This document shows, piece after piece, positions 1-64,000 of a stretch of 64,000 bases of DNA. The notes under the pieces were generated by a model, which saw only the letters and a program-made list of their open reading frames with translations, ran no database searches and had not been told where the DNA came from. The stretch comes from Parabacteroides distasonis. Its GTDB lineage: Bacteria > Bacteroidota > Bacteroidia > Bacteroidales > Tannerellaceae. The DNA is taken from NCBI GenBank assembly GCA_015060925.1, contig SUXM01000001.1, positions 124,001-188,000 of the forward strand, given 5' to 3'. Each line of letters opens with the position of its first letter. Positions within the stretch are counted from its first letter, which is position 1. The position numbers and the translations under genes were made by a program.

Positions 1-1703
1 TGGATGATACTGTTCCCGTACTCATCTTGGACAGTTGTACGAAGCTCTTTGTAGAACGGGGATTGGTAGTAAAGTCCTGTTGCCAATCGGAAGGTGAAAT
101 CTTGGTCGAAGTTAGGAATGAATCCTAATGATACACGTGGACTGAAGATAAACTCTTTGTTGAAACTCCAATAGCTTCCTCGTACACCTCCAACTAAGGT
201 GAATAAACCCTGTTTGGTTCGGAACTTGAAAACATCCTGTACATATCCCGATATACGGGTACTTTCGAGCTGGTTATCTGAGAATAGATTGGCGATAACG
301 TTGACCGTCCCGTTGCCTTGTGGCAAGGAATAACCGGAAGAGTCTCGTTTTTCCCATTCGCTGATTTTATCATTGATTTTCTCCATCTGGACAGTCGCTC
401 CCCATTTTAGGGTATTGCTCTTTAGGCGGATACTTCCGTAATGGCCTATGTTCATGATATTGGAATGTAGGCGGTTACGGGCATGTTCGTTATATCGTCC
501 GACAGCCAAGTCCAATATGTCATGATTTGTCTCTTCTGCTGCATCACCTAACCAGTATTCGCCGGCGATGTCATACCCTTCTTCTTCTTTACTGGTAAAG
601 GCAGAGGCTTGCAATCCCAATTCTGTGTTTTCGTTTGGGTTATGTTTGAGTGTCAATGCTCCGAAAAGCGTTTCAAAGCGATCTTGTTCTTGCCCATCAA
701 AGAATACGGTAAATTTTTTCGCATTGATGGCCGTACCAAAAGAGGTCTCTCGGCTGTGTGGGGTAAAGGAAAACTTATTGATGGCCAAGTTTCCTAAGAA
801 ATTGATCTCCCATTTGGGCGCAAACTTATAGGTCATATAGGTCTGCAAATCCATGAAATTAGGGTCGTATTCGGCATCGGTGTCGGTTGTCTTTAGAAGA
901 GAGCGTCCGGTCTTGTAGCGGAAACCGGTCACTTGTGTGAATTTGCCGGTAGAACTTCCCACGTAAGCATTTGCTCCTAACAAACTGACAGAGGCAGAAC
1001 CTTCCAATGCTTTAGGTTTTTTGTAGGTAATGTCCAAAACGGAACTCATCTTGTCTCCATATCGTGCCTCGAACCCGCCAGCTGAAAAGTTGACCGATTC
1101 GGTCAAATCGGGATTGATAAAACTTAATCCTTCCTGTTGCCCGGAACGAATCAGTAAAGGGCGGAATACCTCCAATCCATTGACATATACAATGTTTTCG
1201 TCATAACTACCTCCACGAACAGAGTATTGGGAACTTAGTTCGTTGTTGGAAGAGACACCGGCAAAGGTGACCACCAAGCTTTCGATACTGCCACCGGCAG
1301 GGTCGGGGAGCAGTTTGACACGGTCTGCGTTTAATGTCTCCAGTGTTGTGGTTTGCTTGCGGATAGCAGTGGCAACTACTTCGCCTAATTCCATAGTGGT
1401 ATAATTCATGCGTACGTTAAGGCGCATATCTTTAGTTACTTGCGGAATAATGCGTTCGGCTTTGTTATATCCCAAGCAGGAAAAAATGAGTGTGATGGAA
1501 TCTCCTGTCGCAACAGATACCGAGTAATATCCTTTTTCGTTGCTCATGGTTCCATTCATGGTGTTTTTGACCCGGATGTTTACCAAGTCCAATGGGTTTC
1601 CCTCTGCGTCACGGACATATCCTGTGATTTTAGCCCGTCCTTGACCGAATATGTTGGTTACCGTAAGTATAAATAGAAGCGTAATTGCCGCACGAATTTT
1701 CAT
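1..1703 (-). CDS. TonB-dependent receptor, 5' part (runs off the window)
   Basis: About 567 N-terminal residues are present; the C-terminal part of the barrel lies beyond base 1. The protein begins with a signal peptide (MKIRAAITLLFILTVTNIFG), then a CarboxypepD_reg-like beta-sandwich at about residues 25-95 (KITGYVRDAEGNPL, NEKGYYSVSV), then a TonB plug at about 110-230 (VRGGSYDENIVYVNGLEV, GGFEARYGDKMSSVLD), then alternating beta-barrel strands. Such receptors import ligands across the outer membrane using TonB energy. No SusD-like partner is visible on this side of the gene, so the substrate cannot be inferred. The start at 1703 is the ATG that opens the signal peptide. The class is certain; the ligand is unknown. 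Confidence 0.92.
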   Translation of the reverse strand, partial: MKIRAAITLLFILTVTNIFGQGRAKITGYVRDAEGNPLDLVNIRVKNTMNGTMSNEKGYYSVSVATGDSITLIFSCLGYNKAERIIPQVTKDMRLNVRMNYTTMELGEVVATAIRKQTTTLETLNADRVKLLPDPAGGSIESLVVTFAGVSSNNELSSQYSVRGGSYDENIVYVNGLEVFRPLLIRSGQQEGLSFINPDLTESVNFSAGGFEARYGDKMSSVLDITYKKPKALEGSASVSLLGANAYVGSSTGKFTQVTGFRYKTGRSLLKTTDTDAEYDPNFMDLQTYMTYKFAPKWEINFLGNLAINKFSFTPHSRETSFGTAINAKKFTVFFDGQEQDRFETLFGALTLKHNPNENTELGLQASAFTSKEEEGYDIAGEYWLGDAAEETNHDILDLAVGRYNEHARNRLHSNIMNIGHYGSIRLKSNTLKWGATVQMEKINDKISEWEKRDSSGYSLPQGNGTVNVIANLFSDNQLESTRISGYVQDVFKFRTKQGLFTLVGGVRGSYWSFNKEFIFSPRVSLGFIPNFDQDFTFRLATGLYYQSPFYKELRTTVQDEYGNSII

Positions 1704-1755
1704 GATTTATTATATTATAAACATACTAACGCAGGAATATGAATTTTATTTTTTT

Positions 1756-1786
1756 ATTGTTCATATTTACTTAAATGTTACCTTTG
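1756..1786 (+). promoter_or_regulatory. Bacteroidales-type promoter of the nitroreductase operon
   Basis: ATTG at 1756-1759, a 19-base spacer and TACCTTTG at 1779-1786 match the Bacteroides sigma-AB consensus. An in-frame ATG at 1775 lies inside this promoter, so translation should start at the next one, 1817. Confidence 0.65.
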
Positions 1787-1816
1787 TTATTCATTAGACT
1801 AATAGAATATTTATTC

Positions 1817-2377
1817 ATGGAAAGTTTTGCAACATTAATAAAAAGCAGAAGAAGTACCCGTAAGTTTACGGAGCAATTGTTAAGCCCGGAACAGGTGGAG
1901 ATGATTTTAAAGGCAGCCTTGATGGCTCCGGCTTCCAAAATGAAGAATCCTTGGCAGTTTGTTGTTGTGGAAGATAAGGAGATGCTATTGAAACTGTCCG
2001 AGTGTAAGCCGGCAGGGGCAACCTTTTTAAAAGGGTGTGCATTGGCGGTAGTTGTTTTGGCAAACGTAATGGAAAGTGACGTATGGGTGGAAGATGCCTC
2101 TATTGCCTCAATATATATGCAGCTACAGGCGGAAGATTTAGGTTTGGGCAGTTGCTGGTGCCAAGTTCGTAATCGTCAACGAGAAGATGATACAGATGCC
2201 GCCCAATATGTGCGCGACTTATTGAATGTCCCTTACCAATTAGAGGTACTTTCGATTGTCGGTTTCGGCTATAAAGGACAAGAACGGAAACCTTTTGATG
2301 AGTCTCACTTACAATGGGAAAAGATACATATCGGTTCCTATCGCACGGCAGAAGAATTACAATCAAACGAGGCATGA
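1817..2377 (+). CDS. nitroreductase family FMN-dependent oxidoreductase
   Basis: This 186-residue protein has the nitroreductase fold. The N-terminal SRRSTRKF motif (residues 10-17) is the usual FMN-phosphate contact, and it is followed by an APASKMKNPWQFVVV segment typical of the family. It would reduce nitro compounds, quinones or flavins with NAD(P)H in the cytoplasm; the physiological substrate cannot be read from sequence. The start at 1817 is preferred over 1775 because the latter sits inside the promoter. Its stop overlaps the ATG of the next gene (ATGA at 2374), so the two are probably translationally coupled. The family is confident, the substrate unknown. Confidence 0.88.
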   Translation: MESFATLIKSRRSTRKFTEQLLSPEQVEMILKAALMAPASKMKNPWQFVVVEDKEMLLKLSECKPAGATFLKGCALAVVVLANVMESDVWVEDASIASIYMQLQAEDLGLGSCWCQVRNRQREDDTDAAQYVRDLLNVPYQLEVLSIVGFGYKGQERKPFDESHLQWEKIHIGSYRTAEELQSNEA

Positions 2378-3141
2378 AAATTGTATTCGTAGGATCCGGG
2401 AATTTGGCCACCCGCCTTTCGTTGGAGATGCAACGGAAGGGGATGAAGGTCATACAGGTGTACAGCCATACGGAAAGCCATGCCGAACGGTTGGCGAAGC
2501 GATTGGCATGCGATTGGACAGCGATGCCTGACGAAATTCGGTCAGATGCCGACCTTTATATATTCTCTTTGAAAGATACTGCATTAGAAGAGGTGGTTGC
2601 CCAGGTTAAGCCTAATAAAGGAGTGTGGGTACATACGGCAGGAAGCATGCCGATGGAGCTCTTTAGGGGATATACAGACCGGTACGGGGTGATGTATCCT
2701 TTGCAGACATTCAGCCGGGAACGACCGGTTGATTTCCAAGTGATCCCTTTTTTCTTGGAGGCCAATACACCGGAAACAGAACTGAAATTACGACAGGTTG
2801 CCGAACAACTGACGGGAGATGTACGTCTCCTCTCTTCAGAGAAAAGAAAAAGTTTACATTTGGCGGCAGTCTTTGCTTGTAACTTTACCAATCATATCTA
2901 TGCTTTGGCGGCTAAAGTGTTGCAGAAGCAGGATATACCGATGGAAGTTTTGTTACCTTTGATTGATGAAACGGCAGCGAAGGTCCATGTCATGTCACCG
3001 AAACAGGCGCAGACAGGCCCGGCTGTCCGATACGATGAGAATGTCATTCATAAACATTTGGCGATGTTGGAGGAGCCGGGAATGCGGGATCTCTATCAAA
3101 TGTTAAGCCAAAGCATATATAAAGAAACGCAACATGAGTAG
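2374..3141 (+). CDS. Rossmann-like / DUF2520 domain protein
   Basis: This 255-residue protein begins [15 protein letters not shown], a GxGxxA dinucleotide-binding motif of the F420/NADP oxidoreductase type. The C-terminal half is the all-helical DUF2520 domain, which resembles the dimerisation domain of 6-phosphogluconate dehydrogenase-like enzymes ([20 protein letters not shown]). An NAD(P)-dependent dehydrogenase role is likely but no substrate is assigned. The start at 2374 places the Rossmann strand at the N-terminus; the upstream in-frame ATG at 2314 would add a tail lying inside the nitroreductase gene. It overlaps the upstream gene by 4 nt and the downstream KdsC-like gene by 8 nt, which indicates an operon. 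Confidence 0.87.
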
Positions 3142-3655
3142 TATTAATTATGATTTGAATAAGATAAAGGCTTTTGTCTTTGATGTCGATGGTGTGTTAT
3201 CTTGTGACGTGATTCCTTTGCATCCCAATGGAGATCCTATGCGTACAGTGAACATCAAAGATGGATATGCGTTGCAACTTGCTGTGAAGAAGGGCTATCA
3301 GGTGGCTATTATTACAGGAGGATATACAGAAGCGGTCAGGATTCGCTTTTCCCGTTTAGGCATTACGCATATCTATATGAAGAGTGCGGTAAAGCTGAAA
3401 GATTATCAAGATTTTCTTGAGAAGACCGGTCTGCAACCGGAAGAGGTAATGTATGCAGGGGATGATATCCCGGATTATGAGGTGATGAAGTTAGTAGGCT
3501 TGTCGGTTGCCCCTGCCGATGCTGTTCCGGAAATCAAGCGGATAGCCAAATATATCTCCCATAAGAATGGAGGACAGGGGGTCGCGCGTGATGTCATCGA
3601 ACAGACCATGAAGGCACAAGGAGTGTGGATGGGTGATGAAGCATTTGGTTGGTAA
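3134..3655 (+). CDS. KdsC-like HAD phosphatase (KDO-8-phosphate phosphatase type)
   Basis: This 173-residue HAD-superfamily protein has the nucleophile motif FDVDGVLS (Asp17 and Asp19) and the motif-IV segment [10 protein letters not shown], where the Asp pair binds Mg2+. Length and layout, with no cap domain, match KdsC, which removes phosphate from 3-deoxy-D-manno-octulosonate-8-phosphate to give KDO for lipid A core synthesis. No KDO gene lies next to it here, so another small sugar-phosphate substrate is possible. It overlaps the DUF2520 gene by 8 nt and is followed after 27 nt by maf. Confidence 0.82.
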
Positions 3656-3682
3656 AGGGAATCTTATTAGGATAGAAGGAAT

Positions 3683-4297
3683 ATGGATACAGATAGAAGT
3701 AAAAGAAAATGGCCGGTTCTTGATTGTTTGAACCGCTATAAGATCGTGTTAGGTTCCAATTCGCCACGCCGCCGGGAACTGTTGGCCGGATTGGATATTG
3801 ATTTTGAAGTACGGACGGTTTCAGGGATTGATGAGTCTTATCCCGATACTTTGGATGCAAAAGATATACCGGTTTTTTTAGCACGGAAGAAGGCTGAGGC
3901 TTATCGGTCGACCATGCCGGATGATGAACTATTGATTACGGCTGACACGATTGTATGGACTTTTAAAGAAATATTGGGGAAACCTGAAAATAGGGAAGAA
4001 GCAATCGCCATGCTGCGGAAGCTATCCGGGTGCGAACACGAAGTGATTACAGGTGTTTGTCTTACCTCAAAAGAGAAGTCTGTCTCTTTCGCTGCTGTAT
4101 CATCCGTCCGTTTTGCCCGGTTGGAAGAAGAGGAGATTGCTTATTACGTGGATAACTATCGTCCTTTTGACAAAGCCGGTAGCTATGGTATTCAAGAATG
4201 GATCGGTTATGTGGCGGTGGAGAGTATCAATGGTAGCTTTTATAATGTGATGGGCTTACCTGTGCGGTTGCTATATCAGGAATTGAAACAGTTCTGA
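3683..4297 (+). CDS. maf: Maf-family nucleoside triphosphate pyrophosphatase
   Basis: This 204-residue protein has the Maf signature GSNSPRRREL (residues 24-33), the catalytic-Asp motif ITADTIV and the GKPENREEAIAMLRKLSG segment. Maf proteins hydrolyse dTTP/UTP or modified nucleotides to monophosphates and have been linked to septum inhibition. It is the fourth gene of the plus-strand run that starts at 1817. The first ~19 residues before the conserved core are slightly longer than usual but no better internal start exists. Confidence 0.92.
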   Translation: MDTDRSKRKWPVLDCLNRYKIVLGSNSPRRRELLAGLDIDFEVRTVSGIDESYPDTLDAKDIPVFLARKKAEAYRSTMPDDELLITADTIVWTFKEILGKPENREEAIAMLRKLSGCEHEVITGVCLTSKEKSVSFAAVSSVRFARLEEEEIAYYVDNYRPFDKAGSYGIQEWIGYVAVESINGSFYNVMGLPVRLLYQELKQF

Positions 4298-4344
4298 AGA
4301 GCGGATAAGGAAGTGTTAATCTAATTTATTTAATATATTGTGTC

Positions 4345-6735
4345 ATGAAAAAGATTTTTAGTTTGATCGTTTGTTTGTTCTTTGTGCATGCAATCTTTGC
4401 GGCTAAAGAAAAACAAGCATTTGATGTTCGGATTCAAAATGGATTGAACATGAATGTGGAGGTATGTAGCGATGGAATCTTTCGTGTAAAAATTTCACCT
4501 AACTCCTCGTTTGCAGAATCTTTGATGGAACGTTATGGAATCATCAAGACAGATTGGGCAACTGTGGCTGCTTCTCCGAAAGAAAACAAACAGCAGTTTG
4601 AAATAGTTACAGATAACTATCGATTTAAGGTTAATAAGAAGACGGGTGAAATAACTGTTTCGGATAAAAGAGGTAAGGTTTATATTGAAAAGGCCGTTTT
4701 TGTTACATCCAAAGATCCTTTGTGTAAGAACTTGGGTGAGGTGATTAATAAAAAATATGAAAGCCTGAAGGTCGCTACCAATGGTGCAACGATTATTGGT
4801 GACAATACGCATAAAGGGAATCTGAAGGATATGGCGGAAACAGGTGATTATAATAACACCAGTATCATAAACTTCTCCTTGAAAGATGGCGAACGGTTCT
4901 ACGGTGGAGGAAGTACAAGTCGTGACCATATTCAGCACCGTGGCGAATTACTTCGTATGTGGACTACTTACCAGCATACAGAGATCCCAATGCCGGTAAT
5001 GATCAGCTCGGAAAATTGGGGTGTATTCAATAATACTACTCGGAAAAATTTCTTTGATATTGGTCATTATCAATCAGATATCTTCTCTATTTATAATACG
5101 ACAAATGAGGCTGATTTTTATTTGATGTTTGGTCGTTCAATGCCGGAGATTATTAACCATTTTACCCTTATTACAGGTCGCCCCTATGTTTTGCCGAAGT
5201 GGGCGTATGGTTTGTGTTTTGGACCGAATATGTTGGAAGATCAATTCCATATCTTGAATGATGCGGTCCGTTTCCGTGAAATTGGTGTCCCTTGTGATTT
5301 GTTCTGGTTGGAACCGCAATGGATGGAAAAACGTTATGACTTCTCAACAAAAAAGAAATGGAACTACAAACAGTTCTCTGCTGAACCTTATTGGGATTCT
5401 GTCCGCTATCCGAAAAGAGAACATCATCGTTTGTTGGTCGGTCGTCTACATGAGATGGGGTATCACATGGGACTTTGGTTATGTGCTGAGTATGACTTGA
5501 GTGTGGCGGAAGAGGATAGATTGGCCGCTGCTGCCGGTAAGCCGACTTCGGGACAGGAACATTGGATGGATCATTTGAAGCACTTCTTGGATAACGGTGT
5601 GGATGGTTTTAAAGTGGATCCGGCACGTACGATTGATGAACATCCGACTCGTGAATATTATAACGGTCGTACTGATAAGGAAATGCACAATTTGAACCAG
5701 ATCTTGTTGCCGAAACAGATGAATTTGATGACCCGTGGACATTTAGGACGCCGCACATGGCACCATTATACTGCAGGTTGGGCTGGAACACAACATTGGG
5801 GGGCTTCAACAAGTGGTGACAATGGTGGTGGTCGTACGGCTCTGTTTGACCAATTGAACTTAGGTGTCAGTGGTTTCATGAATACCTCATGTGATGTGAT
5901 GTCAGTTGCCAAAGAGCAGGAAATGCAAAGCTTACATTTCGGATTGTTCTTGCCCTGGGTACAAATCAACAGTTGGTATGCTTTGTTGCAGCCATTCTAT
6001 TTTGCTCAAAAGAAAAGGGATATTTATCGAGATTATGTGAAGCTACGTTATTCTTTGATGCCGTATATTTATTCGGCAGCGTTGGAAGGAGGACAGACTG
6101 GCATGCCGATAGTTCGTTCTATGCCATTGATGTTTCCGGATGACCGGAAGTGCGATGATATGGTGTTCCAATATATGTTTGGGGAAAACCTGTTGCTAAG
6201 TATCTTTAGTGATTCTATCTATTTGCCAAAAGGAAATTGGATTGATTATTGGACAGGAGAGAAGATGGCCGGCGGTCGTGATATCAAGCATACTTATCCG
6301 GATAATCGGGCTGGTTTATTGTTTGTGCGTGAGGGAGCTATCATCCCGTTTCAGAAAGATATGCAGTTTATCGGGGAAAAACCGTTGGATACGCTAATCG
6401 TGAAAGTTTATCCGAAAGAAGTTTCTTCTTATGTAATGTATGAAGATGATGGTGATTCTTATGAATACGAAAAGGGAGCAATCGCTGCAACTCGTTTTGA
6501 ATGTAAGAAAGATAATAAGCAGATTGAATTTATCGTTCATCCGGTAAAGGGTGCTTATAAAGGCATGTACAAATCAAGAACCTATGAGTTAGAGATCGAA
6601 TCTTCACAACGACCGACTAAAGTGATGATTAATAATATTCCGGTTTCTGATTGGACATACGGTGACGATAAAAAAGTTAGAGTTAATCTACATCAGAAAG
6701 ATGTCTTGCATAAAGCCACTTGCGTAATTATTTAA
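4345..6735 (+). CDS. secreted glycoside hydrolase family 31 (alpha-glucosidase/alpha-xylosidase type)
   Basis: This 796-residue protein starts with a cleavable signal peptide (MKKIFSLIVCLFFVHAIFAA). It has the GH31 order: an N-terminal beta-sandwich (to about residue 275), a TIM barrel and C-terminal beta domains. The likely nucleophile is Asp425 in DGFKVDPAR and the likely acid/base is Asp492 in TSGDNGGGR; both positions fit the retaining GH31 mechanism. It should cleave alpha-linked glucose or xylose in the periplasm or at the cell surface. The gene lies 47 nt after maf and is closed by a strong terminator. There is no SusC/D pair beside it, so it is not part of a visible polysaccharide utilisation locus. 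Confidence 0.9.
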   Translation: MKKIFSLIVCLFFVHAIFAAKEKQAFDVRIQNGLNMNVEVCSDGIFRVKISPNSSFAESLMERYGIIKTDWATVAASPKENKQQFEIVTDNYRFKVNKKTGEITVSDKRGKVYIEKAVFVTSKDPLCKNLGEVINKKYESLKVATNGATIIGDNTHKGNLKDMAETGDYNNTSIINFSLKDGERFYGGGSTSRDHIQHRGELLRMWTTYQHTEIPMPVMISSENWGVFNNTTRKNFFDIGHYQSDIFSIYNTTNEADFYLMFGRSMPEIINHFTLITGRPYVLPKWAYGLCFGPNMLEDQFHILNDAVRFREIGVPCDLFWLEPQWMEKRYDFSTKKKWNYKQFSAEPYWDSVRYPKREHHRLLVGRLHEMGYHMGLWLCAEYDLSVAEEDRLAAAAGKPTSGQEHWMDHLKHFLDNGVDGFKVDPARTIDEHPTREYYNGRTDKEMHNLNQILLPKQMNLMTRGHLGRRTWHHYTAGWAGTQHWGASTSGDNGGGRTALFDQLNLGVSGFMNTSCDVMSVAKEQEMQSLHFGLFLPWVQINSWYALLQPFYFAQKKRDIYRDYVKLRYSLMPYIYSAALEGGQTGMPIVRSMPLMFPDDRKCDDMVFQYMFGENLLLSIFSDSIYLPKGNWIDYWTGEKMAGGRDIKHTYPDNRAGLLFVREGAIIPFQKDMQFIGEKPLDTLIVKVYPKEVSSYVMYEDDGDSYEYEKGAIAATRFECKKDNKQIEFIVHPVKGAYKGMYKSRTYELEIESSQRPTKVMINNIPVSDWTYGDDKKVRVNLHQKDVLHKATCVII

Positions 6736-6750
6736 AGTTCTTATATCAAT

Positions 6751-6780
6751 AAAAAAAGCCTCAGAATGAGGCTTTTTTTT
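6751..6780. terminator. bidirectional intrinsic terminator
   Basis: AAAAAAGCCTCA and TGAGGCTTTTTT form a perfect stem flanked by A- and T-runs. It can end the GH31 transcript (plus) and the apbE operon (minus), which converge here. Confidence 0.9.
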
Positions 6781-6783
6781 GTC

Positions 6784-7809
6784 TTATTGCTTTTCTGTTG
6801 TCAGTTTTCGTTTAGGTAAATATGGAAGCATCCCTTCCGAATATTCAACCTGATGTTTTCCTTCTTCATCTGAATAAATAACGTAATACTCGATTCCCGG
6901 AATGGAATCTGCCATTTGGCGGGCTTTTTCTAATCCCATTGCCATAAAAGCAGTAGCATATGCATCTGCTGTGATACACTCTTCTGCAACAATGGTTGCA
7001 CTTAGAATGTTTTGTTCAGCCGGATAACCTGTTCGGGGGTCAATCGTGTGGGCATATTTCTTGCCATCTTTGATATAGAAATTCCGATAGTTACCGGATG
7101 TGGCGATTGCTCCTTTCTTGCATAGTTGGACAATTTCGTCATATTGGTTCTTTGTGTTTGTAGAATCGTCTTCTGGAACATTAATCCCGATACGCCAGCA
7201 GATACCATTGGGATTTACTCCTTTCATGACAACCTCTCCACCAATATCTACCATGTAGTTCTCTACTCCCTCTTTTTCTAATAAACGGGCGATGACATCA
7301 CAGGCATATCCTTTGGCGATGGCTGAACAGTTTAGTAGGAGTCGAGGGTCCTCTTTTACAATCTTGTTCCCTTCCAAATGAACCTTTTGATAACCAACAA
7401 ATGTTTTCAAACTATCAATCATGGCGGGTGTCACACTGTCTTTTTTACTGAAGCCAAATCCCCAAACGTTTATCAGTGGAGCACAGGTTATGTCGAAAAT
7501 ACCATCGGAGTGACGAGAAACTTCCATGGACTTGTTAAAAACTTCCTTAAACCAATCATCAACCTTTACAGGTTCATTATTGTTGATCTTTGCTATAATG
7601 GAATTGGGATTGAATGGATTTAGTGAAAGGTTGAATTTTTGAAGTTCAGCGTCTATTTGCTCAGTTAAAAGCTTAGGCGCTTCATACTTTATGTGATAAA
7701 GGGTGTGGAACACTGTTCCACTTTCCTCATAGTATTGTTCTTTCGGCTGGCAAGCAGTGAATAAGAAACTACAACATAGGATGAGAAAGAAAGAAATTTG
7801 TTTGTACAT
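6784..7809 (-). CDS. apbE: FAD:protein FMN transferase (ApbE lipoprotein)
   Basis: This 341-residue protein has a lipoprotein signal ending FLFTAC (lipid Cys20). ApbE hallmarks are present: AIAKGYACD, HTIDPRTGYP and the metal-binding TADAYATAFMAMG segment. It attaches FMN covalently to Thr residues of exported flavoproteins such as RnfG/NqrC, acting on the outer face of the inner membrane. It is the last gene of the minus-strand run DUF4199-GT2-mntP-apbE, 5 nt after mntP. No FMN-target protein is coded next to it. Confidence 0.94.
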   Translation of the reverse strand: MYKQISFFLILCCSFLFTACQPKEQYYEESGTVFHTLYHIKYEAPKLLTEQIDAELQKFNLSLNPFNPNSIIAKINNNEPVKVDDWFKEVFNKSMEVSRHSDGIFDITCAPLINVWGFGFSKKDSVTPAMIDSLKTFVGYQKVHLEGNKIVKEDPRLLLNCSAIAKGYACDVIARLLEKEGVENYMVDIGGEVVMKGVNPNGICWRIGINVPEDDSTNTKNQYDEIVQLCKKGAIATSGNYRNFYIKDGKKYAHTIDPRTGYPAEQNILSATIVAEECITADAYATAFMAMGLEKARQMADSIPGIEYYVIYSDEEGKHQVEYSEGMLPYLPKRKLTTEKQ

Positions 7810-7814
7810 CTGTT

Positions 7815-8381
7815 TTATCCGTTAAAAAAGATATGTTCTATTAATATTTTTGTTCCGATTATGATTAAGATAATACCGCCGATTAGGTCTAATTTTAAAT
7901 CCATTTTACGTTTAAAATGATTTCCAAAATAAACACCGAATGCAGAGAAAAGAAAGGTGACGATACCAATAGTGAGTGATTCTAAAACAATGGCTGATTG
8001 TAAACAAGCAAAAGAGATTCCCACTGCAAGTGCGTCAATGCTTGTTGCAATGCCTAAACCGCATAGGGTTTTGTAGCAAAGAGGGTTTATTTTGGGGGTA
8101 TTCTCTTTTTCTTGAAAACTTTCATAAATCATATTAACTCCTAAATAAAGAAGTAAAAGAAATGCAATCCAGTGATCGAAAGCTTTGATGTATTTACTGA
8201 AACTTACTCCTGCTACATATCCCAATAGTGTCATGCCGGCTTGGAAGAGTCCCATAATACAACCGACCTTGATCATGTGGTGTGGTTTGTATTCCTTTAT
8301 AAGGGCTCCGTCTGTAACAGAAACAGCGAGACTGTCCATAGACAATCCCACTGCTAATAGTAATATTTCAATAAATGACAT
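7815..8381 (-). CDS. mntP: putative Mn2+ efflux pump MntP
   Basis: This 188-residue protein has six predicted membrane helices arranged as two repeats. Each repeat carries a conserved acidic helix: LSMDSLAVS (Asp16) and TSIDALAVG (Asp116), as in the MntP/DUF204 family that exports manganese. It follows the glycosyltransferase gene after 8 nt. No yybP-ykoY-type riboswitch has room upstream, so any metal control must act on the operon promoter. Confidence 0.92.
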   Translation of the reverse strand: MSFIEILLLAVGLSMDSLAVSVTDGALIKEYKPHHMIKVGCIMGLFQAGMTLLGYVAGVSFSKYIKAFDHWIAFLLLLYLGVNMIYESFQEKENTPKINPLCYKTLCGLGIATSIDALAVGISFACLQSAIVLESLTIGIVTFLFSAFGVYFGNHFKRKMDLKLDLIGGIILIIIGTKILIEHIFFNG

Positions 8382-8389
8382 ATCGTTCC

Positions 8390-9343
8390 TTATAATTCAG
8401 TTTCGATTTTGTATTTGTTTCGATGGGGAGAATCTCTGGAAATCAATTCGCCGATAAAACCTGATAAGAACATTTGTGTTCCAAGAATCATGGATGTTAA
8501 TGAAATGTAGAAAAATGGCGAATTAGTGACTAAAGGTCTCAACTCTCCTGTACAAATCGAAATCAGTTTTGCACTTAATACGATGACTAATGAGATAAAG
8601 CCGATAAAGAACATGACACTACCCCATAAGCCAAAGAAGTGCATTGGTTTTTTTCCAAATTTAGAAGTAAACCATAAGGTGATAAGATCTAAATAACCAT
8701 TAACAAAACGGTCTAATCCGAATTTGGTTGTCCCATATTTGCGTGCTTGATGTTGTACAACCTTTTCTCCAATCTTGCCAAATCCGGCGATCTTGGCCAA
8801 ATATGGGATGTAACGATGCATGTCGTTGTAAATTTCAATGTTCTTGATGACTATGTTCTTGTATGCTTTCAAGCCGCAATTGAAATCATGCAGGTTCTTG
8901 ATTCCGGAAAACTTACGGGCAGTCGCATTAAACAATTTAGTCGGTATTGTTTTAGAAAGCGGGTCATAACGCTTTTTTTTCCAGCCTGATACCAAATCAT
9001 AGCCATCTTCAGTTATCATGCGGTATAATTCAGGAATTTCATCCGGACTATCTTGTAAGTCTGCGTCCATGGTGATTACCACATCCCCCTGTGCTCGTTG
9101 GAATCCGCAGTTTAATCCGGGAGATTTTCCGTAGTTACGGCGGAATTTGACTGCACGAACAATATCCGGAGCTTTGCTTTTTAAAGATTCTATCACTTCC
9201 CAAGAATTATCTGTGCTTCCATCATTGATAAAGATAACTTCATATGTGAAGTGGTTTTCTTTCATTACTCGCTCTATCCATTCAAATAACTCAGGTAGCG
9301 ATTCAGCCTCATTGTACAATGGGATAACAACTGATATATCCAT
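8390..9343 (-). CDS. membrane-anchored family 2 glycosyltransferase (DPM1/ArnC type)
   Basis: This 317-residue protein has a GT2 catalytic domain at residues 1-~225 (SVVIPLYNEAESL; DxD motif TMDADLQD with Asp93 and Asp95) followed by two membrane helices at about 235-260 and 275-300. This is the layout of enzymes that transfer a sugar to undecaprenyl phosphate. The sugar is not predictable. It sits 23 nt after the DUF4199 gene, a pairing common in Bacteroidales. Confidence 0.9.
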   Translation of the reverse strand: MDISVVIPLYNEAESLPELFEWIERVMKENHFTYEVIFINDGSTDNSWEVIESLKSKAPDIVRAVKFRRNYGKSPGLNCGFQRAQGDVVITMDADLQDSPDEIPELYRMITEDGYDLVSGWKKKRYDPLSKTIPTKLFNATARKFSGIKNLHDFNCGLKAYKNIVIKNIEIYNDMHRYIPYLAKIAGFGKIGEKVVQHQARKYGTTKFGLDRFVNGYLDLITLWFTSKFGKKPMHFFGLWGSVMFFIGFISLVIVLSAKLISICTGELRPLVTNSPFFYISLTSMILGTQMFLSGFIGELISRDSPHRNKYKIETEL

Positions 9344-9366
9344 GATTTGTTCTGTTATTTTTTTAT

Positions 9367-9891
9367 CTATACTGTAGGTGTTTGTATGGTCTTTTTACGA
9401 CAGACCAATGCTGCTACAGGGATAGATAGTATGATTCCGTAAAATATGTTATTAAAAATACCTTGAATGGTCATGTGGATAGGGGTGAAGTTTGTTTGAT
9501 TGATTGAGTTGATCACTTCACTGTCCATGTTTGCTTCCTGTAATGCTACTACCGCTTGATTCATCATGTTTTGAAGAAAATCGGGTGGAGCAATATATTG
9601 GTAGAAGACAAAATGTTCGATGGATACAATCAATGCGGCGAAGAAATATAGCATAATCCCAAATCGCCAAGCATGGGAAAAACTGATAACCCCACCGATC
9701 TCCTGCCGATAACGTTTGGTCATTTGGTAAGCGACTACAGGAACCGCGAAACATAATATTTGATAGATGAATATTAAAGCGGGAGTGGAATATCCAAAAA
9801 CAAGGAATAAATATTTGATTACCCAAAAGATCCCCATGCCCAAACCGTATGACATGGCCGATTTCATTAGTAAATCTTTATTTTCTTCCAT
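9367..9891 (-). CDS. DUF4199 family membrane protein
   Basis: This 174-residue protein has four predicted membrane helices and matches the DUF4199 pattern of Bacteroidota (MSYGLGMGIFWVIKYLF near the start; GIISFSHAWRFGI-like middle). The function is unknown. It opens the minus-strand run that includes the GT2, MntP and ApbE genes, which suggests an envelope role. Confidence 0.82.
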   Translation of the reverse strand: MEENKDLLMKSAMSYGLGMGIFWVIKYLFLVFGYSTPALIFIYQILCFAVPVVAYQMTKRYRQEIGGVISFSHAWRFGIMLYFFAALIVSIEHFVFYQYIAPPDFLQNMMNQAVVALQEANMDSEVINSINQTNFTPIHMTIQGIFNNIFYGIILSIPVAALVCRKKTIQTPTV

Positions 9892-9982
9892 ATAAAATGT
9901 TGTTTTGTTTTAACTTGACAAAGTTACTTCTTTTACAAGAATATACAATAGGTATATAAATGAAAAAGGAATTGCCATAACT

Positions 9983-10044
9983 AAAAAAGACAACTGACAA
10001 TTGAAATGATTTCTGTTGATATTCAATTGTTAGTTGTCTTTTCT
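9983..10044 (-). terminator. long hairpin terminator after tRNA-Thr
   Basis: AAAGACAACTGACAATTGAA (9986-10005) pairs with TTCAATTGTTAGTTGTCTTT (10022-10041) with a single G-T wobble, around a 16-base loop. Read on the minus strand it ends in a T-run, 5 nt after the tRNA 3' end. It would close the SRP RNA/tRNA-Thr transcript and separate it from the DUF4199 operon. Confidence 0.82.
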
Positions 10045-10048
10045 TTTG

Positions 10049-10122
10049 AGCCTCTTGTCGGATTCGAACCAACGACCCCGAGATTACAAATCACGTGCTC
10101 TGGCCAACTGAGCTAAAGAGGC
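10049..10122 (-). tRNA. tRNA-Thr (anticodon TGT)
   Basis: The minus strand folds as a cloverleaf: acceptor GCCTCTT/AAGAGGC, D-arm GCTC...GAGC, anticodon loop TTTGTAA with anticodon TGT, and T-arm with GGTTCGAATCC. The anticodon stem has one T-T mismatch. CCA is not encoded. It begins 4 nt after the SRP RNA on the same strand. Confidence 0.95.
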
Positions 10123-10126
10123 AGAT

Positions 10127-10222
10127 GGGTAAGCTGGCTACATCGCGCCGCTACAACCAAGTACCCTTGCTACGGTCAAGTCCTGGGGGATTCCGAGGGA
10201 GCTTGCCGTGTAGGACTTACCC
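10127..10222 (-). ncRNA. ffs: small bacterial SRP RNA (4.5S RNA)
   Basis: The roughly 96-nt minus-strand sequence closes with a perfect GGGTAAG/CTTACCC stem (10216-10222 with 10127-10133). It carries the conserved SRP core: CCCCCAGGAC, a TTGA tetraloop, and AGCAAGGGTA (plus coordinates 10162-10171), then the GATGTAGCC segment seen near the 3' end of 4.5S RNAs. It binds Ffh and guides inner-membrane proteins to SecYEG. It was recognised by conserved segments, not by a covariance search. Confidence 0.87.
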
Positions 10223-10227
10223 GGGTG

Positions 10228-10258
10228 CAAAGGTAGATATTATTTCTTATAATGCAAG
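10228..10258 (-). promoter_or_regulatory. promoter of SRP RNA / tRNA-Thr transcript
   Basis: On the minus strand, CTTG (10255-10258), a 19-base spacer and TACCTTTG (10228-10235) are followed about 5 nt later by the GGGTAAG start of the SRP RNA. This is a near-perfect Bacteroides promoter. Confidence 0.75.
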
Positions 10259-10483
10259 TGTTTTTTTGTTTTTATTTTTAATTCAAATGCTAATGGGTTG
10301 ATAATCTTTGGTTTTATGGAGTGTTAAAATATATAGAAAGGGTGAAAAATGATTTTGTTGCAAATATTTAGGGTGGTTTGTTGTTTTTTACATTGAACTT
10401 CCTCCTTAATGGTGCTATGGAAAACTTTAATAAAAAGCGGTGGATTGTGCTGAATCTCTTAAAGAATATTGGAAATAATCTTA

Positions 10484-10491
10484 TATATTTG
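10484..10491 (+). promoter_or_regulatory. -7 box of the PurF-like gene
   Basis: TATATTTG matches TAnnTTTG and lies 26 nt before the ATG at 10518. No convincing -33 element is present. Confidence 0.45.
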
Positions 10492-10517
10492 CGCACAAAT
10501 TCAAAATTTAAAAACAC

Positions 10518-11924
10518 ATGGGTGGTTTTTTCGGAACTATATCTAAGTCGTCCTGTGTAACAGATTTGTTTTATGGGACAGACTATAATTCTCATCTTGG
10601 GACTCGCCGTGGTGGTATGGCTACTTATAATGAAGAGTCCGGTTTTACTCGTTCCATTCATAATTTGGAAAGTTCTTATTTCCGTACTAAGTTCGAATCT
10701 TCTCTTTCTAAATTTGTCGGTAATTCAGGGATTGGTATCATCAGTGATACGGATGCACAGCCGATAGTCTTTAATTCTCACTTAGGTAAATTTGCCATAG
10801 TGACAGTTGCCAAGATCAATAACTTGGATGAATTGGAGCAGGAGTTATTGAATGCGAACATGCATTTCTCTGAATTAAGTTCGGGAAAAACTAATCAGAC
10901 GGAGTTGATAGCATTGTTGATTACGCAAGGTAAAGATTATGTTGAAGGAATAGAAAATGTCTTCAATCGAATCAAAGGATCTTGCTCAATGCTTTTGCTG
11001 ACGGAGGATGGTATAATCGTTGCCCGTGATAAATGGGGGCGTACGCCAATCGTTATAGGGAAGAAGGATGGAGCTTATGCGGCAACAAGTGAATCCAGCA
11101 GTTTGCCTAATTTGGGTTATGAAATAGATCGTTATGTAGGACCGGGAGAAATTCTCCGTATGCGTGCAGATGGCATTGAACAGATGCGTAAGCCAAATGA
11201 CAAGATGCAAGTTTGCTCATTCCTTTGGGTTTATTATGGATTTCCTGTTTCATGTTATGAGGGACGTAATGTAGAAGATGTACGTTTCCAAAGTGGTTAT
11301 AAGATGGGAAAGACCGATGAAAGTGATGTCGATTGTGTGTGTGGTATTCCTGATTCCGGAGTAGGAATGGCATTGGGGTATGCAGAAGGAAAAGGGGTTC
11401 CATATCATCGGGCAATTGCAAAATATACACCTACATGGCCTCGCAGTTTTACTCCGGCCAATCAGTCAATGCGTAATTTGGTCGCTAAGATGAAATTGAT
11501 ACCGAATCGTTCCATGTTAGAAGGCAAACGAATCTTGTTCTGTGATGATTCAATCGTTCGTGGTACTCAGTTACGTGATACGGCAAAGATCCTATATGAT
11601 TATGGCGCAAAAGAGGTACACATGCGTATTGCTTGTCCGCCTCTGATTTATAGTTGCCCGTTTGTTGGTTTTACCTCCTCAAAGTCTCCGATGGAGTTGA
11701 TTACTCGCCAGATTATTCAAGAATTGGAGGGAGATGGAGATAAGAATCTGGATAAGTATGCAACAACCGATTCTCCGGAATACAAGAAAATGGTAGGAAT
11801 GATTGCTGAACGTTTTGGTTTGAGTTCATTGAAGTATAACACATTGGAGATATTGATTGAAGCAATAGGTTTGCCTAAATGTAAAGTCTGTACGCATTGC
11901 TTTGACGGAAGCAGTAGCTTTTAA
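10518..11924 (+). CDS. amidophosphoribosyltransferase-like protein lacking the N-terminal nucleophile Cys
   Basis: This 468-residue protein is collinear with PurF: an Ntn-type glutaminase domain (residues 1-~230) and a PRPP-binding domain with the motif FCDDSIVRGTQ (Asp343, Asp344). Classical PurF starts Met-Cys, and the Cys is the glutaminase nucleophile. Here the protein starts MGGFFGTISKSSC, and an in-frame stop just upstream excludes a longer form. The four Fe-S cysteines of Bacillus-type PurF have counterparts: Cys233 (CSFLW), Cys380 (YSCPF) and the CKVCTHC tail (Cys455, Cys458, Cys461). This divergent PurF form seems usual in Bacteroidales as an extra copy. It could use ammonia, act on another amine or be regulatory. 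It stands alone, closed by its own terminator. Confidence 0.85.
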   Translation: MGGFFGTISKSSCVTDLFYGTDYNSHLGTRRGGMATYNEESGFTRSIHNLESSYFRTKFESSLSKFVGNSGIGIISDTDAQPIVFNSHLGKFAIVTVAKINNLDELEQELLNANMHFSELSSGKTNQTELIALLITQGKDYVEGIENVFNRIKGSCSMLLLTEDGIIVARDKWGRTPIVIGKKDGAYAATSESSSLPNLGYEIDRYVGPGEILRMRADGIEQMRKPNDKMQVCSFLWVYYGFPVSCYEGRNVEDVRFQSGYKMGKTDESDVDCVCGIPDSGVGMALGYAEGKGVPYHRAIAKYTPTWPRSFTPANQSMRNLVAKMKLIPNRSMLEGKRILFCDDSIVRGTQLRDTAKILYDYGAKEVHMRIACPPLIYSCPFVGFTSSKSPMELITRQIIQELEGDGDKNLDKYATTDSPEYKKMVGMIAERFGLSSLKYNTLEILIEAIGLPKCKVCTHCFDGSSSF

Positions 11925-11950
11925 TTTAAGAATAAATACATCATCTGTTA

Positions 11951-11987
11951 AGCAAGGATTTCGGAAAGGAGATCCTTGCTTTTTTTG
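11951..11987 (+). terminator. intrinsic terminator after the PurF-like gene
   Basis: AGCAAGGAT and ATCCTTGCT form a 9-bp stem followed by a run of seven T. Confidence 0.88.
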
Positions 11988-12217
11988 TCTCAAAAAATCT
12001 TGCCGATGAATTGGAAATTTTATGCTGATAGTTTTTTTATTGCCTGCCGAAGAGATTTTTACTGCATGGTGAGCGGTTAAAATTACATCCGATGTAGTTG
12101 GAACTTTCCTCCGATGTAAATGAAAATACCTCCGATGTAGTTGGGATTACTTTTATATGCTTTGTTTGAGAACTTTTGAATAAAAAATAACGAAAAGTTG
12201 TATTGATTTATAACTGA
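11988..12217. other. intergenic spacer between the PurF-like gene and pepT
   Basis: No ORF is supported here. The stretch holds a three-copy short repeat (12082-12150, listed separately) and otherwise AT-rich sequence leading to the pepT promoter. Confidence 0.6.
12082..12150 (+). repeat. three tandem 21-22 bp repeat units
   Basis: The core TCCGATGTA occurs at 12088, 12110 and 12131, spaced 22 and 21 bases apart. Each copy sits in a wider unit close to ATTACcTCCGATGTAgTTGG. The same unit occurs twice, in the opposite orientation, at 63339-63380. The spacing is close to two turns of B-DNA. Confidence 0.75.
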
Positions 12218-12249
12218 TTTGGTTGTTTGTTACAGATTGATTATATTTA
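12218..12249 (+). promoter_or_regulatory. probable pepT promoter
   Basis: TTTG (12218-12221), a 20-base spacer and TATATTTA (12242-12249, one base off TAnnTTTG) lie 27 nt before the pepT ATG. Confidence 0.5.
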
Positions 12250-12276
12250 GGGCTTGTAAAGTTTAATGATAAGCGT

Positions 12277-13497
12277 ATGACTGTAACAGATAGATTTTTG
12301 AAGTATGTAACGTTTGATACTCAATCAAGCGAAACTACCGGTACGACTCCAAGTACACCGGGTCAACGTGTGTTTGCTGAAGCATTGGTGAAAGAGTTGG
12401 AAGAGATCGGATTGGAAGATATTACGTTGGATGATAAGAGTTACTTGATGGCTACTTTGCCCGCCAACACTACGAAAGCAATCCCGACAATAGGCTTTAT
12501 CGCTCACTTGGATACCAGCCCTGATATGTCAGGTAAGGACGTACAACCTCGCATTGTGGCATACCAAGGCGGTGATATTGTTTTATGTGAAGAGGAAAAT
12601 ATCGTCCTTTCACCTCAGATGTTTCCCGAACTAAATGACTATGTAGGCCAAGATATTATTGTGACAAACGGTAAGACTTTGTTGGGAGCAGACGATAAAG
12701 GCGGAGTAGCCGCTATCATGGCTGCGATGAAATATTTGAAAGATCATCCTAAAATCGAACATGGTAAGATTCGTGTCAGCTTCACTCCGGATGAGGAGAT
12801 TGGGGCAGGTGCTGATTATTTCGATGTAGAAAAGTTTGGATGCGATTGGGCTTATACCATTGATGGCGGACAGATTGGTGAGTTGGAGTATGAAAACTTT
12901 AATGCTGCCGCAGCAAAGGTCTCTTTCAAAGGATTGAATGTTCATCCGGGATATGCTAAAGATAAGATGATTAATGCCTCTTTGCTTGCTCTTGAATTGG
13001 CTTCTTGGTTGCCGGCAACACAACGTCCTGAACATACGACCGGTTATGAAGGATTTTTCCATTTGACCGGAATGAATGGTACGGTGGAAGAGGCATCTCT
13101 TTCCTATATTATCCGTGACCATGACCGTGCCGCTTTCGAAGAAAAGAAGGTTTTGTTACAGGAGTTGGTGAACAAGATGAACGAAAAACATCCGGGATGT
13201 GTTACTTTGGAAGTACGTGATCAATATTATAATATGCGTGAGGTAGTGGAACCAAAGCAATACATCATTGATTTGGCTTTTGAAGCGATGAAAGCTTGCG
13301 AAGTAACTCCGTTGGTGAAACCAATCCGTGGCGGTACGGATGGTGCACGTCTGTCGTTCATGGGATTACCTTGCCCCAATATCTTTGCCGGTGGCTTGAA
13401 TTTCCATGGACGTTATGAATTCCTTCCTGTGCTTTCATTAGAAAAGAGCATGGAGACAGTGATCAATATTGCCGTATTATTAGCACAGAAATCATAA
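12277..13497 (+). CDS. pepT: peptidase T (tripeptide aminopeptidase)
   Basis: This 406-residue M20-family metallopeptidase has all the zinc-site motifs: [10 protein letters not shown] (His77, catalytic Asp79), LLGADDKGG (bridging Asp139), TPDEEIG (general base Glu173, Glu174), and [10 protein letters not shown] near the C-terminus. PepT removes N-terminal residues from tripeptides in the cytoplasm. It is followed after 17 nt by gcvT, so the two are probably cotranscribed, although the functions are only loosely linked through glycine-containing peptides. Confidence 0.95.
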
Positions 13498-13514
13498 ATT
13501 TTAAATCATATAGC

Positions 13515-14600
13515 ATGAAAACAACTCCCTTTACAGATGTGCATATTGCATTGGGTGCGAAGATGCATGAGTTTGCCGGTTTCAATATGCCAATTGAATA
13601 TTCCGGTATTATCGATGAACACATGACGGTAGTCAACGGTGTGGGGGTATTCGATGTCTCTCACATGGGTGAATTTTGGGTGAAAGGTCCGAATGCATTG
13701 GCTTTTATCCAAGGGATTACTTCTAATGATGCTTCCAACTTGCCGCTTGGTAAAGCTCAATATACCTGTTTCCCGAATGAAGAGGGGGGAATCGTGGACG
13801 ATTTGTTAGTCTATCATTACGAACCGGAAAAATATCTGTTGGTGGTGAACGCCGGTAATATTGATAAAGACTGGGATTGGTGTGTGAGCCATAATAGTGT
13901 GGGAGCAGAGTTGGAAAACTCTTCGGCACGTACCGGCCAGTTGGCTATCCAAGGACCGAAAGCAACTGAGGTGTTGCAACGCCTTACTCCGGTTGATTTG
14001 TCGGCTATTCCTTATTATGCCTTTACAACAGGTGAATTTGCCGGATGTAAAGAGGTAATCATTTCTAATACCGGTTATACCGGAGCCGGTGGTTTTGAAC
14101 TGTATTTCCATTTGGAAGATGCCATGACAATTTGGAATGCGATATTTGAGGCAGGCAAACCGGAAGGTATCAAGCCGATCGGTTTGGGTGCACGTGATAC
14201 GTTGCGTTTGGAAATGGGCTTCTGTCTGTATGGAAATGATTTGGATGATACGACTTCCCCGATTGAAGCCGGTTTGGGTTGGATTACCAAGTTTGTAGAA
14301 GGAAAGAACTTCACCAACCGTGAAGCGTTGGAACGTCAGAAGAAAGAGGGTGTCGCTCGTAAATTATGCGCATTCGAATTGGTTGATAAAGGTATTCCTC
14401 GCCATGGTTATGAAATAGCAGATGCTGATGGTAATATCATAGGTGTGGTTACTTCCGGAACGATGTCACCGGTATTAAAGAAAGGTATCGGTATGGGATA
14501 TGTGAAGACTGAGTTTGCTAAAGTAGGCTCTGAAATCTTTATTAAGGTGCGTAACCGCAATTTGAAGGCTCAAGTGGTCAAAGCACCTTTCCGTAAATAA
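13515..14600 (+). CDS. gcvT: glycine cleavage system T-protein (aminomethyltransferase)
   Basis: This 361-residue protein has the GcvT layout: N-terminal THF-binding folate domain ([21 protein letters not shown]) and C-terminal barrel ([39 protein letters not shown]). It transfers the methylene group from the aminomethyl-lipoyl H-protein to tetrahydrofolate and releases ammonia. Genes for GcvH and GcvP are not in the window. Confidence 0.95.
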
Positions 14601-14660
14601 AAAATTATTTGATAAAAGATAATTTAGAAGCCCTGTCTGTCAAGGATGGGGCTTTTGTTG

Positions 14661-14668
14661 TATCTTTG
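14661..14668 (+). promoter_or_regulatory. -7 box of the BASS-like transporter gene
   Basis: TATCTTTG matches TAnnTTTG, 26 nt before the ATG at 14694. The in-frame ATG at 14646 is upstream of this box, which favours 14694 as the true start. Confidence 0.5.
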
Positions 14669-14693
14669 CCAACCAAAAATAAAGGCAGGAATT

Positions 14694-15644
14694 ATGTTGA
14701 CTTTCTTGAAGAATTGGACGTTGCCTATTGCGATGTTGGCAGGTGTCGTGGCGTATCTCCTTTTTGCAAATGTGGAGTTATTGGAACCAACCAAACCATT
14801 TGTTCGTAGTTTTGTCTCTTATTTGACACCGTTATTAATCTTTTTACAGTTGTTACTTACCTTTTGTAAGATAGAACCCCGTGAATTAATCCCGACATTG
14901 TGGCATGGATGGTTACTCTTGTTCCAGTTCCTTTCAGCCTCTCTGCTTGCGGCCTTGCTTATTTTTTTACAGATGGGAGGTGCTTATAAGGAGGTATTTG
15001 AGGGAGCGATGGTTTGTTTGATTTGCCCAACAGCAACAGCGGCGGCCGTTATCACCGGAAAGTTGGGGGGGAGTGCTTCCAGTTTGACCACTTATACATT
15101 ATTGTCCAATCTATTGGCTGCAATCGTTGTCCCATTGATGTTCCCATTGGTCGAACCTCATGCAGATATGAGTTTCTTTGTGGCTTTCCTGAAGATCTTG
15201 AGCAAAGTGTTCCCTTTGTTACTTTGTCCTTTCTTCTTAGCCATGTTGTTCCGCTATTGTTTACCAAAGATTCATCGGGTTTTGTTGGAATTTAAAGATA
15301 TGGCCTTTTATCTGTGGAGCATTGCTTTGATGATTGTGACCGGTCAGACGGTCAAATCTTTGATTGAGAGTGATGCGGCAGTAGGGGTTAAGGTCTCTAT
15401 AGCTTTGGCAGGCTTGGTGACATGTGCTATACAATTTTATTTAGGAAAACGGATTGGGTCTCGCTATGATGACCGTATCAGTGCCGGACAAGCTTTAGGA
15501 CAAAAAAATACTGTACTTGCCATTTGGATGGCATATACCTACTTGGATCCACTCTCTTCTGTGGCACCCGGTTCATACGTGCTCTGGCAAAACATCTTTA
15601 ATAGTTACCAATTGTGGAAGAAACGGAAGAAAGAATCATGTTGA
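14694..15644 (+). CDS. bile acid:Na+ symporter-like membrane transporter
   Basis: This 316-residue protein is very hydrophobic, with about ten predicted helices. The segment LICPTATAAAVITGKLGGSA, with a helix-breaking proline, and the later GQALGQKNTVLAIWMAY segment resemble the paired broken helices of the BASS (SBF) fold. A cation-coupled organic anion carrier is therefore likely, but the substrate is not known. Start 14694 is chosen from the -7 box position. The gene is monocistronic or reads into the DUF695 gene 59 nt downstream. Confidence 0.65.
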   Translation: MLTFLKNWTLPIAMLAGVVAYLLFANVELLEPTKPFVRSFVSYLTPLLIFLQLLLTFCKIEPRELIPTLWHGWLLLFQFLSASLLAALLIFLQMGGAYKEVFEGAMVCLICPTATAAAVITGKLGGSASSLTTYTLLSNLLAAIVVPLMFPLVEPHADMSFFVAFLKILSKVFPLLLCPFFLAMLFRYCLPKIHRVLLEFKDMAFYLWSIALMIVTGQTVKSLIESDAAVGVKVSIALAGLVTCAIQFYLGKRIGSRYDDRISAGQALGQKNTVLAIWMAYTYLDPLSSVAPGSYVLWQNIFNSYQLWKKRKKESC

Positions 15645-15670
15645 ACTATTTCTTTCTCATGAGAAATCGT

Positions 15671-15678
15671 TATTTTTG
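15671..15678 (+). promoter_or_regulatory. -7 box of the DUF695 gene
   Basis: TATTTTTG fits TAnnTTTG and lies 25 nt before the ATG at 15704. No clear -33 element is seen. Confidence 0.42.
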
Positions 15679-15703
15679 TGAAAAGTAATAAACAAATGAA
15701 GCT

Positions 15704-16141
15704 ATGAGATTAAGTAACGAATGGTTTACCGCTCTTTCAGAAAATGAAACAGGACAATTGGTTACTGTTTCCGGTCGTGATGAACTTACAGAGTTTGTGC
15801 AATCCGGCAAGTTCAAGGAACGTGTAGAGATTACTTGGAAATATGAGGGGGATGAGAAGGGAATGCCCTCTGAATCCTTGGCTGAGCAGATGGAAGAGGT
15901 ACAGGAAACTTTACGTAAAGCCATGGAAAAGGATAAACTGTCTATTTTGACAGGTATTTATACCGGAGGAGGAGAGAAGATTTGGATATTCTATACACGT
16001 ACAGTTCGTGTTTTTGGGGAACGGTTGAATGAAGCATTGGCCTCTTTTGAACTATTACCTATCTCTATTTATACAGAAGTGGATACTGCTTGGGAAGAGT
16101 ATTTGGATATGTATGAGATGAAAGAGTGGGCGGTTGATTGA
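15704..16141 (+). CDS. DUF695 domain protein
   Basis: This 145-residue soluble protein matches the DUF695 pattern: the early LSNEWFTALSENETG, ITWKYEGDEKGMPS and the late IYTEVDTAWEEYLDMYE segments. No catalytic motif, signal peptide or membrane helix is seen. Family members elsewhere occur alone or fused to regulator-of-ribonuclease-like domains. The function is unknown. Confidence 0.72.
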   Translation: MRLSNEWFTALSENETGQLVTVSGRDELTEFVQSGKFKERVEITWKYEGDEKGMPSESLAEQMEEVQETLRKAMEKDKLSILTGIYTGGGEKIWIFYTRTVRVFGERLNEALASFELLPISIYTEVDTAWEEYLDMYEMKEWAVD

Positions 16142-16148
16142 AAAAATA

Positions 16149-16182
16149 AAGGGACTATCCAAGCAGCAGATAGTCCCTTAAA
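16149..16182 (+). terminator. intrinsic terminator after the DUF695 gene
   Basis: AAGGGACTATC and GATAGTCCCTT form a perfect 11-bp stem with a 9-base loop. The downstream T-tract is poor, so it may act as a 3' stabiliser as much as a terminator. Confidence 0.65.
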
Positions 16183-16272
16183 AGTGTTTAATTATCAGAT
16201 ATTGTTATTGCAGCCTGACTAAATTTGATTTCATAGATAAAACAATAAAAGAAGAAAAAGGTTTAGGAAAAC

Positions 16273-16308
16273 ATAAAAAAAGCTCACCTTTTATCAAGAT
16301 GAGCTTTT
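16273..16308 (-). terminator. terminator of the threonine operon
   Basis: On the minus strand AAAAGCTCA and TGAGCTTTT form a stem followed by a T-run, 19 nt after the thrC stop codon. Confidence 0.8.
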
Positions 16309-16326
16309 GTGTCTGTTGAAATTTAT

Positions 16327-17640
16327 TTACTGTTGCATTAAATATTGTTTGAAATCCTCAAAGTCTTTGTTAAGTTCAATACTTTGTTTCTCTCCCTGCA
16401 TAAAAGCTTTAAGTTTTTCCGGAATTTCGATATCTGCTTCTAAGATTGTATCTACAGTCCCTTTGAATTTGGCCGGGTGAGCTGTCTCCAAGAATACCCC
16501 GGTTTCATTCTGTGTGAGTTGATTGTCAAGCAACGCTTGATAGCCACATGCACCGTGTGGATCCAAGATATATCCGGTTTGCTTATAGGTTTGCTTCATT
16601 GTTTCACCTATCTCTTCATCTGTGAAGCGGTAACCGCTAATCAATTCGCATATTGCTTGGTGAGTGTCCTCTTTTGAACTGAACAGATCCAAGATACGGG
16701 CAAAATTACTTGGGTTACCTACATCCATGGCATTTGCAATCGTTGGTACGGATGGACGAGGTGTATAAACTGCTGTTTGGAGATATTCCAAGAAGACATC
16801 ATTACGGTTATTTGCTGCGATGAAACGTTTGATAGGCAACCCCATCCAATAGGCAAAGATACCAGCTGTAATATTTCCGAAGTTACCGCTTGGTACGGAT
16901 ACAACCAACTCGTCTGCTTTTCCGATTCTGTCTAATTGCGCATATGCATTGAAGTAGTAAAAAGACTGGGGTAGGAAACGAGCTACATTGATTGAGTTTG
17001 CAGAAGTCAGTTTCATGTGCTGATTCAACTCCTCATCCATGAATGCTGATTTAACTAAGGCTTGGCAGTCATCAAATGTTCCATCTATTTCCAAGGCTGT
17101 GATGTTCTGGCCTAATGTGGTAAATTGACATTCCTGAATCGGGCTGACTTTACCTTTGGGATAAAGAACATATACATGGATACCGGGTACTCCCAAGAAA
17201 CCATTGGCTACCGCACTACCTGTATCTCCGGAGGTGGCAACCAATACGTTTACCTGTTTCAAACCCTCTTTCTTGATGAAGTAACCTAACAGGCGTGCCA
17301 TGAAACGTGCCCCTACATCTTTGAATGCTAATGTAGGTCCATGGAAAAGTTCCAAGCTGTATATGTTATCATGAACATTGACGACAGGAGTGTCGAATGC
17401 CAATGTATCTTTCACTATTTCATTAAGAGTATCAGCCTCAATGTCTTCCCCAAAGAATGCTTGGGCAACAAGACAAGCAATTTCGTGGAATGATTTGTTT
17501 TTTAAATCAGCGATGACCTCTTTATCTATCGGTTTGATATATTCCGGCATGTATAGCCCTTTGTCACTCGCAAGCCCTTTTACGACTGCTTCTTCTAAAG
17601 TTGCGTATGGCGCTTGTTTGTTGGTACTGTAATATCTCAT
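16327..17640 (-). CDS. thrC: threonine synthase
   Basis: This 437-residue PLP enzyme has the Schiff-base lysine in HGPTLAFKDVGAR (Lys107) and the phosphate-cradle segment ATSGDTGSAVANGF. It converts O-phosphohomoserine to threonine. It is the last gene of the operon thrA, iPGM-like, thrC. Its start overlaps the end of the iPGM-like gene by 4 nt, so the two are translationally coupled. Confidence 0.96.
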   Translation of the reverse strand: MRYYSTNKQAPYATLEEAVVKGLASDKGLYMPEYIKPIDKEVIADLKNKSFHEIACLVAQAFFGEDIEADTLNEIVKDTLAFDTPVVNVHDNIYSLELFHGPTLAFKDVGARFMARLLGYFIKKEGLKQVNVLVATSGDTGSAVANGFLGVPGIHVYVLYPKGKVSPIQECQFTTLGQNITALEIDGTFDDCQALVKSAFMDEELNQHMKLTSANSINVARFLPQSFYYFNAYAQLDRIGKADELVVSVPSGNFGNITAGIFAYWMGLPIKRFIAANNRNDVFLEYLQTAVYTPRPSVPTIANAMDVGNPSNFARILDLFSSKEDTHQAICELISGYRFTDEEIGETMKQTYKQTGYILDPHGACGYQALLDNQLTQNETGVFLETAHPAKFKGTVDTILEADIEIPEKLKAFMQGEKQSIELNKDFEDFKQYLMQQ

Positions 17641-18839
17641 AGTAACTCTTTAATAAATTCATTGTTTGATAAAATCCCGTATTTCCCATTTAAGACAGCA
17701 CTTTCGTCGAAGCAAGTTACGGCGTCAGGCGTTTGTCCCGGCTTGTAAATAAGGAAAGGTACAGGTGTGTTGGTATGTGTACGAATGGCACATGGTGTCG
17801 GATGATCAGGAAGGACTGCTATCGCTACCGGTTCATCCCATGTTTGCAGTTCTTCAAATAGGATGCGAAGAATCCTTTTGTCTAAATTCTCAATTGTTTG
17901 AATCTTTAATTCGACATCTCCTTCGTGTCCGGCTTCATCACTTGCCTCTACATGCAAGTAAACAAAATCATCTGTCTTCAACGCTTCGAGTGCAGCTTGC
18001 GCCTTCCCTTCGTAGTTGGTGTCGTACAATCCGGTTGCACCTTCGACTTCAATCACTTTTAGTCCGGCATACACACCGATACCCCGAATCAAATCAACAG
18101 CAGAGATAACAGAACCCTGTTTGAATCCATACATCTCTTGCATCGTTTGCATGGCAGGGCGATACCCCGGAGACCAAGGCCAAATACTATTCGCCGGGTC
18201 TTTACCTTCTGCTATGCGTTTCTTGTTGATAGGATGGCTTGCCAAAAGCTGTTGGGATTTCAATATTAGCTCATTCAGTAAATCTGCAGTTCCTTGCGCT
18301 TCGGGCACTTCTGCTTTGACCATCAATGGACGGAAAGGCTGCAAAGGTACATCATGAGGAGGTGTACAATCCAAACGTTTGTCAGCTCCTTTGATGACTA
18401 AAAGATGGCGATAGGAGACACCGGTATGGAATTGGATACGGTCGGAACCTAACTGTTCATTCAAGAATTGAATCAGTTCATCAGCCTCTTCAGTTGTGAT
18501 ATGTCCGGAAGAGTGGTTCTTTAGAATATCACCTTCAACGCAGATAAGGTTACAGCGCATCGCCATTTCTCCCGGTTGCAACTCATAGCCTATACTTGCT
18601 GCTTCTAAAACACCTCTTCCTTCATAAACAGTAGGAAGGTCATATCCTAAGATAGCCATATTGGCTACTTCACTACCGGGATGAAAGCCGTCTGCAACTG
18701 TTTTTAGTCTTCCGGTAACACCAAGCCGAGCCAATTGATCCATATAAGGAGTTTGCGCATATTGCATGGGAGTTTTACCTCCCAATGCTTCTATGGGCTC
18801 ATCGGCCATACCATCGCCTAATATGATTATTGTTTTCAT
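17637..18839 (-). CDS. iPGM-family protein in the threonine operon, probable homoserine kinase
   Basis: This 400-residue protein belongs to the archaeal-type 2,3-BPG-independent phosphoglycerate mutase group (ApgM) of the alkaline phosphatase superfamily: metal-site motifs LGDGMADEPIEALGGKTPM at the N-terminus, GSEVANMAILGYD, and LPDHPTPCAIRTHT near the C-terminus. By name it would interconvert 3- and 2-phosphoglycerate. It lies between thrA and thrC with an 8-nt gap on one side and a 4-nt overlap on the other, and no GHMP-type thrB is present. Comparative genomics has linked such genes to the missing homoserine kinase step in Bacteroidota. I infer that role from position. Confidence 0.82.
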   Translation of the reverse strand: MKTIIILGDGMADEPIEALGGKTPMQYAQTPYMDQLARLGVTGRLKTVADGFHPGSEVANMAILGYDLPTVYEGRGVLEAASIGYELQPGEMAMRCNLICVEGDILKNHSSGHITTEEADELIQFLNEQLGSDRIQFHTGVSYRHLLVIKGADKRLDCTPPHDVPLQPFRPLMVKAEVPEAQGTADLLNELILKSQQLLASHPINKKRIAEGKDPANSIWPWSPGYRPAMQTMQEMYGFKQGSVISAVDLIRGIGVYAGLKVIEVEGATGLYDTNYEGKAQAALEALKTDDFVYLHVEASDEAGHEGDVELKIQTIENLDKRILRILFEELQTWDEPVAIAVLPDHPTPCAIRTHTNTPVPFLIYKPGQTPDAVTCFDESAVLNGKYGILSNNEFIKELL

Positions 18840-18847
18840 TTTTTTAC

Positions 18848-21286
18848 TTATCGTATGTTTGCGATTGATATTATGTCAGCAAAGACACCTGCTGCTGTTA
18901 CGTCTGCTCCGGCACCATATCCTTTAATAATCATCGGATATTCATGGTAACGTTCTGTTGAAATCATGATGATGTTGTTACTGCCTTCCAACTCGTAGAA
19001 TGGATGGTGGGAATCAACGGCTTGCAGGCCAACTTCGCATACTCCATTTTCCATTTTGGCAACGAAACGAAGGCGTTTGTCCTCTGATTCTAACTGCTGG
19101 CGTTGTTCTTCAAATTGAGCATCTAACTCATGGATGTTTGTCCAAAAGTTGTCCAACGAACCTTCAAAATACTGATTTGGGACGAATAAGTTACGTTTGA
19201 CGTCATCTTGTTCGACTACGTATCCAGCTTCACGTGCCAAAATCACCAATTTGCGAATCACATCTTTTCCGCTTAAATCAATGCGAGGATCCGGCTCAGA
19301 ATACCCCTCTTCTTTTGCCATCATGATAGCTTTACTGAAAGGAATCTCAGCACTCAGTGTGTTGAATATGTAATTAAGAGTTCCAGAAAGAACGGCTTCT
19401 AATTTTAAGATATGGTCTCCACTGTTGATCAAGTTATTCATCGTGTTGATGATAGGCAGTCCGGCTCCAACATTAGTCTCAAAAAGGAACTTGATACCCC
19501 GATGACGGGCTGTTTCTTTTAACTTGAAATAGTTTTCGTAAGAAGATGAAGCCGCTATTTTATTGGCTGCAACGACCGAAACGTTGTTATTAAGCAGCTC
19601 TTCATAAAGATTAGCTACCTCTTGATGGGCTGTACAATCCACGAATACGGAATTGAAGATGTTCATTTTCAAGATTTCCTCTTTCAATCGTTCTGGATTA
19701 CATGGCTCGCCGTTCTTCTTCAATTCTTCTATGCAGTTTTCCAGGTTGATACCACTACGGTTTAATAACACCTTCTTGCTGTTGGCAATACCGACTACAT
19801 TGATTTTTAGCCCGTTTTGTTGCATCAACTTAGGTTGTTGGATACGGATCTGTTCCAAAAGGTTGCCTCCGACCGTACCGACACCGGCTATAAACAGGTT
19901 CATGACCTTATATTCAGAAAGGAAAAAAGAGTCATGGATGGTATTTAATGCTTTCTTTAAGTCTTTGAGTTTGATAACAAATGAGATGTTTGTTTCAGAG
20001 GCTCCCTGTGCACAGGCGATGACACTGATACCTGCACTACCCAAAGTTCCGAACAACTTGCCGGCGATACCCGGTGTACGTTTCATGTTTTCTCCGACGA
20101 TAGCTACAGTAGCCAACTCTTTTTCTGCCACAGTATCGTTCATGTCACCTTGTGAACGTTCAAGGGCAAACTCCTCATTCAGAACCTCTACCGCTAAATC
20201 GGCATCGGCATTCCGGACGGCAAATGTCGTATTGTTTTCGGAACTGGCTTGTGATACCATGAAAACGCTGATACCATTCTTGGCCAATGTTTTGAAGATA
20301 CGGTAGTTGACGCCGATAACGCCCACCATACCTAATCCATGAACGGTAATCAAGCAGGTGTCATTGATGGATGATATACCTTTGATTAATGCCTTTCCTT
20401 CGTGTTTAACCTTGTCCTTTGATATGTAAGTCCCACGGGCAGTTGGGTTGAAGGTATTGCGGATACGGATAGGAATGTTTTTGTGATAAACCGGATAAAT
20501 AGTAGGCGGATAGATCACTTTGGCACCGAAGTTACATAACTCCATCGCTTCCGTAAAGGTCAATCGGTCGATGACGTATGCGGAGCTGATCACACGCGGG
20601 TCTGCTGTCATGAATCCATCCACATCTGTCCAAATCTCCAAGCGGCGTGCATTTAATGCTGTAGCCAAGATGGAAGCTGTATAATCCGAACCTCCACGAC
20701 CCAGATTAGTAATTTCTCCCTCTATGCTGGATGAAATGAAACCAGGAACCAATGCCACTTTAGGAAGCGGATTGAAAGCCTCCTCTATCAGTTTGTTTGT
20801 TAGTTCAAAATCAACGATATGCTTATTGAATTGTTTGACCGTCTTGATAAATTTGCGGGCATCAAACAGTTTGGCTTCATTAATAACGTTTGATACAATC
20901 AATGATGAGATTCGTTCACCATAACTGACAATCGTATCGGATGTTTTGGCTGATAAGTCATTGATTAAATAGACTCCCTTATATATATTTCCTAATTCAT
21001 CCAATAAAGACATGACCTGTTTTTGAACGTCGATGCGCTGGCTTTTATCTGGGATGACACCTTGGATGACATCCAAATGGCGGGTAATAATTTCCGAATA
21101 TTCCTTTTCATATCCGACATCTCCCTTTGCAGCCATAGCTGCCGTATGTAATAATTTATCAGTGATACCACCTAATGCTGATACAACTACGATGACAGGC
21201 TCTTCTACTGCCTCAACAATTTTCTTTACACTTAAAATACTCTCTACAGTACCTACGGATGTACCTCCGAACTTTAAGACTTTCAT
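18848..21286 (-). CDS. thrA: bifunctional aspartokinase / homoserine dehydrogenase
   Basis: This 812-residue fusion has an aspartokinase domain (residues 1-~290; KFGGTSVG at the N-terminus and TNLGRGGSDYTAS), two ACT regulatory modules (about 310-455) and a homoserine dehydrogenase domain (about 463-812; NAD-binding FIAGVGTVGGNLLEQ, and the GTLNYIFNTL and EGYSEPDPRIDLSGKD signatures). It catalyses the first and third steps from aspartate to threonine and is normally inhibited by threonine through the ACT modules. It opens the thr operon, downstream of a leader that encodes a Thr-rich peptide. Confidence 0.97.
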   Translation of the reverse strand: MKVLKFGGTSVGTVESILSVKKIVEAVEEPVIVVVSALGGITDKLLHTAAMAAKGDVGYEKEYSEIITRHLDVIQGVIPDKSQRIDVQKQVMSLLDELGNIYKGVYLINDLSAKTSDTIVSYGERISSLIVSNVINEAKLFDARKFIKTVKQFNKHIVDFELTNKLIEEAFNPLPKVALVPGFISSSIEGEITNLGRGGSDYTASILATALNARRLEIWTDVDGFMTADPRVISSAYVIDRLTFTEAMELCNFGAKVIYPPTIYPVYHKNIPIRIRNTFNPTARGTYISKDKVKHEGKALIKGISSINDTCLITVHGLGMVGVIGVNYRIFKTLAKNGISVFMVSQASSENNTTFAVRNADADLAVEVLNEEFALERSQGDMNDTVAEKELATVAIVGENMKRTPGIAGKLFGTLGSAGISVIACAQGASETNISFVIKLKDLKKALNTIHDSFFLSEYKVMNLFIAGVGTVGGNLLEQIRIQQPKLMQQNGLKINVVGIANSKKVLLNRSGINLENCIEELKKNGEPCNPERLKEEILKMNIFNSVFVDCTAHQEVANLYEELLNNNVSVVAANKIAASSSYENYFKLKETARHRGIKFLFETNVGAGLPIINTMNNLINSGDHILKLEAVLSGTLNYIFNTLSAEIPFSKAIMMAKEEGYSEPDPRIDLSGKDVIRKLVILAREAGYVVEQDDVKRNLFVPNQYFEGSLDNFWTNIHELDAQFEEQRQQLESEDKRLRFVAKMENGVCEVGLQAVDSHHPFYELEGSNNIIMISTERYHEYPMIIKGYGAGADVTAAGVFADIISIANIR

Positions 21287-21448
21287 TGATTATATACTTT
21301 AATAGCAATAACAAGTTGCAGCTACGATTGGGTAGGGGAACTTGTTTGCCGATGATTTTTACTAAATGTGTTTAGTTGATTTTTAAGAATGCAATTAAGA
21401 TTGCAACAATGCAGGACGTGGTCTCTGCCTTTGTCTGTTTAAGATATA
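21287..21448 (-). promoter_or_regulatory. structured thr operon leader downstream of the leader peptide
   Basis: This untranslated stretch between the leader peptide stop and thrA can form several hairpins. GCAGAGAC/GTCCTGC with one bulge lies at 21411-21428. A perfect 8-bp AACAAGTT/AACTTGTT stem lies at 21310-21346, ending 24 nt before the thrA ATG. None is followed by a convincing U-tract, so control could be by transcription pausing or by access to the thrA start. The arrangement is seen in the sequence; the mechanism is inferred. Confidence 0.5.
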
Positions 21449-21511
21449 CTACACCCCCCAAGGGGTCATTGTAGTAGTGCAGGTATGATATGTGAAACCT
21501 GTTAAAGTCAT
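21449..21511 (-). CDS. threonine operon leader peptide (20 aa, 8 Thr)
   Basis: An ATG at 21511 opens a 20-codon ORF ending in TAG at 21449, 162 nt before thrA. Eight codons encode Thr (residues 2, 4, 7, 10, 12, 13, 14 and 16), including three in a row (ACT ACT ACA). The DNA of the triple and the following codons forms a hairpin: ACTACA (21470-21475) pairs with TGTAGT (21448-21453), and CCCC pairs with GGGG inside. Ribosome stalling at the Thr codons would open this hairpin. In enterobacteria thr leader peptides control the thr operon by attenuation; here the same logic is inferred. There are no Ile codons, so the signal would be Thr alone. Confidence 0.78.
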   Translation of the reverse strand: MTLTGFTYHTCTTTMTPWGV

Positions 21512-21544
21512 TGCCTATTCTATTTGCTTTGTTTTTTGCGTTGG

Positions 21545-21574
21545 CAATATTACATATTATTTTTCAATTGCAAG
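21545..21574 (-). promoter_or_regulatory. probable thr operon promoter
   Basis: On the minus strand CTTG (21571-21574), an 18-base spacer and TAATATTG (21545-21552, one base off consensus) lie about 34 nt upstream of the leader peptide ATG. Confidence 0.55.
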
Positions 21575-21632
21575 TATTTTTTCGATGGAAAGTTGAAAAG
21601 TGAAAGGATTTTATAATGGAAGGAAAGAAAAA

Positions 21633-21661
21633 AAGGATTATCCTGCATTTAGATAACCCTT
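21633..21661 (-). terminator. terminator after the SPOR lipoprotein gene
   Basis: Read on the minus strand, AAGGGTTATC and GATAATCCTT pair with one mismatch and are followed by a run of T. It insulates the thr operon promoter. Confidence 0.82.
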
Positions 21662-21684
21662 TCTTTTCATAAAGATATGTGTAA

Positions 21685-22173
21685 TTAATATTGTCTTTCC
21701 AAAATCCAAGCGTCTTGGAAGTTAGGAGCATATTTTGCTTTGATAGCGTCACGGCTGTCAGCTGCATCTACCTTTTCGTTGAAACTGGCAACGATAACAC
21801 GCAGCATACCCTGTTCGTTTTCACCTAAAACAGCGTTGTAGCCATCGTTAATCATACGTTCTTTAAGAGCGTAAGCATTTGTTTTGTTCTTGAAGCTGCC
21901 TACTACCACACTGAAACGTTTCAATCGGCTTGCATCTTCACCTTGTGCCGCATTGATTCTTTCAGCACGAGTACTAACGTTTGAAGTTCTTGGTTTAGAA
22001 ACCGGAGTTACTTCTTCTTCTACTACTTCTTCTTCAACAACTTCTACAGGAGCTGTTGTTTCTTTCTCTTTTGCCTGTTCGTAAGCTGCTTTGTATGCAC
22101 TTTGTTTTGGTTTACAAGAACCTAAAGCTAATACCATGCACAAAGACGCTCCAAATAACCAAATTTTGTTCAT
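21685..22173 (-). CDS. SPOR domain lipoprotein
   Basis: This 162-residue protein has a lipoprotein signal (ALGSC, lipid Cys20), an acidic Glu/Val-rich linker (about residues 42-60) and a C-terminal SPOR domain (about 84-160: FSVVVGSFKNKTNAYALKE, MLRVIVASF). SPOR domains bind glycan strands stripped of stem peptides at division sites. It is monocistronic, with a -7 box TACCTTTG at 22199-22206 and a terminator after it. Confidence 0.88.
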   Translation of the reverse strand: MNKIWLFGASLCMVLALGSCKPKQSAYKAAYEQAKEKETTAPVEVVEEEVVEEEVTPVSKPRTSNVSTRAERINAAQGEDASRLKRFSVVVGSFKNKTNAYALKERMINDGYNAVLGENEQGMLRVIVASFNEKVDAADSRDAIKAKYAPNFQDAWILERQY

Positions 22174-22193
22174 AATTGTATAGTCCTTAAATT

Positions 22194-22226
22194 TTTGACA
22201 AAGGTATAATTTATTTGTTATATTTG
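22194..22226 (+). promoter_or_regulatory. promoter of the NVEALA/BF3164-like pair
   Basis: TTTG (22194-22197), a 21-base spacer and TATATTTG (22219-22226) match the consensus. The last base of the -7 box is the G of a GTG codon in frame with the NVEALA ORF, so that GTG cannot be the start. Confidence 0.65.
22199..22206 (-). promoter_or_regulatory. -7 box of the SPOR lipoprotein gene
   Basis: On the minus strand this is TACCTTTG. A possible TTTG -33 element is at 22230-22233, with a 23-base spacer. The box lies inside the divergent promoter at 22194-22226. Confidence 0.5.
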
Positions 22227-22246
22227 TGACAAAAAAAAGTATTATA

Positions 22247-22486
22247 TTGAAACTGAAGAAAAATGTATTTAAAATTATTTTAGTTTTAGTAGTAATTTGT
22301 TCGTCTTTTTATAATATTTTTAAGACAAAAAGTTTTAATGTAGATTCTTTTTCAGACTTAATGTTACAAAATGTAGAAGCTTTGGCTAATTCTGAATCTG
22401 ATTATGATAAGAATGTTTGGGAACGTTATTATCGTGAGGATGGATCGGGTTATAATTGTACAAAAACAGGTAGTGAAACTTGTTAA
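22247..22486 (+). CDS. NVEALA-family exported peptide
   Basis: The product is about 79 residues if translation starts at the TTG at 22247 (KLKKNVFKIILVLVVICSSF, a signal-peptide-like start). The GTG at 22226 is unlikely because it overlaps the -7 box. The middle has the family signature LMLQNVEALANSE, and the tail is short, polar and Cys-containing (GYNCTKTGSETC). NVEALA proteins are small exported peptides of Bacteroidales with no established role. The stop is 1 nt before the ATG of the propeller lipoprotein, so the two are coupled. Start-codon choice is uncertain; the family is clear. Confidence 0.8.
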   Translation: MKLKKNVFKIILVLVVICSSFYNIFKTKSFNVDSFSDLMLQNVEALANSESDYDKNVWERYYREDGSGYNCTKTGSETC

Positions 22487-22487
22487 T

Positions 22488-23624
22488 ATGTTTAATATTC
22501 GTATTGTTATTTATGTTTTTTTGATTTTACTTGGAGGATGTCAAGTAAATGTTGAAAAACAAAATGTAAATTCCCAAATGATAGATTTTGGGAATTTACG
22601 TTCTATTAACTTATCTAAGGTTCTTAAAGATATTTCTATAGTAGAGTTAGAAACAAATGAGAACTCTTTGTTTGGGACAGTTAATCAGATCGCTTTTTAT
22701 AACAATAAAATATATTTGTTAGATACTTACCAATCGAATGCTCTTTTTGCTTTTTCAATGAAAGGAAAGTTTTTAGGAAAAATAGAAAGAGGGAATGGAG
22801 GGCCGGGAGAGTTTATGAGTCCTCATTCTTTTTATGTAGATTCGTCTGGTATTTATGTTCTTGATAGAGGACTAGATTATTTGTTAAATTATGATTGTAA
22901 TAGTTTGCAGTTTAAAAGAAAAGTACCAATACCTCAACCAGCTCCATTGTCTTTTTTACATGTAAAAGATAATTCTTTTATTTATTTTTACCCGTTGAGA
23001 AAAGGTTCTAATACTAATAAACAATATGTTTTAGCGGATGATGAAGGTTCTATTCTTGATTCTTTTTATGAAGGAACTCTTTCAGGTAAAATTTTACATG
23101 GAAATCCTGCCAATTTTTATTGGTATAAAGATACTGTCCGGACTTATCCTTATTTCTCTAATTGTATTTATACATTTAATGATAACTCTTTAACGGATTG
23201 CTTTCATTTATCGTGGGGAGATATGTGTATGCCTAATGAAAATTTATTTACCAAATATGAAAGCTCTGGAGCTATTATGGAGGAAATTTTACGAGGCACA
23301 AATGATTGGATTCGTTTACTGTATGTATATGAAACGGATGATGCATTGGCTGTAAAATATTACGTTAAACGAGATTTGTATTTTTCTGCATATGATAAAC
23401 AAGAGGGAAAAACGTTTAATTTAAAAGCTGATAAAATTGTTGATGATTTAGGAATAGGAGGGGTATTCCCTCTTCCTTTAGGCACTATAAATAATTATTT
23501 TGTTTCGGTGATTTATCCGGGAGATGTGGAAAATGTAAGCTATCAACCATTGAAAAAACTACTTAAAGGGAAGAGTGTAGATTCAAATCCGATATTAATG
23601 TTCTATAAATTAGATATTTATTAA
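22488..23624 (+). CDS. BF3164-like six-bladed beta-propeller lipoprotein
   Basis: This 378-residue protein has a lipoprotein signal (LILLGGC, lipid Cys18) and repeated beta-propeller blades of the 6-bladed type (NQIAFYNNKIYLLDTY; GGPGEFMSPHSFYVDSSGIYVLDR). Homologues in Bacteroides occur next to NVEALA peptides. No enzyme motif is seen; binding of a peptide or other ligand at the cell surface is plausible. The start at 22488 gives the lipoprotein signal directly; the ORF can be extended upstream to 22404, inside the NVEALA gene. The gene is AT-rich compared with the neighbouring thr operon and the rubrerythrin gene. Confidence 0.8.
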   Translation: MFNIRIVIYVFLILLGGCQVNVEKQNVNSQMIDFGNLRSINLSKVLKDISIVELETNENSLFGTVNQIAFYNNKIYLLDTYQSNALFAFSMKGKFLGKIERGNGGPGEFMSPHSFYVDSSGIYVLDRGLDYLLNYDCNSLQFKRKVPIPQPAPLSFLHVKDNSFIYFYPLRKGSNTNKQYVLADDEGSILDSFYEGTLSGKILHGNPANFYWYKDTVRTYPYFSNCIYTFNDNSLTDCFHLSWGDMCMPNENLFTKYESSGAIMEEILRGTNDWIRLLYVYETDDALAVKYYVKRDLYFSAYDKQEGKTFNLKADKIVDDLGIGGVFPLPLGTINNYFVSVIYPGDVENVSYQPLKKLLKGKSVDSNPILMFYKLDIY

Positions 23625-23745
23625 GATTATGATGAGAATTTTCCCTATAACAACTATAGGTATAAATAGCTAGTTTATAGATTTTATCAATTGGGTAATA
23701 AAATAAATTTATAGACTTACTAAAGTTGTTTTAGAATGTTTTCTT

Positions 23746-23753
23746 TACATTTG
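23746..23753 (+). promoter_or_regulatory. -7 box of the rubrerythrin gene
   Basis: TACATTTG matches TAnnTTTG; a TTG at 23726-23728 is 17 bases upstream. The ATG follows at 23799. Confidence 0.5.
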
Positions 23754-23798
23754 CATCAAATAATAAGTGTTACAAACAACCAATAAAAATTTACGAGT

Positions 23799-24350
23799 AT
23801 GAAAAAGAAATGGATTTGCACAGTATGTGGTTATGTTCATGAAGGTGATGAAGCTCCTGAAAAATGTCCTCAGTGTAGACAGCCGAAAGATAAATTCAAA
23901 GAATTAGTAGAAACAGAAGGAGCATTGACCTTTGCAGACGAACATGTGATTGGCGTGGCTAAAGGTTGCGATGAAGAGATGATTAAAGATTTGAATGCAC
24001 ACTTCATGGGGGAATGTACAGAAGTGGGTATGTATTTGGCTATGAGCCGCCAAGCTGACCGTGAAGGTTATCCGGAAGTGGCAGAAGCTTTCAAACGTTA
24101 TGCTTGGGAAGAAGCTGAACATGCTGCTAAATTTGCAGAGTTGTTAGGTGATGTGGTTTGGGATACCAAGACAAACTTACAAAAACGTAAAGATGCTGAA
24201 TGTGGTGCTTGCGAAGACAAGAAACGTATAGCTACACGTGCAAAACAATTGAATTTGGATGCAATTCATGACACTGTTCATGAAATGTGTAAGGATGAAG
24301 CTCGTCATGGTAAAGGCTTTGAAGGTTTGTATAATCGTTATTTTAAATAA
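23799..24350 (+). CDS. reverse rubrerythrin
   Basis: This 183-residue protein has an N-terminal rubredoxin-like FeS4 domain (Cys7, Cys10, Cys23, Cys26) followed by a four-helix ferritin-like domain with di-iron ligand motifs ([18 protein letters not shown]). The domain order is the reverse of classical rubrerythrin. Such proteins reduce H2O2 or O2 with NAD(P)H-derived electrons and protect anaerobes. It is monocistronic, with its own promoter and terminator. Confidence 0.93.
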
Positions 24351-24375
24351 TATCGCTTATCTAATAAAAAGAGAG

Positions 24376-24409
24376 AAGGCTATTCGGACGAACCGGATAG
24401 CCTTTTTTA
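24376..24409. terminator. bidirectional terminator
   Basis: AAGGCTATTCGG and CCGGATAGCCTT form a 12-bp stem with one wobble and a T-run. It serves the converging rubrerythrin (plus) and TPR (minus) genes. Confidence 0.85.
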
Positions 24410-24414
24410 TCGTA

Positions 24415-26589
24415 TTAAAAATCTCCTGCAATCTTATACCTTAATTGTTCTAACATAAGGGTAATTTCTGAGGGTTCGATACCGGCGACTAATAGGTCGG
24501 GTATGTCTTGATTAAACAGCTCTTGGAATTTATTGAAATTACCCTCCTCTTTTTGGACAACCTGTTGGTAATATGAAAGGGCGCCCTTGATGTTTTGCAG
24601 GGTCCATTCTGTATGTCCCGCATTTAAAAAGTCTTGTGCATTGGGCTTGTAGTCCAAAATCTTTTTGTAGTAATTTCTGGCTTGGTCATATTTTCCGGTT
24701 AAGAAAGAGCACCAAGCGATCGGACGCCATGCCTTATGGCTTTTCTGGTCTAAATAATCGACTTTGAAGAAACATTTCAAGGCTTCATTGTAATCCTTTA
24801 ATTCCAGATAGCAATTACCGATGCTGATTTGGATGGAGAGGTTATCCGGGTTCAATGTTTCATACCTGCGATAATAAGTGAGAGCCTCTTGGGGCTTCTT
24901 AAGTGAACGGTAACAACCAGCAATATGACGGATTACCCATTGGCTATCTGGATTCAACAGGTCTGCACGCAGATAATCCTCTAATGCACCTTCTATATCA
25001 CCTTCCATCTGTTTGCAGTATCCGGTTTTCTGGAATAAGATGTCGCTGTCGAAATCTTTTTCGGCTAACTGTTTATAGATGGTGAGCGCATCATTGTAAT
25101 AATTCTTGCGTAGGTAACATTCGGCGATCATGGTCAGGCTCTCTTTGTCAGAGATGTAAGGCCGCAAGACGTCTAATTGGTGGAAATCAAGTGGGAGAGT
25201 GAATATGTCTGTGAAATCCAAATGTCCCGGGTAAAGTTTAAAGAAACGGTACAAGTCCTGGATGTATTGGCTGATGATGATGTTTTGTTTTCCACGCTGG
25301 TTGATCAATTTCTCCCTGTTCTGTTGGACCATCTCAGATGTTTGGTTGTCAAACTGGTTCATCATCATCTTTCGGGCATCCATCGGTAACTGCATCATGC
25401 TGAAGTAGAGCGAATACTTGTCTGAGTTACACATGAAAGAGGCCAAAGACATGGTGTCCAGGATCTCTTTATCTGCATTCGGTATCTGGTTGAATTGGTT
25501 GTCAAACTTGGAGTGGTTGATCGTGAAGGGCAGTAACCAGTTACTTATCTCACGGAAGAAGGGGAAGTTTTTCAGATGAATGAAAGTGGAATGCATGACA
25601 TCTGCCCCCTCTAATTGCAGTTCGCTGAACTCTTCTATTTTCTTGCCCAGATTACTGTCTGAAAGAATGTTTTCCCATTCCGGGTTCATACCCTCTTCCA
25701 GTTGGTCGGGAGTAATATCTTTCAAGTTTATCTTGTTGCTGATTTTAGGACTCAGTTTCATCATTTCCGGAAGAATTTCCTCCTGAAGTTTGCGGGTGAT
25801 TTTCTCTGTTTCACGGGCTATGATAAACTGTAAAGTAATTGTACGAACGATCTGGCTGAACCCGGCTGTTTCGGCCAATGTCGCCAACCGGTTGGCTATT
25901 TGTGGGTATAGCGCTATCCGTTTTCTGTAGAGGTAGAGAGTGAGTAATATCGAGATGATAGCCCGGATTTTTACCTCTTCTTCCAGGTTGTAGGTCGCAT
26001 CAAACAACAGCAAAAGTTTTTCTTTGTCGAACGCCTCTTGTAGCCCAAGCATCAAGGCGGAGACAATTTGGCAACTTGTCGTCAATGGCAACTCTTCGTC
26101 AAGCAGCATTGCCCTGATTTGTGCCACCTCCTCTTGGCTTAAGAACCCGGAGATCCACAGTTTGTTGAAGAGGGTAATGTTAAACGCCTCACATTCTTTG
26201 TTGTTCCCTGTTTCATGTTCTAAAAGTAATAGATTATGAATCTGCTCATAAGAGATGAACGGTTGGGTCTTTAAATATCTACGTCTGTTGTAGAAGGACA
26301 GAGGGGATTCGATGGCCAATGCCTTTTGTTTGACCTCATCACTCAGTTCATAGGTAGCGACAAGGATATTCTCATGTATTTGGTTCTGCATCGGATCCTT
26401 AATGCCATCAATGTGGTAACGTAACATATATTTATAGGTATCCTGCAGCTCGTTCAGCTTATCAGAAAAGGAATATTCCCCACATCCGGATATAAGGGCA
26501 TGTAGAGAATCAAACGCATTTTTTAATTCTTTATGGTCTAATGAACCGACAATGCGGTTGTATGCTTTGTTTATTTCTTGTAGTGTCAT
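24415..26589 (-). CDS. large tetratricopeptide repeat protein
   Basis: This protein of about 724 residues starts at MTLQEINKAYN. It has a mainly helical N-terminal region of unknown type and at least five TPR units in the C-terminal third (YNDALTIYKQLAE, EGALEDYLRADLLNP, QEALTYYRRYETLNP, NEALKCFFKVDYLD, DQARNYYKKILDYKP). There is no signal peptide, so it is a cytoplasmic scaffold. The start at 26589 is preferred over 26628 because a -7 box TACTTTTG (26615-26622) lies between them. No function is known. Confidence 0.82.
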   Translation of the reverse strand: MTLQEINKAYNRIVGSLDHKELKNAFDSLHALISGCGEYSFSDKLNELQDTYKYMLRYHIDGIKDPMQNQIHENILVATYELSDEVKQKALAIESPLSFYNRRRYLKTQPFISYEQIHNLLLLEHETGNNKECEAFNITLFNKLWISGFLSQEEVAQIRAMLLDEELPLTTSCQIVSALMLGLQEAFDKEKLLLLFDATYNLEEEVKIRAIISILLTLYLYRKRIALYPQIANRLATLAETAGFSQIVRTITLQFIIARETEKITRKLQEEILPEMMKLSPKISNKINLKDITPDQLEEGMNPEWENILSDSNLGKKIEEFSELQLEGADVMHSTFIHLKNFPFFREISNWLLPFTINHSKFDNQFNQIPNADKEILDTMSLASFMCNSDKYSLYFSMMQLPMDARKMMMNQFDNQTSEMVQQNREKLINQRGKQNIIISQYIQDLYRFFKLYPGHLDFTDIFTLPLDFHQLDVLRPYISDKESLTMIAECYLRKNYYNDALTIYKQLAEKDFDSDILFQKTGYCKQMEGDIEGALEDYLRADLLNPDSQWVIRHIAGCYRSLKKPQEALTYYRRYETLNPDNLSIQISIGNCYLELKDYNEALKCFFKVDYLDQKSHKAWRPIAWCSFLTGKYDQARNYYKKILDYKPNAQDFLNAGHTEWTLQNIKGALSYYQQVVQKEEGNFNKFQELFNQDIPDLLVAGIEPSEITLMLEQLRYKIAGDF

Positions 26590-26614
26590 ATTTTGTTTGG
26601 AACAAATTGTATGC

Positions 26615-26622
26615 CAAAAGTA
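26615..26622 (-). promoter_or_regulatory. -7 box of the TPR gene
   Basis: On the minus strand this is TACTTTTG, 25 nt before the ATG at 26589. No good -33 element is seen. Confidence 0.45.
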
Positions 26623-26755
26623 AAACATTTCAAATAAATCTCCCCCCTTTCTAAAAGAAATAAAAAGAAATTTTTTGGTTGAACTTTTTTATATCGCATT
26701 TGTTCTTAAGATATAGTGTTTTTCATGGTATTAGAATTAAGTTAGATTAGGTTAT

Positions 26756-26787
26756 CCGTCTTGTTCGTGAGAATAGGACGGTTTTTT
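26756..26787 (+). terminator. plus-strand intrinsic terminator with no plus-strand gene
   Basis: CCGTC at 26756-26760 pairs with GACGG at 26777-26781. Inside, six further pairs (two of them wobbles) close a GTGA tetraloop, and six T follow at once. The polarity is plus, while both flanking genes (TPR and gldB) are on the minus strand. The T-tract overlaps the gldB stop codon. Confidence 0.75.
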
Positions 26788-27790
26788 ATGGCCGGTATTG
26801 CGATGCGGTCAAGATCGATTGGCTGTCATTGTTCTGCATCAAAGCCTCGATGGTTGTGTTGTTTTTCTCCATATACTGTTTGATGATCTGCCAACCTATC
26901 CAAGTCCCGATATTACCCGGTGTGTCGCTTGATAAGAAAGTACAAGGTGAATGGTCGAAATACTTGGTTGTAACCATTTGGTCGGGGGTATAAAGATGCT
27001 TTCGCTCGATGACAGCCCTCCATAAGTTGGCTTCATTGCGGGTACACCAGGCAATTTCCGTTTCGGTATATCCCAATAATATCCCTGTGGATAATTGCGG
27101 GAGAGCCTGTTGAATGAGGTATTTGATTTTCCCCTCATACACCATCCGATCCAGTAATACGTTCTCTTTCCCTTCAAATGGATATTCGGACATAAGCCAA
27201 CCAGCCAAATAATCGGCAACAACCTGTTGGGGGGTCATTAGTCGGCGTTGGTAATCGTAAAAGAAGTTTTGATACAAAGGATAGTCTTCTCCCATGTATT
27301 TGTCGATTGAGATAGACAACAGGCTGTCACCAGCCAATACATTTTGGTTGAAGCCTGAGACGTGCATGTAAACCGCTGGAATCTGCATATTCGGGAAACA
27401 GGCCTTCAGCCAAGCGAATCCATTCCCTAATGCCTGTTCTATGGATGATAGTTCTTCATACTGTTTGATGGCATCGGCATACAATCCCTTTAAAGTAGGT
27501 TCGGTGTAGTAGCTTACTAACCTTTCAAAGAACCCCTCCTCATGGTAAGATTTCATGTTGAGAATCCCTTTCCCTAAGACGTCCAACATGTGAGGAAAGT
27601 TCTTACCCAGTTCGGTAGAGAGTGCAGAATCTTTGGTCTCTATCAGCTGGAAGAGAGCCTTGTCAAAACGGTTGATGGTGATAGGTTCTGCCGAGGTTAT
27701 GGCTGAAGGAATGTGTGAAAGTTGCCCTTTGCAACCAAGAAGGTGTATGGAGAGCAGGACGATCCAGATTATTTTTGTTTTCATAGACAT
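26786..27790 (-). CDS. gldB: GldB-like lipoprotein
   Basis: This 334-residue protein has a lipoprotein signal ending HLLGC (Cys20) and follows the GldB pattern: INRFDKALFQL near the start, the middle VYMHVSGFNQNVL, and FLSSDTPGNIGTWIGWQIIKQYM near the end. GldB is named for gliding in Flavobacterium; non-gliding Bacteroidales keep homologues of unknown role. It follows holB by 57 nt on the same strand. Confidence 0.85.
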   Translation of the reverse strand: MSMKTKIIWIVLLSIHLLGCKGQLSHIPSAITSAEPITINRFDKALFQLIETKDSALSTELGKNFPHMLDVLGKGILNMKSYHEEGFFERLVSYYTEPTLKGLYADAIKQYEELSSIEQALGNGFAWLKACFPNMQIPAVYMHVSGFNQNVLAGDSLLSISIDKYMGEDYPLYQNFFYDYQRRLMTPQQVVADYLAGWLMSEYPFEGKENVLLDRMVYEGKIKYLIQQALPQLSTGILLGYTETEIAWCTRNEANLWRAVIERKHLYTPDQMVTTKYFDHSPCTFLSSDTPGNIGTWIGWQIIKQYMEKNNTTIEALMQNNDSQSILTASQYRP

Positions 27791-27847
27791 TTCTTATTTG
27801 GTTTAAGAACGGGATGGAAGAGAGGATATTGTATAAGCCATCTTCCT

Positions 27848-28972
27848 TTACCTCTTTATTAAGACTGTCAGTCGCAACGATAAATCGAAGAAAACCATCT
27901 TGGCATTGACATTTTGGGTGATATGCTGTTCGGCTTTTGATAGTTCTTCCATGATGTCGACTACATTGCGTTCGTTGATGAAAGGGGCGAACTTGACTGC
28001 AAACCCTGCCTCTTCCCTGTTCATGTAATTGAGTTCGGGTGACTGGAACCGATACATGAAATTTTCACGGATCAGATGCTGGCAATAAGCCAAGAAATTT
28101 TTTTGTCGTTCACGCCCTATGCCCGCCAATAGATCAGCCATCTCTTTCATCCCTTTGACATTCCGCGCCCAAGAGTTGCGCATCATCCCTTTGAATTGCT
28201 CCAAGTAGAACCGGTTCTCTTCACCTACACTGATAGCTTCGATGGCGTTCAAGTAACTACCCCTTGCCATGTGTGCTATATAGTGGGCATCATCCGGTGT
28301 CAAATTGAATTGAGAAATCATCGCATGAGAGATCGCTTCCGGTTGGATACCCCGCACATTGATTCGTTGGGCTCGTGATAGGATCGTCCCCAATACCAAA
28401 TCAGGTTGTTCCGATACCATAAGGATGAGCGTGTTCTGTGGAGGCTCTTCTATGATTTTCAGCAGTTTGTTTGCACAGGTCTGATGCAGTTTCTCAGGAA
28501 GCCAAACTAATAAGATACGGTAGGTTGCCTCAGCTATTTTAAGACTTAGCTTACGGAGGATCTCATCACTCTCTTTGGAGTAGATGATCGCTTGCGAGTT
28601 ACCCGCCTCGATATGTTCCAACCAATGGTCTATATTAAAATAGGGATGGCTTTTGAGAAAGTTTCTCCACTCACCCAGATAGTCATCACACACCTCTTTC
28701 TTCTTTTCCTTTTTGGCAACAATAGGGAAGACAAAGTAGAGATCCGGGTGGACGAACCCATCATACTTCAAACAGGAGGGGCAATGGCCGCAGGCGTCAG
28801 TGTCCGTCCGTTGCGAACAGTTGAGGTAGCGTCCATAGGCTAAAGCCAAAGCGAAAGCACCTGTCCCTCCTTGATCGGCAAAAAGTTGTGCATGCGGGAC
28901 TATACCTGTCTGTGCAGATTGGATCAGCCGTTTCTTTACCTCTTCTTGCCCGATGATATCTTTGAAATACAT
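27848..28972 (-). CDS. holB: DNA polymerase III subunit delta'
   Basis: This 374-residue clamp-loader AAA+ protein starts MYFKDIIGQEEVKKRL. It has a four-Cys zinc module (Cys52, Cys61, Cys64, Cys67) and the sensor-1-like LLKIIEEPPQNTLILM segment with a following SRAQ motif. The P-loop is degenerate (ADQGGTGAFALA, no GKT), as expected for delta', which does not hydrolyse ATP. It loads the beta clamp together with delta and tau/gamma. Confidence 0.93.
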   Translation of the reverse strand: MYFKDIIGQEEVKKRLIQSAQTGIVPHAQLFADQGGTGAFALALAYGRYLNCSQRTDTDACGHCPSCLKYDGFVHPDLYFVFPIVAKKEKKKEVCDDYLGEWRNFLKSHPYFNIDHWLEHIEAGNSQAIIYSKESDEILRKLSLKIAEATYRILLVWLPEKLHQTCANKLLKIIEEPPQNTLILMVSEQPDLVLGTILSRAQRINVRGIQPEAISHAMISQFNLTPDDAHYIAHMARGSYLNAIEAISVGEENRFYLEQFKGMMRNSWARNVKGMKEMADLLAGIGRERQKNFLAYCQHLIRENFMYRFQSPELNYMNREEAGFAVKFAPFINERNVVDIMEELSKAEQHITQNVNAKMVFFDLSLRLTVLIKR

Positions 28973-28987
28973 AAATGTTTTACTCTT

Positions 28988-30166
28988 TTATTCGATGGAG
29001 CTATTAATCAAATCCCTGAAGTTTTCAATCCGGTGGAAGGTCAAGTAATTGGCATCATGGAAATTGTTCGCTTCACTGTCTGCCTCGTCGTAAGCCGTAC
29101 GGGAAAGGAAGATAATGTCATTCCCTTCTATAAGCCATTCTACATATTGGAAGCCATGCTTGTCGATGTCCGGGTGGGATAGCAAGAATGTATGGATAGT
29201 CCAATTCTTTAAATCAGTCGAGCTGCACAAGGCTTGTGTGTTGCGGATTCTGGAAGGGCTGAACTTCCTGAATTCTGGTTTGACATAGTTAGTCAGCATC
29301 CAGTAGCGTTTGGACACATCATCATAACGAATCGTAAACTTCTTGCTGCCACCGGGTAGCTGGATAAATCCTGTCTCCGGGTCGAAAGAGGCCTTCTTTC
29401 CGTTTTTGCTGATACGAACCATCGCAGCATATTCCACCCCTTTCTTTTTGGAATCCACCCGTAAGATGTCTACCATCTCTCCTTCAGGACTGACGACGGT
29501 ATTCCCTTCTAACCATCCGTTGAATGTGCCTTCCAAATAGGTGGAATCATACATCAAATGGTTGCTTCTTCTCCAGTTCTTTGCATCCAGCAGGTCGGCA
29601 TTGGCCGGGGCGGATATGACCATGGCACTGTACCGTTTACCCCATGCTGTAGAGGGTGCGGTGGCATATTCCACGGCTCTCCATATTCGTCCATTGTGTA
29701 TGACGACAGGCATCGGGGCAGTATGGTATTCTCCTTCCAAAATCAAACCCGTATCCGATCTGTAGGGGTTAGTCCATGTTCGTCCGTTGTCGTCCGAACG
29801 GCGGATAATGACGTTCCCGTGATGTTTGTGGGTTCCCATGATATAAACAATTCCTTTATGGACAAAGAGGTTAGACCAGAACTGTCCGTCTATTTGGGAA
29901 ACCTTTTTCCACGTTTCTCCTTTGTCGGTTGAATGGAAGATATAGGTTTGAGCGGATCTGAACTCGGAGGTTTTCGGCCCAAACTCATCATGCGAAGCCA
30001 GGTAACTACCGTCAGGCAGGATACATAACCCCGGAGAACCGATGTATTTGCCTGTTGTTTTCGGAATATGAGATACAATATTACCAGGAGGAGTCTTTGT
30101 TTGTGCCTGAACCAAAAAGATCAAGCTAAGAAGAAAGAGTGTGCAGATCGCTTTTTTAGTTTCCAT
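28988..30166 (-). CDS. secreted sialidase-fold (BNR repeat) protein
   Basis: This 392-residue protein has a signal peptide (METKKAICTLFLLSLIFLVQ) and Asp-box repeats (STDKGETWKK, SDDNGRTWTN) of the six-bladed sialidase fold. The N-terminal position where GH33 sialidases carry an Arg in the RIP motif reads YIGSPGLCILPDG, so true sialidase activity is doubtful. It is probably a glycoside hydrolase or lyase of another specificity. It is 15 nt upstream of holB on the same strand, which looks like chance cotranscription. Confidence 0.75.
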   Translation of the reverse strand: METKKAICTLFLLSLIFLVQAQTKTPPGNIVSHIPKTTGKYIGSPGLCILPDGSYLASHDEFGPKTSEFRSAQTYIFHSTDKGETWKKVSQIDGQFWSNLFVHKGIVYIMGTHKHHGNVIIRRSDDNGRTWTNPYRSDTGLILEGEYHTAPMPVVIHNGRIWRAVEYATAPSTAWGKRYSAMVISAPANADLLDAKNWRRSNHLMYDSTYLEGTFNGWLEGNTVVSPEGEMVDILRVDSKKKGVEYAAMVRISKNGKKASFDPETGFIQLPGGSKKFTIRYDDVSKRYWMLTNYVKPEFRKFSPSRIRNTQALCSSTDLKNWTIHTFLLSHPDIDKHGFQYVEWLIEGNDIIFLSRTAYDEADSEANNFHDANYLTFHRIENFRDLINSSIE

Positions 30167-30238
30167 ATATGATGTTTGATTTTTTAGATAAAATGGATTT
30201 CTTGCCGATAAAGATAGATAAATAAAAACAATTCTATT

Positions 30239-30246
30239 TATATTTG
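30239..30246 (+). promoter_or_regulatory. -7 box of ansA
   Basis: TATATTTG, 35 nt before the ATG at 30282. Confidence 0.45.
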
Positions 30247-30281
30247 TCGAATAAAATTAGAAAGGAAAACACATTACGATT

Positions 30282-31325
30282 ATGAACGGAAACAAAAACG
30301 ATGCTTCCATTTTGATTATTTATACCGGAGGTACGATCGGTATGATTGAAAATCCGATAACCGGAGCATTGGAGGCTTTTAACTTCCAGCACCTGGAGGA
30401 ACATGTCCCGGAGTTGAAGAAATTGGGATATGCTGTTTCGGCGATTCAGTTTAACCCCCCCATGGATTCTTCCGAGATGGGTCCGGATTCGTGGGAGAAG
30501 ATTGTGCGTGTGATCGCAGACAATTATCATGTGTATGATGGCTTTGTTGTCTTGCATGGGACAGACACGATGGCCTTTACTGCCTCTGCTTTGAGTTTCA
30601 TGTTGGAGAATTTGAACAAGCCGGTCATCCTGACGGGGTCTCAGCTGCCTATTGGGATGTTGCGTACGGATGGCAAGGAGAACTTGATCACGGCAATTGA
30701 GATTGCGGCGGCTTGTGAAAATGGCGTCCCTGTTGTCCCGGAAGTGTGTATTTTCTTTGAAAATGACCTGATGCGAGGGAATCGAACCAGTAAGACCAGT
30801 GCCGATAACTTTAATGCGTTCCGTTCCTATAATTACCCTCCATTGGCGCATGCCGGTATCACCATTAAATATGATTTCCCGCAGATTTATCGTCCCTTTT
30901 CAAGGAAGCCATTGAAACCCCATTATGTCTTGGATCGCAATATCGCCATACTCAAGATCTTCCCGGGTATTTCTCCGCAAGTAGTGGAGAGTATTCTGAA
31001 GACACCGGACTTGAAAGGGGTGGTAATGGAGACGTTTGGCAGTGGAAATGCACCTGGATTTGATTGGTTGATGGATCTGTTAAGAGACGCAGTCAACCGA
31101 GGTATCGTGATTGTCAATGTCACGCAATGTGTCGCAGGAGGGGTCGAAATGCACCGTTATGAAACAGGTCGCAGGCTTTTGGATGCAGGAGTAGTCAGTG
31201 GGTATGACAGTACCACCGAGTGTGCTGTGGCCAAGTTGATGTTCCTCTTCGGGCAAGGTATGAACCAGAAAGAGGTCAAGGAGCATCTGAACTGCTCTTT
31301 GATAGGAGAGATTACCATATCATGA
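30282..31325 (+). CDS. ansA: type I (cytoplasmic) L-asparaginase
   Basis: This 347-residue protein has both asparaginase signatures: IYTGGTIGMI with the nucleophile Thr15, and HGTDTMAFTASAL with Thr94 and Asp95. The absence of a signal peptide and the length favour the low-affinity cytoplasmic type. It hydrolyses asparagine to aspartate and ammonia. It is a single gene with its own promoter and terminator. Confidence 0.94.
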   Translation: MNGNKNDASILIIYTGGTIGMIENPITGALEAFNFQHLEEHVPELKKLGYAVSAIQFNPPMDSSEMGPDSWEKIVRVIADNYHVYDGFVVLHGTDTMAFTASALSFMLENLNKPVILTGSQLPIGMLRTDGKENLITAIEIAAACENGVPVVPEVCIFFENDLMRGNRTSKTSADNFNAFRSYNYPPLAHAGITIKYDFPQIYRPFSRKPLKPHYVLDRNIAILKIFPGISPQVVESILKTPDLKGVVMETFGSGNAPGFDWLMDLLRDAVNRGIVIVNVTQCVAGGVEMHRYETGRRLLDAGVVSGYDSTTECAVAKLMFLFGQGMNQKEVKEHLNCSLIGEITIS

Positions 31326-31344
31326 AAAAATAACTGAATATAAT

Positions 31345-31380
31345 AAAAAAGGGGTTATCCGTAGTGGATAGCCCTTTTTT
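31345..31380 (+). terminator. ansA terminator
   Basis: AAAAAAGGGGTTATCC and GGATAGCCCTTTTTT pair with one mismatch around GTAGT, followed by T. Confidence 0.88.
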
Positions 31381-31398
31381 ATTATATTCTTACGCACC

Positions 31399-31665
31399 TA
31401 AGCAGGAGTTCAACCCGAAGGTTGTTCCGATGGCAGTTAGCAGGCCTACCTTCATGCGGTATTGCTCCTGCTAAAGAATGTAGGAGGGAAGGAGTATTTA
31501 CGGTCGGTTAGCACTCCTGACGGTGCAGCCGTAATGGCTCGTATCCTTGCTGCGATGATCTGTGTGGAGAATGGAATCAAATGGAATGAAGTTGATCGGG
31601 AGGCCCTTTTAGAGGGGTATGAGATGGCTTTCCCTGATTCGGAACGGCCGAAAGTAATCTGGTAG
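31399..31665 (+). pseudogene. decayed coding remnant
   Basis: From 31462 an open frame of 67 codons runs to a TAG at 31663-31665 (KNVGGKEYLRSV, TPDGAAVMARILAAMI, YEMAFPDSERPKVIW). The same frame continues upstream to 31402 but is interrupted by a TAG at 31438 and bounded by a TAA at 31399. There is no plausible start and no upstream promoter. The composition is protein-like, and the helical TPDGAAVMARIL segment loosely recalls the C-terminus of Gfo/Idh/MocA oxidoreductases, which I cannot confirm. It is most simply a gene remnant between the ansA and secA terminators. Confidence 0.4.
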
Positions 31666-31667
31666 TA

Positions 31668-31703
31668 CAAAAAAGGAGGATACTTTTCTGTACCCTCCTT
31701 TTT
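31668..31703. terminator. bidirectional terminator before the secA 3' end
   Basis: GGAGGATAC and GTACCCTCC pair with one mismatch, flanked by A6 and T5. It ends secA (minus) and could end the remnant (plus). Confidence 0.75.
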
Positions 31704-31737
31704 AGCATCTGTATTGCTTTTGTCTCAAACAAAAGGA

Positions 31738-34700
31738 TTATAGCCCTTTGCCATGACAGTTTTTGTATTTCTTACCGCTTCCACATGGACAAGGATCATT
31801 ACGTCCTACACGTTTTTCGGCTCTGACCGGTTCATGGCGTGGCTGTTGCGGAGCACGTGTTTCCGGAGCATTACTACCGGCTATATCAGTCTTCTCAGCA
31901 CGATATTTGCTCATGTCTTGACGGCGTTCTGGCTCTGCCTGACGAACAGCAATGCGTTGGCGGGCAGCAGCTTCCATGGCTGCCGCTTGGCGCGCCATAG
32001 CCTCTTGGCGGGCTGCCATGGCCTGTTTTTGCTCTTCTGTCGGCTCTTCACGTACCGGAATCTGACCACGCATTAAGATTGCGGCAGTTTTGCGGTTCAT
32101 GACATCAACCATATTTTTGAACAAGTTGTAGGATTCCAATTTGTAAATCAATAGAGGGTCCTTATTCTCATAACTTGCATTTTGGACAGAATGGCGCAAT
32201 TCATCCATTTCACGTAAGTGCTCTTTCCAGGATTCGTCGATTGTATGGAGGACGATGGATTTCTGGAATGCTTTGGCAATCGCCTTGCTTTCTGTTTCGT
32301 AAGCCTCTTTTAGGTTACATGAAATGTTGTACATACGCTTGCCGTCTGTAACCGGGATCAAGATGTTTTCATACATGGCACCTTGGTTTTCATATACCTG
32401 TTTGATAACAGGGTTAGCTACCTGTGTCATGCGTTCCATGCGGCGTTTGAACAACTGAAGGGCGTTTTCAAATAGCTTGTCTGCCAAGCTTTCTGCTTTC
32501 ATGCTCTTGAATACCTCTTCGGTGAATGGACATTCCATGGCAAATGTCTTGAACAATTCCAATTTGAAACTTTCATAATCTCCATCCACATGCTGTTCTG
32601 CTATTGCTACAGATATATCATAGATCGTATTTAATACGTCCAATCCGATACGTTCTCCCATCAACGCATGACGGCGGCGGGTATAGATCACCGTACGTTG
32701 TGAGTTCATCACATCATCATATTCCAACAAACGTTTACGGATACCAAAATGGTTTTCTTCGACCTTCTTTTGTGCTCGTTCTACGGACTTGCTCAACATG
32801 CTGTGCTCCAACACTTCTCCCTCTTTAAATCCTAATTTGTCCATCAAGCCTGCAATTTTTTCTGAGGCAAACAGACGCATCAAGTCGTCTTCCAATGAGA
32901 CAAAGAATACAGAAGAACCTGGGTCACCTTGTCGGCCTGCACGACCACGTAACTGGCGGTCTACACGACGGCTTTCATGGCGTTCTGTACCGATAATAGC
33001 CAAACCTCCGGCAGCTTTTACCTCCGGAGACAACTTAATGTCGGTACCACGACCGGCCATGTTTGTCGCAATGGTAACAGTACTGCTTTGACCAGCCAAT
33101 GCAACGATTTCAGCCTCCTTCTGGTGCAGTTTCGCATTCAATACGTTATGCTTGATCTTACGCATGGTAAGCATACGGCTCAATAATTCGGAGATTTCAA
33201 CCGATGTTGTTCCTACCAATACCGGACGACCGGCTTCTGTCAATTGTACAACCTCTTCGATAACCGCATTGTATTTTTCACGTTTAGTTTTGTAAATGCG
33301 GTCATTCATATCGTTACGTGCAATCGGACGGTTAGTAGGGATGACTACTACATCCAATTTATAGATATCCCAAAATTCACCTGCTTCTGTTTCGGCTGTA
33401 CCTGTCATACCTGATAACTTGTGGTACATACGGAAGTAGTTCTGTAAAGTAATAGTTGCAAATGTTTGTGTCGCAGCTTCTACTTTTACACGTTCTTTAG
33501 CCTCAATAGCTTGATGTAAACCATCGGAATAACGGCGACCATCCATGATACGTCCGGTCTGTTCGTCAACGATCATGACCTTGTTGTCCATCACTACATA
33601 TTGCACATCCTTTTCAAACAGCGCATATGCTTTTAACAGCTGGTTGATGGTATGCACACGTTCGCTTTTGATAGAATAGTTGGCCAAGATTTCATCTTTT
33701 TTCGCCTGTCTTTCCTCTTCTGTCCCTTGCATATTATCCAACTGAGACAACTCTGTTGTGATATCCGGTAGAACAAAGAATGTTGGGTCATCTGTTTTAC
33801 CGGTAAGCAAGTCGATACCTTTATCGGTTAGCTCGATGCTGTTGTTCTTTTCATCAATGACGAAATAAAGCTCATCAGTAGCTTCGTGCATGTGACGCAT
33901 GTTTTCAGACATGAAATATTCTTCAGTCTTCAACATCTGTGACTTGATACCTTCTTCACTTAGGTATTTGATCAACGCTTTATTACGTGGGAATCCCTTG
34001 AAAGAACGGAACAATTGGATAGAACCTTCTTCCACCTCTTTCGGATCGCTGCTTGCCATTTTCTTTTTGGCTTCGATCAACAATTGTGAACATAGGTTTT
34101 TTTGTGCGCTTACCACCACCTCTACATTCGGTCGGAACTGTTCAAACAATTGCTCTTCACCACGAGGAATCGGACCAGAAATGATCAACGGTGTACGGGC
34201 ATCGTCGATTAATACAGAGTCGACCTCATCGACAATAGCATAGTTATGTTTACGTTGTACCAAATCATTCGGGCTGATAGCCATGTTGTCACGCAAATAA
34301 TCAAAACCAAATTCATTGTTTGTACCGAATGTGATATCAGCATTATAAGCGGCACGGCGTGCATCTGAGTTTGGTTGGTGCTTATCGATACAGTCTACAG
34401 AAAGGCCGTGGAACATATACAACGGTCCCATCCATTCAGAGTCACGTTTGGACAGATAATCGTTGACTGTTACGACATGTACCCCGTTACGGGTCAAGGC
34501 ATTCAAGAATACCGGCAGGGTTGCCACCAATGTTTTACCTTCACCGGTAGCCATTTCGGCAATCTTACCTTTGTGAAGTACGACACCACCGAACAACTGG
34601 ACATCGTAGTGAACCATGTCCCATTTGATCTCATTTCCACCGGCTACCCAATGGTTGTGATATAGTGCTTTGTCTCCTTCAATCTCTACGAAATCGAACT

Positions 34701-35121
34701 TAGTGGCCAATGTGCGGTCGAAATCGTTTGCTGTAACCTCAACGATTTCATTTTCAGCGAAACGGCGAGCTGTATCTTTGACGATGGCAAACACTTCCGG
34801 AAGTACCTCTTCCAAAACGATTTCCATCTTATCGGTGATTGACTTTTCGATCTTGTCGACTTCAGCCCAAATCGCTTCACGTTCTTCTAACTCTTTACCC
34901 TCTATGCCACCTCGTAATTCATTTACTTTGGCACGCTCATCGGCCACGTAATCCTGAATACGTTGTTTTACTTCATCTATTTTAGCACGAAGCTCATCAT
35001 TCGAGAGCTTTTGGATGGACGGATATACGGCCTTAATTTTGTTCACATACGGAGTGATCTCTTTCAAGTCTCGTTGTGATTTGTTGCCGAATAACTTCGT
35101 CAGAAAATCATTAAATCCCAT
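31738..35121 (-). CDS. secA: preprotein translocase ATPase SecA
   Basis: This 1127-residue protein has the full SecA order: DEAD motor with Walker [27 protein letters not shown], preprotein cross-linking and scaffold domains, [24 protein letters not shown], and the C-terminal zinc motif [14 protein letters not shown]. It is longer than the E. coli form through an extended N-terminal motor and an Ala/Gln-rich C-terminal linker, as usual in Bacteroidota. It is last in the operon lnb, AP-like, secA, with only 12 nt after the AP-like gene. Confidence 0.98.
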
Positions 35122-35133
35122 TTATATATTGTT

Positions 35134-36777
35134 TTATTTATTTCGTTTGTTGATAGTTAATTCTCTCAGCGGTAAACTTTTGGATGCATTGGGCGGTCGA
35201 ATCCGGAGTACATGGGTTACCGTTGGGGCAACCTCTGTAGCTTTTACCTCGCGATAGACATGTTCCGGTTTGATACCGTTGCCCATGAATACCAATGGTG
35301 TGATAACCGCATTGTTACGAATCACTTTCTTTATATTGACTTTCGCTTTGGCTTTTGCCTTGCTTTTCACCTGTTGATCGTCATTGTTGATAGTCCAACC
35401 CGGTTGTAACTCAAGGATCAGGTCACCGCGGGTTGAAAGATGTGTACCAAGGACATATTTGGAGAGTTGTTCATTCCAATGTCCGGTACGGATCATGTGC
35501 TCTGTTGTGACAAATTGTACGCCACTGAATTCCCGTAAAAACTCAGCTGCCTTATCCTGTATCTCTGTCAAATCTAATTTGGCATCTTCGATAGCTTTAT
35601 GGTTGAGGTAAATTTGGTTGTTGTAAAAACCTTTCACCCAATTGTTTTGTTGGCCGTAGATTGCCATCAGATACATATTGAGCAGTGCCACACAACGTTT
35701 CGGATGAAATTCACCGTTTAATAAAGGCATTCCATCAGGATATTCTTCTATGCTTTGGTAATAACCGCTACCGGTAAAGACTACCAGTGTGTTTGCAAGC
35801 CCGACCTTTTGGTCTATCTTGTCTAAAAGCACACCTAAATCTTGATCCAATTGGTAATAGGTGTCTTGGATCTCACGGGTGTATTCCTTGTTCATGTTAC
35901 CCCTGTAATTGCCGGCATAATAGGTAATGGCCAACAGGTCAGGGCAAGAACGGGTGCCGAATGAACCATATTCTAAGAACTGAAGAGCTAAACGGTTGAT
36001 CTCTTTGTTGACAAAAGGGGAGGTCTTCAGGTCGAAGAAACATTCAGTTGTATTCTCCTTGAATGTGTATTTATAAGGTATGTCATCCAAGACGTATGGA
36101 AAGGCTTTGAACTGCTCCATCGGTAAAGAGGGTGTCCATACCATTTGTTCCAATCGGTTGGATAAGGATTCCGTTCCATTATTATAACGGTCAACATACC
36201 AAGGTATTCCTTTATAAAAGGTTGTAGTCGCCCATTTGCCGTTGTAATCATCCATCCAGAATGCACCGTTTGCTGCATGGCCTGCAGAAAGGATCGCGCT
36301 TTCCGGGTTAGGGGCAATAGCAAAGACATCGCTTCTTCCTTTGGATGCAATCTTGAGCTCGTCACCGATAGTCGAACTCAACAATTTGCGAGGGGAGTAG
36401 TTCTCTTTGGTATAATTCCCTAAATATTCCAGGTCTTGCAAGATGGAGATCTCTTTCTCTTTGTCGAAGTCATATTTATGATTACCTGAAATCCCATGGA
36501 AATTAGGGTTACATCCGGTAAACAGGGTGGCAAAAGCACTGGCTTCGTCCAAATCGGAAAATTCAAAACGGATGTTGTTATAGACCAATCCTTCGTTCAT
36601 TAAACGTTTGAAGCCCCGTTCGCCAAAGGTGTTGTAGAAATATTCGATGTAATCACCCCGTAATTGGTCGACTGTGATGCATACGACCAACTTGGGCGCA
36701 TTCTGTTGAGCCTCCAAATTGGTGGCAGCCAAAATGGCGATGAGTGATGTTAATATTTTTCGTACCCGATGTTCCAT
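35134..36777 (-). CDS. alkaline phosphatase-fold exported protein, predicted pseudoenzyme
   Basis: This 547-residue protein has a signal peptide (cut near LEA-QQ) and matches the PafA-type alkaline phosphatase fold along its length: CITVDQLRGDYI, FHGISGN, AGHAANGAFWMDD, EVAPTVTHVL. Nearly all catalytic positions are changed. The nucleophile Thr of TxxGHAS is Glu78 and the His is Phe82. The Lys/Arg pair that binds phosphate reads Asn157/Glu159. The metal ligands of DYVGH read Asn290/Asn294. TADHG reads TGSGY (335-339), and the C-terminal His is absent. The first metal Asp (Asp37) and Asn99 remain. A phosphatase activity is therefore unlikely. It overlaps the end of the lnb gene by 28 nt and precedes secA, which suggests a structural or regulatory envelope role. 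Confidence 0.82.
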   Translation of the reverse strand: MEHRVRKILTSLIAILAATNLEAQQNAPKLVVCITVDQLRGDYIEYFYNTFGERGFKRLMNEGLVYNNIRFEFSDLDEASAFATLFTGCNPNFHGISGNHKYDFDKEKEISILQDLEYLGNYTKENYSPRKLLSSTIGDELKIASKGRSDVFAIAPNPESAILSAGHAANGAFWMDDYNGKWATTTFYKGIPWYVDRYNNGTESLSNRLEQMVWTPSLPMEQFKAFPYVLDDIPYKYTFKENTTECFFDLKTSPFVNKEINRLALQFLEYGSFGTRSCPDLLAITYYAGNYRGNMNKEYTREIQDTYYQLDQDLGVLLDKIDQKVGLANTLVVFTGSGYYQSIEEYPDGMPLLNGEFHPKRCVALLNMYLMAIYGQQNNWVKGFYNNQIYLNHKAIEDAKLDLTEIQDKAAEFLREFSGVQFVTTEHMIRTGHWNEQLSKYVLGTHLSTRGDLILELQPGWTINNDDQQVKSKAKAKAKVNIKKVIRNNAVITPLVFMGNGIKPEHVYREVKATEVAPTVTHVLRIRPPNASKSLPLRELTINKRNK

Positions 36778-37976
36778 AATTTCCTATAAACACTGTATAC
36801 CGACCGTAACCAAAGGGCCATGATCAAAGGGATACAGGCTGTATTTAAATGCTGTGGAATGAAATGCCAACCAGCAAGAAACAGCATAAGCGCCGCAAAG
36901 TTAATAAAATGATAGCAATCTGCCGCCTTTCTCAGCTTTTTTACTGCAAACAAAATAACAGCAATCAAGTGAAAGGGATGTAACCAGATAATGTTCCAGT
37001 TCGGCCAAATGCAAGGATGAGTGGAAACAAAGCAAAGGAAAAATATTACACATCCACCTATGCCGGTTATCAAAAAGAACAGACAGTCAAGCCAACGGTA
37101 ATAGCTTCTTTTGTGCCACTCTCTCCAAGTGATTGTTGCAACGAAGAGGAAGAAGGCCCAACTACAAACCAATGGGGTGAAGAGGGAAGTAGTTCTTTCG
37201 AAGTCATTTGTAACCCCTTCAGTTAAAATATGTTCTGATTGGACTAATTTTGACAGTGAACCTTCTGTCCGGGAGACTGTCGCTTGTCCGAATGCCTCTT
37301 TTAAATAGATAGGGAGAAACATCTTTTCTTTATAACTAATAGGTTGGTCGGTTGGACTTCCCAATGCCAAATCACACCCGAAAGTCAACCAAGGATGGTT
37401 ACGTGTGCAGTCATTGATGATGTCACGGAAAGAAATTTTTTGTGTGGATGAGGGAATCTGAAGTTCCCCGCTAAGATGCTGGGTGATGATTGCCGCAGGT
37501 CGGGTCGCACAGTTGTCATAAAAGAAATTGTATCGATATTCCCTGTTTTGTGGCTGGTAATTGATTAAAAGGGCTTCCCAAATATGGGCTTTCTCTATGG
37601 AGTCAAGTGCTAGTATCTGTTCGGTCACTTCACTGCCTCGCATCTCATATTCGATTAAGAAATCTCGGTAATGGGAGATTCCTAATAAGTAGTCTGTTTC
37701 TCCCTTGGCGAAGCGGTAGATAAAGTTTGGTTTGGAGAAAGAAAACAACCCGTAATTGAAAATCAAGTCAATTTGAAGAACTGGATCTTGTATACGCAGA
37801 GCCGAATGGCCATAGACGGTGTATACCTCTTCATCGGATGGAGATACAGTCAACAGACTGATTTGGGCTTGGCCGCTTAGTCTGTGGTTCTGTTTCTGTG
37901 CCTTGACGGGCAATAGCATACAGAAGAAAAGCAGAAGTATCCCATATCCTTTTATTTTTAGATTTGTCATATACAA
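36750..37976 (-). CDS. lnb: Lnb-type lipoprotein N-acyltransferase family protein (DUF4105)
   Basis: This 408-residue protein has a signal peptide or N-terminal anchor. A periplasmic DUF4105 domain follows, with the conserved His57 (TVYGHSALR) and Cys156 (FFYDNCATRPA), and then five or so membrane helices in the C-terminal 150 residues. DUF4105 is now named the Lnb N-terminal periplasmic domain; Lnb has been reported as the lipoprotein N-acylation enzyme of Bacteroides, which lacks a canonical Lnt. Assignment rests on domain identity. Translation may begin at codon 1 or at the Met two codons later. It is first in the operon with the AP-like gene and secA. Confidence 0.8.
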   Translation of the reverse strand: MYMTNLKIKGYGILLLFFCMLLPVKAQKQNHRLSGQAQISLLTVSPSDEEVYTVYGHSALRIQDPVLQIDLIFNYGLFSFSKPNFIYRFAKGETDYLLGISHYRDFLIEYEMRGSEVTEQILALDSIEKAHIWEALLINYQPQNREYRYNFFYDNCATRPAAIITQHLSGELQIPSSTQKISFRDIINDCTRNHPWLTFGCDLALGSPTDQPISYKEKMFLPIYLKEAFGQATVSRTEGSLSKLVQSEHILTEGVTNDFERTTSLFTPLVCSWAFFLFVATITWREWHKRSYYRWLDCLFFLITGIGGCVIFFLCFVSTHPCIWPNWNIIWLHPFHLIAVILFAVKKLRKAADCYHFINFAALMLFLAGWHFIPQHLNTACIPLIMALWLRSVYSVYRKLWNIGYEKY

Positions 37977-38032
37977 ATTAGAAAGTTTTATAAAACAGAA
38001 ACTATTTGGTAGCCATGTTTTATGGCGGGTGG

Positions 38033-38040
38033 CAAAGGTA
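38033..38040 (-). promoter_or_regulatory. -7 box of the lnb-AP-like-secA operon
   Basis: On the minus strand this is TACCTTTG, 56 nt before the lnb start. A plus-strand TATATTTG lies 12 nt away (38053-38060), so the region may fire in both directions. Confidence 0.5.
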
Positions 38041-38161
38041 GGTAAAAATCCCTATATTTGCATTATGCGTTTATCTATGTGTCAAAAAGAAATTTTAACT
38101 TGCAAAACCTTGTCTAAATGATTTTTTACACTTTATGGTGTAGATATACCTGTTATTTCGC

Positions 38162-38169
38162 TATTTTTG
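38162..38169 (+). promoter_or_regulatory. -7 box of coaX
   Basis: TATTTTTG, 27 nt before the GTG at 38197. A TTG codon in frame at 38167 overlaps the box and is rejected as a start. Confidence 0.5.
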
Positions 38170-38196
38170 CTTTTCTTTGCGGAAAAATTCAGACTC

Positions 38197-38925
38197 GTGA
38201 ATCTTATAATAGAACAAGGTAACACTTCTACGAAGGTGGCTATATATAAAGAGAATCAATTAGAAGCCTCTTTTATGTACAAACAGTTTGGAGTAGAGGT
38301 GGTCTCTGATATATGTAAGAGGTATTCGCCAACAAAAGGTATTTATTCGACAGTGGCTGATGTGGATGACGATTTGATTGTTTTTCTGAAAAGCAATCTG
38401 TTGCATTTTGTGTTTTTGGATGAAAATGTACTTTTGCCGATCAAAGTGCAATATGAAACTCCGGAGACGTTAGGTAAGGATCGTTTGGCAGCTGTTGTTG
38501 GGGCACATTTTTTGCAACCGGAGAAGGATTTGTTGGTGATCGATGCAGGAACTGCTATTACGTATGAGGTCGTGGAGGTTTCTGGGCTTTATTTGGGTGG
38601 AAACATCTCTCCGGGTATGACTACACGGTTTCGAGCGTTGAACCATTTTACAAAGAAATTGCCTTTGGTCAGTGAAGAGGATGAAGTTTTGATGGTAGGG
38701 AAGGATACGGTATCTGCAATTCAAGCAGGTGTTGTAAACGGAATTGTTTATGAAATGGATGGGTATATTGATGCACTTCGGCTAAAATATCCTAACCTTT
38801 TTGTTTTTTTAACAGGCGGTCATTCGTTTTATTTTGAAAGCCGATTAAAAAACTCCATCTTTGCAGATATTAATTTAGTGTTGACAGGATTAAACATAAT
38901 CTTAGAGTATAATGTTGAAGATTAA
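38197..38925 (+). CDS. coaX: type III pantothenate kinase
   Basis: This 242-residue ASKHA-fold kinase phosphorylates pantothenate, the first step of CoA synthesis. Seen are the phosphate-1 motif NLIIEQGNTSTKV, TLGKDRLAAVVGA (Asp95), the phosphate-2 motif VIDAGTAITYEVV (Asp116) and LYLGGNISPGM. The first motif has Glu6 where the family has Asp. The GTG start at 38197 gives the normal N-terminus and suits the promoter. It overlaps the next gene by 14 nt and opens a long plus-strand operon. Confidence 0.92.
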   Translation: MNLIIEQGNTSTKVAIYKENQLEASFMYKQFGVEVVSDICKRYSPTKGIYSTVADVDDDLIVFLKSNLLHFVFLDENVLLPIKVQYETPETLGKDRLAAVVGAHFLQPEKDLLVIDAGTAITYEVVEVSGLYLGGNISPGMTTRFRALNHFTKKLPLVSEEDEVLMVGKDTVSAIQAGVVNGIVYEMDGYIDALRLKYPNLFVFLTGGHSFYFESRLKNSIFADINLVLTGLNIILEYNVED

Positions 38926-40204
38926 TAGATATTTGGTAGTAAGCGTTCTGGCGTTCATGTTTTTGCCTTTGATGGCACAAAATAATACAAACTCACCTTA
39001 TACCCGTTTTGGGTATGGAGATTTAGGTAATCGTTCTTTTGGTGCAGGGCGTGCAATGGGAGGCGTTGGCTACGGGTTACGTTCACCAAAGCAGATCAAT
39101 CCGATGAATCCTGCTTCATATAGTAGTATGGACTCTTTGACGTTTCTCTTTGATTTTGGGGTAGCTGGACAGTTGTCTTGGTTTGATGATGGAATAAATC
39201 GTCAGCATGATATTAATGGAAATGTGGAATATATAGCAATGCAATTCCCTGTTCATCGTCGAGTTGCTTTAAGTTTTGGTTTGTTGCCTTATTCTCATGT
39301 TGGGTACAAATTTGGAACATTACGTGAGGAAGAGGGTGTTTCTTTTACTGAAGCTTATAATGGAACCGGTGATATAAGCGATGTATATGGCGGTATTTCT
39401 GTGGAACTTTGGCCGAAACGTTTGGCGGTTGGGGCTAATTTCGGTTTCTTGTTTGGAAATTTATCACATGAACAGGCGGTGATGATGAACTCCAGCAGTG
39501 AAACGGGGGCTTTCAATACCATTCGTAGTCAAAAACTGAAAGTTCGCGATTTAAAAATGGATTTTGGTTTACAGTATACGCATCCTGTAGGAAAAACGGA
39601 AAGTATTACGTTGGGTTTAGTGTATTCTCCAAAGAAAAGTTTACATGCTAATTCTTATCAATATACCCAAGCATATACTTCATCCGGATCGGATTCTGAA
39701 ACCATTCAGGCTGATACGATTAGAGGTAAGGCGTTTGATTTACCGAATACGTATGGAGTCGGTTTATCATATGTGAAACAAAATAAATTAACATTAGCAG
39801 CCGATTTTTCTTATGAAGACTGGGGTAAAATGCTTTACTTTGGGGAAAAAGGACATTTTAATAATAGTTATCGGGTAGCAATAGGGGGAGAATATATCCC
39901 GGACTATATGCGTAAATTGTACTTTAATCGAATACGTTACCGTGTAGGTATGCATTACGGCAATTCTTATTTAAGAATGAATCAGACTGAAGCTAATCCT
40001 AGAGGTAATAGTTATGATGAGATTGGTGTAAGTGTCGGTTTCGGATTTCCATTGATAGACAATCGCTCGTTGGTGAATGTCTCGTTTGAGTATGTGAAAA
40101 AGAAGCCGGAGGTTAAGACAAATATGATAGAAGAGGACTATTTCCGTTTTACGGTTAATTATACGTTTAATGAGTTATGGTTCTTTAAACGAAAAATGGA
40201 TTAA
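38912..40204 (+). CDS. outer-membrane beta-barrel protein
   Basis: This 430-residue protein has a signal peptide (MLKINRYLVVSVLAFMFLPLMA) and then NNTNSPYTRFGYGDLG. Amphipathic strands follow, with many aromatic ends, typical of FadL/OmpP1-like barrels in Bacteroidota (NPASYSSMDSLTFLFDFGV; the final strand ends in an aromatic-rich segment). The function is unknown. It lies between coaX and the TPR gene in a conserved envelope operon. Confidence 0.75.
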   Translation: MLKINRYLVVSVLAFMFLPLMAQNNTNSPYTRFGYGDLGNRSFGAGRAMGGVGYGLRSPKQINPMNPASYSSMDSLTFLFDFGVAGQLSWFDDGINRQHDINGNVEYIAMQFPVHRRVALSFGLLPYSHVGYKFGTLREEEGVSFTEAYNGTGDISDVYGGISVELWPKRLAVGANFGFLFGNLSHEQAVMMNSSSETGAFNTIRSQKLKVRDLKMDFGLQYTHPVGKTESITLGLVYSPKKSLHANSYQYTQAYTSSGSDSETIQADTIRGKAFDLPNTYGVGLSYVKQNKLTLAADFSYEDWGKMLYFGEKGHFNNSYRVAIGGEYIPDYMRKLYFNRIRYRVGMHYGNSYLRMNQTEANPRGNSYDEIGVSVGFGFPLIDNRSLVNVSFEYVKKKPEVKTNMIEEDYFRFTVNYTFNELWFFKRKMD

Positions 40205-40231
40205 TAAATAGTTAAATTTAATAGAATAGAT

Positions 40232-41593
40232 ATGAAGGTAAAAGTATTAATGTTAGCTCTTGGATGTTCCATGATGTCATTGGGAGCTTATGCACAAACA
40301 GGAGTGCAGTCGGGTACAAAATTCGGTTCAGGAGAAGATAGTATCCGTTGTATCACCAACATTAGTTTGTTTGTTCCGTATGCTAAGGCTGGAAATTTTA
40401 AAGATGCTTATGAATTTTGGCATCAGGCATATACTGAATGCCCTGCTGCTCATAAGGACATCTATTTGTATGGTGTAAGAATCATGGATTGGAAAATCAA
40501 TACTGAATCAGATCCCTCAAAGAGAGCGGGTCTTATTGATGAATTGATGGCTGTCTATGATACTCGTGTGAAGTATTTCGGTAATGATAAGAAATATGGT
40601 AAAGATTGGATTGTAGCTCGTAAGGCTGCTGATTATGTTCGTTTAATGGGTGATAAGGCTGATCCTAAAGTAATCTATGGTTGGTTAGGTGAAGTGGTTA
40701 ATGAATTCGGTGAAAAAACAGAGGCAATGGGTCTTTCTTTATATATGATGGCTTCCCATCGTCAGTTGTTGGCTGATCCGAATTTTAAATCAACTTATTT
40801 GGAAGATTATTTGAAGTGTTCTAAGTATATTTCTGCTCAGTTAGCTGCAGCTCAAGCTGCCGGTAATGCAAAAGAGGAAAAGAATTTGACTCAGTATAAA
40901 TCTGCTATCGATGGCGGTTTTGCAGGAAGTGGTGCAGCTGATTGTGAAACTTTGCAGAATATGTATGCAGATAAGGTTGAAGCAGCCAAAGGAAACTTAG
41001 ACGCTTTGAAAGAAATTGTTTCTTTGTTAAGAAAGGTTCGTTGTCAGGAAATCGAAGCTTTCTATAACGCTGCAGCGTATGCATACGAATTGGAACCAAG
41101 TGCGGATGCTGCAATTGGTATTGCAAAACAGGCTGTGAAAGCAAAAGATTATGATAAGGCTATCAAGTATTTTGAAGAAGCTGCCAATATGGAAACTGAT
41201 GCTGTGTCAAAAGCAGAAGATTATTATTTGATTGCTGTATTGTTGAACGAACAGAACCAAAAGGCTAAAGCAAGAGAGTATTGTCGCAAGGCTGTTGAAA
41301 CAAACCCAGATTATGGTCATCCATATATTTTGATTGGTAATATGTATGCACAGACAGCACGTTCAATCTATACTGATCCTGTATTGTCAAAGGTAGTTTT
41401 CTATGCTGTAATTGCTCAGTATGAAAAAGCAAGGCAGGTAGATGCTAACGTAGCAGAAGAAGCAGGTAAGATGATTGCTGCTTATCGTGCTCATCTTCCT
41501 TCTACAGAAGAGGTGTTCATGCACCCAGATTTGGAAAAGGGCAAACCTTTTAGAATTGGCGGTTGGATTGGTGAGACTGTAACTATCCGTTAA
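40232..41593 (+). CDS. exported tetratricopeptide repeat protein
   Basis: This 453-residue protein has a signal peptide (cut after GAYA) and TPR units, clearest at about residues 295-375 (YDKAIKYFEEAANME; KAKAREYCRKAVETNP; HPYILIGNMYAQ). It is probably periplasmic and helps assemble or scaffold partners. It sits between the outer-membrane barrel gene and lptC, 2 nt before the latter, so a role in outer-membrane assembly is plausible. Confidence 0.85.
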   Translation: MKVKVLMLALGCSMMSLGAYAQTGVQSGTKFGSGEDSIRCITNISLFVPYAKAGNFKDAYEFWHQAYTECPAAHKDIYLYGVRIMDWKINTESDPSKRAGLIDELMAVYDTRVKYFGNDKKYGKDWIVARKAADYVRLMGDKADPKVIYGWLGEVVNEFGEKTEAMGLSLYMMASHRQLLADPNFKSTYLEDYLKCSKYISAQLAAAQAAGNAKEEKNLTQYKSAIDGGFAGSGAADCETLQNMYADKVEAAKGNLDALKEIVSLLRKVRCQEIEAFYNAAAYAYELEPSADAAIGIAKQAVKAKDYDKAIKYFEEAANMETDAVSKAEDYYLIAVLLNEQNQKAKAREYCRKAVETNPDYGHPYILIGNMYAQTARSIYTDPVLSKVVFYAVIAQYEKARQVDANVAEEAGKMIAAYRAHLPSTEEVFMHPDLEKGKPFRIGGWIGETVTIR

Positions 41594-41595
41594 TT

Positions 41596-42345
41596 ATGAT
41601 TTTAGAACGTTTTCTTAGTAAAACGCATAGAGTTCAAGGCATAACAACTATCTTTATGGTAGTTGTTATGCTTCTTTTATTTATGACTTCTTGTAGTGGG
41701 GAGAAGAAAGAAATAGTGGATGTCTCTTTTGATCCTGAGACTACATATACTTTAAGAACAACAGATGTTTCGACTTTGATTTCGGATTCGGGGGTGACTC
41801 GTTATCGCCTTAATGCTAAAGAGTGGTTGATATTTGGTAAAGCTAAAGATCCTTATTGGTTTTTCCCGGAAGGTATATATGTGGAGAAGTTTGATACTTT
41901 ATTTCAATCTGAAGCAAGTATCCAGGCAGATACGGCTTATAACTATGAAAAGAAAGGTTTGTGGAAATTGGTAGGAAATGTGAAAGTAGAGAGTTTAGAT
42001 GGAAATCGTTTTGAAACATCTTTGCTTTATTGGGATCAGAAAGAAGAAAAGATTTATTCGGATGAATACATTCGGATAGAAGAGGAGGATAAAGTTATTA
42101 CAGGAATTGGTTTTGAATCCAATCAAGATATGAGCCAATATAAGATTTTTGATTCACAGGGAGTGTTTCCTATCAATGAATCAGTGAATGATACAACGCC
42201 TGCAGAAATAACAGTTGATTCAGTTGCTGTTGAGTCTCTACAACCTCTAATTGACTCTAAACAAGAGGTTAAGCAAGATACGGTTAAAAGAATTAAACAT
42301 AGATTGGAACCAAAGACTTTAAAACCATTAGAAAAAAGAGATTAG
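41596..42345 (+). CDS. lptC: LPS export protein LptC (lipoprotein form)
   Basis: This 249-residue protein has a lipoprotein-like signal (LLLFMTSC, Cys33) and the LptC/OstA-like beta-jellyroll (SDSGVTRYRLNAKEWLIF; EASIQADTAYNYEKKGLWKL; NVKVESLDGNRFETSLLYWD). LptC links the inner-membrane LptBFG transporter to the periplasmic LptA bridge. The signal sits about 20 residues in, so a start at the internal Met21 is possible. It abuts the TPR gene (2 nt) and the CBS-domain gene (no gap). Confidence 0.9.
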   Translation: MILERFLSKTHRVQGITTIFMVVVMLLLFMTSCSGEKKEIVDVSFDPETTYTLRTTDVSTLISDSGVTRYRLNAKEWLIFGKAKDPYWFFPEGIYVEKFDTLFQSEASIQADTAYNYEKKGLWKLVGNVKVESLDGNRFETSLLYWDQKEEKIYSDEYIRIEEEDKVITGIGFESNQDMSQYKIFDSQGVFPINESVNDTTPAEITVDSVAVESLQPLIDSKQEVKQDTVKRIKHRLEPKTLKPLEKRD

Positions 42346-43602
42346 ATGAATGATTTGATTTACATATTGATGTCTTTAGCTTTTTCTGCCTTTTTTTCAG
42401 GAATGGAAATTGCTTTTATCTCTTCAAATAAATTACGCTTTGAATTAGATAAGAGTAACAAAAGCTTGACAAGTTGGATCTTAGATAAATTTTACCGAAA
42501 TCCTAACCAGTTTATTTCAACGATGTTGGTTGGAAATAATATAGCATTGGTTATTTATGGGTTATTGATGGCTGAAATCTTAGAACCATTTATAGCTAAT
42601 GTGGTAGATAATGAGATCATGATTGTTTTTACTCAATCTGTTATTTCTACAATTCTTATTTTGTTTACAGGGGAATTTATTCCTAAAACAATCTTTAAAC
42701 TGAACCCTAATTTTTCATTGGCTTTATTCTCTATTCCTATGTATATAATATATATAGGTTTGTATCCTATTTCGAAATTTGCTTCGTTGCTTTCGTTCTT
42801 AATCCTTAAGATAGCAGGTGTAAAAAACATGACAGATTCTGCACAGAAAACTTTAGGAAAAGTTGACCTTGATTATTTTATTCAACAGAGTATAGAGGAA
42901 GCCCCTCAAAATTCAGATATAGATACGGAAGTTAAAATTTTTCAGAATGCGTTAGATTTTTCTAATGTGCGTTTGCGTGATTGTATTGTCCCTCGTACAG
43001 AGATAGTGGCTTGTGATAAAACGGTATCCATGGAAGAGTTGCGCTCTCGTTTTATAGAAACAGGTATTTCTAAAATCTTAGTTTATAATGAGAATATAGA
43101 TGATATTATAGGATATATACACTCTTCTGAAATGTTTAAGAATCCGGAAGATTGGACACAAAGTATTCGAGATATCTCAATTGTCCCTGAGACAATGGCT
43201 GCCAATAAGTTGATGAAACAATTATTACAAGAGAAAAAAAGCTTAGCAGTTGTTGTTGATGAATTTGGAGGAACTTCCGGAATTGTGGCATTGGAAGATT
43301 TGGTTGAAGAAATTTTTGGAGAGATTGAAGATGAGCATGATACCAAATCTTATGTGGCTCGTCAAGTCAATGAGGAGGAATATATTATTTCTGGACGTAT
43401 GGAAATTGACAGCTTGAATGAAAAATTTGGCTTAGAGTTACCGGAGTCTGATGATTATGTGACGATCGCTGGATATATCTTGCATGTTTATCAAAACTTT
43501 CCTAAATTGAATGAAACAGTAGTTGTGGATAAATACGCATTTAAAATTATGCGGATGACCTCTACAAAAATAGAATTAGTGCGCATGAAAGTGATGAGCT
43601 AA
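42346..43602 (+). CDS. CNNM/CBS/CorC-domain membrane protein (hemolysin family)
   Basis: This 418-residue protein has an N-terminal DUF21/CNNM membrane domain (four helices, residues 1-~150), two CBS motifs (about 200-325; VPRTEIVACD, ILVYNENIDDIIGYIHSSEMF) and a C-terminal CorC_HlyC domain (EEYIISGRMEIDSLNEKFGL). Proteins of this type affect Mg2+ or other divalent cation homeostasis. Despite the 'hemolysin' name there is no evidence of toxicity. It starts directly after lptC. Confidence 0.92.
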   Translation: MNDLIYILMSLAFSAFFSGMEIAFISSNKLRFELDKSNKSLTSWILDKFYRNPNQFISTMLVGNNIALVIYGLLMAEILEPFIANVVDNEIMIVFTQSVISTILILFTGEFIPKTIFKLNPNFSLALFSIPMYIIYIGLYPISKFASLLSFLILKIAGVKNMTDSAQKTLGKVDLDYFIQQSIEEAPQNSDIDTEVKIFQNALDFSNVRLRDCIVPRTEIVACDKTVSMEELRSRFIETGISKILVYNENIDDIIGYIHSSEMFKNPEDWTQSIRDISIVPETMAANKLMKQLLQEKKSLAVVVDEFGGTSGIVALEDLVEEIFGEIEDEHDTKSYVARQVNEEEYIISGRMEIDSLNEKFGLELPESDDYVTIAGYILHVYQNFPKLNETVVVDKYAFKIMRMTSTKIELVRMKVMS

Positions 43603-43645
43603 TGAAAAAAAGTGGATAAAAAGATAGATTAATTCCTTTTTTTTG

Positions 43646-43653
43646 TATCTTCG
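43646..43653 (+). promoter_or_regulatory. possible -7 box before the PpiD-like gene
   Basis: TATCTTCG, one base off TAnnTTTG, is 46 nt before the ATG at 43700. It could give the chaperone gene its own transcript. Confidence 0.4.
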
Positions 43654-43699
43654 TGCCCTTAAAATGAGAAATAATAAATTTAAAAAATAGAAAAGATAA

Positions 43700-45838
43700 A
43701 TGGCTACGCTGGAAAAAATCAGAAGTAAAGCGGGATTGTTGGTACTCGTTGTTGGGGTGGCATTGTTCGCTTTTATTATTGGAGACTTTTTGAATTCCGG
43801 TTCTACTTATTTCAGACAATCACAGGAAACTGTTGCTGAAATAGACGGAGAAGTTGTTAAGATTCAGGAATTTCAGAATCGAGTAGATGAAATGACTGAA
43901 ATGTACAAAATGCAGACAGGGTCTGCTTCATTACCAGAAGAATATATGGCACAGATTCGCCAGTCAGTATTTGATGGTATGGTACAGGATGTTGTGTTAA
44001 ATGAAGCTACTTCCGAAATTGGAATGACTGTTTGTCCGGAAGAATTATTTGATATGGTTCAAGGTGAAAATATTTCTCCGATGATTCAACAAATGCAAAT
44101 GTTTGTAAATCCGCAAACTGGAGCATTTGATAAAACTGCATTATTGAACTTCCTTAAGACTATTGATGATGATAATATTGCAAGTTATCCGGCTGATCAA
44201 CAAGCGCAATTGTTGCAGGCTCGTCAATATTGGATGTTCTGGGAAAAGAATATCAAACGTCAACGTTTGGAACAGAAATATACAACTTTGTTAAGTAAAG
44301 CTGTTTCTGCTAATAAGTTGGATGCCAAAGATGCTTTTGATGGTACTGTTGCAAGTGCTGATATTGTGTATGTAATGCAACCTTATTCTTCAATTCCTGA
44401 TTCTACAATTCAAGTAAGTAAGAGTGAAATTGAAAAATTGTATAATCAGCGTAAGGAATTGTTTAAACAAGATGAAAGCAAGATTATTAAATATATAGCT
44501 GTAGATATTCGTCCGAGTCAAGATGATTATGATAAGGCAAGTGAAGAAATTGAAGCCTTGAAGGGTGAATTTGTCGCTTCAGAGAATGTTGCAGATTTAG
44601 TTGCAGAAAATTCTGAAGTACCATATATGGATGCATTCTTCTCAGAAAATGCCTTGGATCCGGAAATGAAACAGTTTGTTAAGTCTGCAAAAGTAGGTGA
44701 TGTTTATGGCCCTACTTTTGAAAATGACAAATACAGAATGTTTAAACTTATTGATAAGACAGTTGCTCCGGACTCTGTTAAAGTTAGTCATATTATGTTA
44801 GCTAATATGGGTGATGAGGCTGCTGTTCAAGCTAAAGCTGATAGTTTATTGGACGTTTTGAAAAAAGGTGGTGACTTTACTACTTTAGCTAAAGAGTATT
44901 CTGTAGATCAAGCTGCTGAAACTGGAGGAGAGTTAGGATGGTTTACTGAAGCAACAGCCCTAAGAGGAGTTAATGAAGATTTTAAGAAAGCAGTATTCTC
45001 TACAGATGTAAATAAATATGCAATTGTAAAATCATTGTATGGAGTGCATATCGTTAAAGTAACAGATAAAACTGCTAAAGTGGATAAGTTTAAAGTTGCA
45101 GATATTGATATGACTGTTTCTCCAAGTTCAAAGACTTATGGAAACATATATAATGAATTAAATCAATTTATTTCAAAGAATCAAGATGCTGATAAGTTAG
45201 AAGAGGCTGCAAAAGAAGCTGGTTATAATGTACTTTCTAATATCCCTGTTTATGCAATGGATCAGACTGTAGGCTCTATTAAGAATTCTCGTCCGGTTGT
45301 TCGTTGGGCATTCCAGAATGAGAAAGGAGATATTTCTGAAATTTTTGAATGTGATGATAAATTTATCATTGCTGCAGTTCAGGGTTCATCTCCTAAGGGT
45401 TATCGTTCCGTTGAAGCTGTTACTCCGATGTTAAAATCAGAGCTAATCGCCCAAAAGAAAGGTGAAAAGATTTCTCAAGATTTAGAAGCAAAGAACTTAA
45501 ACTCTTTAGATGCTTATTCTCAAGCAATGAATGCATCTGTTGATACTGTTAAATATGTAAGCTTCTCAACTCGTCGTATCACTGGTATTGGTGTAGAACC
45601 GAAATTGAATGCAATGATTTCAATGGCTCAGAAAGATCAGTTGAGCACTCCTGTCGCTGGAAGTAATGGCGTTTATGTGTTTAAAGTGTACGAACAGAAT
45701 AAAGATGCAAGATCTTATGATGAAGTAGCTGAAATCAAATCTTTGGATGCTGCGAATGCATATCGTTTTGGATTCCAAGCTATTCAATCGTTGGTAAATA
45801 AGGCTAATGTTACAGATAATCGTATTCGTTTCTATTAA
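43700..45838 (+). CDS. PpiD/SurA-like peptidylprolyl isomerase
   Basis: This 712-residue inner-membrane-anchored chaperone has one N-terminal helix (AGLLVLVVGVALFAFIIGDFL, residues 12-32), a SurA_N-like helical domain (about 35-240), a parvulin PPIase domain (about 345-440; VSHIMLANMGDEAAVQAKADS, GGELGWFTEA) and a long C-terminal periplasmic part. It helps fold secreted and outer-membrane proteins leaving the Sec channel. A strong terminator follows. Confidence 0.93.
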   Translation: MATLEKIRSKAGLLVLVVGVALFAFIIGDFLNSGSTYFRQSQETVAEIDGEVVKIQEFQNRVDEMTEMYKMQTGSASLPEEYMAQIRQSVFDGMVQDVVLNEATSEIGMTVCPEELFDMVQGENISPMIQQMQMFVNPQTGAFDKTALLNFLKTIDDDNIASYPADQQAQLLQARQYWMFWEKNIKRQRLEQKYTTLLSKAVSANKLDAKDAFDGTVASADIVYVMQPYSSIPDSTIQVSKSEIEKLYNQRKELFKQDESKIIKYIAVDIRPSQDDYDKASEEIEALKGEFVASENVADLVAENSEVPYMDAFFSENALDPEMKQFVKSAKVGDVYGPTFENDKYRMFKLIDKTVAPDSVKVSHIMLANMGDEAAVQAKADSLLDVLKKGGDFTTLAKEYSVDQAAETGGELGWFTEATALRGVNEDFKKAVFSTDVNKYAIVKSLYGVHIVKVTDKTAKVDKFKVADIDMTVSPSSKTYGNIYNELNQFISKNQDADKLEEAAKEAGYNVLSNIPVYAMDQTVGSIKNSRPVVRWAFQNEKGDISEIFECDDKFIIAAVQGSSPKGYRSVEAVTPMLKSELIAQKKGEKISQDLEAKNLNSLDAYSQAMNASVDTVKYVSFSTRRITGIGVEPKLNAMISMAQKDQLSTPVAGSNGVYVFKVYEQNKDARSYDEVAEIKSLDAANAYRFGFQAIQSLVNKANVTDNRIRFY

Positions 45839-45871
45839 TTTTATTTAGAAGAATTGTAGATTTAATATAGG

Positions 45872-45905
45872 AAACCACCAATCGTATTCGATTGGTGGTT
45901 TTTTT
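45872..45905 (+). terminator. terminator after the PpiD-like gene
   Basis: AAACCACCAATCG and CGATTGGTGGTTT form a perfect 13-bp stem around TATT, followed by T. Confidence 0.93.
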
Positions 45906-45906
45906 A

Positions 45907-45914
45907 TATCTTTG
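45907..45914 (+). promoter_or_regulatory. -7 box of rlmN
   Basis: TATCTTTG directly after the terminator, 19 nt before the ATG at 45934. This excludes the in-frame codon at 45892 as a start. Confidence 0.5.
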
Positions 45915-45933
45915 CGAAAAGAAACTACATATA

Positions 45934-46971
45934 ATGGAGATGAGTGAGAAAAGACGTTTATTAGGTATGACTTTGGGAGAGCTGAAAGTTGTGGCAAGTG
46001 AGGTTGGACTCCCAGGATATGCAGCTAAACAAATGGCAGATTGGTTGTATAAGAAAAAGATTTCATCTATAGCTGAAATGACTAATATTGCTATAACTAA
46101 ACGTACTTTATTGGAAGAACATTTTGAGGTAGGATCTGTTCCTCCTGTTGATTTTATGAAATCAGTAGATGGTACAATTAAGTATTTGTTTTCTGCTGGT
46201 TTGGGAAATTATGTGGAATCGGTTTATATCCCTACGGATGATAGGGCTACTTTATGTGTTTCTTCGCAGGTTGGGTGTAAAATGAACTGTCTTTTTTGCA
46301 TGACAGGTAAGCAAGGGTTTACTAAAAACTTGACTGCAAATGAGATTTTGAATCAAATACAGTCTATCCCAGAAACAGATCGTTTGACAAATCTTGTTTT
46401 TATGGGGATGGGTGAACCTTTGGATAATGTGGATGAATTGTTTAAGGTTTTGGAAATTCTTACATCTTCTTATGGGTATGCTTGGAGTCCCAAGCGGATT
46501 ACAGTTTCAACGATTGGAGTAGCAAAAGGTCTTAAACGTTTTTTAGAAGAAAGTGATTGCCATTTAGCTGTAAGTCTGCATTCTCCTTATTCGGCAGAGC
46601 GTCTTTCTTTGATGCCTATTGAAAAAGCGTTCCCTGCTCAGCAAATTATAGAAACAATTAAACAATATGATTTTACGCATCAGCGTCGTATTTCGTTTGA
46701 ATATATTGTTTTTAAAAATTTAAATGATGATCTTCAACATGCTAAATCTCTCATTTGTTTATTAGATAAAATACCTTGTCGAGTAAATCTGATTCGTTTT
46801 CATGCAATTCCTAATGTGCCTTTAGAAACTTCAGATTTAGGAAAGATGGAACTTTTCCGAGATACTTTGAATGCAGCAGGGATTACTTGTACGATTAGGG
46901 CTTCTCGAGGAGAAGATATATTTGCTGCTTGTGGAATGTTGTCTACTGCAAAGAAAAAACAAAAAGAATAA
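45934..46971 (+). CDS. rlmN: 23S rRNA (adenine-2503-C2)-methyltransferase
   Basis: This 345-residue radical-SAM enzyme has the CxxxCxxC cluster motif CKMNCLFC (Cys115, Cys119, Cys122) and the second catalytic cysteine in AACGMLS (Cys333). It methylates A2503 in 23S rRNA and A37 in some tRNAs, using a methyl-Cys intermediate. It lacks features of the Cfr resistance enzyme that I can see. It is followed by the DUF4837 and pdxA genes. Confidence 0.95.
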   Translation: MEMSEKRRLLGMTLGELKVVASEVGLPGYAAKQMADWLYKKKISSIAEMTNIAITKRTLLEEHFEVGSVPPVDFMKSVDGTIKYLFSAGLGNYVESVYIPTDDRATLCVSSQVGCKMNCLFCMTGKQGFTKNLTANEILNQIQSIPETDRLTNLVFMGMGEPLDNVDELFKVLEILTSSYGYAWSPKRITVSTIGVAKGLKRFLEESDCHLAVSLHSPYSAERLSLMPIEKAFPAQQIIETIKQYDFTHQRRISFEYIVFKNLNDDLQHAKSLICLLDKIPCRVNLIRFHAIPNVPLETSDLGKMELFRDTLNAAGITCTIRASRGEDIFAACGMLSTAKKKQKE

Positions 46972-47026
46972 AAAAGATTCTAATTAGGAAATAAGGAGTA
47001 AGTTGTTGTAAAAAATTAAAATAGAA

Positions 47027-48058
47027 ATGAAAACGTATTCTTTTATATTTAGTTGTTTCATGTTTCTTTTGATGATGGGAGCATGTAGTTCTGGCCCAGT
47101 AATGAGAAATGCTACTGGTTTTGCTTATGAAATTGTAGTGACTATGGATAAGGCTGAATGGGAAGCTCCGGCTGGAAAAGCTATAAGGGCAGAATTAGTT
47201 TCTCATATACCAGGTTTGCCACAAGCAGAACCTGCTTTTAAAGTTACTTATGTGACCCCTGACCAGTTTAATGGTTTGTTGACGTATGTGCGTAATATCT
47301 TGATTGTAAATATAGACAAATCTATTTATACGAAGGTCTCTGTGAATTATGAAGAGAATCGTTGGGCTAAGGGGCAAATTGTGATGGTTGTTTCTGCTCC
47401 TGATGGAGAGTCTATAGTAGAATATATTAAGGCACATCCTAAAAATATTGTGGATTTTTTCTCACAATATGAAAGAAATCGGACAATCAAGCAGTTGGAT
47501 AAGGAATATAGTATGGTTGTGCGTAATCATGTGAAGGAACGGTTTGATGTCATGTTAAATGCTCCTGCGACAATGACTTATTATAGAGATACAACAGGCT
47601 TTTTCTGGGCCTCTAATAATGCAAATACTGGACGTTCTGATATTGTTGTATATGATTTCCCTTATACAGATGCTAATACATTTACTGCTGAGTATTTATC
47701 AGCAAAACGGGATTCGGTGATGAAGGCAAATATGCCGGGAACTTTCCCTGGATCGTATATGGCAACAGATACTGCATGGGTAACTTATACTCCGACGAAA
47801 GTTAATGGCAAATATTGTGGAGTTTTACGTGGGTTATGGCACATGAAAGGAGATATGATGGGAGGACCGTTTGTTAGCCATGCTCGTTTGGATGAAAAAA
47901 ATAATCGCGTAGTTGTTGTTGAAGGATTTGTTTATGCACCTGAAACAGATAAAAGAAATTTTATCCGTCGCATTGAATCTGCATTATATACATTACGTTT
48001 GCCAGGAGAATATGAAGAAACTTTAGATAATAATTCTAAAGAATCAGATAAGAAGTAA
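47027..48058 (+). CDS. DUF4837 lipoprotein
   Basis: This 343-residue protein has a lipoprotein signal (LMMGACSS, lipid Cys20) and two similar alpha/beta halves of the DUF4837 family (FAYEIVVTMDKAEWEAPAGKAIRAE; WGYFPYTD-like middle; the final FIRRIESALYTLRLP). Its role is unknown. It lies 55 nt after rlmN and 19 nt before pdxA. Confidence 0.85.
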   Translation: MKTYSFIFSCFMFLLMMGACSSGPVMRNATGFAYEIVVTMDKAEWEAPAGKAIRAELVSHIPGLPQAEPAFKVTYVTPDQFNGLLTYVRNILIVNIDKSIYTKVSVNYEENRWAKGQIVMVVSAPDGESIVEYIKAHPKNIVDFFSQYERNRTIKQLDKEYSMVVRNHVKERFDVMLNAPATMTYYRDTTGFFWASNNANTGRSDIVVYDFPYTDANTFTAEYLSAKRDSVMKANMPGTFPGSYMATDTAWVTYTPTKVNGKYCGVLRGLWHMKGDMMGGPFVSHARLDEKNNRVVVVEGFVYAPETDKRNFIRRIESALYTLRLPGEYEETLDNNSKESDKK

Positions 48059-48077
48059 TAAACAAGTAGTAATATAA

Positions 48078-49172
48078 ATGGAAGAACAATTGATTAGAGT
48101 GGGAATAACTCACGGAGATATAAATGGTATTGGATATGAGGTGATTTTAAAGACATTGTCTGATACTCGTATAGCAGAACTTTGTACACCGATTATTTAT
48201 GGTTCCTCTAAAGTTGCAGCATATCATCGGAAAGCATTAGAATTACCTGCAATCAATTTAAATACGATTACAGATGCTGTTGAAGCTGGAGAGAATAGGG
48301 TGAATATCATTAATTGTGTAGATGATGAAGTTAAGGTTGAACTGTCTCATTCTACACCAGTTGCTGGTATTGCTGCCTATCAGGCTTTAGAAGCTGCTGT
48401 TACAGATTTGAAAAACGGAACAGTGGATGTGTTAGTAACTGCGCCTATAAATAAGCATAATATTCAAAATGAAGAATTCCATTTCCCAGGACATACGGAA
48501 TATTTAGAAAATAGCTTTGCTTATTCTGGGAAAAAAGCTCTGATGATCTTGATGAATAAAGATCTTCGAGTGGCACTGGTGACTGGACATATTCCTTTGT
48601 CACAAATTTCTTCTAAAATAACTCAGGAGGACATTGTTGCCAAATTACGTATATTTAACCAATCTCTTAAGCAAGATTTTGGTATTGTTCGTCCTCGTAT
48701 TGCAGTTCTTTCTTTAAATCCCCATGCTGGAGATGGTGGCTTATTGGGATTAGAGGAGCAGGAGGTCATTATCCCGGCTATGCAAGAAGCGGAAAAGAAA
48801 GGGGTTATGTCTTTTGGCCCTTATGCAGCAGATGGCTTCTTCGGATCTCAGATGTATGAAAAGTTTGATGGTGTGTTAGCTATGTATCATGACCAAGGAT
48901 TGGCTCCATTTAAAACATTGGCGATGGAGGATGGAGTAAACTATACAGCTGGTTTATCTATTGTTCGTACTTCTCCGGCTCATGGTACAGCTTATGATAT
49001 CGCTGGTAAAAATGTTGCATCTGAAGATTCTTTTCGTCAAGCGTTGTATGCAGCATTGGATATTTATCGGAATCGTATGCGTTACCAAGAAGCGAATGCA
49101 AATCCTTTAAGAAAACAATATTTTGATAAGGGAGGGGATAATGAAAAGTTGGATTTAACAAAGGATGAATAA
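48078..49172 (+). CDS. pdxA: 4-hydroxythreonine-4-phosphate dehydrogenase
   Basis: This 364-residue protein has the PdxA signature with metal-site histidines (FPGHTEYLE; MYHDQGLAPFKTL; SPAHGTAYDIAGK) and the N-terminal ITHGDINGIGYEV. It oxidises 4-phosphohydroxy-L-threonine in the DXP-dependent vitamin B6 pathway. A strong terminator follows. Confidence 0.95.
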   Translation: MEEQLIRVGITHGDINGIGYEVILKTLSDTRIAELCTPIIYGSSKVAAYHRKALELPAINLNTITDAVEAGENRVNIINCVDDEVKVELSHSTPVAGIAAYQALEAAVTDLKNGTVDVLVTAPINKHNIQNEEFHFPGHTEYLENSFAYSGKKALMILMNKDLRVALVTGHIPLSQISSKITQEDIVAKLRIFNQSLKQDFGIVRPRIAVLSLNPHAGDGGLLGLEEQEVIIPAMQEAEKKGVMSFGPYAADGFFGSQMYEKFDGVLAMYHDQGLAPFKTLAMEDGVNYTAGLSIVRTSPAHGTAYDIAGKNVASEDSFRQALYAALDIYRNRMRYQEANANPLRKQYFDKGGDNEKLDLTKDE

Positions 49173-49206
49173 GTTTTTAGGATAGAAGACAGAATTCTAT
49201 ATGTTT

Positions 49207-49258
49207 AAAGGTAGAGGAAAGCATTAAAAAGGTTGCTTTTCTCTACCTTTCTTTTTTT
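49207..49258 (+). terminator. pdxA terminator
   Basis: AAAGGTAGAGGAAAGC and GCTTTTCTCTACCTTT form a 16-bp stem with one mismatch, followed by CT7. Confidence 0.93.
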
Positions 49259-49275
49259 GATAAGAAAAGTTTGCG

Positions 49276-49283
49276 TAATTTTG
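49276..49283 (+). promoter_or_regulatory. -7 box of the lipid cluster
   Basis: TAATTTTG, 23 nt before the ATG at 49307; a TTTG at 49256-49259 is 16 bases upstream. The in-frame codon at 49271 lies before this box and is not the start. Confidence 0.5.
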
Positions 49284-49306
49284 CAATTTCAAAAGGATAT
49301 AGGAAT

Positions 49307-49774
49307 ATGTTTAAGGATAAAACGATTGTATATACATCAGGAACATTTGATATGTTTCACTACAATCATCTTCGAATGATTAATTACGCACGTAGTCTTG
49401 CGGATATTCTAATAGTTGGGGTTAGTACAGACGAATTGGTTTCTTCTTATAAGCCGAAACCTATAATCCCTTTTACAGAGCGTTTGCAAATTATAGAGGC
49501 GTTGAAAACTCCTGATATAGTGATTCCACAACATACTTTAGATCATTCTGAAATAGTAAAAAAATTACATATTGATGCTTTTGTTGTAGGGGATGATTGG
49601 TATGGAAAGTATGATTATCTGGAAGAAATGGGAGTACAGGTGTTCTATTTCCCGTATGGAACAGGAGTTTCTTCCTCTAATCTTAAGAAGACTATTCATG
49701 ATTCTTATGAAGCAAATTTGAAGTCTCAACGACAGTCTAAACCGCAATCTGTGAAAGGTTTTGGTGAAAAATAA
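49307..49774 (+). CDS. cytidylyltransferase-like nucleotidyltransferase (TagD/Pcyt2 type)
   Basis: This 155-residue protein has the CTP-transferase fold: IVYTSGTFDMFHYNHLRMI (residues 7-25), FTERLQIIEAL and the C-terminal GTGVSSSNLKKTI. In family members the HxGH motif activates CTP; here it is His18-Tyr-Asn-His21, with Asn in the Gly place. It should couple CTP to a phospho-alcohol such as glycerol-3-phosphate or phosphoethanolamine. With the SDR, CDP-alcohol phosphotransferase and acyltransferase genes that follow, it looks like the head-group activation step of a lipid pathway. Confidence 0.8.
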   Translation: MFKDKTIVYTSGTFDMFHYNHLRMINYARSLADILIVGVSTDELVSSYKPKPIIPFTERLQIIEALKTPDIVIPQHTLDHSEIVKKLHIDAFVVGDDWYGKYDYLEEMGVQVFYFPYGTGVSSSNLKKTIHDSYEANLKSQRQSKPQSVKGFGEK

Positions 49775-49787
49775 TAAAGAATCCGGA

Positions 49788-50516
49788 ATGGGGAAATATG
49801 TATTAATAACAGGTGGAACTAAGGGAATTGGTAAAGCTGTCGCTTTTTGCCTAGGAAAAGCTGGATATAACTTAATTCTTACTTATGCATCTGGGACAGA
49901 TGTGGCCAATCAAGTTGTTCTGAATTTGCAGCAACAATTGGATGTGCAAGTTGAGGCATTGCAAGCAGATATTTCTGCAAAAGAATCAATAGAGAAAATT
50001 TTTATTTTTTTGAATGAACGTTCTTTACGTTTAGATGCTGTTGTTTTTAATGCAGGATTAACATGTCGAGATTCGTTTGAAACATTGGAAATGGATGAAT
50101 GGGAACGAATCTTTTTTGCAAATGTCCATTTTCCTGTTTTTCTGATGCAACGGCTTATTTCTTTAATGAATAAAGGGGGCAGTATAGTATTTACTGGTTC
50201 ATTGATGGGAATTCAACCACATTCTGTGTCATTGGTATATGGAGTAACGAAAGGTGCTATTCATGCTTTAGTCAGAAATATGGTGAAATTTTTAGTCCCT
50301 TATGAATTGCGTGTGAATGCCGTAGCTCCGGGATTTGTTGATACTGAATGGCAAAAAACAAAACCTGTAGAAATTCGCCGAAATATAGAAAATAAAGTTG
50401 CTTTAGGCCGTTTTTGTGAACCTGAGGAATTAGCAGAGGTTTATAAAATGTTAATAGAAAATAGTTATTTTAATGGAGAAGTAATCGTTGTCGATGGCGG
50501 TTATTCTTATAAATGA
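49788..50516 (+). CDS. short-chain dehydrogenase/reductase (FabG-like)
   Basis: This protein is 242 residues from the ATG at 49788. It has the NAD(P) motif ITGGTKGIGKA, the NAG motif (VVFNAGLTCRDSF) and the catalytic YGVTK in VSLVYGVTKGAIHAL, then APGFVDTEW. An upstream GTG at 49761 would overlap the previous gene by 14 nt. It probably reduces a keto group of an acyl or alcohol intermediate in the same pathway as its neighbours. It is 6 nt from the CDP-alcohol gene. Confidence 0.85.
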   Translation: MGKYVLITGGTKGIGKAVAFCLGKAGYNLILTYASGTDVANQVVLNLQQQLDVQVEALQADISAKESIEKIFIFLNERSLRLDAVVFNAGLTCRDSFETLEMDEWERIFFANVHFPVFLMQRLISLMNKGGSIVFTGSLMGIQPHSVSLVYGVTKGAIHALVRNMVKFLVPYELRVNAVAPGFVDTEWQKTKPVEIRRNIENKVALGRFCEPEELAEVYKMLIENSYFNGEVIVVDGGYSYK

Positions 50517-50522
50517 AAAAAA

Positions 50523-51419
50523 ATGAGTGAGATTAATAGTGAGTATGAGGCTTCGTTAAAGTCTATAGAAACAGAGAACAAAATTGACCGCATTTTTTAT
50601 CGTCCTATAGGATTTCAAATAGCTCGAATGTTAAGAGGAACAGGTGTTACTCCTAATATGATAACTGTCCTCTCTATTTTTGTAGGAGCTGCTGTAGGTT
50701 ACTTTTTTTATCCAGATAATTTAATTTATAATATTTGTGGAATTCTACTTTTGATATTAGCAAATATTTTGGATTGTGTAGATGGGCAATTGGCTCGTTT
50801 AACAGGTATTAAATCGGCAATAGGTCGTATTTTAGATGGTTTTGCTGGAGATATTTGGTTTACTTGTATTTACGTTTCTTTTGCTTTACGTTTAGGAAAT
50901 GAATATGGTTATACCTCTTACTTTTTTATAATAGCGGTAACTTCTGGACTATCGCATTTGATACAGGCAAATATAACTGATTATTATAAGACCTTGCATC
51001 TCTATTTTATTAGTAAAGAGAAAGGTTCTGAATTTCAGTCTTCAGAACAGGTTAGTGCCCGACATAAAGAGATGAAGTATGGTATAAATAAGTTTTTCTA
51101 TTTCTTGTATTGTTTTTATACTTCTTTGCAAGAAAGGATAACACCTATTTTACAGGAAATGCTTCGTGATTTACATTCAAAATATGGAGATGACATTCCA
51201 GAAGATATTCGTCTGCAATTTCGTAAACAAAGCAAGCAATTAATGAAACTGATAGACCTATTAACATTTAATGGACGGACGATTGTCATGTTTGTTGTCG
51301 TTTTAATGGGTCAAGTTTGGATTTATTTTTTATATGAAATTATTATTTTAAACATTGTACTGTCTATTTCTGTGAGGAGACATGAGAAGATATGTGCGAC
51401 TTTTATTAAACAGAATTAA
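50523..51419 (+). CDS. CDP-alcohol phosphatidyltransferase family protein
   Basis: This 298-residue membrane protein has the family motif DCVDGQLAR...GRILDGFAGD (Asp84 to Asp110). The consensus asks for the last Asp three residues after Asp105; here that place is Gly109, with Asp110 next to it. Five or six membrane helices are predicted, with a soluble insertion at about 160-240. Such enzymes swap CMP of a CDP-alcohol for a phosphoalcohol or diacylglycerol in phospholipid synthesis. It overlaps the acyltransferase gene by 1 nt. Confidence 0.85.
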   Translation: MSEINSEYEASLKSIETENKIDRIFYRPIGFQIARMLRGTGVTPNMITVLSIFVGAAVGYFFYPDNLIYNICGILLLILANILDCVDGQLARLTGIKSAIGRILDGFAGDIWFTCIYVSFALRLGNEYGYTSYFFIIAVTSGLSHLIQANITDYYKTLHLYFISKEKGSEFQSSEQVSARHKEMKYGINKFFYFLYCFYTSLQERITPILQEMLRDLHSKYGDDIPEDIRLQFRKQSKQLMKLIDLLTFNGRTIVMFVVVLMGQVWIYFLYEIIILNIVLSISVRRHEKICATFIKQN

Positions 51420-52246
51420 TGAAAGCAAGTGTAGTTGATATATATGATTTGCAGGAGATGGTTTCTTTTTTTAAGAGCCGAATAGGACTGTTTTTAGGGA
51501 AATGTTTGTTAAAATGGTTGTGTATAGAGAAAGTAAATCAGGCACATTCGAATAGCTGTCATTTAAGAGGTGCAGAGTTTACTTCAGCTTTATTGAAGGA
51601 TCCTTTAATCGATATTAAATATCAGTTGCATAATGCAGAAATTTTGGAGCATTTACCAGAAGGTGCATTTGTTACAATCTCGAATCATCCTATTGGTTCG
51701 ATTGATGGGATTATGTTGATTGATATATTTGCTTCTCGTCGTCCAGACTTTAAGGTTATGGTGAATGGCGTTTTAACCAAGATTGGAGCAATGGAAGATA
51801 ACTTTGTCTCGGTAGTTCCGGATTCTAAGAAACAAGGCCCCAGTATGAGAAATGTTAATGGGGTTCGTCTTTCTTTGGAACGTTTAAAAGATGGACATCC
51901 AATGGGTTTTTTCCCTGCAGGAAGTATTTCTATGTATAATAAGAAAGAGAAAAAAATACAAGATTTGCCTTGGTCTCATAGTGTGATTCGCTTGATTCGT
52001 AAAGCTAAAGTTCCTATATATCCTGTTTATTTTGATTTCCTTAATTCTAATTTCTTTTATTGGTTAGCTCGGATAGACTGGCGTATTCGTACGATTCGTA
52101 TCCCTGCTGAAGCATTTAATAAAAAAGGGAGAACTGTCGATATTTATGTGGGAAAACCTATTTTTCCGGAAGAAGTTCAGCAGTTTAAAGAGGATGGAGA
52201 TTTAGCTGAATTCTTATATAAGAGAACTTATGATGCTAAAAAATAA
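51419..52246 (+). CDS. lysophospholipid acyltransferase family protein
   Basis: This 275-residue PlsC-like protein has the acyltransferase motif SNHPIGSIDG (His90, Asp96) and FFPAGSISMYN. The spacing is H-x5-D instead of the usual H-x4-D, as in the NHPxGGxDG subgroup that includes lipid O-acyltransferases of Bacteroidota. It would place an acyl chain on a lipid or lyso-lipid at the inner membrane. It is the last gene of the four-gene lipid cluster. Confidence 0.82.
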   Translation: MKASVVDIYDLQEMVSFFKSRIGLFLGKCLLKWLCIEKVNQAHSNSCHLRGAEFTSALLKDPLIDIKYQLHNAEILEHLPEGAFVTISNHPIGSIDGIMLIDIFASRRPDFKVMVNGVLTKIGAMEDNFVSVVPDSKKQGPSMRNVNGVRLSLERLKDGHPMGFFPAGSISMYNKKEKKIQDLPWSHSVIRLIRKAKVPIYPVYFDFLNSNFFYWLARIDWRIRTIRIPAEAFNKKGRTVDIYVGKPIFPEEVQQFKEDGDLAEFLYKRTYDAKK

Positions 52247-52297
52247 CAAAGCTATATAGAAACTGTTTACATATTCGGTAAATTGGATTAAGATTTG

Positions 52298-52305
52298 TAA
52301 TTTTG
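52298..52305 (+). promoter_or_regulatory. -7 box of the sigma-54 activator gene
   Basis: TAATTTTG, 32 nt before the ATG at 52338. Confidence 0.42.
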
Positions 52306-52337
52306 TCAGATAAACTGAAATAATTGCAGATTGAAAT

Positions 52338-53528
52338 ATGATAAGAGTGGATGTGCAGCAGATAAAGCAACGCTTTGGGATTATAGGTAATAATGCGGGG
52401 TTAAATCGTGCGATTGATGTCGCTTTGCAGGTTGCTCCGACAGATTTATCTGTTTTAATTACAGGAGAGAGTGGAGTTGGGAAAGAAACTTTTCCACAAA
52501 TTATACATTCAAATAGCCCTCGTAAACATGGACAATATATAGCAGTTAACTGTGGTGCTATTCCAGAAGGGACTATTGATTCAGAACTTTTCGGTCATGA
52601 AAAAGGGTCTTTTACAGGAGCCTTATCCGATCGTAAAGGTTATTTTGAAGTAGCAGATGGTGGAACCATCTTTTTAGATGAGGTAGGGGAGTTGCCAACT
52701 TCAACTCAAGCTCGTCTTTTGCGTGTTTTGGAAACAGGAGAATTTATACGTGTTGGTTCTTCTAAAGTTCAAAAAACAAATGTTCGTATTATTGCAGCAA
52801 CGAATGTAAATTTGTTGCAGGCTGTATCGGAAGGTAAATTTCGAGAAGATTTGTTTTATCGTTTGAGTACAGTTCCTATTCAAGTACCACCGTTGCGTGA
52901 TCGCGGGGAAGATATTATTTTACTTTTCCGTAAATTTGCCAGTGATTGTGCTGAAAAATATAGAATGCCGGCAGTTCGTTTAGAGGATGATGCTCGACAA
53001 TTGATACTGTCTTACCGTTGGCCTGGTAATGTACGTGAATTAAAAAATGTGACAGAACGTATTTCTGTGATAGAAGAGAGTCGGGAAATTTCAGCTTCGG
53101 TACTTCGCCTATACTTGCCTGATTTAAATATTGAAAAATATCCTGTTTTAGTAAAGCAGGATTCTGAACAGAAAATTTTCAATAGTGAACGTGAAATTTT
53201 GTATCAAGTTCTTTTTGATATGAAGAAAGATGTCAATGAATTGAAAAAACTGGTTCATGATATTATGGGTGGTAAAATGCCGGTAGGCATGCCAGAAGAA
53301 CCAACGGCAACTTATGCACATTCTATTCATGCTGTTCAAGCTGCTCCTGCTATTCAGGAAGTAGAGGAGGTTAAAGAAGAAGAACCTTTATCTTTGGAAG
53401 ATATGGAGAAGGAAGTTATTCGTAAGACTTTGGAAAAATATAATGGACGTCGTAAGTATGCAGCGGCAGATTTGAAGATTTCTGAGCGTACTTTATATCG
53501 AAAAATTAAAGAGTATAATTTAGAGTAA
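52338..53528 (+). CDS. sigma-54-dependent activator without receiver domain
   Basis: This 396-residue protein starts almost directly with the AAA+ domain: Walker A GESGVGKE (43-50), the sigma-54 contact loop GSFTGA (90-95, in place of GAFTGA), Walker B IFLDEVGE, and RWPGNVRELKN. A Fis-type helix-turn-helix ends the protein (EVIRKTLEKYNGRRKYAAADLKISERTLYRKIKEY). There is no receiver, PAS or GAF domain, so activity must be set by abundance or a partner protein. It leads the sequence lptE, TPR-like, secG. Confidence 0.92.
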   Translation: MIRVDVQQIKQRFGIIGNNAGLNRAIDVALQVAPTDLSVLITGESGVGKETFPQIIHSNSPRKHGQYIAVNCGAIPEGTIDSELFGHEKGSFTGALSDRKGYFEVADGGTIFLDEVGELPTSTQARLLRVLETGEFIRVGSSKVQKTNVRIIAATNVNLLQAVSEGKFREDLFYRLSTVPIQVPPLRDRGEDIILLFRKFASDCAEKYRMPAVRLEDDARQLILSYRWPGNVRELKNVTERISVIEESREISASVLRLYLPDLNIEKYPVLVKQDSEQKIFNSEREILYQVLFDMKKDVNELKKLVHDIMGGKMPVGMPEEPTATYAHSIHAVQAAPAIQEVEEVKEEEPLSLEDMEKEVIRKTLEKYNGRRKYAAADLKISERTLYRKIKEYNLE

Positions 53529-53530
53529 AG

Positions 53531-54046
53531 ATGTTAATGCGTTATAGGATAATTTTTTTGTGTATATTAAGTATTCTTGCTGTTACAGCATGTTCAATTT
53601 CTTATAAATTTAATGGGGCTTCTATTGATTATACAAAGGTTAAAACCATTACGATTAAGGATTTTCCCAATCAAGCACCATTGGTATATCCACCCCTTTC
53701 CCAGAAATTCACAGAGGCTTTAAAAGATATTTATGTCCGTCAAACGCGTTTGGAATTGGTCGATAACAATGGGGATTTAGACTTGGAGGGAGAAATAACA
53801 GGATATGAATTGACTCCTATGGCAGTTAAAGAGGATGCTTATGCTTCTCAAACAAAGTTAACAATAACGGTACGTGTGCGTTATGCCAATCGGATAAATC
53901 CGGATGATGATTTTGAACAGAGTTTTTCTGCTTATCGTGAGTTTGATGCCAATCAGATGTTGCAGCAAGTGCAAGACCAATTATCAGAAGAGATAATAGA
54001 AGAGTTGGTCGATCAAATTTATAATGCGACTGTAGCAAATTGGTAG
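53531..54046 (+). CDS. lptE: LptE-like LPS-assembly lipoprotein
   Basis: This 171-residue protein has a lipoprotein signal (AVTACS, Cys21) and the LptE fold (YKFNGASIDYTKVKTITIKDFPNQ; LELVDNNGDLDLEGEITGY). LptE plugs the LptD barrel that inserts LPS in the outer membrane; LptD is not in the window. It starts 2 nt after the sigma-54 activator gene and its stop precedes the next ATG by 2 nt. Confidence 0.9.
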   Translation: MLMRYRIIFLCILSILAVTACSISYKFNGASIDYTKVKTITIKDFPNQAPLVYPPLSQKFTEALKDIYVRQTRLELVDNNGDLDLEGEITGYELTPMAVKEDAYASQTKLTITVRVRYANRINPDDDFEQSFSAYREFDANQMLQQVQDQLSEEIIEELVDQIYNATVANW

Positions 54047-54048
54047 GA

Positions 54049-54807
54049 ATGGAAGCGGTGGACTTTTATAGGTTTATAGAAAATTCGGCTTTGTTGAATA
54101 AGGATACTTTGCCGTATTTGCAACAGGTTGTTAAGGCTTTCCCTTTTTTTCAAGCGGCTCGTATACTTTATTTAAAGAATTTAGCTGTTACAAATAATCC
54201 CCATTTTAATTCAGAGTTAAGGAAAATGGCCATTCATATCTATGACCGTAAAAGACTTTTTGAATTAATAGAAGGCGAACGTTTTGGATTACATTTACAA
54301 CCGATAGAGAAAGAACCTTTAGAGGACAAGGATTCTTTTGCTTTAATAGATGCTTTTCTTTCCAATCAAGAGGAGGATAAATCGAATGTCGATAACTCTT
54401 TGCTGTTCCAACCATCTGCTTCTTCAGATTATATGTATTGGTCTTTGGTGGAAAAACATGGAGTAGAAGAGGATAAAGGAGATGTTCGTTTACAACATCA
54501 AGAGTTGATAGACTCTTTTATAGAAAATGAGGGCGAACGTAGGGCTGGCAGAGGTTTGTATCTGGAAAATACCACTACGGAAGTTTTATCTCCTGAAAAC
54601 TTGATGGAGTTAGAAGAAGAACATCCTAAATTGTTGGATGATTCCTATTTGACAGAGACTTTGGCGCATATTTATATAAAACAGAAGAGATATGAGAAGG
54701 CTTTGCAAATAATTAAAAACTTAAACTTGAAATATCCAGAAAAAAATATTTACTTTGCAGACCAAATTAGATTTTTGGAAAAACTGATTATTAACACTAA
54801 AAAATAA
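54049..54807 (+). CDS. TPR-like hypothetical protein
   Basis: This 252-residue soluble protein has a helical N-terminal part (FYRFIENSALLNKDTLPYLQQVVKAFPFFQAARILYLKNL) and a C-terminal TPR-like hairpin (TLAHIYIKQKRYEKALQIIKNLNLKYP). No signal peptide or enzyme motif is seen. The ATG at 54049 follows the lptE stop by 2 nt; an earlier TTG at 54040 would overlap. It lies 7 nt upstream of secG, a neighbourhood conserved in Bacteroidales. The function is unknown. Confidence 0.75.
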   Translation: MEAVDFYRFIENSALLNKDTLPYLQQVVKAFPFFQAARILYLKNLAVTNNPHFNSELRKMAIHIYDRKRLFELIEGERFGLHLQPIEKEPLEDKDSFALIDAFLSNQEEDKSNVDNSLLFQPSASSDYMYWSLVEKHGVEEDKGDVRLQHQELIDSFIENEGERRAGRGLYLENTTTEVLSPENLMELEEEHPKLLDDSYLTETLAHIYIKQKRYEKALQIIKNLNLKYPEKNIYFADQIRFLEKLIINTKK

Positions 54808-54814
54808 AAATAAG

Positions 54815-55183
54815 ATGTACGTATTTATTTCTATCTTAATCTTGATTGCTGCCGTTTTGTTGATCTTGATTGTTTTGATACAGAATTCAAAAGGTGGTGG
54901 TTTGGCTTCAGGATTTTCTTCTTCTAACCAGATTATGGGGGTACGTAAAACTACCGATTTTCTTGAAAAAGCGACATGGACACTTGCTGGTACTGTGATT
55001 GTGTTGAGTATTTTAATTACAGCTTTTATTCCAAGAGAACAGCAAGCCGTTCAGTCTGAAATTAAAGAACAGGTAAACAATGCTGTTTCAATTGATCCGA
55101 GTACAGTTGCGCCGGATTTTGGTACAGCACAACAACCAGCTGCAACTCCGACTGAAACAACAGAAGAAGCTCCTGCTAATTAA
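54815..55183 (+). CDS. secG: preprotein translocase subunit SecG
   Basis: This 122-residue protein has two membrane helices (residues 2-22 and about 55-75) separated by the conserved cytosolic loop QNSKGGGLASGFSSSNQIMGVRK-type segment, shown here in part. A Gln/Ala/Thr-rich C-terminal tail follows. SecG assists the SecYEG channel. It ends the lptE group. Confidence 0.93.
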   Translation: MYVFISILILIAAVLLILIVLIQNSKGGGLASGFSSSNQIMGVRKTTDFLEKATWTLAGTVIVLSILITAFIPREQQAVQSEIKEQVNNAVSIDPSTVAPDFGTAQQPAATPTETTEEAPAN

Positions 55184-55208
55184 TCAGAAAATAAATTGCA
55201 GAAATAGT

Positions 55209-55246
55209 GAAGAGGTTTCTATTTTTATAGGAATCTCTTTTTTTTG
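55209..55246 (+). terminator. probable secG terminator
   Basis: AAGAGGTTTC and GGAATCTCTT pair with wobbles, followed by T8. Confidence 0.6.
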
Positions 55247-55254
55247 TATATTTG
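55247..55254 (+). promoter_or_regulatory. -7 box of the DUF4491 gene
   Basis: TATATTTG, 37 nt before the ATG at 55292. Confidence 0.48.
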
Positions 55255-55291
55255 TCTGTATATAATTATTTAAAAGTAAAATTTAAAGAAT

Positions 55292-55606
55292 ATGGACTTG
55301 ATTCATTTGGAAGGATTGTTGATAGGTGTGGCAACTTTTTTAATTATAGGGTTGTTCCATCCGGTTGTAATAAAAGCAGAATATTACTGGGGAACAAAAT
55401 GTTGGTGGATATTCCTTATTTTGGGAATAATTGGAACTATAGCTTCGTTATTAATAGAGAGTGTCTTTATGTCTGCTCTTTGTGGAGTTTTTGCTTTTTC
55501 CTCTTTTTGGACAATCAAAGAGGTATTTGATCAAGAAAAGCGAGTTTTGAAGGGGTGGTTTCCTAAGAATCCGAAGCGGACTTATAAAGATGATGTAAAA
55601 GGATAA
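55292..55606 (+). CDS. DUF4491 membrane protein
   Basis: This 104-residue protein has three predicted helices and the DUF4491 pattern (HLEGLLIGVATFLIIGLFHP; KCWWIFLILG; WTIKEVFDQEKRVLKGWFPKNP). No function is known. It is separated from secG by a terminator and promoter and from the next gene by 41 nt. Confidence 0.85.
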   Translation: MDLIHLEGLLIGVATFLIIGLFHPVVIKAEYYWGTKCWWIFLILGIIGTIASLLIESVFMSALCGVFAFSSFWTIKEVFDQEKRVLKGWFPKNPKRTYKDDVKG

Positions 55607-55647
55607 GCCTTTTGTTTATTTGTTAAATTTTAAATCATAATACTAAG

Positions 55648-56916
55648 ATGAGAAAATCAATTTTGTTATTATTAGCCACAGCTTGTTTTGCTTTTTTGTC
55701 TATTGCTCAGATACCGAAAAGTAATAAGGTATTTAGTGTTACAGCCTGTCCGGCTGAAAACACGACTGAAGCCATGAATTTTAGTTGGGCTACAATTCCT
55801 GATATCACAATTGCAACTCTTGAAGTTACAACTATAAAAGATAAAGATTGGAAAAAATCTAAGAAAAAAGAGTTTGTTGGGGAGTTTTGTGCTACTTACG
55901 ACAATGTTTTTTCAAAAGATTTTAAAAATGCTGATTTCTATGAGGATGTGAAAATTAATAAATACAATGCTGGAATAGATGGTTTAAAAAAGAACACGCA
56001 ATACAAATATCGTGTGATTGCTGGAGATACGACCGATGTTCATTATTTTAAAACATCTGGCTCTGATGAATGGAGCGCATGTTTTATTTCAGATTTCCAT
56101 ACCTATTCACCTCAATATAGCCGTACTACTTCAGCTATGCAGATGATTGATGTTGTGGAGGCTTATTCTCCTTTTGAATGGATCTTGAATGCGGGAGATG
56201 TAACGACATGGGGTGGAAGTTATACCTTCTGGAAAAGTAATTATACAGAACAACCTTATCATGACTATATGTGGGCTGGTGTTAATGGTAATCATGACAA
56301 TGTAACTCGCGATAATATGGAAAATAAAAACTTTTTCCGTGATGCTGCTTTTTATCCTCGTAATGGATATAAGGGGCAAGAGGGTGTTTGTTATTACTTT
56401 TATTACGGTGAAGTTCTATTTATAATGCTCAATACGGAGGATATGCGTAAGGAAGAGGGCTTTGAAGCAGCAAAGGCTTGGTTAAAGGAGGTAGTTAAAC
56501 ATAATCCTGCCCGTTATCGTGTGGTGGTGCAGCATTACCAATGGTTTAATGGGAATGATGGAAAAGCGAGGGAATACGATCGATGGAGTCCTGTTTTTGA
56601 TGAAGTAGGGATAGATCTTGCTCTTTCAGGTAACAATCATATCTATATAAGTTCATATCCACTTTATAATGGTCAGAAGACGGATGGGACAAAAGGGACT
56701 GTGTATGTCCAAAGTTCTTCAAGTGATAATGTGAGAGGCCGAATAATCCAGGAACAGGTGTATAATACGGATAAGATTAAGTTGCGTTGGAGTGAAGGCC
56801 CTAAAACAATGAGTGCAATGCATTTGAAAGTTGATAAAAAGAAGATGGTATTGACATTGTTGAATCGTGAAGGGAAAGTAATTGATACCAATGTTATTTT
56901 GGCAAAAAAACGATAG
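55648..56916 (+). CDS. exported calcineurin-like metallophosphoesterase
   Basis: This 422-residue protein has a signal peptide (cut after LSIAQ) and a beta-sandwich of purple-acid-phosphatase N-type (to about residue 135). The metallophosphatase domain has FISDFHTYSP, NAGDVTTWGG, GNHDN, VVQHYQWF and SGNNHIYIS. The last motif reads GNNH in place of GHxH, which may alter one metal ligand. It likely hydrolyses phosphomonoesters or diesters in the periplasm; the substrate is unknown. Confidence 0.87.
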   Translation: MRKSILLLLATACFAFLSIAQIPKSNKVFSVTACPAENTTEAMNFSWATIPDITIATLEVTTIKDKDWKKSKKKEFVGEFCATYDNVFSKDFKNADFYEDVKINKYNAGIDGLKKNTQYKYRVIAGDTTDVHYFKTSGSDEWSACFISDFHTYSPQYSRTTSAMQMIDVVEAYSPFEWILNAGDVTTWGGSYTFWKSNYTEQPYHDYMWAGVNGNHDNVTRDNMENKNFFRDAAFYPRNGYKGQEGVCYYFYYGEVLFIMLNTEDMRKEEGFEAAKAWLKEVVKHNPARYRVVVQHYQWFNGNDGKAREYDRWSPVFDEVGIDLALSGNNHIYISSYPLYNGQKTDGTKGTVYVQSSSSDNVRGRIIQEQVYNTDKIKLRWSEGPKTMSAMHLKVDKKKMVLTLLNREGKVIDTNVILAKKR

Positions 56917-56930
56917 AAAGAGAAGATAAA

Positions 56931-56968
56931 AAAAGAAAGGTAATCAAAATTGATTACCTTTCTTTTTT
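56931..56968. terminator. bidirectional terminator
   Basis: AAAAGAAAGGTAATCA and TGATTACCTTTCTTTT form a perfect 16-bp stem with a 4-base loop. It ends the phosphoesterase gene and the tRNA transcript, which converge. Confidence 0.93.
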
Positions 56969-56971
56969 AAG

Positions 56972-57044
56972 AGCGGAAGACGGGGCTCAAACCCGCGACC
57001 CTCAGCTTGGAAGGCTAATGCTCTATCAACTGAGCTACTTCCGC
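56972..57044 (-). tRNA. tRNA-Gly (anticodon TCC)
   Basis: Acceptor GCGGAAG/CTTCCGC, D-arm GCTC...GAGC, anticodon loop CTTCCAA and T-arm GGTTTGAGCCC form a standard cloverleaf. The anticodon TCC reads GGA/GGG. CCA is not encoded. Confidence 0.95.
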
Positions 57045-57064
57045 AATGTCAATCGAAAATTGAG

Positions 57065-57147
57065 TGGGCAGTGATGGATTCGAACCACCGAAGGCGTAAG
57101 CCAGCTGAGTTACAGTCAGCCCCATTTGGCCACTCTGGTAACTGCCC
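57065..57147 (-). tRNA. tRNA-Tyr (anticodon GTA)
   Basis: This 83-nt class II tRNA has acceptor GGGCAGT/ACTGCCC, a long variable arm, anticodon loop CTGTAAC and T-arm GGTTCGAATCC. It is the first tRNA of a two-tRNA transcript. Confidence 0.95.
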
Positions 57148-57168
57148 CTTTTGTTCTCAATTGCGATG

Positions 57169-57199
57169 CAAAGATACGATATTTTTTTTAACCTGCAAA
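57169..57199 (-). promoter_or_regulatory. promoter of the tRNA-Tyr/tRNA-Gly transcript
   Basis: On the minus strand, TTTG (57196-57199), a 19-base spacer and TATCTTTG (57169-57176) are an exact consensus match, about 22 nt before tRNA-Tyr. Confidence 0.78.
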
Positions 57200-57202
57200 T
57201 AT

Positions 57203-57685
57203 TTAAGCAGAAAAATTTATCATTTTTAGAGCTGTTACTGCGGCTTCATCTCCTTTGTTACCATGTTTGCCTCCAGCTCGGTCTTCTGATTGTTGCATAT
57301 TGTCTGTAGTTAACAACCCGAATATGAAAGGAATATCATACATTAAGTTTAGTTCTGTAATGCCTTGTGTAACTCCTGAACATACATAATCAAAATGTGG
57401 TGTGTCACCTCTTACGACACAACCTAAAACGATGACAGCATCTAATTCTTGGGTTTCCGCCATTCTTTTAGCCCCAAAAGTTAATTCAAAACTACCCGGA
57501 ACTCGTTTGACATAAATGTCTTCAGCTTTTACTCCATGTCTTTCTAAAGTGTTGCAAGCGCCTTCCAATAGTTTTTCTGTAATATTTTTGTTCCATTCGG
57601 CAACGACTATGCCAAATTTTTTCCCTGTTCCGTTAGGAACACTGTTGAAATCGTATTCTGATAAATTTTGATAAGCTGTAGCCAT
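57203..57685 (-). CDS. ribH: 6,7-dimethyl-8-ribityllumazine synthase
   Basis: This 160-residue protein has the RibH motifs: [32 protein letters not shown] and [17 protein letters not shown], whose His is the catalytic base. It condenses a butanone phosphate with the ribitylamino-pyrimidine to give the riboflavin precursor. The start at 57685 is used. The frame extends to 57763 but that part overlaps a terminator-like hairpin and has no conserved sequence. Confidence 0.95.
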
Positions 57686-57703
57686 AATTGTTTCTTTAAA
57701 AAA

Positions 57704-57731
57704 AAGGATGCCTTTATAACGAGACATCCTC
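57704..57731 (-). terminator. terminator-like hairpin between the TPR gene and ribH
   Basis: On the minus strand AGGATG and CATCCT are followed by eight T. The stem is short, so read-through into ribH is likely. Confidence 0.5.
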
Positions 57732-57763
57732 TTTTGATTGTAAAATGTGTTGTAGATATTCAA

Positions 57764-58447
57764 TTATTTAGCAGCAGAAGCGCGTGCGATATATTTGTCA
57801 ATATCGGCAGCTTCCATTGAATTGAAATATTTTTCTTTAATAGTAGAGTAAGCCTTTACTGCTTTGTCATACTGTTGCAAGCTTTCGTAAGCGATACCTG
57901 CTTTTTTCAAGTAAGCCGGGCTGATCACTTCGTTGTTTGCTTGGTTTGCTGCTTTTTCAAAGTAATTGATACCCTCTTTGACATTACCCATGTTTACGTA
58001 GCAGTCACCGATCAAACCTGTGATAGCCGGAGAAATCATTTCATCACTTCCGCTGAATGATTTCAACAAATCCAAAGCCTTTTCGTTTTCACCTAATTTG
58101 AAATAGCAGATACCTGCATACGCTTTAGCCAAATTTCCTGCATCTGTACTTCCATACTGGTTGATAATCGCTTCAAAGCCTTCATAATCTGCACCGTTTC
58201 CATTCAATGCCAAGTTGAAAGAATCTCTTGCAAAATATTGTTCACCTTTGAACATTGCTGCAGCTGCTTTCTTTTCTTGAGGGATCAAATAGCCATATTT
58301 GACACCTAAAACAGCTCCAATAACAAGAGCGAGTGCGATGATACCATAAATAATTTTCTTTGAATTGTTTTCAATAAATTGTTCCGATTTAGAAACAATT
58401 TCTTCGACCTCTAACTCTTTGTTGGTGTCTTTTTCCTTAGTCGCCAT
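57764..58447 (-). CDS. membrane-anchored TPR protein (YfgM-like)
   Basis: This 227-residue protein has a charged cytoplasmic start, one membrane helix (about residues 33-55, KIIYGIIALALVIGAVLGV) and periplasmic TPR units (AYAGICYFKLGENEKALDLL; AYLKKAGIAYESLQQYDKAVKAYST). The layout matches YfgM, a helper of the Sec translocon and periplasmic chaperones. The name is by architecture only. Confidence 0.8.
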   Translation of the reverse strand: MATKEKDTNKELEVEEIVSKSEQFIENNSKKIIYGIIALALVIGAVLGVKYGYLIPQEKKAAAAMFKGEQYFARDSFNLALNGNGADYEGFEAIINQYGSTDAGNLAKAYAGICYFKLGENEKALDLLKSFSGSDEMISPAITGLIGDCYVNMGNVKEGINYFEKAANQANNEVISPAYLKKAGIAYESLQQYDKAVKAYSTIKEKYFNSMEAADIDKYIARASAAK

Positions 58448-58506
58448 AATGTTTTTATAGTTGTTATTATTTTATCAATGATTTATGCCTGTGGCAATTC
58501 AAGTCG

Positions 58507-58514
58507 CAAAAGTA
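58507..58514 (-). promoter_or_regulatory. -7 box of the YfgM-like gene
   Basis: On the minus strand this is TACTTTTG, 59 nt before the ATG. Confidence 0.42.
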
Positions 58515-58556
58515 GTTTTTTTTACTGAGAAAATCTATACTTAGAACTATATTTTT

Positions 58557-58564
58557 TATTTTTG
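58557..58564 (+). promoter_or_regulatory. -7 box of recF
   Basis: TATTTTTG, 19 nt before the ATG at 58584. It leaves almost no room for a GTG start at 58578. Confidence 0.45.
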
Positions 58565-58583
58565 TACTATTAATATAGTGCGG

Positions 58584-59687
58584 ATGATACTTAAAAGGCT
58601 TTCTATACTTAATTATAAGAATCTTCTTCAGGCGGAAGTTACGTTTTCTTCCGGCATAAATTGTTTCTTTGGTAAGAATGGGATGGGGAAGACAAATTTG
58701 TTGGATGCTATTCATTACCTCTCTTTTTGTAAAAGTCATATTAACACGCCGGATTCCCAGATTATAAATAATGGACAGGAGTTGTGCGTGCTGCAAGGAG
58801 ACTATGAGTATGAAGGGAGAGGTGAAGAAATCTTTTGTGCGATTCGCCGTCGGCAACGGAAACAGTTCAAGCGTAATAAAAAAGAGTACGACAAGTTGTC
58901 TGAACATATTGGTTTGTTGCCTTTAGTCATGGTTTCGCCGGCAGATGCAGAATTGATACAGGGGGGGAGTGAAGAACGCCGCCGTTTTGTCGATGTCATT
59001 ATTTCACAGCAAGACAAACCTTATCTGCATGCCCTTATACAATATAATAAAGCCTTGCTTCAGCGGAACGCTCTTTTGAAGGAGCAATGCTTGGATGCCT
59101 CTTTGTATGAGGTGTTGGAAATGCAGTTGGATATGTATGGGCGTATGGTTTATGAGAAGCGGCAACAATTGGTAAACGACTTTACCCCGATATTTAATGA
59201 ATATTACCAGACGATATGCCAATCTTCAGAACAGGTCGGGTTGCGTTATATCTCCCAGTTGGAAAAGGGAAATTTGATGGAGATGTTGGAGGCCAATCGT
59301 GAGCGAGACCGTATTTTAGGATATACGTCGATCGGTATCCATAAAGATGAATTGGAAATGACACTTGATACATTCCTTATTCGCCGTGTCGGGTCGCAAG
59401 GACAGAACAAAACCTACCTGATTGCATTAAAATTGGCACAGTTTGTGTTCCTTGCCAGAAGAGGACAGACCTGTCCGGTTCTGTTGTTAGATGATATTTT
59501 TGATAAATTGGATGCGGATCGGGTCGAGCAAATCATCAAACTTGTAAGCGGAGAACAGTTTGGGCAGATTTTCATTACAGATACCAATCGAAAGTATCTG
59601 GATGCCATTTTGCAGTCAATCAATCATGGATATGCTTTGTTTAAAGTGGAACAAGGGGCTGTTCAACCGTTGGAGGATAGGGAATGA
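58584..59687 (+). CDS. recF: DNA replication and repair protein RecF
   Basis: This 367-residue ABC-type ATPase has Walker A GKNGMGKT (residues 30-37), the signature SQGQNKTYLIALKLAQ (SxGQ type) and Walker B CPVLLLDDIFDKLD. RecF helps load RecA at gaps. A GTG at 58578 would add two residues. The gene ends in ATGA shared with the DciA-like gene, so the pair is translationally coupled. Confidence 0.95.
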   Translation: MILKRLSILNYKNLLQAEVTFSSGINCFFGKNGMGKTNLLDAIHYLSFCKSHINTPDSQIINNGQELCVLQGDYEYEGRGEEIFCAIRRRQRKQFKRNKKEYDKLSEHIGLLPLVMVSPADAELIQGGSEERRRFVDVIISQQDKPYLHALIQYNKALLQRNALLKEQCLDASLYEVLEMQLDMYGRMVYEKRQQLVNDFTPIFNEYYQTICQSSEQVGLRYISQLEKGNLMEMLEANRERDRILGYTSIGIHKDELEMTLDTFLIRRVGSQGQNKTYLIALKLAQFVFLARRGQTCPVLLLDDIFDKLDADRVEQIIKLVSGEQFGQIFITDTNRKYLDAILQSINHGYALFKVEQGAVQPLEDRE

Positions 59688-59977
59688 TACATCAAAATAC
59701 GCAGACATTAGGAGAGGCGCTTCGTGAATTTTTTGAAAATAACAACGAATTGCGTGGGAAGATCTTGGAGATACGGGTACAGCGAGGATGGAAGGAGTTG
59801 TTTGGGCCGATGGTCTCTCAGTATACACGTGAACTTTTTGTGAAGAACGGTGTCCTATATGTCTCTTTGAACTCCTCAGTGTTGCGTAACGAATTGGTGT
59901 TATGCCGGGATCAGATGGTGAAAAGCCTGAACGATTACGCCGGTTCAGAGGTTATACGGGAGATCGTGATTCGATAA
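59684..59977 (+). CDS. DUF721/DciA-like protein
   Basis: This 97-residue protein has the DUF721 pattern (TLGEALREFFENNNELRGKI; WKELFGPMVSQYTRELFVKNGVLYV; LRNELVLCRDQMVKSLND). DciA is the helicase-loading factor of most bacteria that lack DnaC. Here it is the minimal domain. It overlaps recF by 4 nt, the usual recF-DUF721 arrangement in Bacteroidota. Confidence 0.88.
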   Translation: MIHQNTQTLGEALREFFENNNELRGKILEIRVQRGWKELFGPMVSQYTRELFVKNGVLYVSLNSSVLRNELVLCRDQMVKSLNDYAGSEVIREIVIR

Positions 59978-59994
59978 TTAATAGATGATTCATT

Positions 59995-60390
59995 ATGGAA
60001 ATAAAAGAGATAGAAGAGGTTCCTTTTGAAGAGGTGTATGAGGTAGAGAAGTATGGCAGTTACTATTCAGAAAACAAGCTTTGGAAGAAGGTACAACGTA
60101 TTGCCAAAAAGGTTGGGGCTACGGTCATCCGTCCGGTACTCCAACTCTATTATCTGTTGCATGACGAACATGTGTCTTTGCAGCATAAGGCTTATATTAT
60201 TGGAGCTTTGGGCTATTTTATTCTCCCCCTTGATTTTATCCCGGAAACAATATTGGCGATGATCGGCTATACCGATGATATTGCGGTCATGGGTTTGGTC
60301 TTAAAGATTGTGAAAGATAGTTTGACTCCGGAAATCCGTGCGAAAGTGGAAGCTAAAATCACCGAACTTTTGCATACAGATGACATTTGA
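59995..60390 (+). CDS. YkvA-like DUF1232 membrane protein
   Basis: This 131-residue protein contains the DUF1232 hairpin (HKAYIIGALGYFILPLDFIPETILAMIGYTDDIAVMG) with the characteristic Pro-Leu-Asp-Phe-Ile-Pro turn. No function is known. It follows the DciA-like gene by 17 nt and converges with the cyclo-ligase gene, whose stop is only 4 nt away; no terminator is visible between them. Confidence 0.87.
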   Translation: MEIKEIEEVPFEEVYEVEKYGSYYSENKLWKKVQRIAKKVGATVIRPVLQLYYLLHDEHVSLQHKAYIIGALGYFILPLDFIPETILAMIGYTDDIAVMGLVLKIVKDSLTPEIRAKVEAKITELLHTDDI

Positions 60391-60394
60391 TAGC

Positions 60395-60949
60395 CTATAA
60401 TGTCTCCTTCTCTGTAAGAATCAAATCCATTTTTTTGTCGAACGGCTCGATAGGAATCAACTCTTTTAATTGGAAATCATAACATATCCCTATCTTAGGA
60501 GCAGATAGTGTAGATAACAGACGGTCATAAAAGCCTTTACCTCTCCCTAATCGGTTATGCTGTCTGTCAAAGGCAACACCGGGCACTATGACTAAATCAA
60601 TCTCCTCTTCCGGGACAACTTCACACTCTTCTGTCGGTTCCCAAATACCGAATGCACCGGTTTTTACCGATTCTTTTCCGGCATATAAGAGCAGTTGGAG
60701 GTCATTCCCCTTTACGAGGGGTAATAATAACCGCTTTTGTTTGTGCCATTTTTCAATGAAATCAGCTGTTTGTACTTCGCCCGGAAGCGCATGGTAAAGA
60801 GCTATGCAAGAGGCTTGTTGAAAAAGTTTGGTCTCTTCCAATCTGCTCATGATTTTAGCCGATAACTCCTGCAATATAGTTTTCTCGTATGATCTCTTTA
60901 AAGAGGCTACCTCTTTTCGAAGAGCCTGTTTTGCTTCTTGCAATTTCAT
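60395..60949 (-). CDS. 5-formyltetrahydrofolate cyclo-ligase
   Basis: This 184-residue protein has the family motif VPGVAFDRQHNRLGRGKGFYDRLL. It converts 5-formyl-THF to 5,10-methenyl-THF with ATP. It overlaps the S41 protease gene by 4 nt (ATGA type) and is the last gene of the minus-strand run from the dCMP deaminase. Confidence 0.93.
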   Translation of the reverse strand: MKLQEAKQALRKEVASLKRSYEKTILQELSAKIMSRLEETKLFQQASCIALYHALPGEVQTADFIEKWHKQKRLLLPLVKGNDLQLLLYAGKESVKTGAFGIWEPTEECEVVPEEEIDLVIVPGVAFDRQHNRLGRGKGFYDRLLSTLSAPKIGICYDFQLKELIPIEPFDKKMDLILTEKETL

Positions 60950-62592
60950 GGGATGTCCTGTGTTTTGTCTAACATAGGAAAGGCTTTTCCTTCTTTCAAT
61001 ACTTTGATTGCGTGTTTTAATGTCACATCATCGTTTTGGAAAATCGGATAAAAGCCTGCATCATCAAAGAAGTTACGAACAATATAAGCTTGCAACTGTT
61101 TTTCGATCAACTTTCCGGAAATGTTGATTAAGTTAGGACGTCTTTTGATTCCTTTACTGCTTGCATAATTGATAAAGTCAGCAAGTAATGGTTGTTGCTG
61201 CAAATATTGCTGCAATTCCTGATAGTTTTTGAAAGAGGCCAACTTGTCATAATGACGATCTGAGTATTCAAGTACGTACAGGTTCATTGTTCCGGAATTG
61301 ATGACTTGCGAGAAATAGGAGGTGACTCCTGTTGTGTCACGAGGAATGAATATATCCGGCATGATACCTCCGCCACCATATACAGGGCGTCCCATTGCTG
61401 TTTCAAACTTCTCATCTGCATTCAACTTGATACTGTCTGCCGTATCAAATTCCCCATGGATGAATCGGTTATAAAGGTCATGGTCATACTCTTCCTCTTC
61501 TCCTAATTCATATTTCTTTTGGATGCAACGTCCGGATGGGGTATAATAACGGGCGATGGTCAAACGGAATTCCGAGCCGTCGGTCAGTTGGATAGGAGAT
61601 TGTACCAATCCTTTTCCGAATGTGCGGCGGCCAATGATTAATCCTCGGTCATTATCTTGGATCGCTCCGGCAAAGATTTCACTGGCAGAGGCTGAAAACT
61701 CGTCTGTCAACACTACGATAGGTGCCTCTTGGCAGGTACCCGTACCGTTGGTATAGACATCTTTTCGTGGGAATGCTTTCCCTTCGGTGTACACAATCAT
61801 GTGGCCGTTTGGCATGAATTCATTGACCATGTTAATAGCGGCATCCATGTATCCTCCGGTATTACCACGAAGGTCTATAATGAAAGAGGAACATTGTTCC
61901 TGTTTCAATTTTGCTATGGCTGTGATGAATTCGTTATATGTTGTACGGCCGAATTTGCTTACCTTAATATAGCCAATTCCTTCGCTGATTTCGTATGCGG
62001 CATCAACTGAGTGGACAGGCACATCACCACGCGTTACGTCGAAATACAATAATTCCGGTTCGTTCTTGCGTTTTACGCCTAATTTGACTGTACTGTTCTT
62101 AGCCCCGCGGAGTGTCTTCATGATTACCTCTTGGTCGCTTTTGTTTCCGGCATATAAGGAATCGTTGATAGTGATGATACGGTCAAACGGTTTCAATCCC
62201 GCTTTTTCTGAAGGACCTCCCGGGATGACATTGATGATCAAGATGGTGTCGGTCTGCATATTGAAAGAGACCCCGATCCCGCTGAACGAACCTTCCAAGT
62301 CTTCGTTGGCTCTTTGTACATCTTCTGCCGGAATATATACCGAATGAGGATCTAATTCACTGAATATTTTAGGAATAGCCCCCTCTATCAGCTCATCCAT
62401 GTTGACTGTATCTACATATTGCTCATCGATAATATTCAGGATGGTATTGATTTTATTCCCACCGGAATAATTTAGTCTTTGTCCTTGTTTTTGCCCTAAT
62501 CGGAGATAGTGATTCCCGATAAAAATACCCAACGCTATGCAACAAGCGATGATGACAGGCAACCAAGTTGATAGACCTTTGTTCTTCTCCAT
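60946..62592 (-). CDS. S41 family C-terminal processing peptidase (CtpA-like)
   Basis: This 548-residue protein has an N-terminal membrane anchor (residues 9-26), a PDZ domain (about 98-185; GIGVSF, AGLKPFDRIITIN) and a tail-specific protease core with the Ser-Lys dyad Ser302 (DEFSASASEI) and Lys327 (TFGKGLVQ). It cleaves periplasmic proteins near their C-termini. It follows the dCMP deaminase gene by 17 nt. Confidence 0.94.
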   Translation of the reverse strand: MEKNKGLSTWLPVIIACCIALGIFIGNHYLRLGQKQGQRLNYSGGNKINTILNIIDEQYVDTVNMDELIEGAIPKIFSELDPHSVYIPAEDVQRANEDLEGSFSGIGVSFNMQTDTILIINVIPGGPSEKAGLKPFDRIITINDSLYAGNKSDQEVIMKTLRGAKNSTVKLGVKRKNEPELLYFDVTRGDVPVHSVDAAYEISEGIGYIKVSKFGRTTYNEFITAIAKLKQEQCSSFIIDLRGNTGGYMDAAINMVNEFMPNGHMIVYTEGKAFPRKDVYTNGTGTCQEAPIVVLTDEFSASASEIFAGAIQDNDRGLIIGRRTFGKGLVQSPIQLTDGSEFRLTIARYYTPSGRCIQKKYELGEEEEYDHDLYNRFIHGEFDTADSIKLNADEKFETAMGRPVYGGGGIMPDIFIPRDTTGVTSYFSQVINSGTMNLYVLEYSDRHYDKLASFKNYQELQQYLQQQPLLADFINYASSKGIKRRPNLINISGKLIEKQLQAYIVRNFFDDAGFYPIFQNDDVTLKHAIKVLKEGKAFPMLDKTQDIP

Positions 62593-62609
62593 AAAAACGT
62601 TTCTTGATT

Positions 62610-63044
62610 TTAATCGTTTATTTCAACATGTTCAATTGTGACACCTGCGCGGCGCAATAGGTTGCAACCATCTTCCACTCTGTATTTCTCCGAATAGACC
62701 ACGCGTTTGATGCCGGATTGGATGATCAGCTTCGCACATTCGATGCAAGGAGCGGATGTCACATAGATGGTGGCATCCTTACTGCTGTTGGAAGAGGCAG
62801 CCACTTTGGTGATGGCATTCGCTTCCGCATGTAGTACGTAGGGTTTGGTGACGTTGTTCTCGTCCTCGCAAATATTTTCGAATCCTGACGGTGTTCCGTT
62901 ATAACCGTCTGATATAATCATTTGATCTTTGACAATGAGTGCTCCAACTTGTCGCCTCTTGCAATAGGAATTCTCTGCCCAAACGGTAGCCATACGCAAG
63001 TAACGCTTGTCCAATTCAAGTTGTTTGTCGGTCTTATTGCACAT
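62610..63044 (-). CDS. dCMP deaminase family protein (ComEB-like)
   Basis: This 144-residue zinc deaminase has HAEANAI (His72, Glu74) and SAPCIECAKLI (Cys100, Cys103). It probably converts dCMP to dUMP for dTTP synthesis. A -7 box TACCTTTG lies at 63086-63093 on the minus strand. It is first in the three-gene minus-strand operon. Confidence 0.92.
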   Translation of the reverse strand: MCNKTDKQLELDKRYLRMATVWAENSYCKRRQVGALIVKDQMIISDGYNGTPSGFENICEDENNVTKPYVLHAEANAITKVAASSNSSKDATIYVTSAPCIECAKLIIQSGIKRVVYSEKYRVEDGCNLLRRAGVTIEHVEIND

Positions 63045-63085
63045 CGTTTTTTGTTTTAGAAATATCCAACAGATTAATTAAGGAA

Positions 63086-63093
63086 CAAAGGTA
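63086..63093 (-). promoter_or_regulatory. -7 box of the dCMP deaminase operon
   Basis: On the minus strand this is TACCTTTG, 41 nt before the ATG at 63044. Confidence 0.45.
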
Positions 63094-63277
63094 CATATAT
63101 ATTGGGATATATGGTGTATATTTTTGTTTTTTTATTGAATTAGAACTGTTTGGTGGACTTTCTGAGATTTGAAAAGAGACATTTTGTCAGGTTTTAGAAT
63201 CTGTTTTTAAGGGATATAGAGGAGGAAATCCCGTTTTTTGCCCTTTTATCCTCCATTTTATAGGCAGAGGAACAAAA

Positions 63278-63315
63278 TTTTCTGCCCGGAGAAAAATTTT
63301 TTCCTGGGCAGAAAA
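63278..63315. repeat. near-perfect palindrome, cruciform-like
   Basis: TTTTCTGCCC (63278-63287) and GGGCAGAAAA (63306-63315) are perfect arms. The inner 18 bases can pair further (GGA with TCC, A-run with T-run), leaving almost no loop. Confidence 0.7.
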
Positions 63316-63338
63316 ATAAAATGGGTCGGCATCTATTT

Positions 63339-63380
63339 CCAATTACATCGGAGGTAATCCCGACTAAGTCCGAAGTAATT
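63339..63380 (-). repeat. two tandem 20-22 bp repeat units
   Basis: Read on the minus strand, the units are close to ATTACTTCGGACTTAGTCGGG and ATTACCTCCGATGTAATTGG (each given here at no more than about 20 bases). They match the units at 12082-12150. Confidence 0.65.
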
Positions 63381-63768
63381 CTTTATCCCCTCTTAAAAGG
63401 TCAGAAACAACCCTCCGATTTTGGTTCTATTCCTGACCGGAGAGTTAGGTGATTCCTTCTGAGCGATTCTCAGCGAGTTCAGTTTTCCCACTTTTTAAGC
63501 AAATCAGGCCTTTAGCTGACAATCCGAAAAGAGAAAGTCCATTCCCTGCCGAGAGAGTTGGGAGAGGTGTTACAAAAAACAGAAGAAATGTAACAAACCG
63601 AAAGTCGGAGTCCGGTTCAATTTCCCATCGAAATAGAAATTTTCGTAAATCTACTCTCTGTCATTTTGGCAGAAGATTCTTTTGTTTAATATAACTAATG
63701 TTAAGTGAATTGTCGGTAATAATTAAAAATAAAAATCTTAGAAAAGGGAAATGTATTAATTTTATACT

Positions 63769-63776
63769 TAATTTTG
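63769..63776 (+). promoter_or_regulatory. -7 box of the final gene
   Basis: TAATTTTG, about 70 nt before the ATG at 63847. Confidence 0.4.
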
Positions 63777-63846
63777 TAGAATCTTATATTAATAAAGAAA
63801 AATAGAGATTGTAAATTTAAAATGTATAAATTAAAAAGAATTGCTT

Positions 63847-64000
63847 ATGAATAAGTATGTTACTTTTAAACGAACGGCTCTTCTGATGCTCATGTTTCTA
63901 ATGGCATGGTGCTTACCGATGAAAGGGCAGGAAAGTAATGGTTATTATCTTTCCGATATGTGTAGAGAACAGTATTGGGATATTGGTATAGATAAACATT
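63847..64000 (+). CDS. exported protein, 5' fragment
   Basis: The first 51 codons of a gene running off the window are present. A signal peptide is clear (ALLMLMFLMAWCLPMKGQ), followed by ESNGYYLSDMCREQYWDIGI. The rest is missing, so family and function cannot be judged. Its long AT-rich 5' region and the repeat-rich spacer upstream separate it from the housekeeping genes to the left. Confidence 0.6.
   Translation, partial: MNKYVTFKRTALLMLMFLMAWCLPMKGQESNGYYLSDMCREQYWDIGIDKH

Follow-up and report, generated by a model that had tools for sequence, protein, structure and literature searches.

The thr operon of enterobacteria is a textbook case of leader-peptide attenuation, exerted through thrL, and in leaders such as TnaC and SpeFL it is the nascent chain that brings about arrest. 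The initial annotation of the locus described here took the ribosome-stalling thr leaders of enterobacteria as its precedent, which is sound, and leader-peptide attenuators occur in Bacteroidetes as well, where Bacteroid-trp (RF01692) is a described leader-peptide motif (Weinberg et al. 2010, PMC2864571). We found RF01692 in 10 of 12 genomes searched, and each of the six loci that we read carries a run of two or three Trp codons before the terminator, in four of them as NTYWWW. At gathering score, the motif has no match in the window (the whole 64,000-nt stretch of Parabacteroides distasonis DNA that was analysed) and none in the window's own genome (G000, 88% complete). One congener has a Bacteroid-trp match, though the search of G000 gave none. 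Leader-peptide-like short ORFs have been reported in general terms for B. thetaiotaomicron (Ryan et al. 2020, PMC7366714), leader genes are treated generally by Korolev et al. 2016 (PMC4833913), who cite Lopatovskaya et al. 2010, and the main text of Naville and Gautheret 2010 (PMC2965389) contains no word starting with Bacteroid. Among the open-licence titles listed, none deals with a thr leader of Bacteroidetes. The study by Lopatovskaya et al. (Mol Biol 44:128) may hold predictions of such leaders.

The sequence before thrA in the window is a real regulatory leader, and, with a probability that we put at about 0.8, it acts as a ribosome-mediated attenuator of an operon made up of thrA, an apgM-type homoserine kinase gene and thrC. 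The features, all on the minus strand, are listed here in the direction of transcription.

21545..21574, minus: thr operon promoter, CTTG-N18-TAATATTG, read from the sequence, with the same boxes visible in relatives
21512..21544, minus: short 5' UTR ahead of the leader ORF, delimited from sequence only
21449..21511, minus: leader peptide ORF, MTLTGFTYHTCTTTMTPWGV followed by a stop codon, with 8 Thr codons and 1 internal Met codon
21448..21475, minus: hairpin H1; 5' arm formed by the control codons ACT ACA plus CCCC, 3' arm by GGGG and TGTAGT, which includes the stop codon
21406..21434, minus: hairpin H2 (ACAA..GCAG.GAC CAC GTC.CTGC..TTGT), from covariation
21385..21405, minus: hairpin H3 (TGCAAT-CTTA-ATTGCA) with the degenerate U-tract TTCTT, at the terminator position of relatives
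21310..21346, minus: further hairpin, AACAAGTT..AACTTGTT, with a stretch moderately rich in T behind it and with arms resembling those at the sister locus L227
18848..21286, minus: thrA, bifunctional aspartate kinase/homoserine dehydrogenase I, the first regulated gene (NF006959, 1040 bits, cut-off 726)
17637..18839, minus: apgM-like gene in the place of thrB, matching TIGR02535, "proposed homoserine kinase" (561 bits, cut-off 446)
16327..17640, minus: thrC, threonine synthase (TIGR00260, above cut-off)

Read directly from the sequence, the 20-codon leader ORF at 21511-21449 (ATG-ACT-TTA-ACA-GGT-TTC-ACA-TAT-CAT-ACC-TGC-ACT-ACT-ACA-ATG-ACC-CCT-TGG-GGG-GTG-TAG) contains eight Thr codons, three of them consecutive, and is separated by 162 nt from the ATG of thrA (21286). 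In these respects the initial annotation was right in all its numbers, as it was in placing the Thr triple in one arm (the 5' arm) of the hairpin at 21448-21475 and in noting a promoter-like TTG-N18-TAATATTG at 21573-21545. The boxes of the latter (TTG at 21573-21571 and TAATATTG at 21552-21545, with N18 between them) fit the Bacteroides -33/-7 consensus. A Thr fraction this high is reached by one of the 860 ATG ORFs of 12-40 aa on both strands of the 64-kb window, and eight Thr out of 19 residues has a binomial p of 3e-6. The ORF has both its start and its stop inside the leader, and its control codons lie in or adjoin the 5' arm of a hairpin, as in a ribosome-mediated attenuator. The leader as a whole (21544-21287) folds better than dinucleotide shuffles (z -3.07; one of 200 shuffles folds as well), and a terminator-like site at 21666-21628 sets the thr operon apart from the gene upstream. 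The Thr triple is not an assembly artefact, because the leader reads MTLIGYTYHTYTTTMTPWGV in a sister genome (G114) whose ThrA is 96% identical over 325 aa.

For relatives, we compiled 222 thrA loci that include upstream DNA, some duplicated across two collections and some with little upstream sequence. Leaders were called blind to Thr, by locating a CCC/GGG hairpin that lies 45-280 nt ahead of thrA and then taking the ORF in the register of that hairpin. Hairpin-anchored leader ORFs were called at 125 of the 222 loci and, among the loci nearest to the window (the nearest named ones are Parabacteroides), at 28 of the 29 with upstream DNA, the window counted. No call was made at 97 of the 222 loci, some with little upstream DNA, including one in a congener (L031); four of the 125 calls (L075, L076, L202 and L211) are likely false and were set aside. 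At L031, promoter-like boxes stand shortly before thrA. The layout, an ORF with control codons and H1 right behind them, is kept across many Bacteroidales; examples are MQNKPPYFSYTTTTTPWGV (L142), MMFWQLHITTTTTTTPAGV (L161), MTKCYLYTTAAMRMWTMTTTTTMMTPRG (L088) and MTMMKYYPHTVTSMCTMTLRG (L120, Bacteroides salyersiae), and MSATTTITITTP (L054) comes from another order of the class.

Covariance models place this leader at thrA with few other matches. Model R1, built from 18 sequences including the window, has one match in the window's own genome, upstream of thrA, at E 2.9e-13, with 145 of 722 first-pass candidates scored. Among 31 genomes it matched 15, once each and always just upstream of thrA; these 15 are among the 19 genomes of the window's own genus, and the 12 others gave none. 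R2 was run on 10 genomes that had been picked for having a leader, eight of them represented in the model; all 10 gave their best match at thrA, and five further matches had E values of 0.13-0.9. About 150 first-pass candidates were scored per genome in the R1 and R2 searches. No Rfam family matched the window's leader or the leaders of ten relatives at gathering score, and a looser threshold gave chance matches only, up to E 10.

The composition of the homologous leaders indicates which amino acids may be sensed. In 33 de-duplicated Bacteroidales leaders outside the window's family (called Tannerellaceae after the Parabacteroides names of its nearest loci; 90 loci were assigned to it by order of retrieval), the ten codons before the hairpin include 103 Thr codons (31%) and 50 Met codons (15%) of 330, against a background of 5.4% and 2.75%, respectively, in the long ORFs of the window; binomial p values for this enrichment ignore shared ancestry. 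Ile, counted in the same frame of the same leaders, is not raised (20/330, 6%). With the hairpin-adjacent codon left out, Met accounts for 36 of 297 codons, and 20 of the 33 leaders have such a Met. The other two frames, counted in 32 leaders (what remained of 47 once those sharing 80% identity were merged), contain 8 and 11 Thr codons and 0 and 1 Met codons of 320. In the frame tally, L202 was kept with the window's family, and L049 and L134 were counted there in error; for the set of 33, L134 was moved to the non-family group, and L049 was used neither in that count nor in the one leaving out the hairpin-adjacent codon. Because Thr is encoded by all four of its codons in the leaders, it is the amino acid, not the DNA, that is selected. 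Short ORFs are common, and an ORF could in principle have arisen by chance within a structured UTR, a notion contradicted by the frame-specific enrichment of Thr and Met and by the conservation of the leader, and one to which we give almost no credence.

These data bear on two expectations of the initial annotation. It proposed a ribosome-sensing leader peptide before a Bacteroidales thr operon, to be checked by whether Thr enrichment persists in homologous leaders despite drifting flanks; it does, and both conservation and enrichment support the proposal. It also regarded Thr as the only amino acid sensed, a view that the data do not support: Met is about five-fold enriched in the homologous leaders and the window's own leader has its internal Met codon within the control stretch, so that across the group the putative sensor is best read as one of Thr plus Met. 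In the four de-duplicated leaders from other orders, few as they are, 16 of 39 codons are Thr, 10 are Ile and one is Met, and a list pre-filtered for Thr and Met contained additional ORFs rich in Thr and Ile.

The genes of the operon offer a metabolic setting for such a sensor. Given its three genes (thrA, the apgM-like one and thrC), the operon has Thr as its end product, and codons for the end product are clustered in the leader ORF, another property of attenuators. A relative of MetA, which leads from homoserine to Met, is present in 16 of 21 genomes, including the window's own, in none of them above the curated cut-off. Threonine deaminase (IlvA) scores above the cut-off of TIGR01127 in seven of the 21 genomes, six of them congeners and none of them the window's own, and above that of TIGR01124 in none of the 21. 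The window's own genome, with a MetA relative and without IlvA above cut-off, thus agrees loosely with sensing of Thr plus Met and not of Ile; as regards Ile the fit is loose because of the seven genomes with IlvA. The apgM-like protein (17637-18839, minus) scores above the cut-offs of phosphoglycerate mutase models as well as that of TIGR02535 and is an unusual candidate for a homoserine kinase. Elsewhere in the window, a Bacteroidales small SRP RNA lies at 10049-10229 (minus), directly followed by a tRNA gene. Outside the window, the sequence of L134 has a match to the FopS paralogous sRNA family (RF04319) at 8352-8421, near a thrA locus.

Structure in the leader RNA was assessed by covariation. 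The inner C-G pairs of H1 hardly vary (three of five never do), so covariation speaks neither for nor against this hairpin. Its outer stem, examined by species swaps with a longest-helix test, is supported in Bacteroidaceae (p 0.002, or 0.01 once near-duplicates are removed), a set selected for carrying CTACG(T/C)G, and unsupported in the window's family (p 0.60) and in the remaining leaders (p 0.08); by RNA duplex energy, p is 0.06. H2 does covary, five of its 11 pairs being changed on both sides, and pairing is kept in 99.5% of cells across the 18 sequences chosen. RNAalifold, run on the raw gapped alignments, returned the H1 core and a scrap of H2 for Bacteroidaceae and H1 with the inner part of H2 for the window's family, and because these were partial, the structures of alignments A1 and A2 were written by hand. 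In A1 (18 leaders chosen from 28 of the window's family), 95.7% of cells pair and seven of 22 pairs are double-changed, against 2.3 in shuffles, none of 500 of which reach seven. In A2 (15 chosen from 25 Bacteroidaceae leaders), 91.7% of cells pair and five of 16 pairs are double-changed, against 2.7 in shuffles, with eight of 500 reaching five; additional pair types show no excess, being matched in 438 of 500 shuffles. The choice of leaders favours the structures: A1 leaves out a near-duplicate (L007), three leaders that lack an H2 of this type (L011, L017 and L171) and six with departing H2 or H3 (L029, L179, L181, L184, L188 and L199), and A2 leaves out ten leaders without H3. When all leaders were restored to the fixed columns, without shuffles, 90.4% of cells pair in the 28 rows of the window's family (12 of 22 pairs double-changed) and 83.6% in the 25 rows of Bacteroidaceae (six of 16).

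Some other features of the Bacteroidaceae leaders were seen along the way. CTACG(T/C)G, the motif used for picking the set, lies in H2 in 27 distinct leaders (e.g., L097, L102, L112 and L120), and in several leaders TGTTTCTA, beside the H2 motif, and TAGAAACA, which sits just ahead of the leader start, are complementary. The 5' UTR segment GATAGAAACA is likewise complementary to TGTTTCTAC of H2, with both sides too conserved for testing.

How a stalled ribosome might be converted into altered expression of thrA depends on the sequence behind H2. The initial annotation observed that the hairpins before thrA lack a clean U-tract and suggested a translational output or a pause. The observation is accurate for the window's H3 (GCAATCTTAATTGCATTCTTAAAAATC) and fails for its sister L227, which has a clean TTTCTTTTTTTT at that place; across the window's family, 32 of 56 leaders carry a terminator-like hairpin with a U-rich tract there or slightly further on, against a mean of 7.9 and a maximum of 12 in 20 rounds of shuffling (near-duplicates counted apart). 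Because terminator-like hairpins are enriched in the family and clean in the sister, we consider termination likelier than translational output, and the likely output in the window's family. Control of translation, by refolding of the leader that opens or closes the ribosome-binding site of thrA, would accommodate the missing clean U-tract of the window's H3 and the position of the hairpin at 21346-21310, close to thrA; the enriched terminator-like sites and the sister's tract speak against it, as does the spacing between the leader stop and thrA, which ranges between 38 and 224 nt (108 of the 125 calls have 100-200 nt), and we regard it as quite improbable. In several leaders (L008, L010, L167, L187, L193 and others), a hairpin CCGG..CCGG followed by TTCTTT or similar lies behind H3 as a tandem second terminator-like site.

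Outside the window's family, terminator-like sites are not enriched (14 of 32 other Bacteroidales leaders, against 13.95 in shuffles), and folding the RNA minus its ribosome-covered part revealed no consistent antiterminator, either in the window's family (45 leaders) or among leaders of the Bacteroidaceae type (26); of the 82 leaders taken for this folding, nine (including the window) have no U-tract by pattern and two no H1. A candidate antiterminator in the window, the pairing of freed GGGGGTGTAGT with ATTGCATTCTT, was dropped, since across the folded leaders long-range pairing of this kind is also present when no ribosome is stalled. Both null results would fit Rho-dependent attenuation, with a stalled ribosome shielding the RNA from Rho and an RNA antiterminator unneeded. 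The covarying H2 and H3 would then have no purpose, however, and the window's family has sites resembling intrinsic terminators, so that we think Rho-dependent attenuation unlikely.

The leaders of Tannerellaceae have a further property. Hairpin-anchored calls exist for 70 of its 90 loci, and TWAL is present in 64 of the 70 leaders, so that the Thr codon run itself is not the trait conserved here; the six calls without TWAL are the window, L173, L198, L202 and the likely false L075 and L076. The YYTWAL core is mostly followed by one to three Thr/Met codons. Among 51 distinct cores, third positions drift in T, A and L, with Thr written as ACA 26, ACC nine, ACG nine and ACT seven times. Taken as means over sequence pairs and not tree-based, pS and pN are 0.73 and 0.067 for YYTWAL and 0.55 and 0.51 for the four preceding codons (52 distinct sequences, loose motif pattern). 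A recount by hairpin alone (53 distinct sequences) gave 0.76 and 0.12 for YYTWAL (0.73 and 0.084 without L075 and L076) and 0.57 and 0.54 for the preceding codons, with pN somewhat higher and the contrast kept; pN/pS of YYTWAL is thus 0.09-0.16. On the 3' side of the core, the peptide varies (TPWG, TPEG, TPFG or TP-stop) and CCCC/GGGG is kept, and in L178, L186 and L189 the stop codon falls within the hairpin loop. The peptide is therefore under selection in the first part and the RNA in the second, and conservation of a peptide above that of its DNA, as in arrest peptides, is found in the window's relatives within the family.

The conserved YYTWAL is surprising, and it hints at a role of the nascent chain. 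YYTWAL might sit in the exit tunnel and slow or arrest the ribosome at the Met/Thr codons that follow, with metabolite sensing optional; few control codons would then suffice, and codon runs as in the window would be the switch's alternative setting. The low pN relative to pS, unlike in the four codons before the core, and the kept CCCC/GGGG behind a varying peptide speak for such a leader. On the other side, WAL has been lost both in the window, which has TCTTT, and in its sister L227, which has TYTTT, each with a Thr run instead, and the W and A codons (TGGGC) could serve RNA pairing, though the free third positions of T, A and L argue against that use; we regard action through the nascent chain as possible but doubtful. 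It is a tentative idea, and one that we ourselves rather doubt, that in Tannerellaceae a nascent-chain sensor arose from an attenuator based on runs of Thr/Met codons, a sensor in which YYTWAL would stall the ribosome at the next Met/Thr codons and perhaps sense a metabolite, and that the window's lineage switched back to a Thr run. If true, it would provide a natural series at one operon joining codon-run attenuation and arrest peptides.

Our preferred reading, ribosome-mediated attenuation, would work as follows. RNA polymerase would start near 21540, where we infer the transcription start, and a ribosome would translate the 20-codon leader. When charged tRNA-Thr (or, group-wide, also tRNA-Met) is short, the ribosome would stall on the Thr/Met codons immediately before and within the 5' arm of H1; H1 could not form, the RNA downstream would refold and transcription would enter thrA. 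When Thr and Met are plentiful, the ribosome would reach the stop codon in the 3' side of H1, H2 and H3 would form and transcription would end. The ORF with its control codons, the position of H1 right behind them, the persistence of this arrangement in many Bacteroidales, the covarying H2 and H3 and the U-tracts of relatives within the family can be read off directly; the stalling, the termination and the alternative fold linking them are what we infer.

Such a leader would give an abundant order of gut bacteria a measurable sensor of aspartate-pathway amino acids, in which Thr and Met, both derived from homoserine, are read by one leader in place of Thr and Ile. Lineages with and without YYTWAL make it directly testable how codon-run leaders become arrest peptides, and the leader family could join Rfam next to Bacteroid-trp.

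Our data suggest likenesses to all three described systems. As in TnaC and SpeFL, a short peptide is kept at the amino-acid level while third positions drift, in the window's family only; unlike them, the thr leader still has control codons for the operon's product, and its motif differs from theirs. With Bacteroid-trp it shares a run of control codons in a Bacteroidetes leader, one found in the window's relatives, but Bacteroid-trp has Trp codons, a different sequence and, at the loci read, strong terminators with clean U-tracts. There is also a likeness to enterobacterial thrL, which likewise combines a Thr-codon-rich leader peptide, hairpins and thrA as the first gene. The second control amino acid, however, is Ile there and Met in Bacteroidales, where a fixed C-run/G-run hairpin comes after the control codons and, in the window's family, a YYTWAL core is present. 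The principle is familiar from E. coli, and the apparent reading of Met and the conserved peptide of one family are what is surprising.
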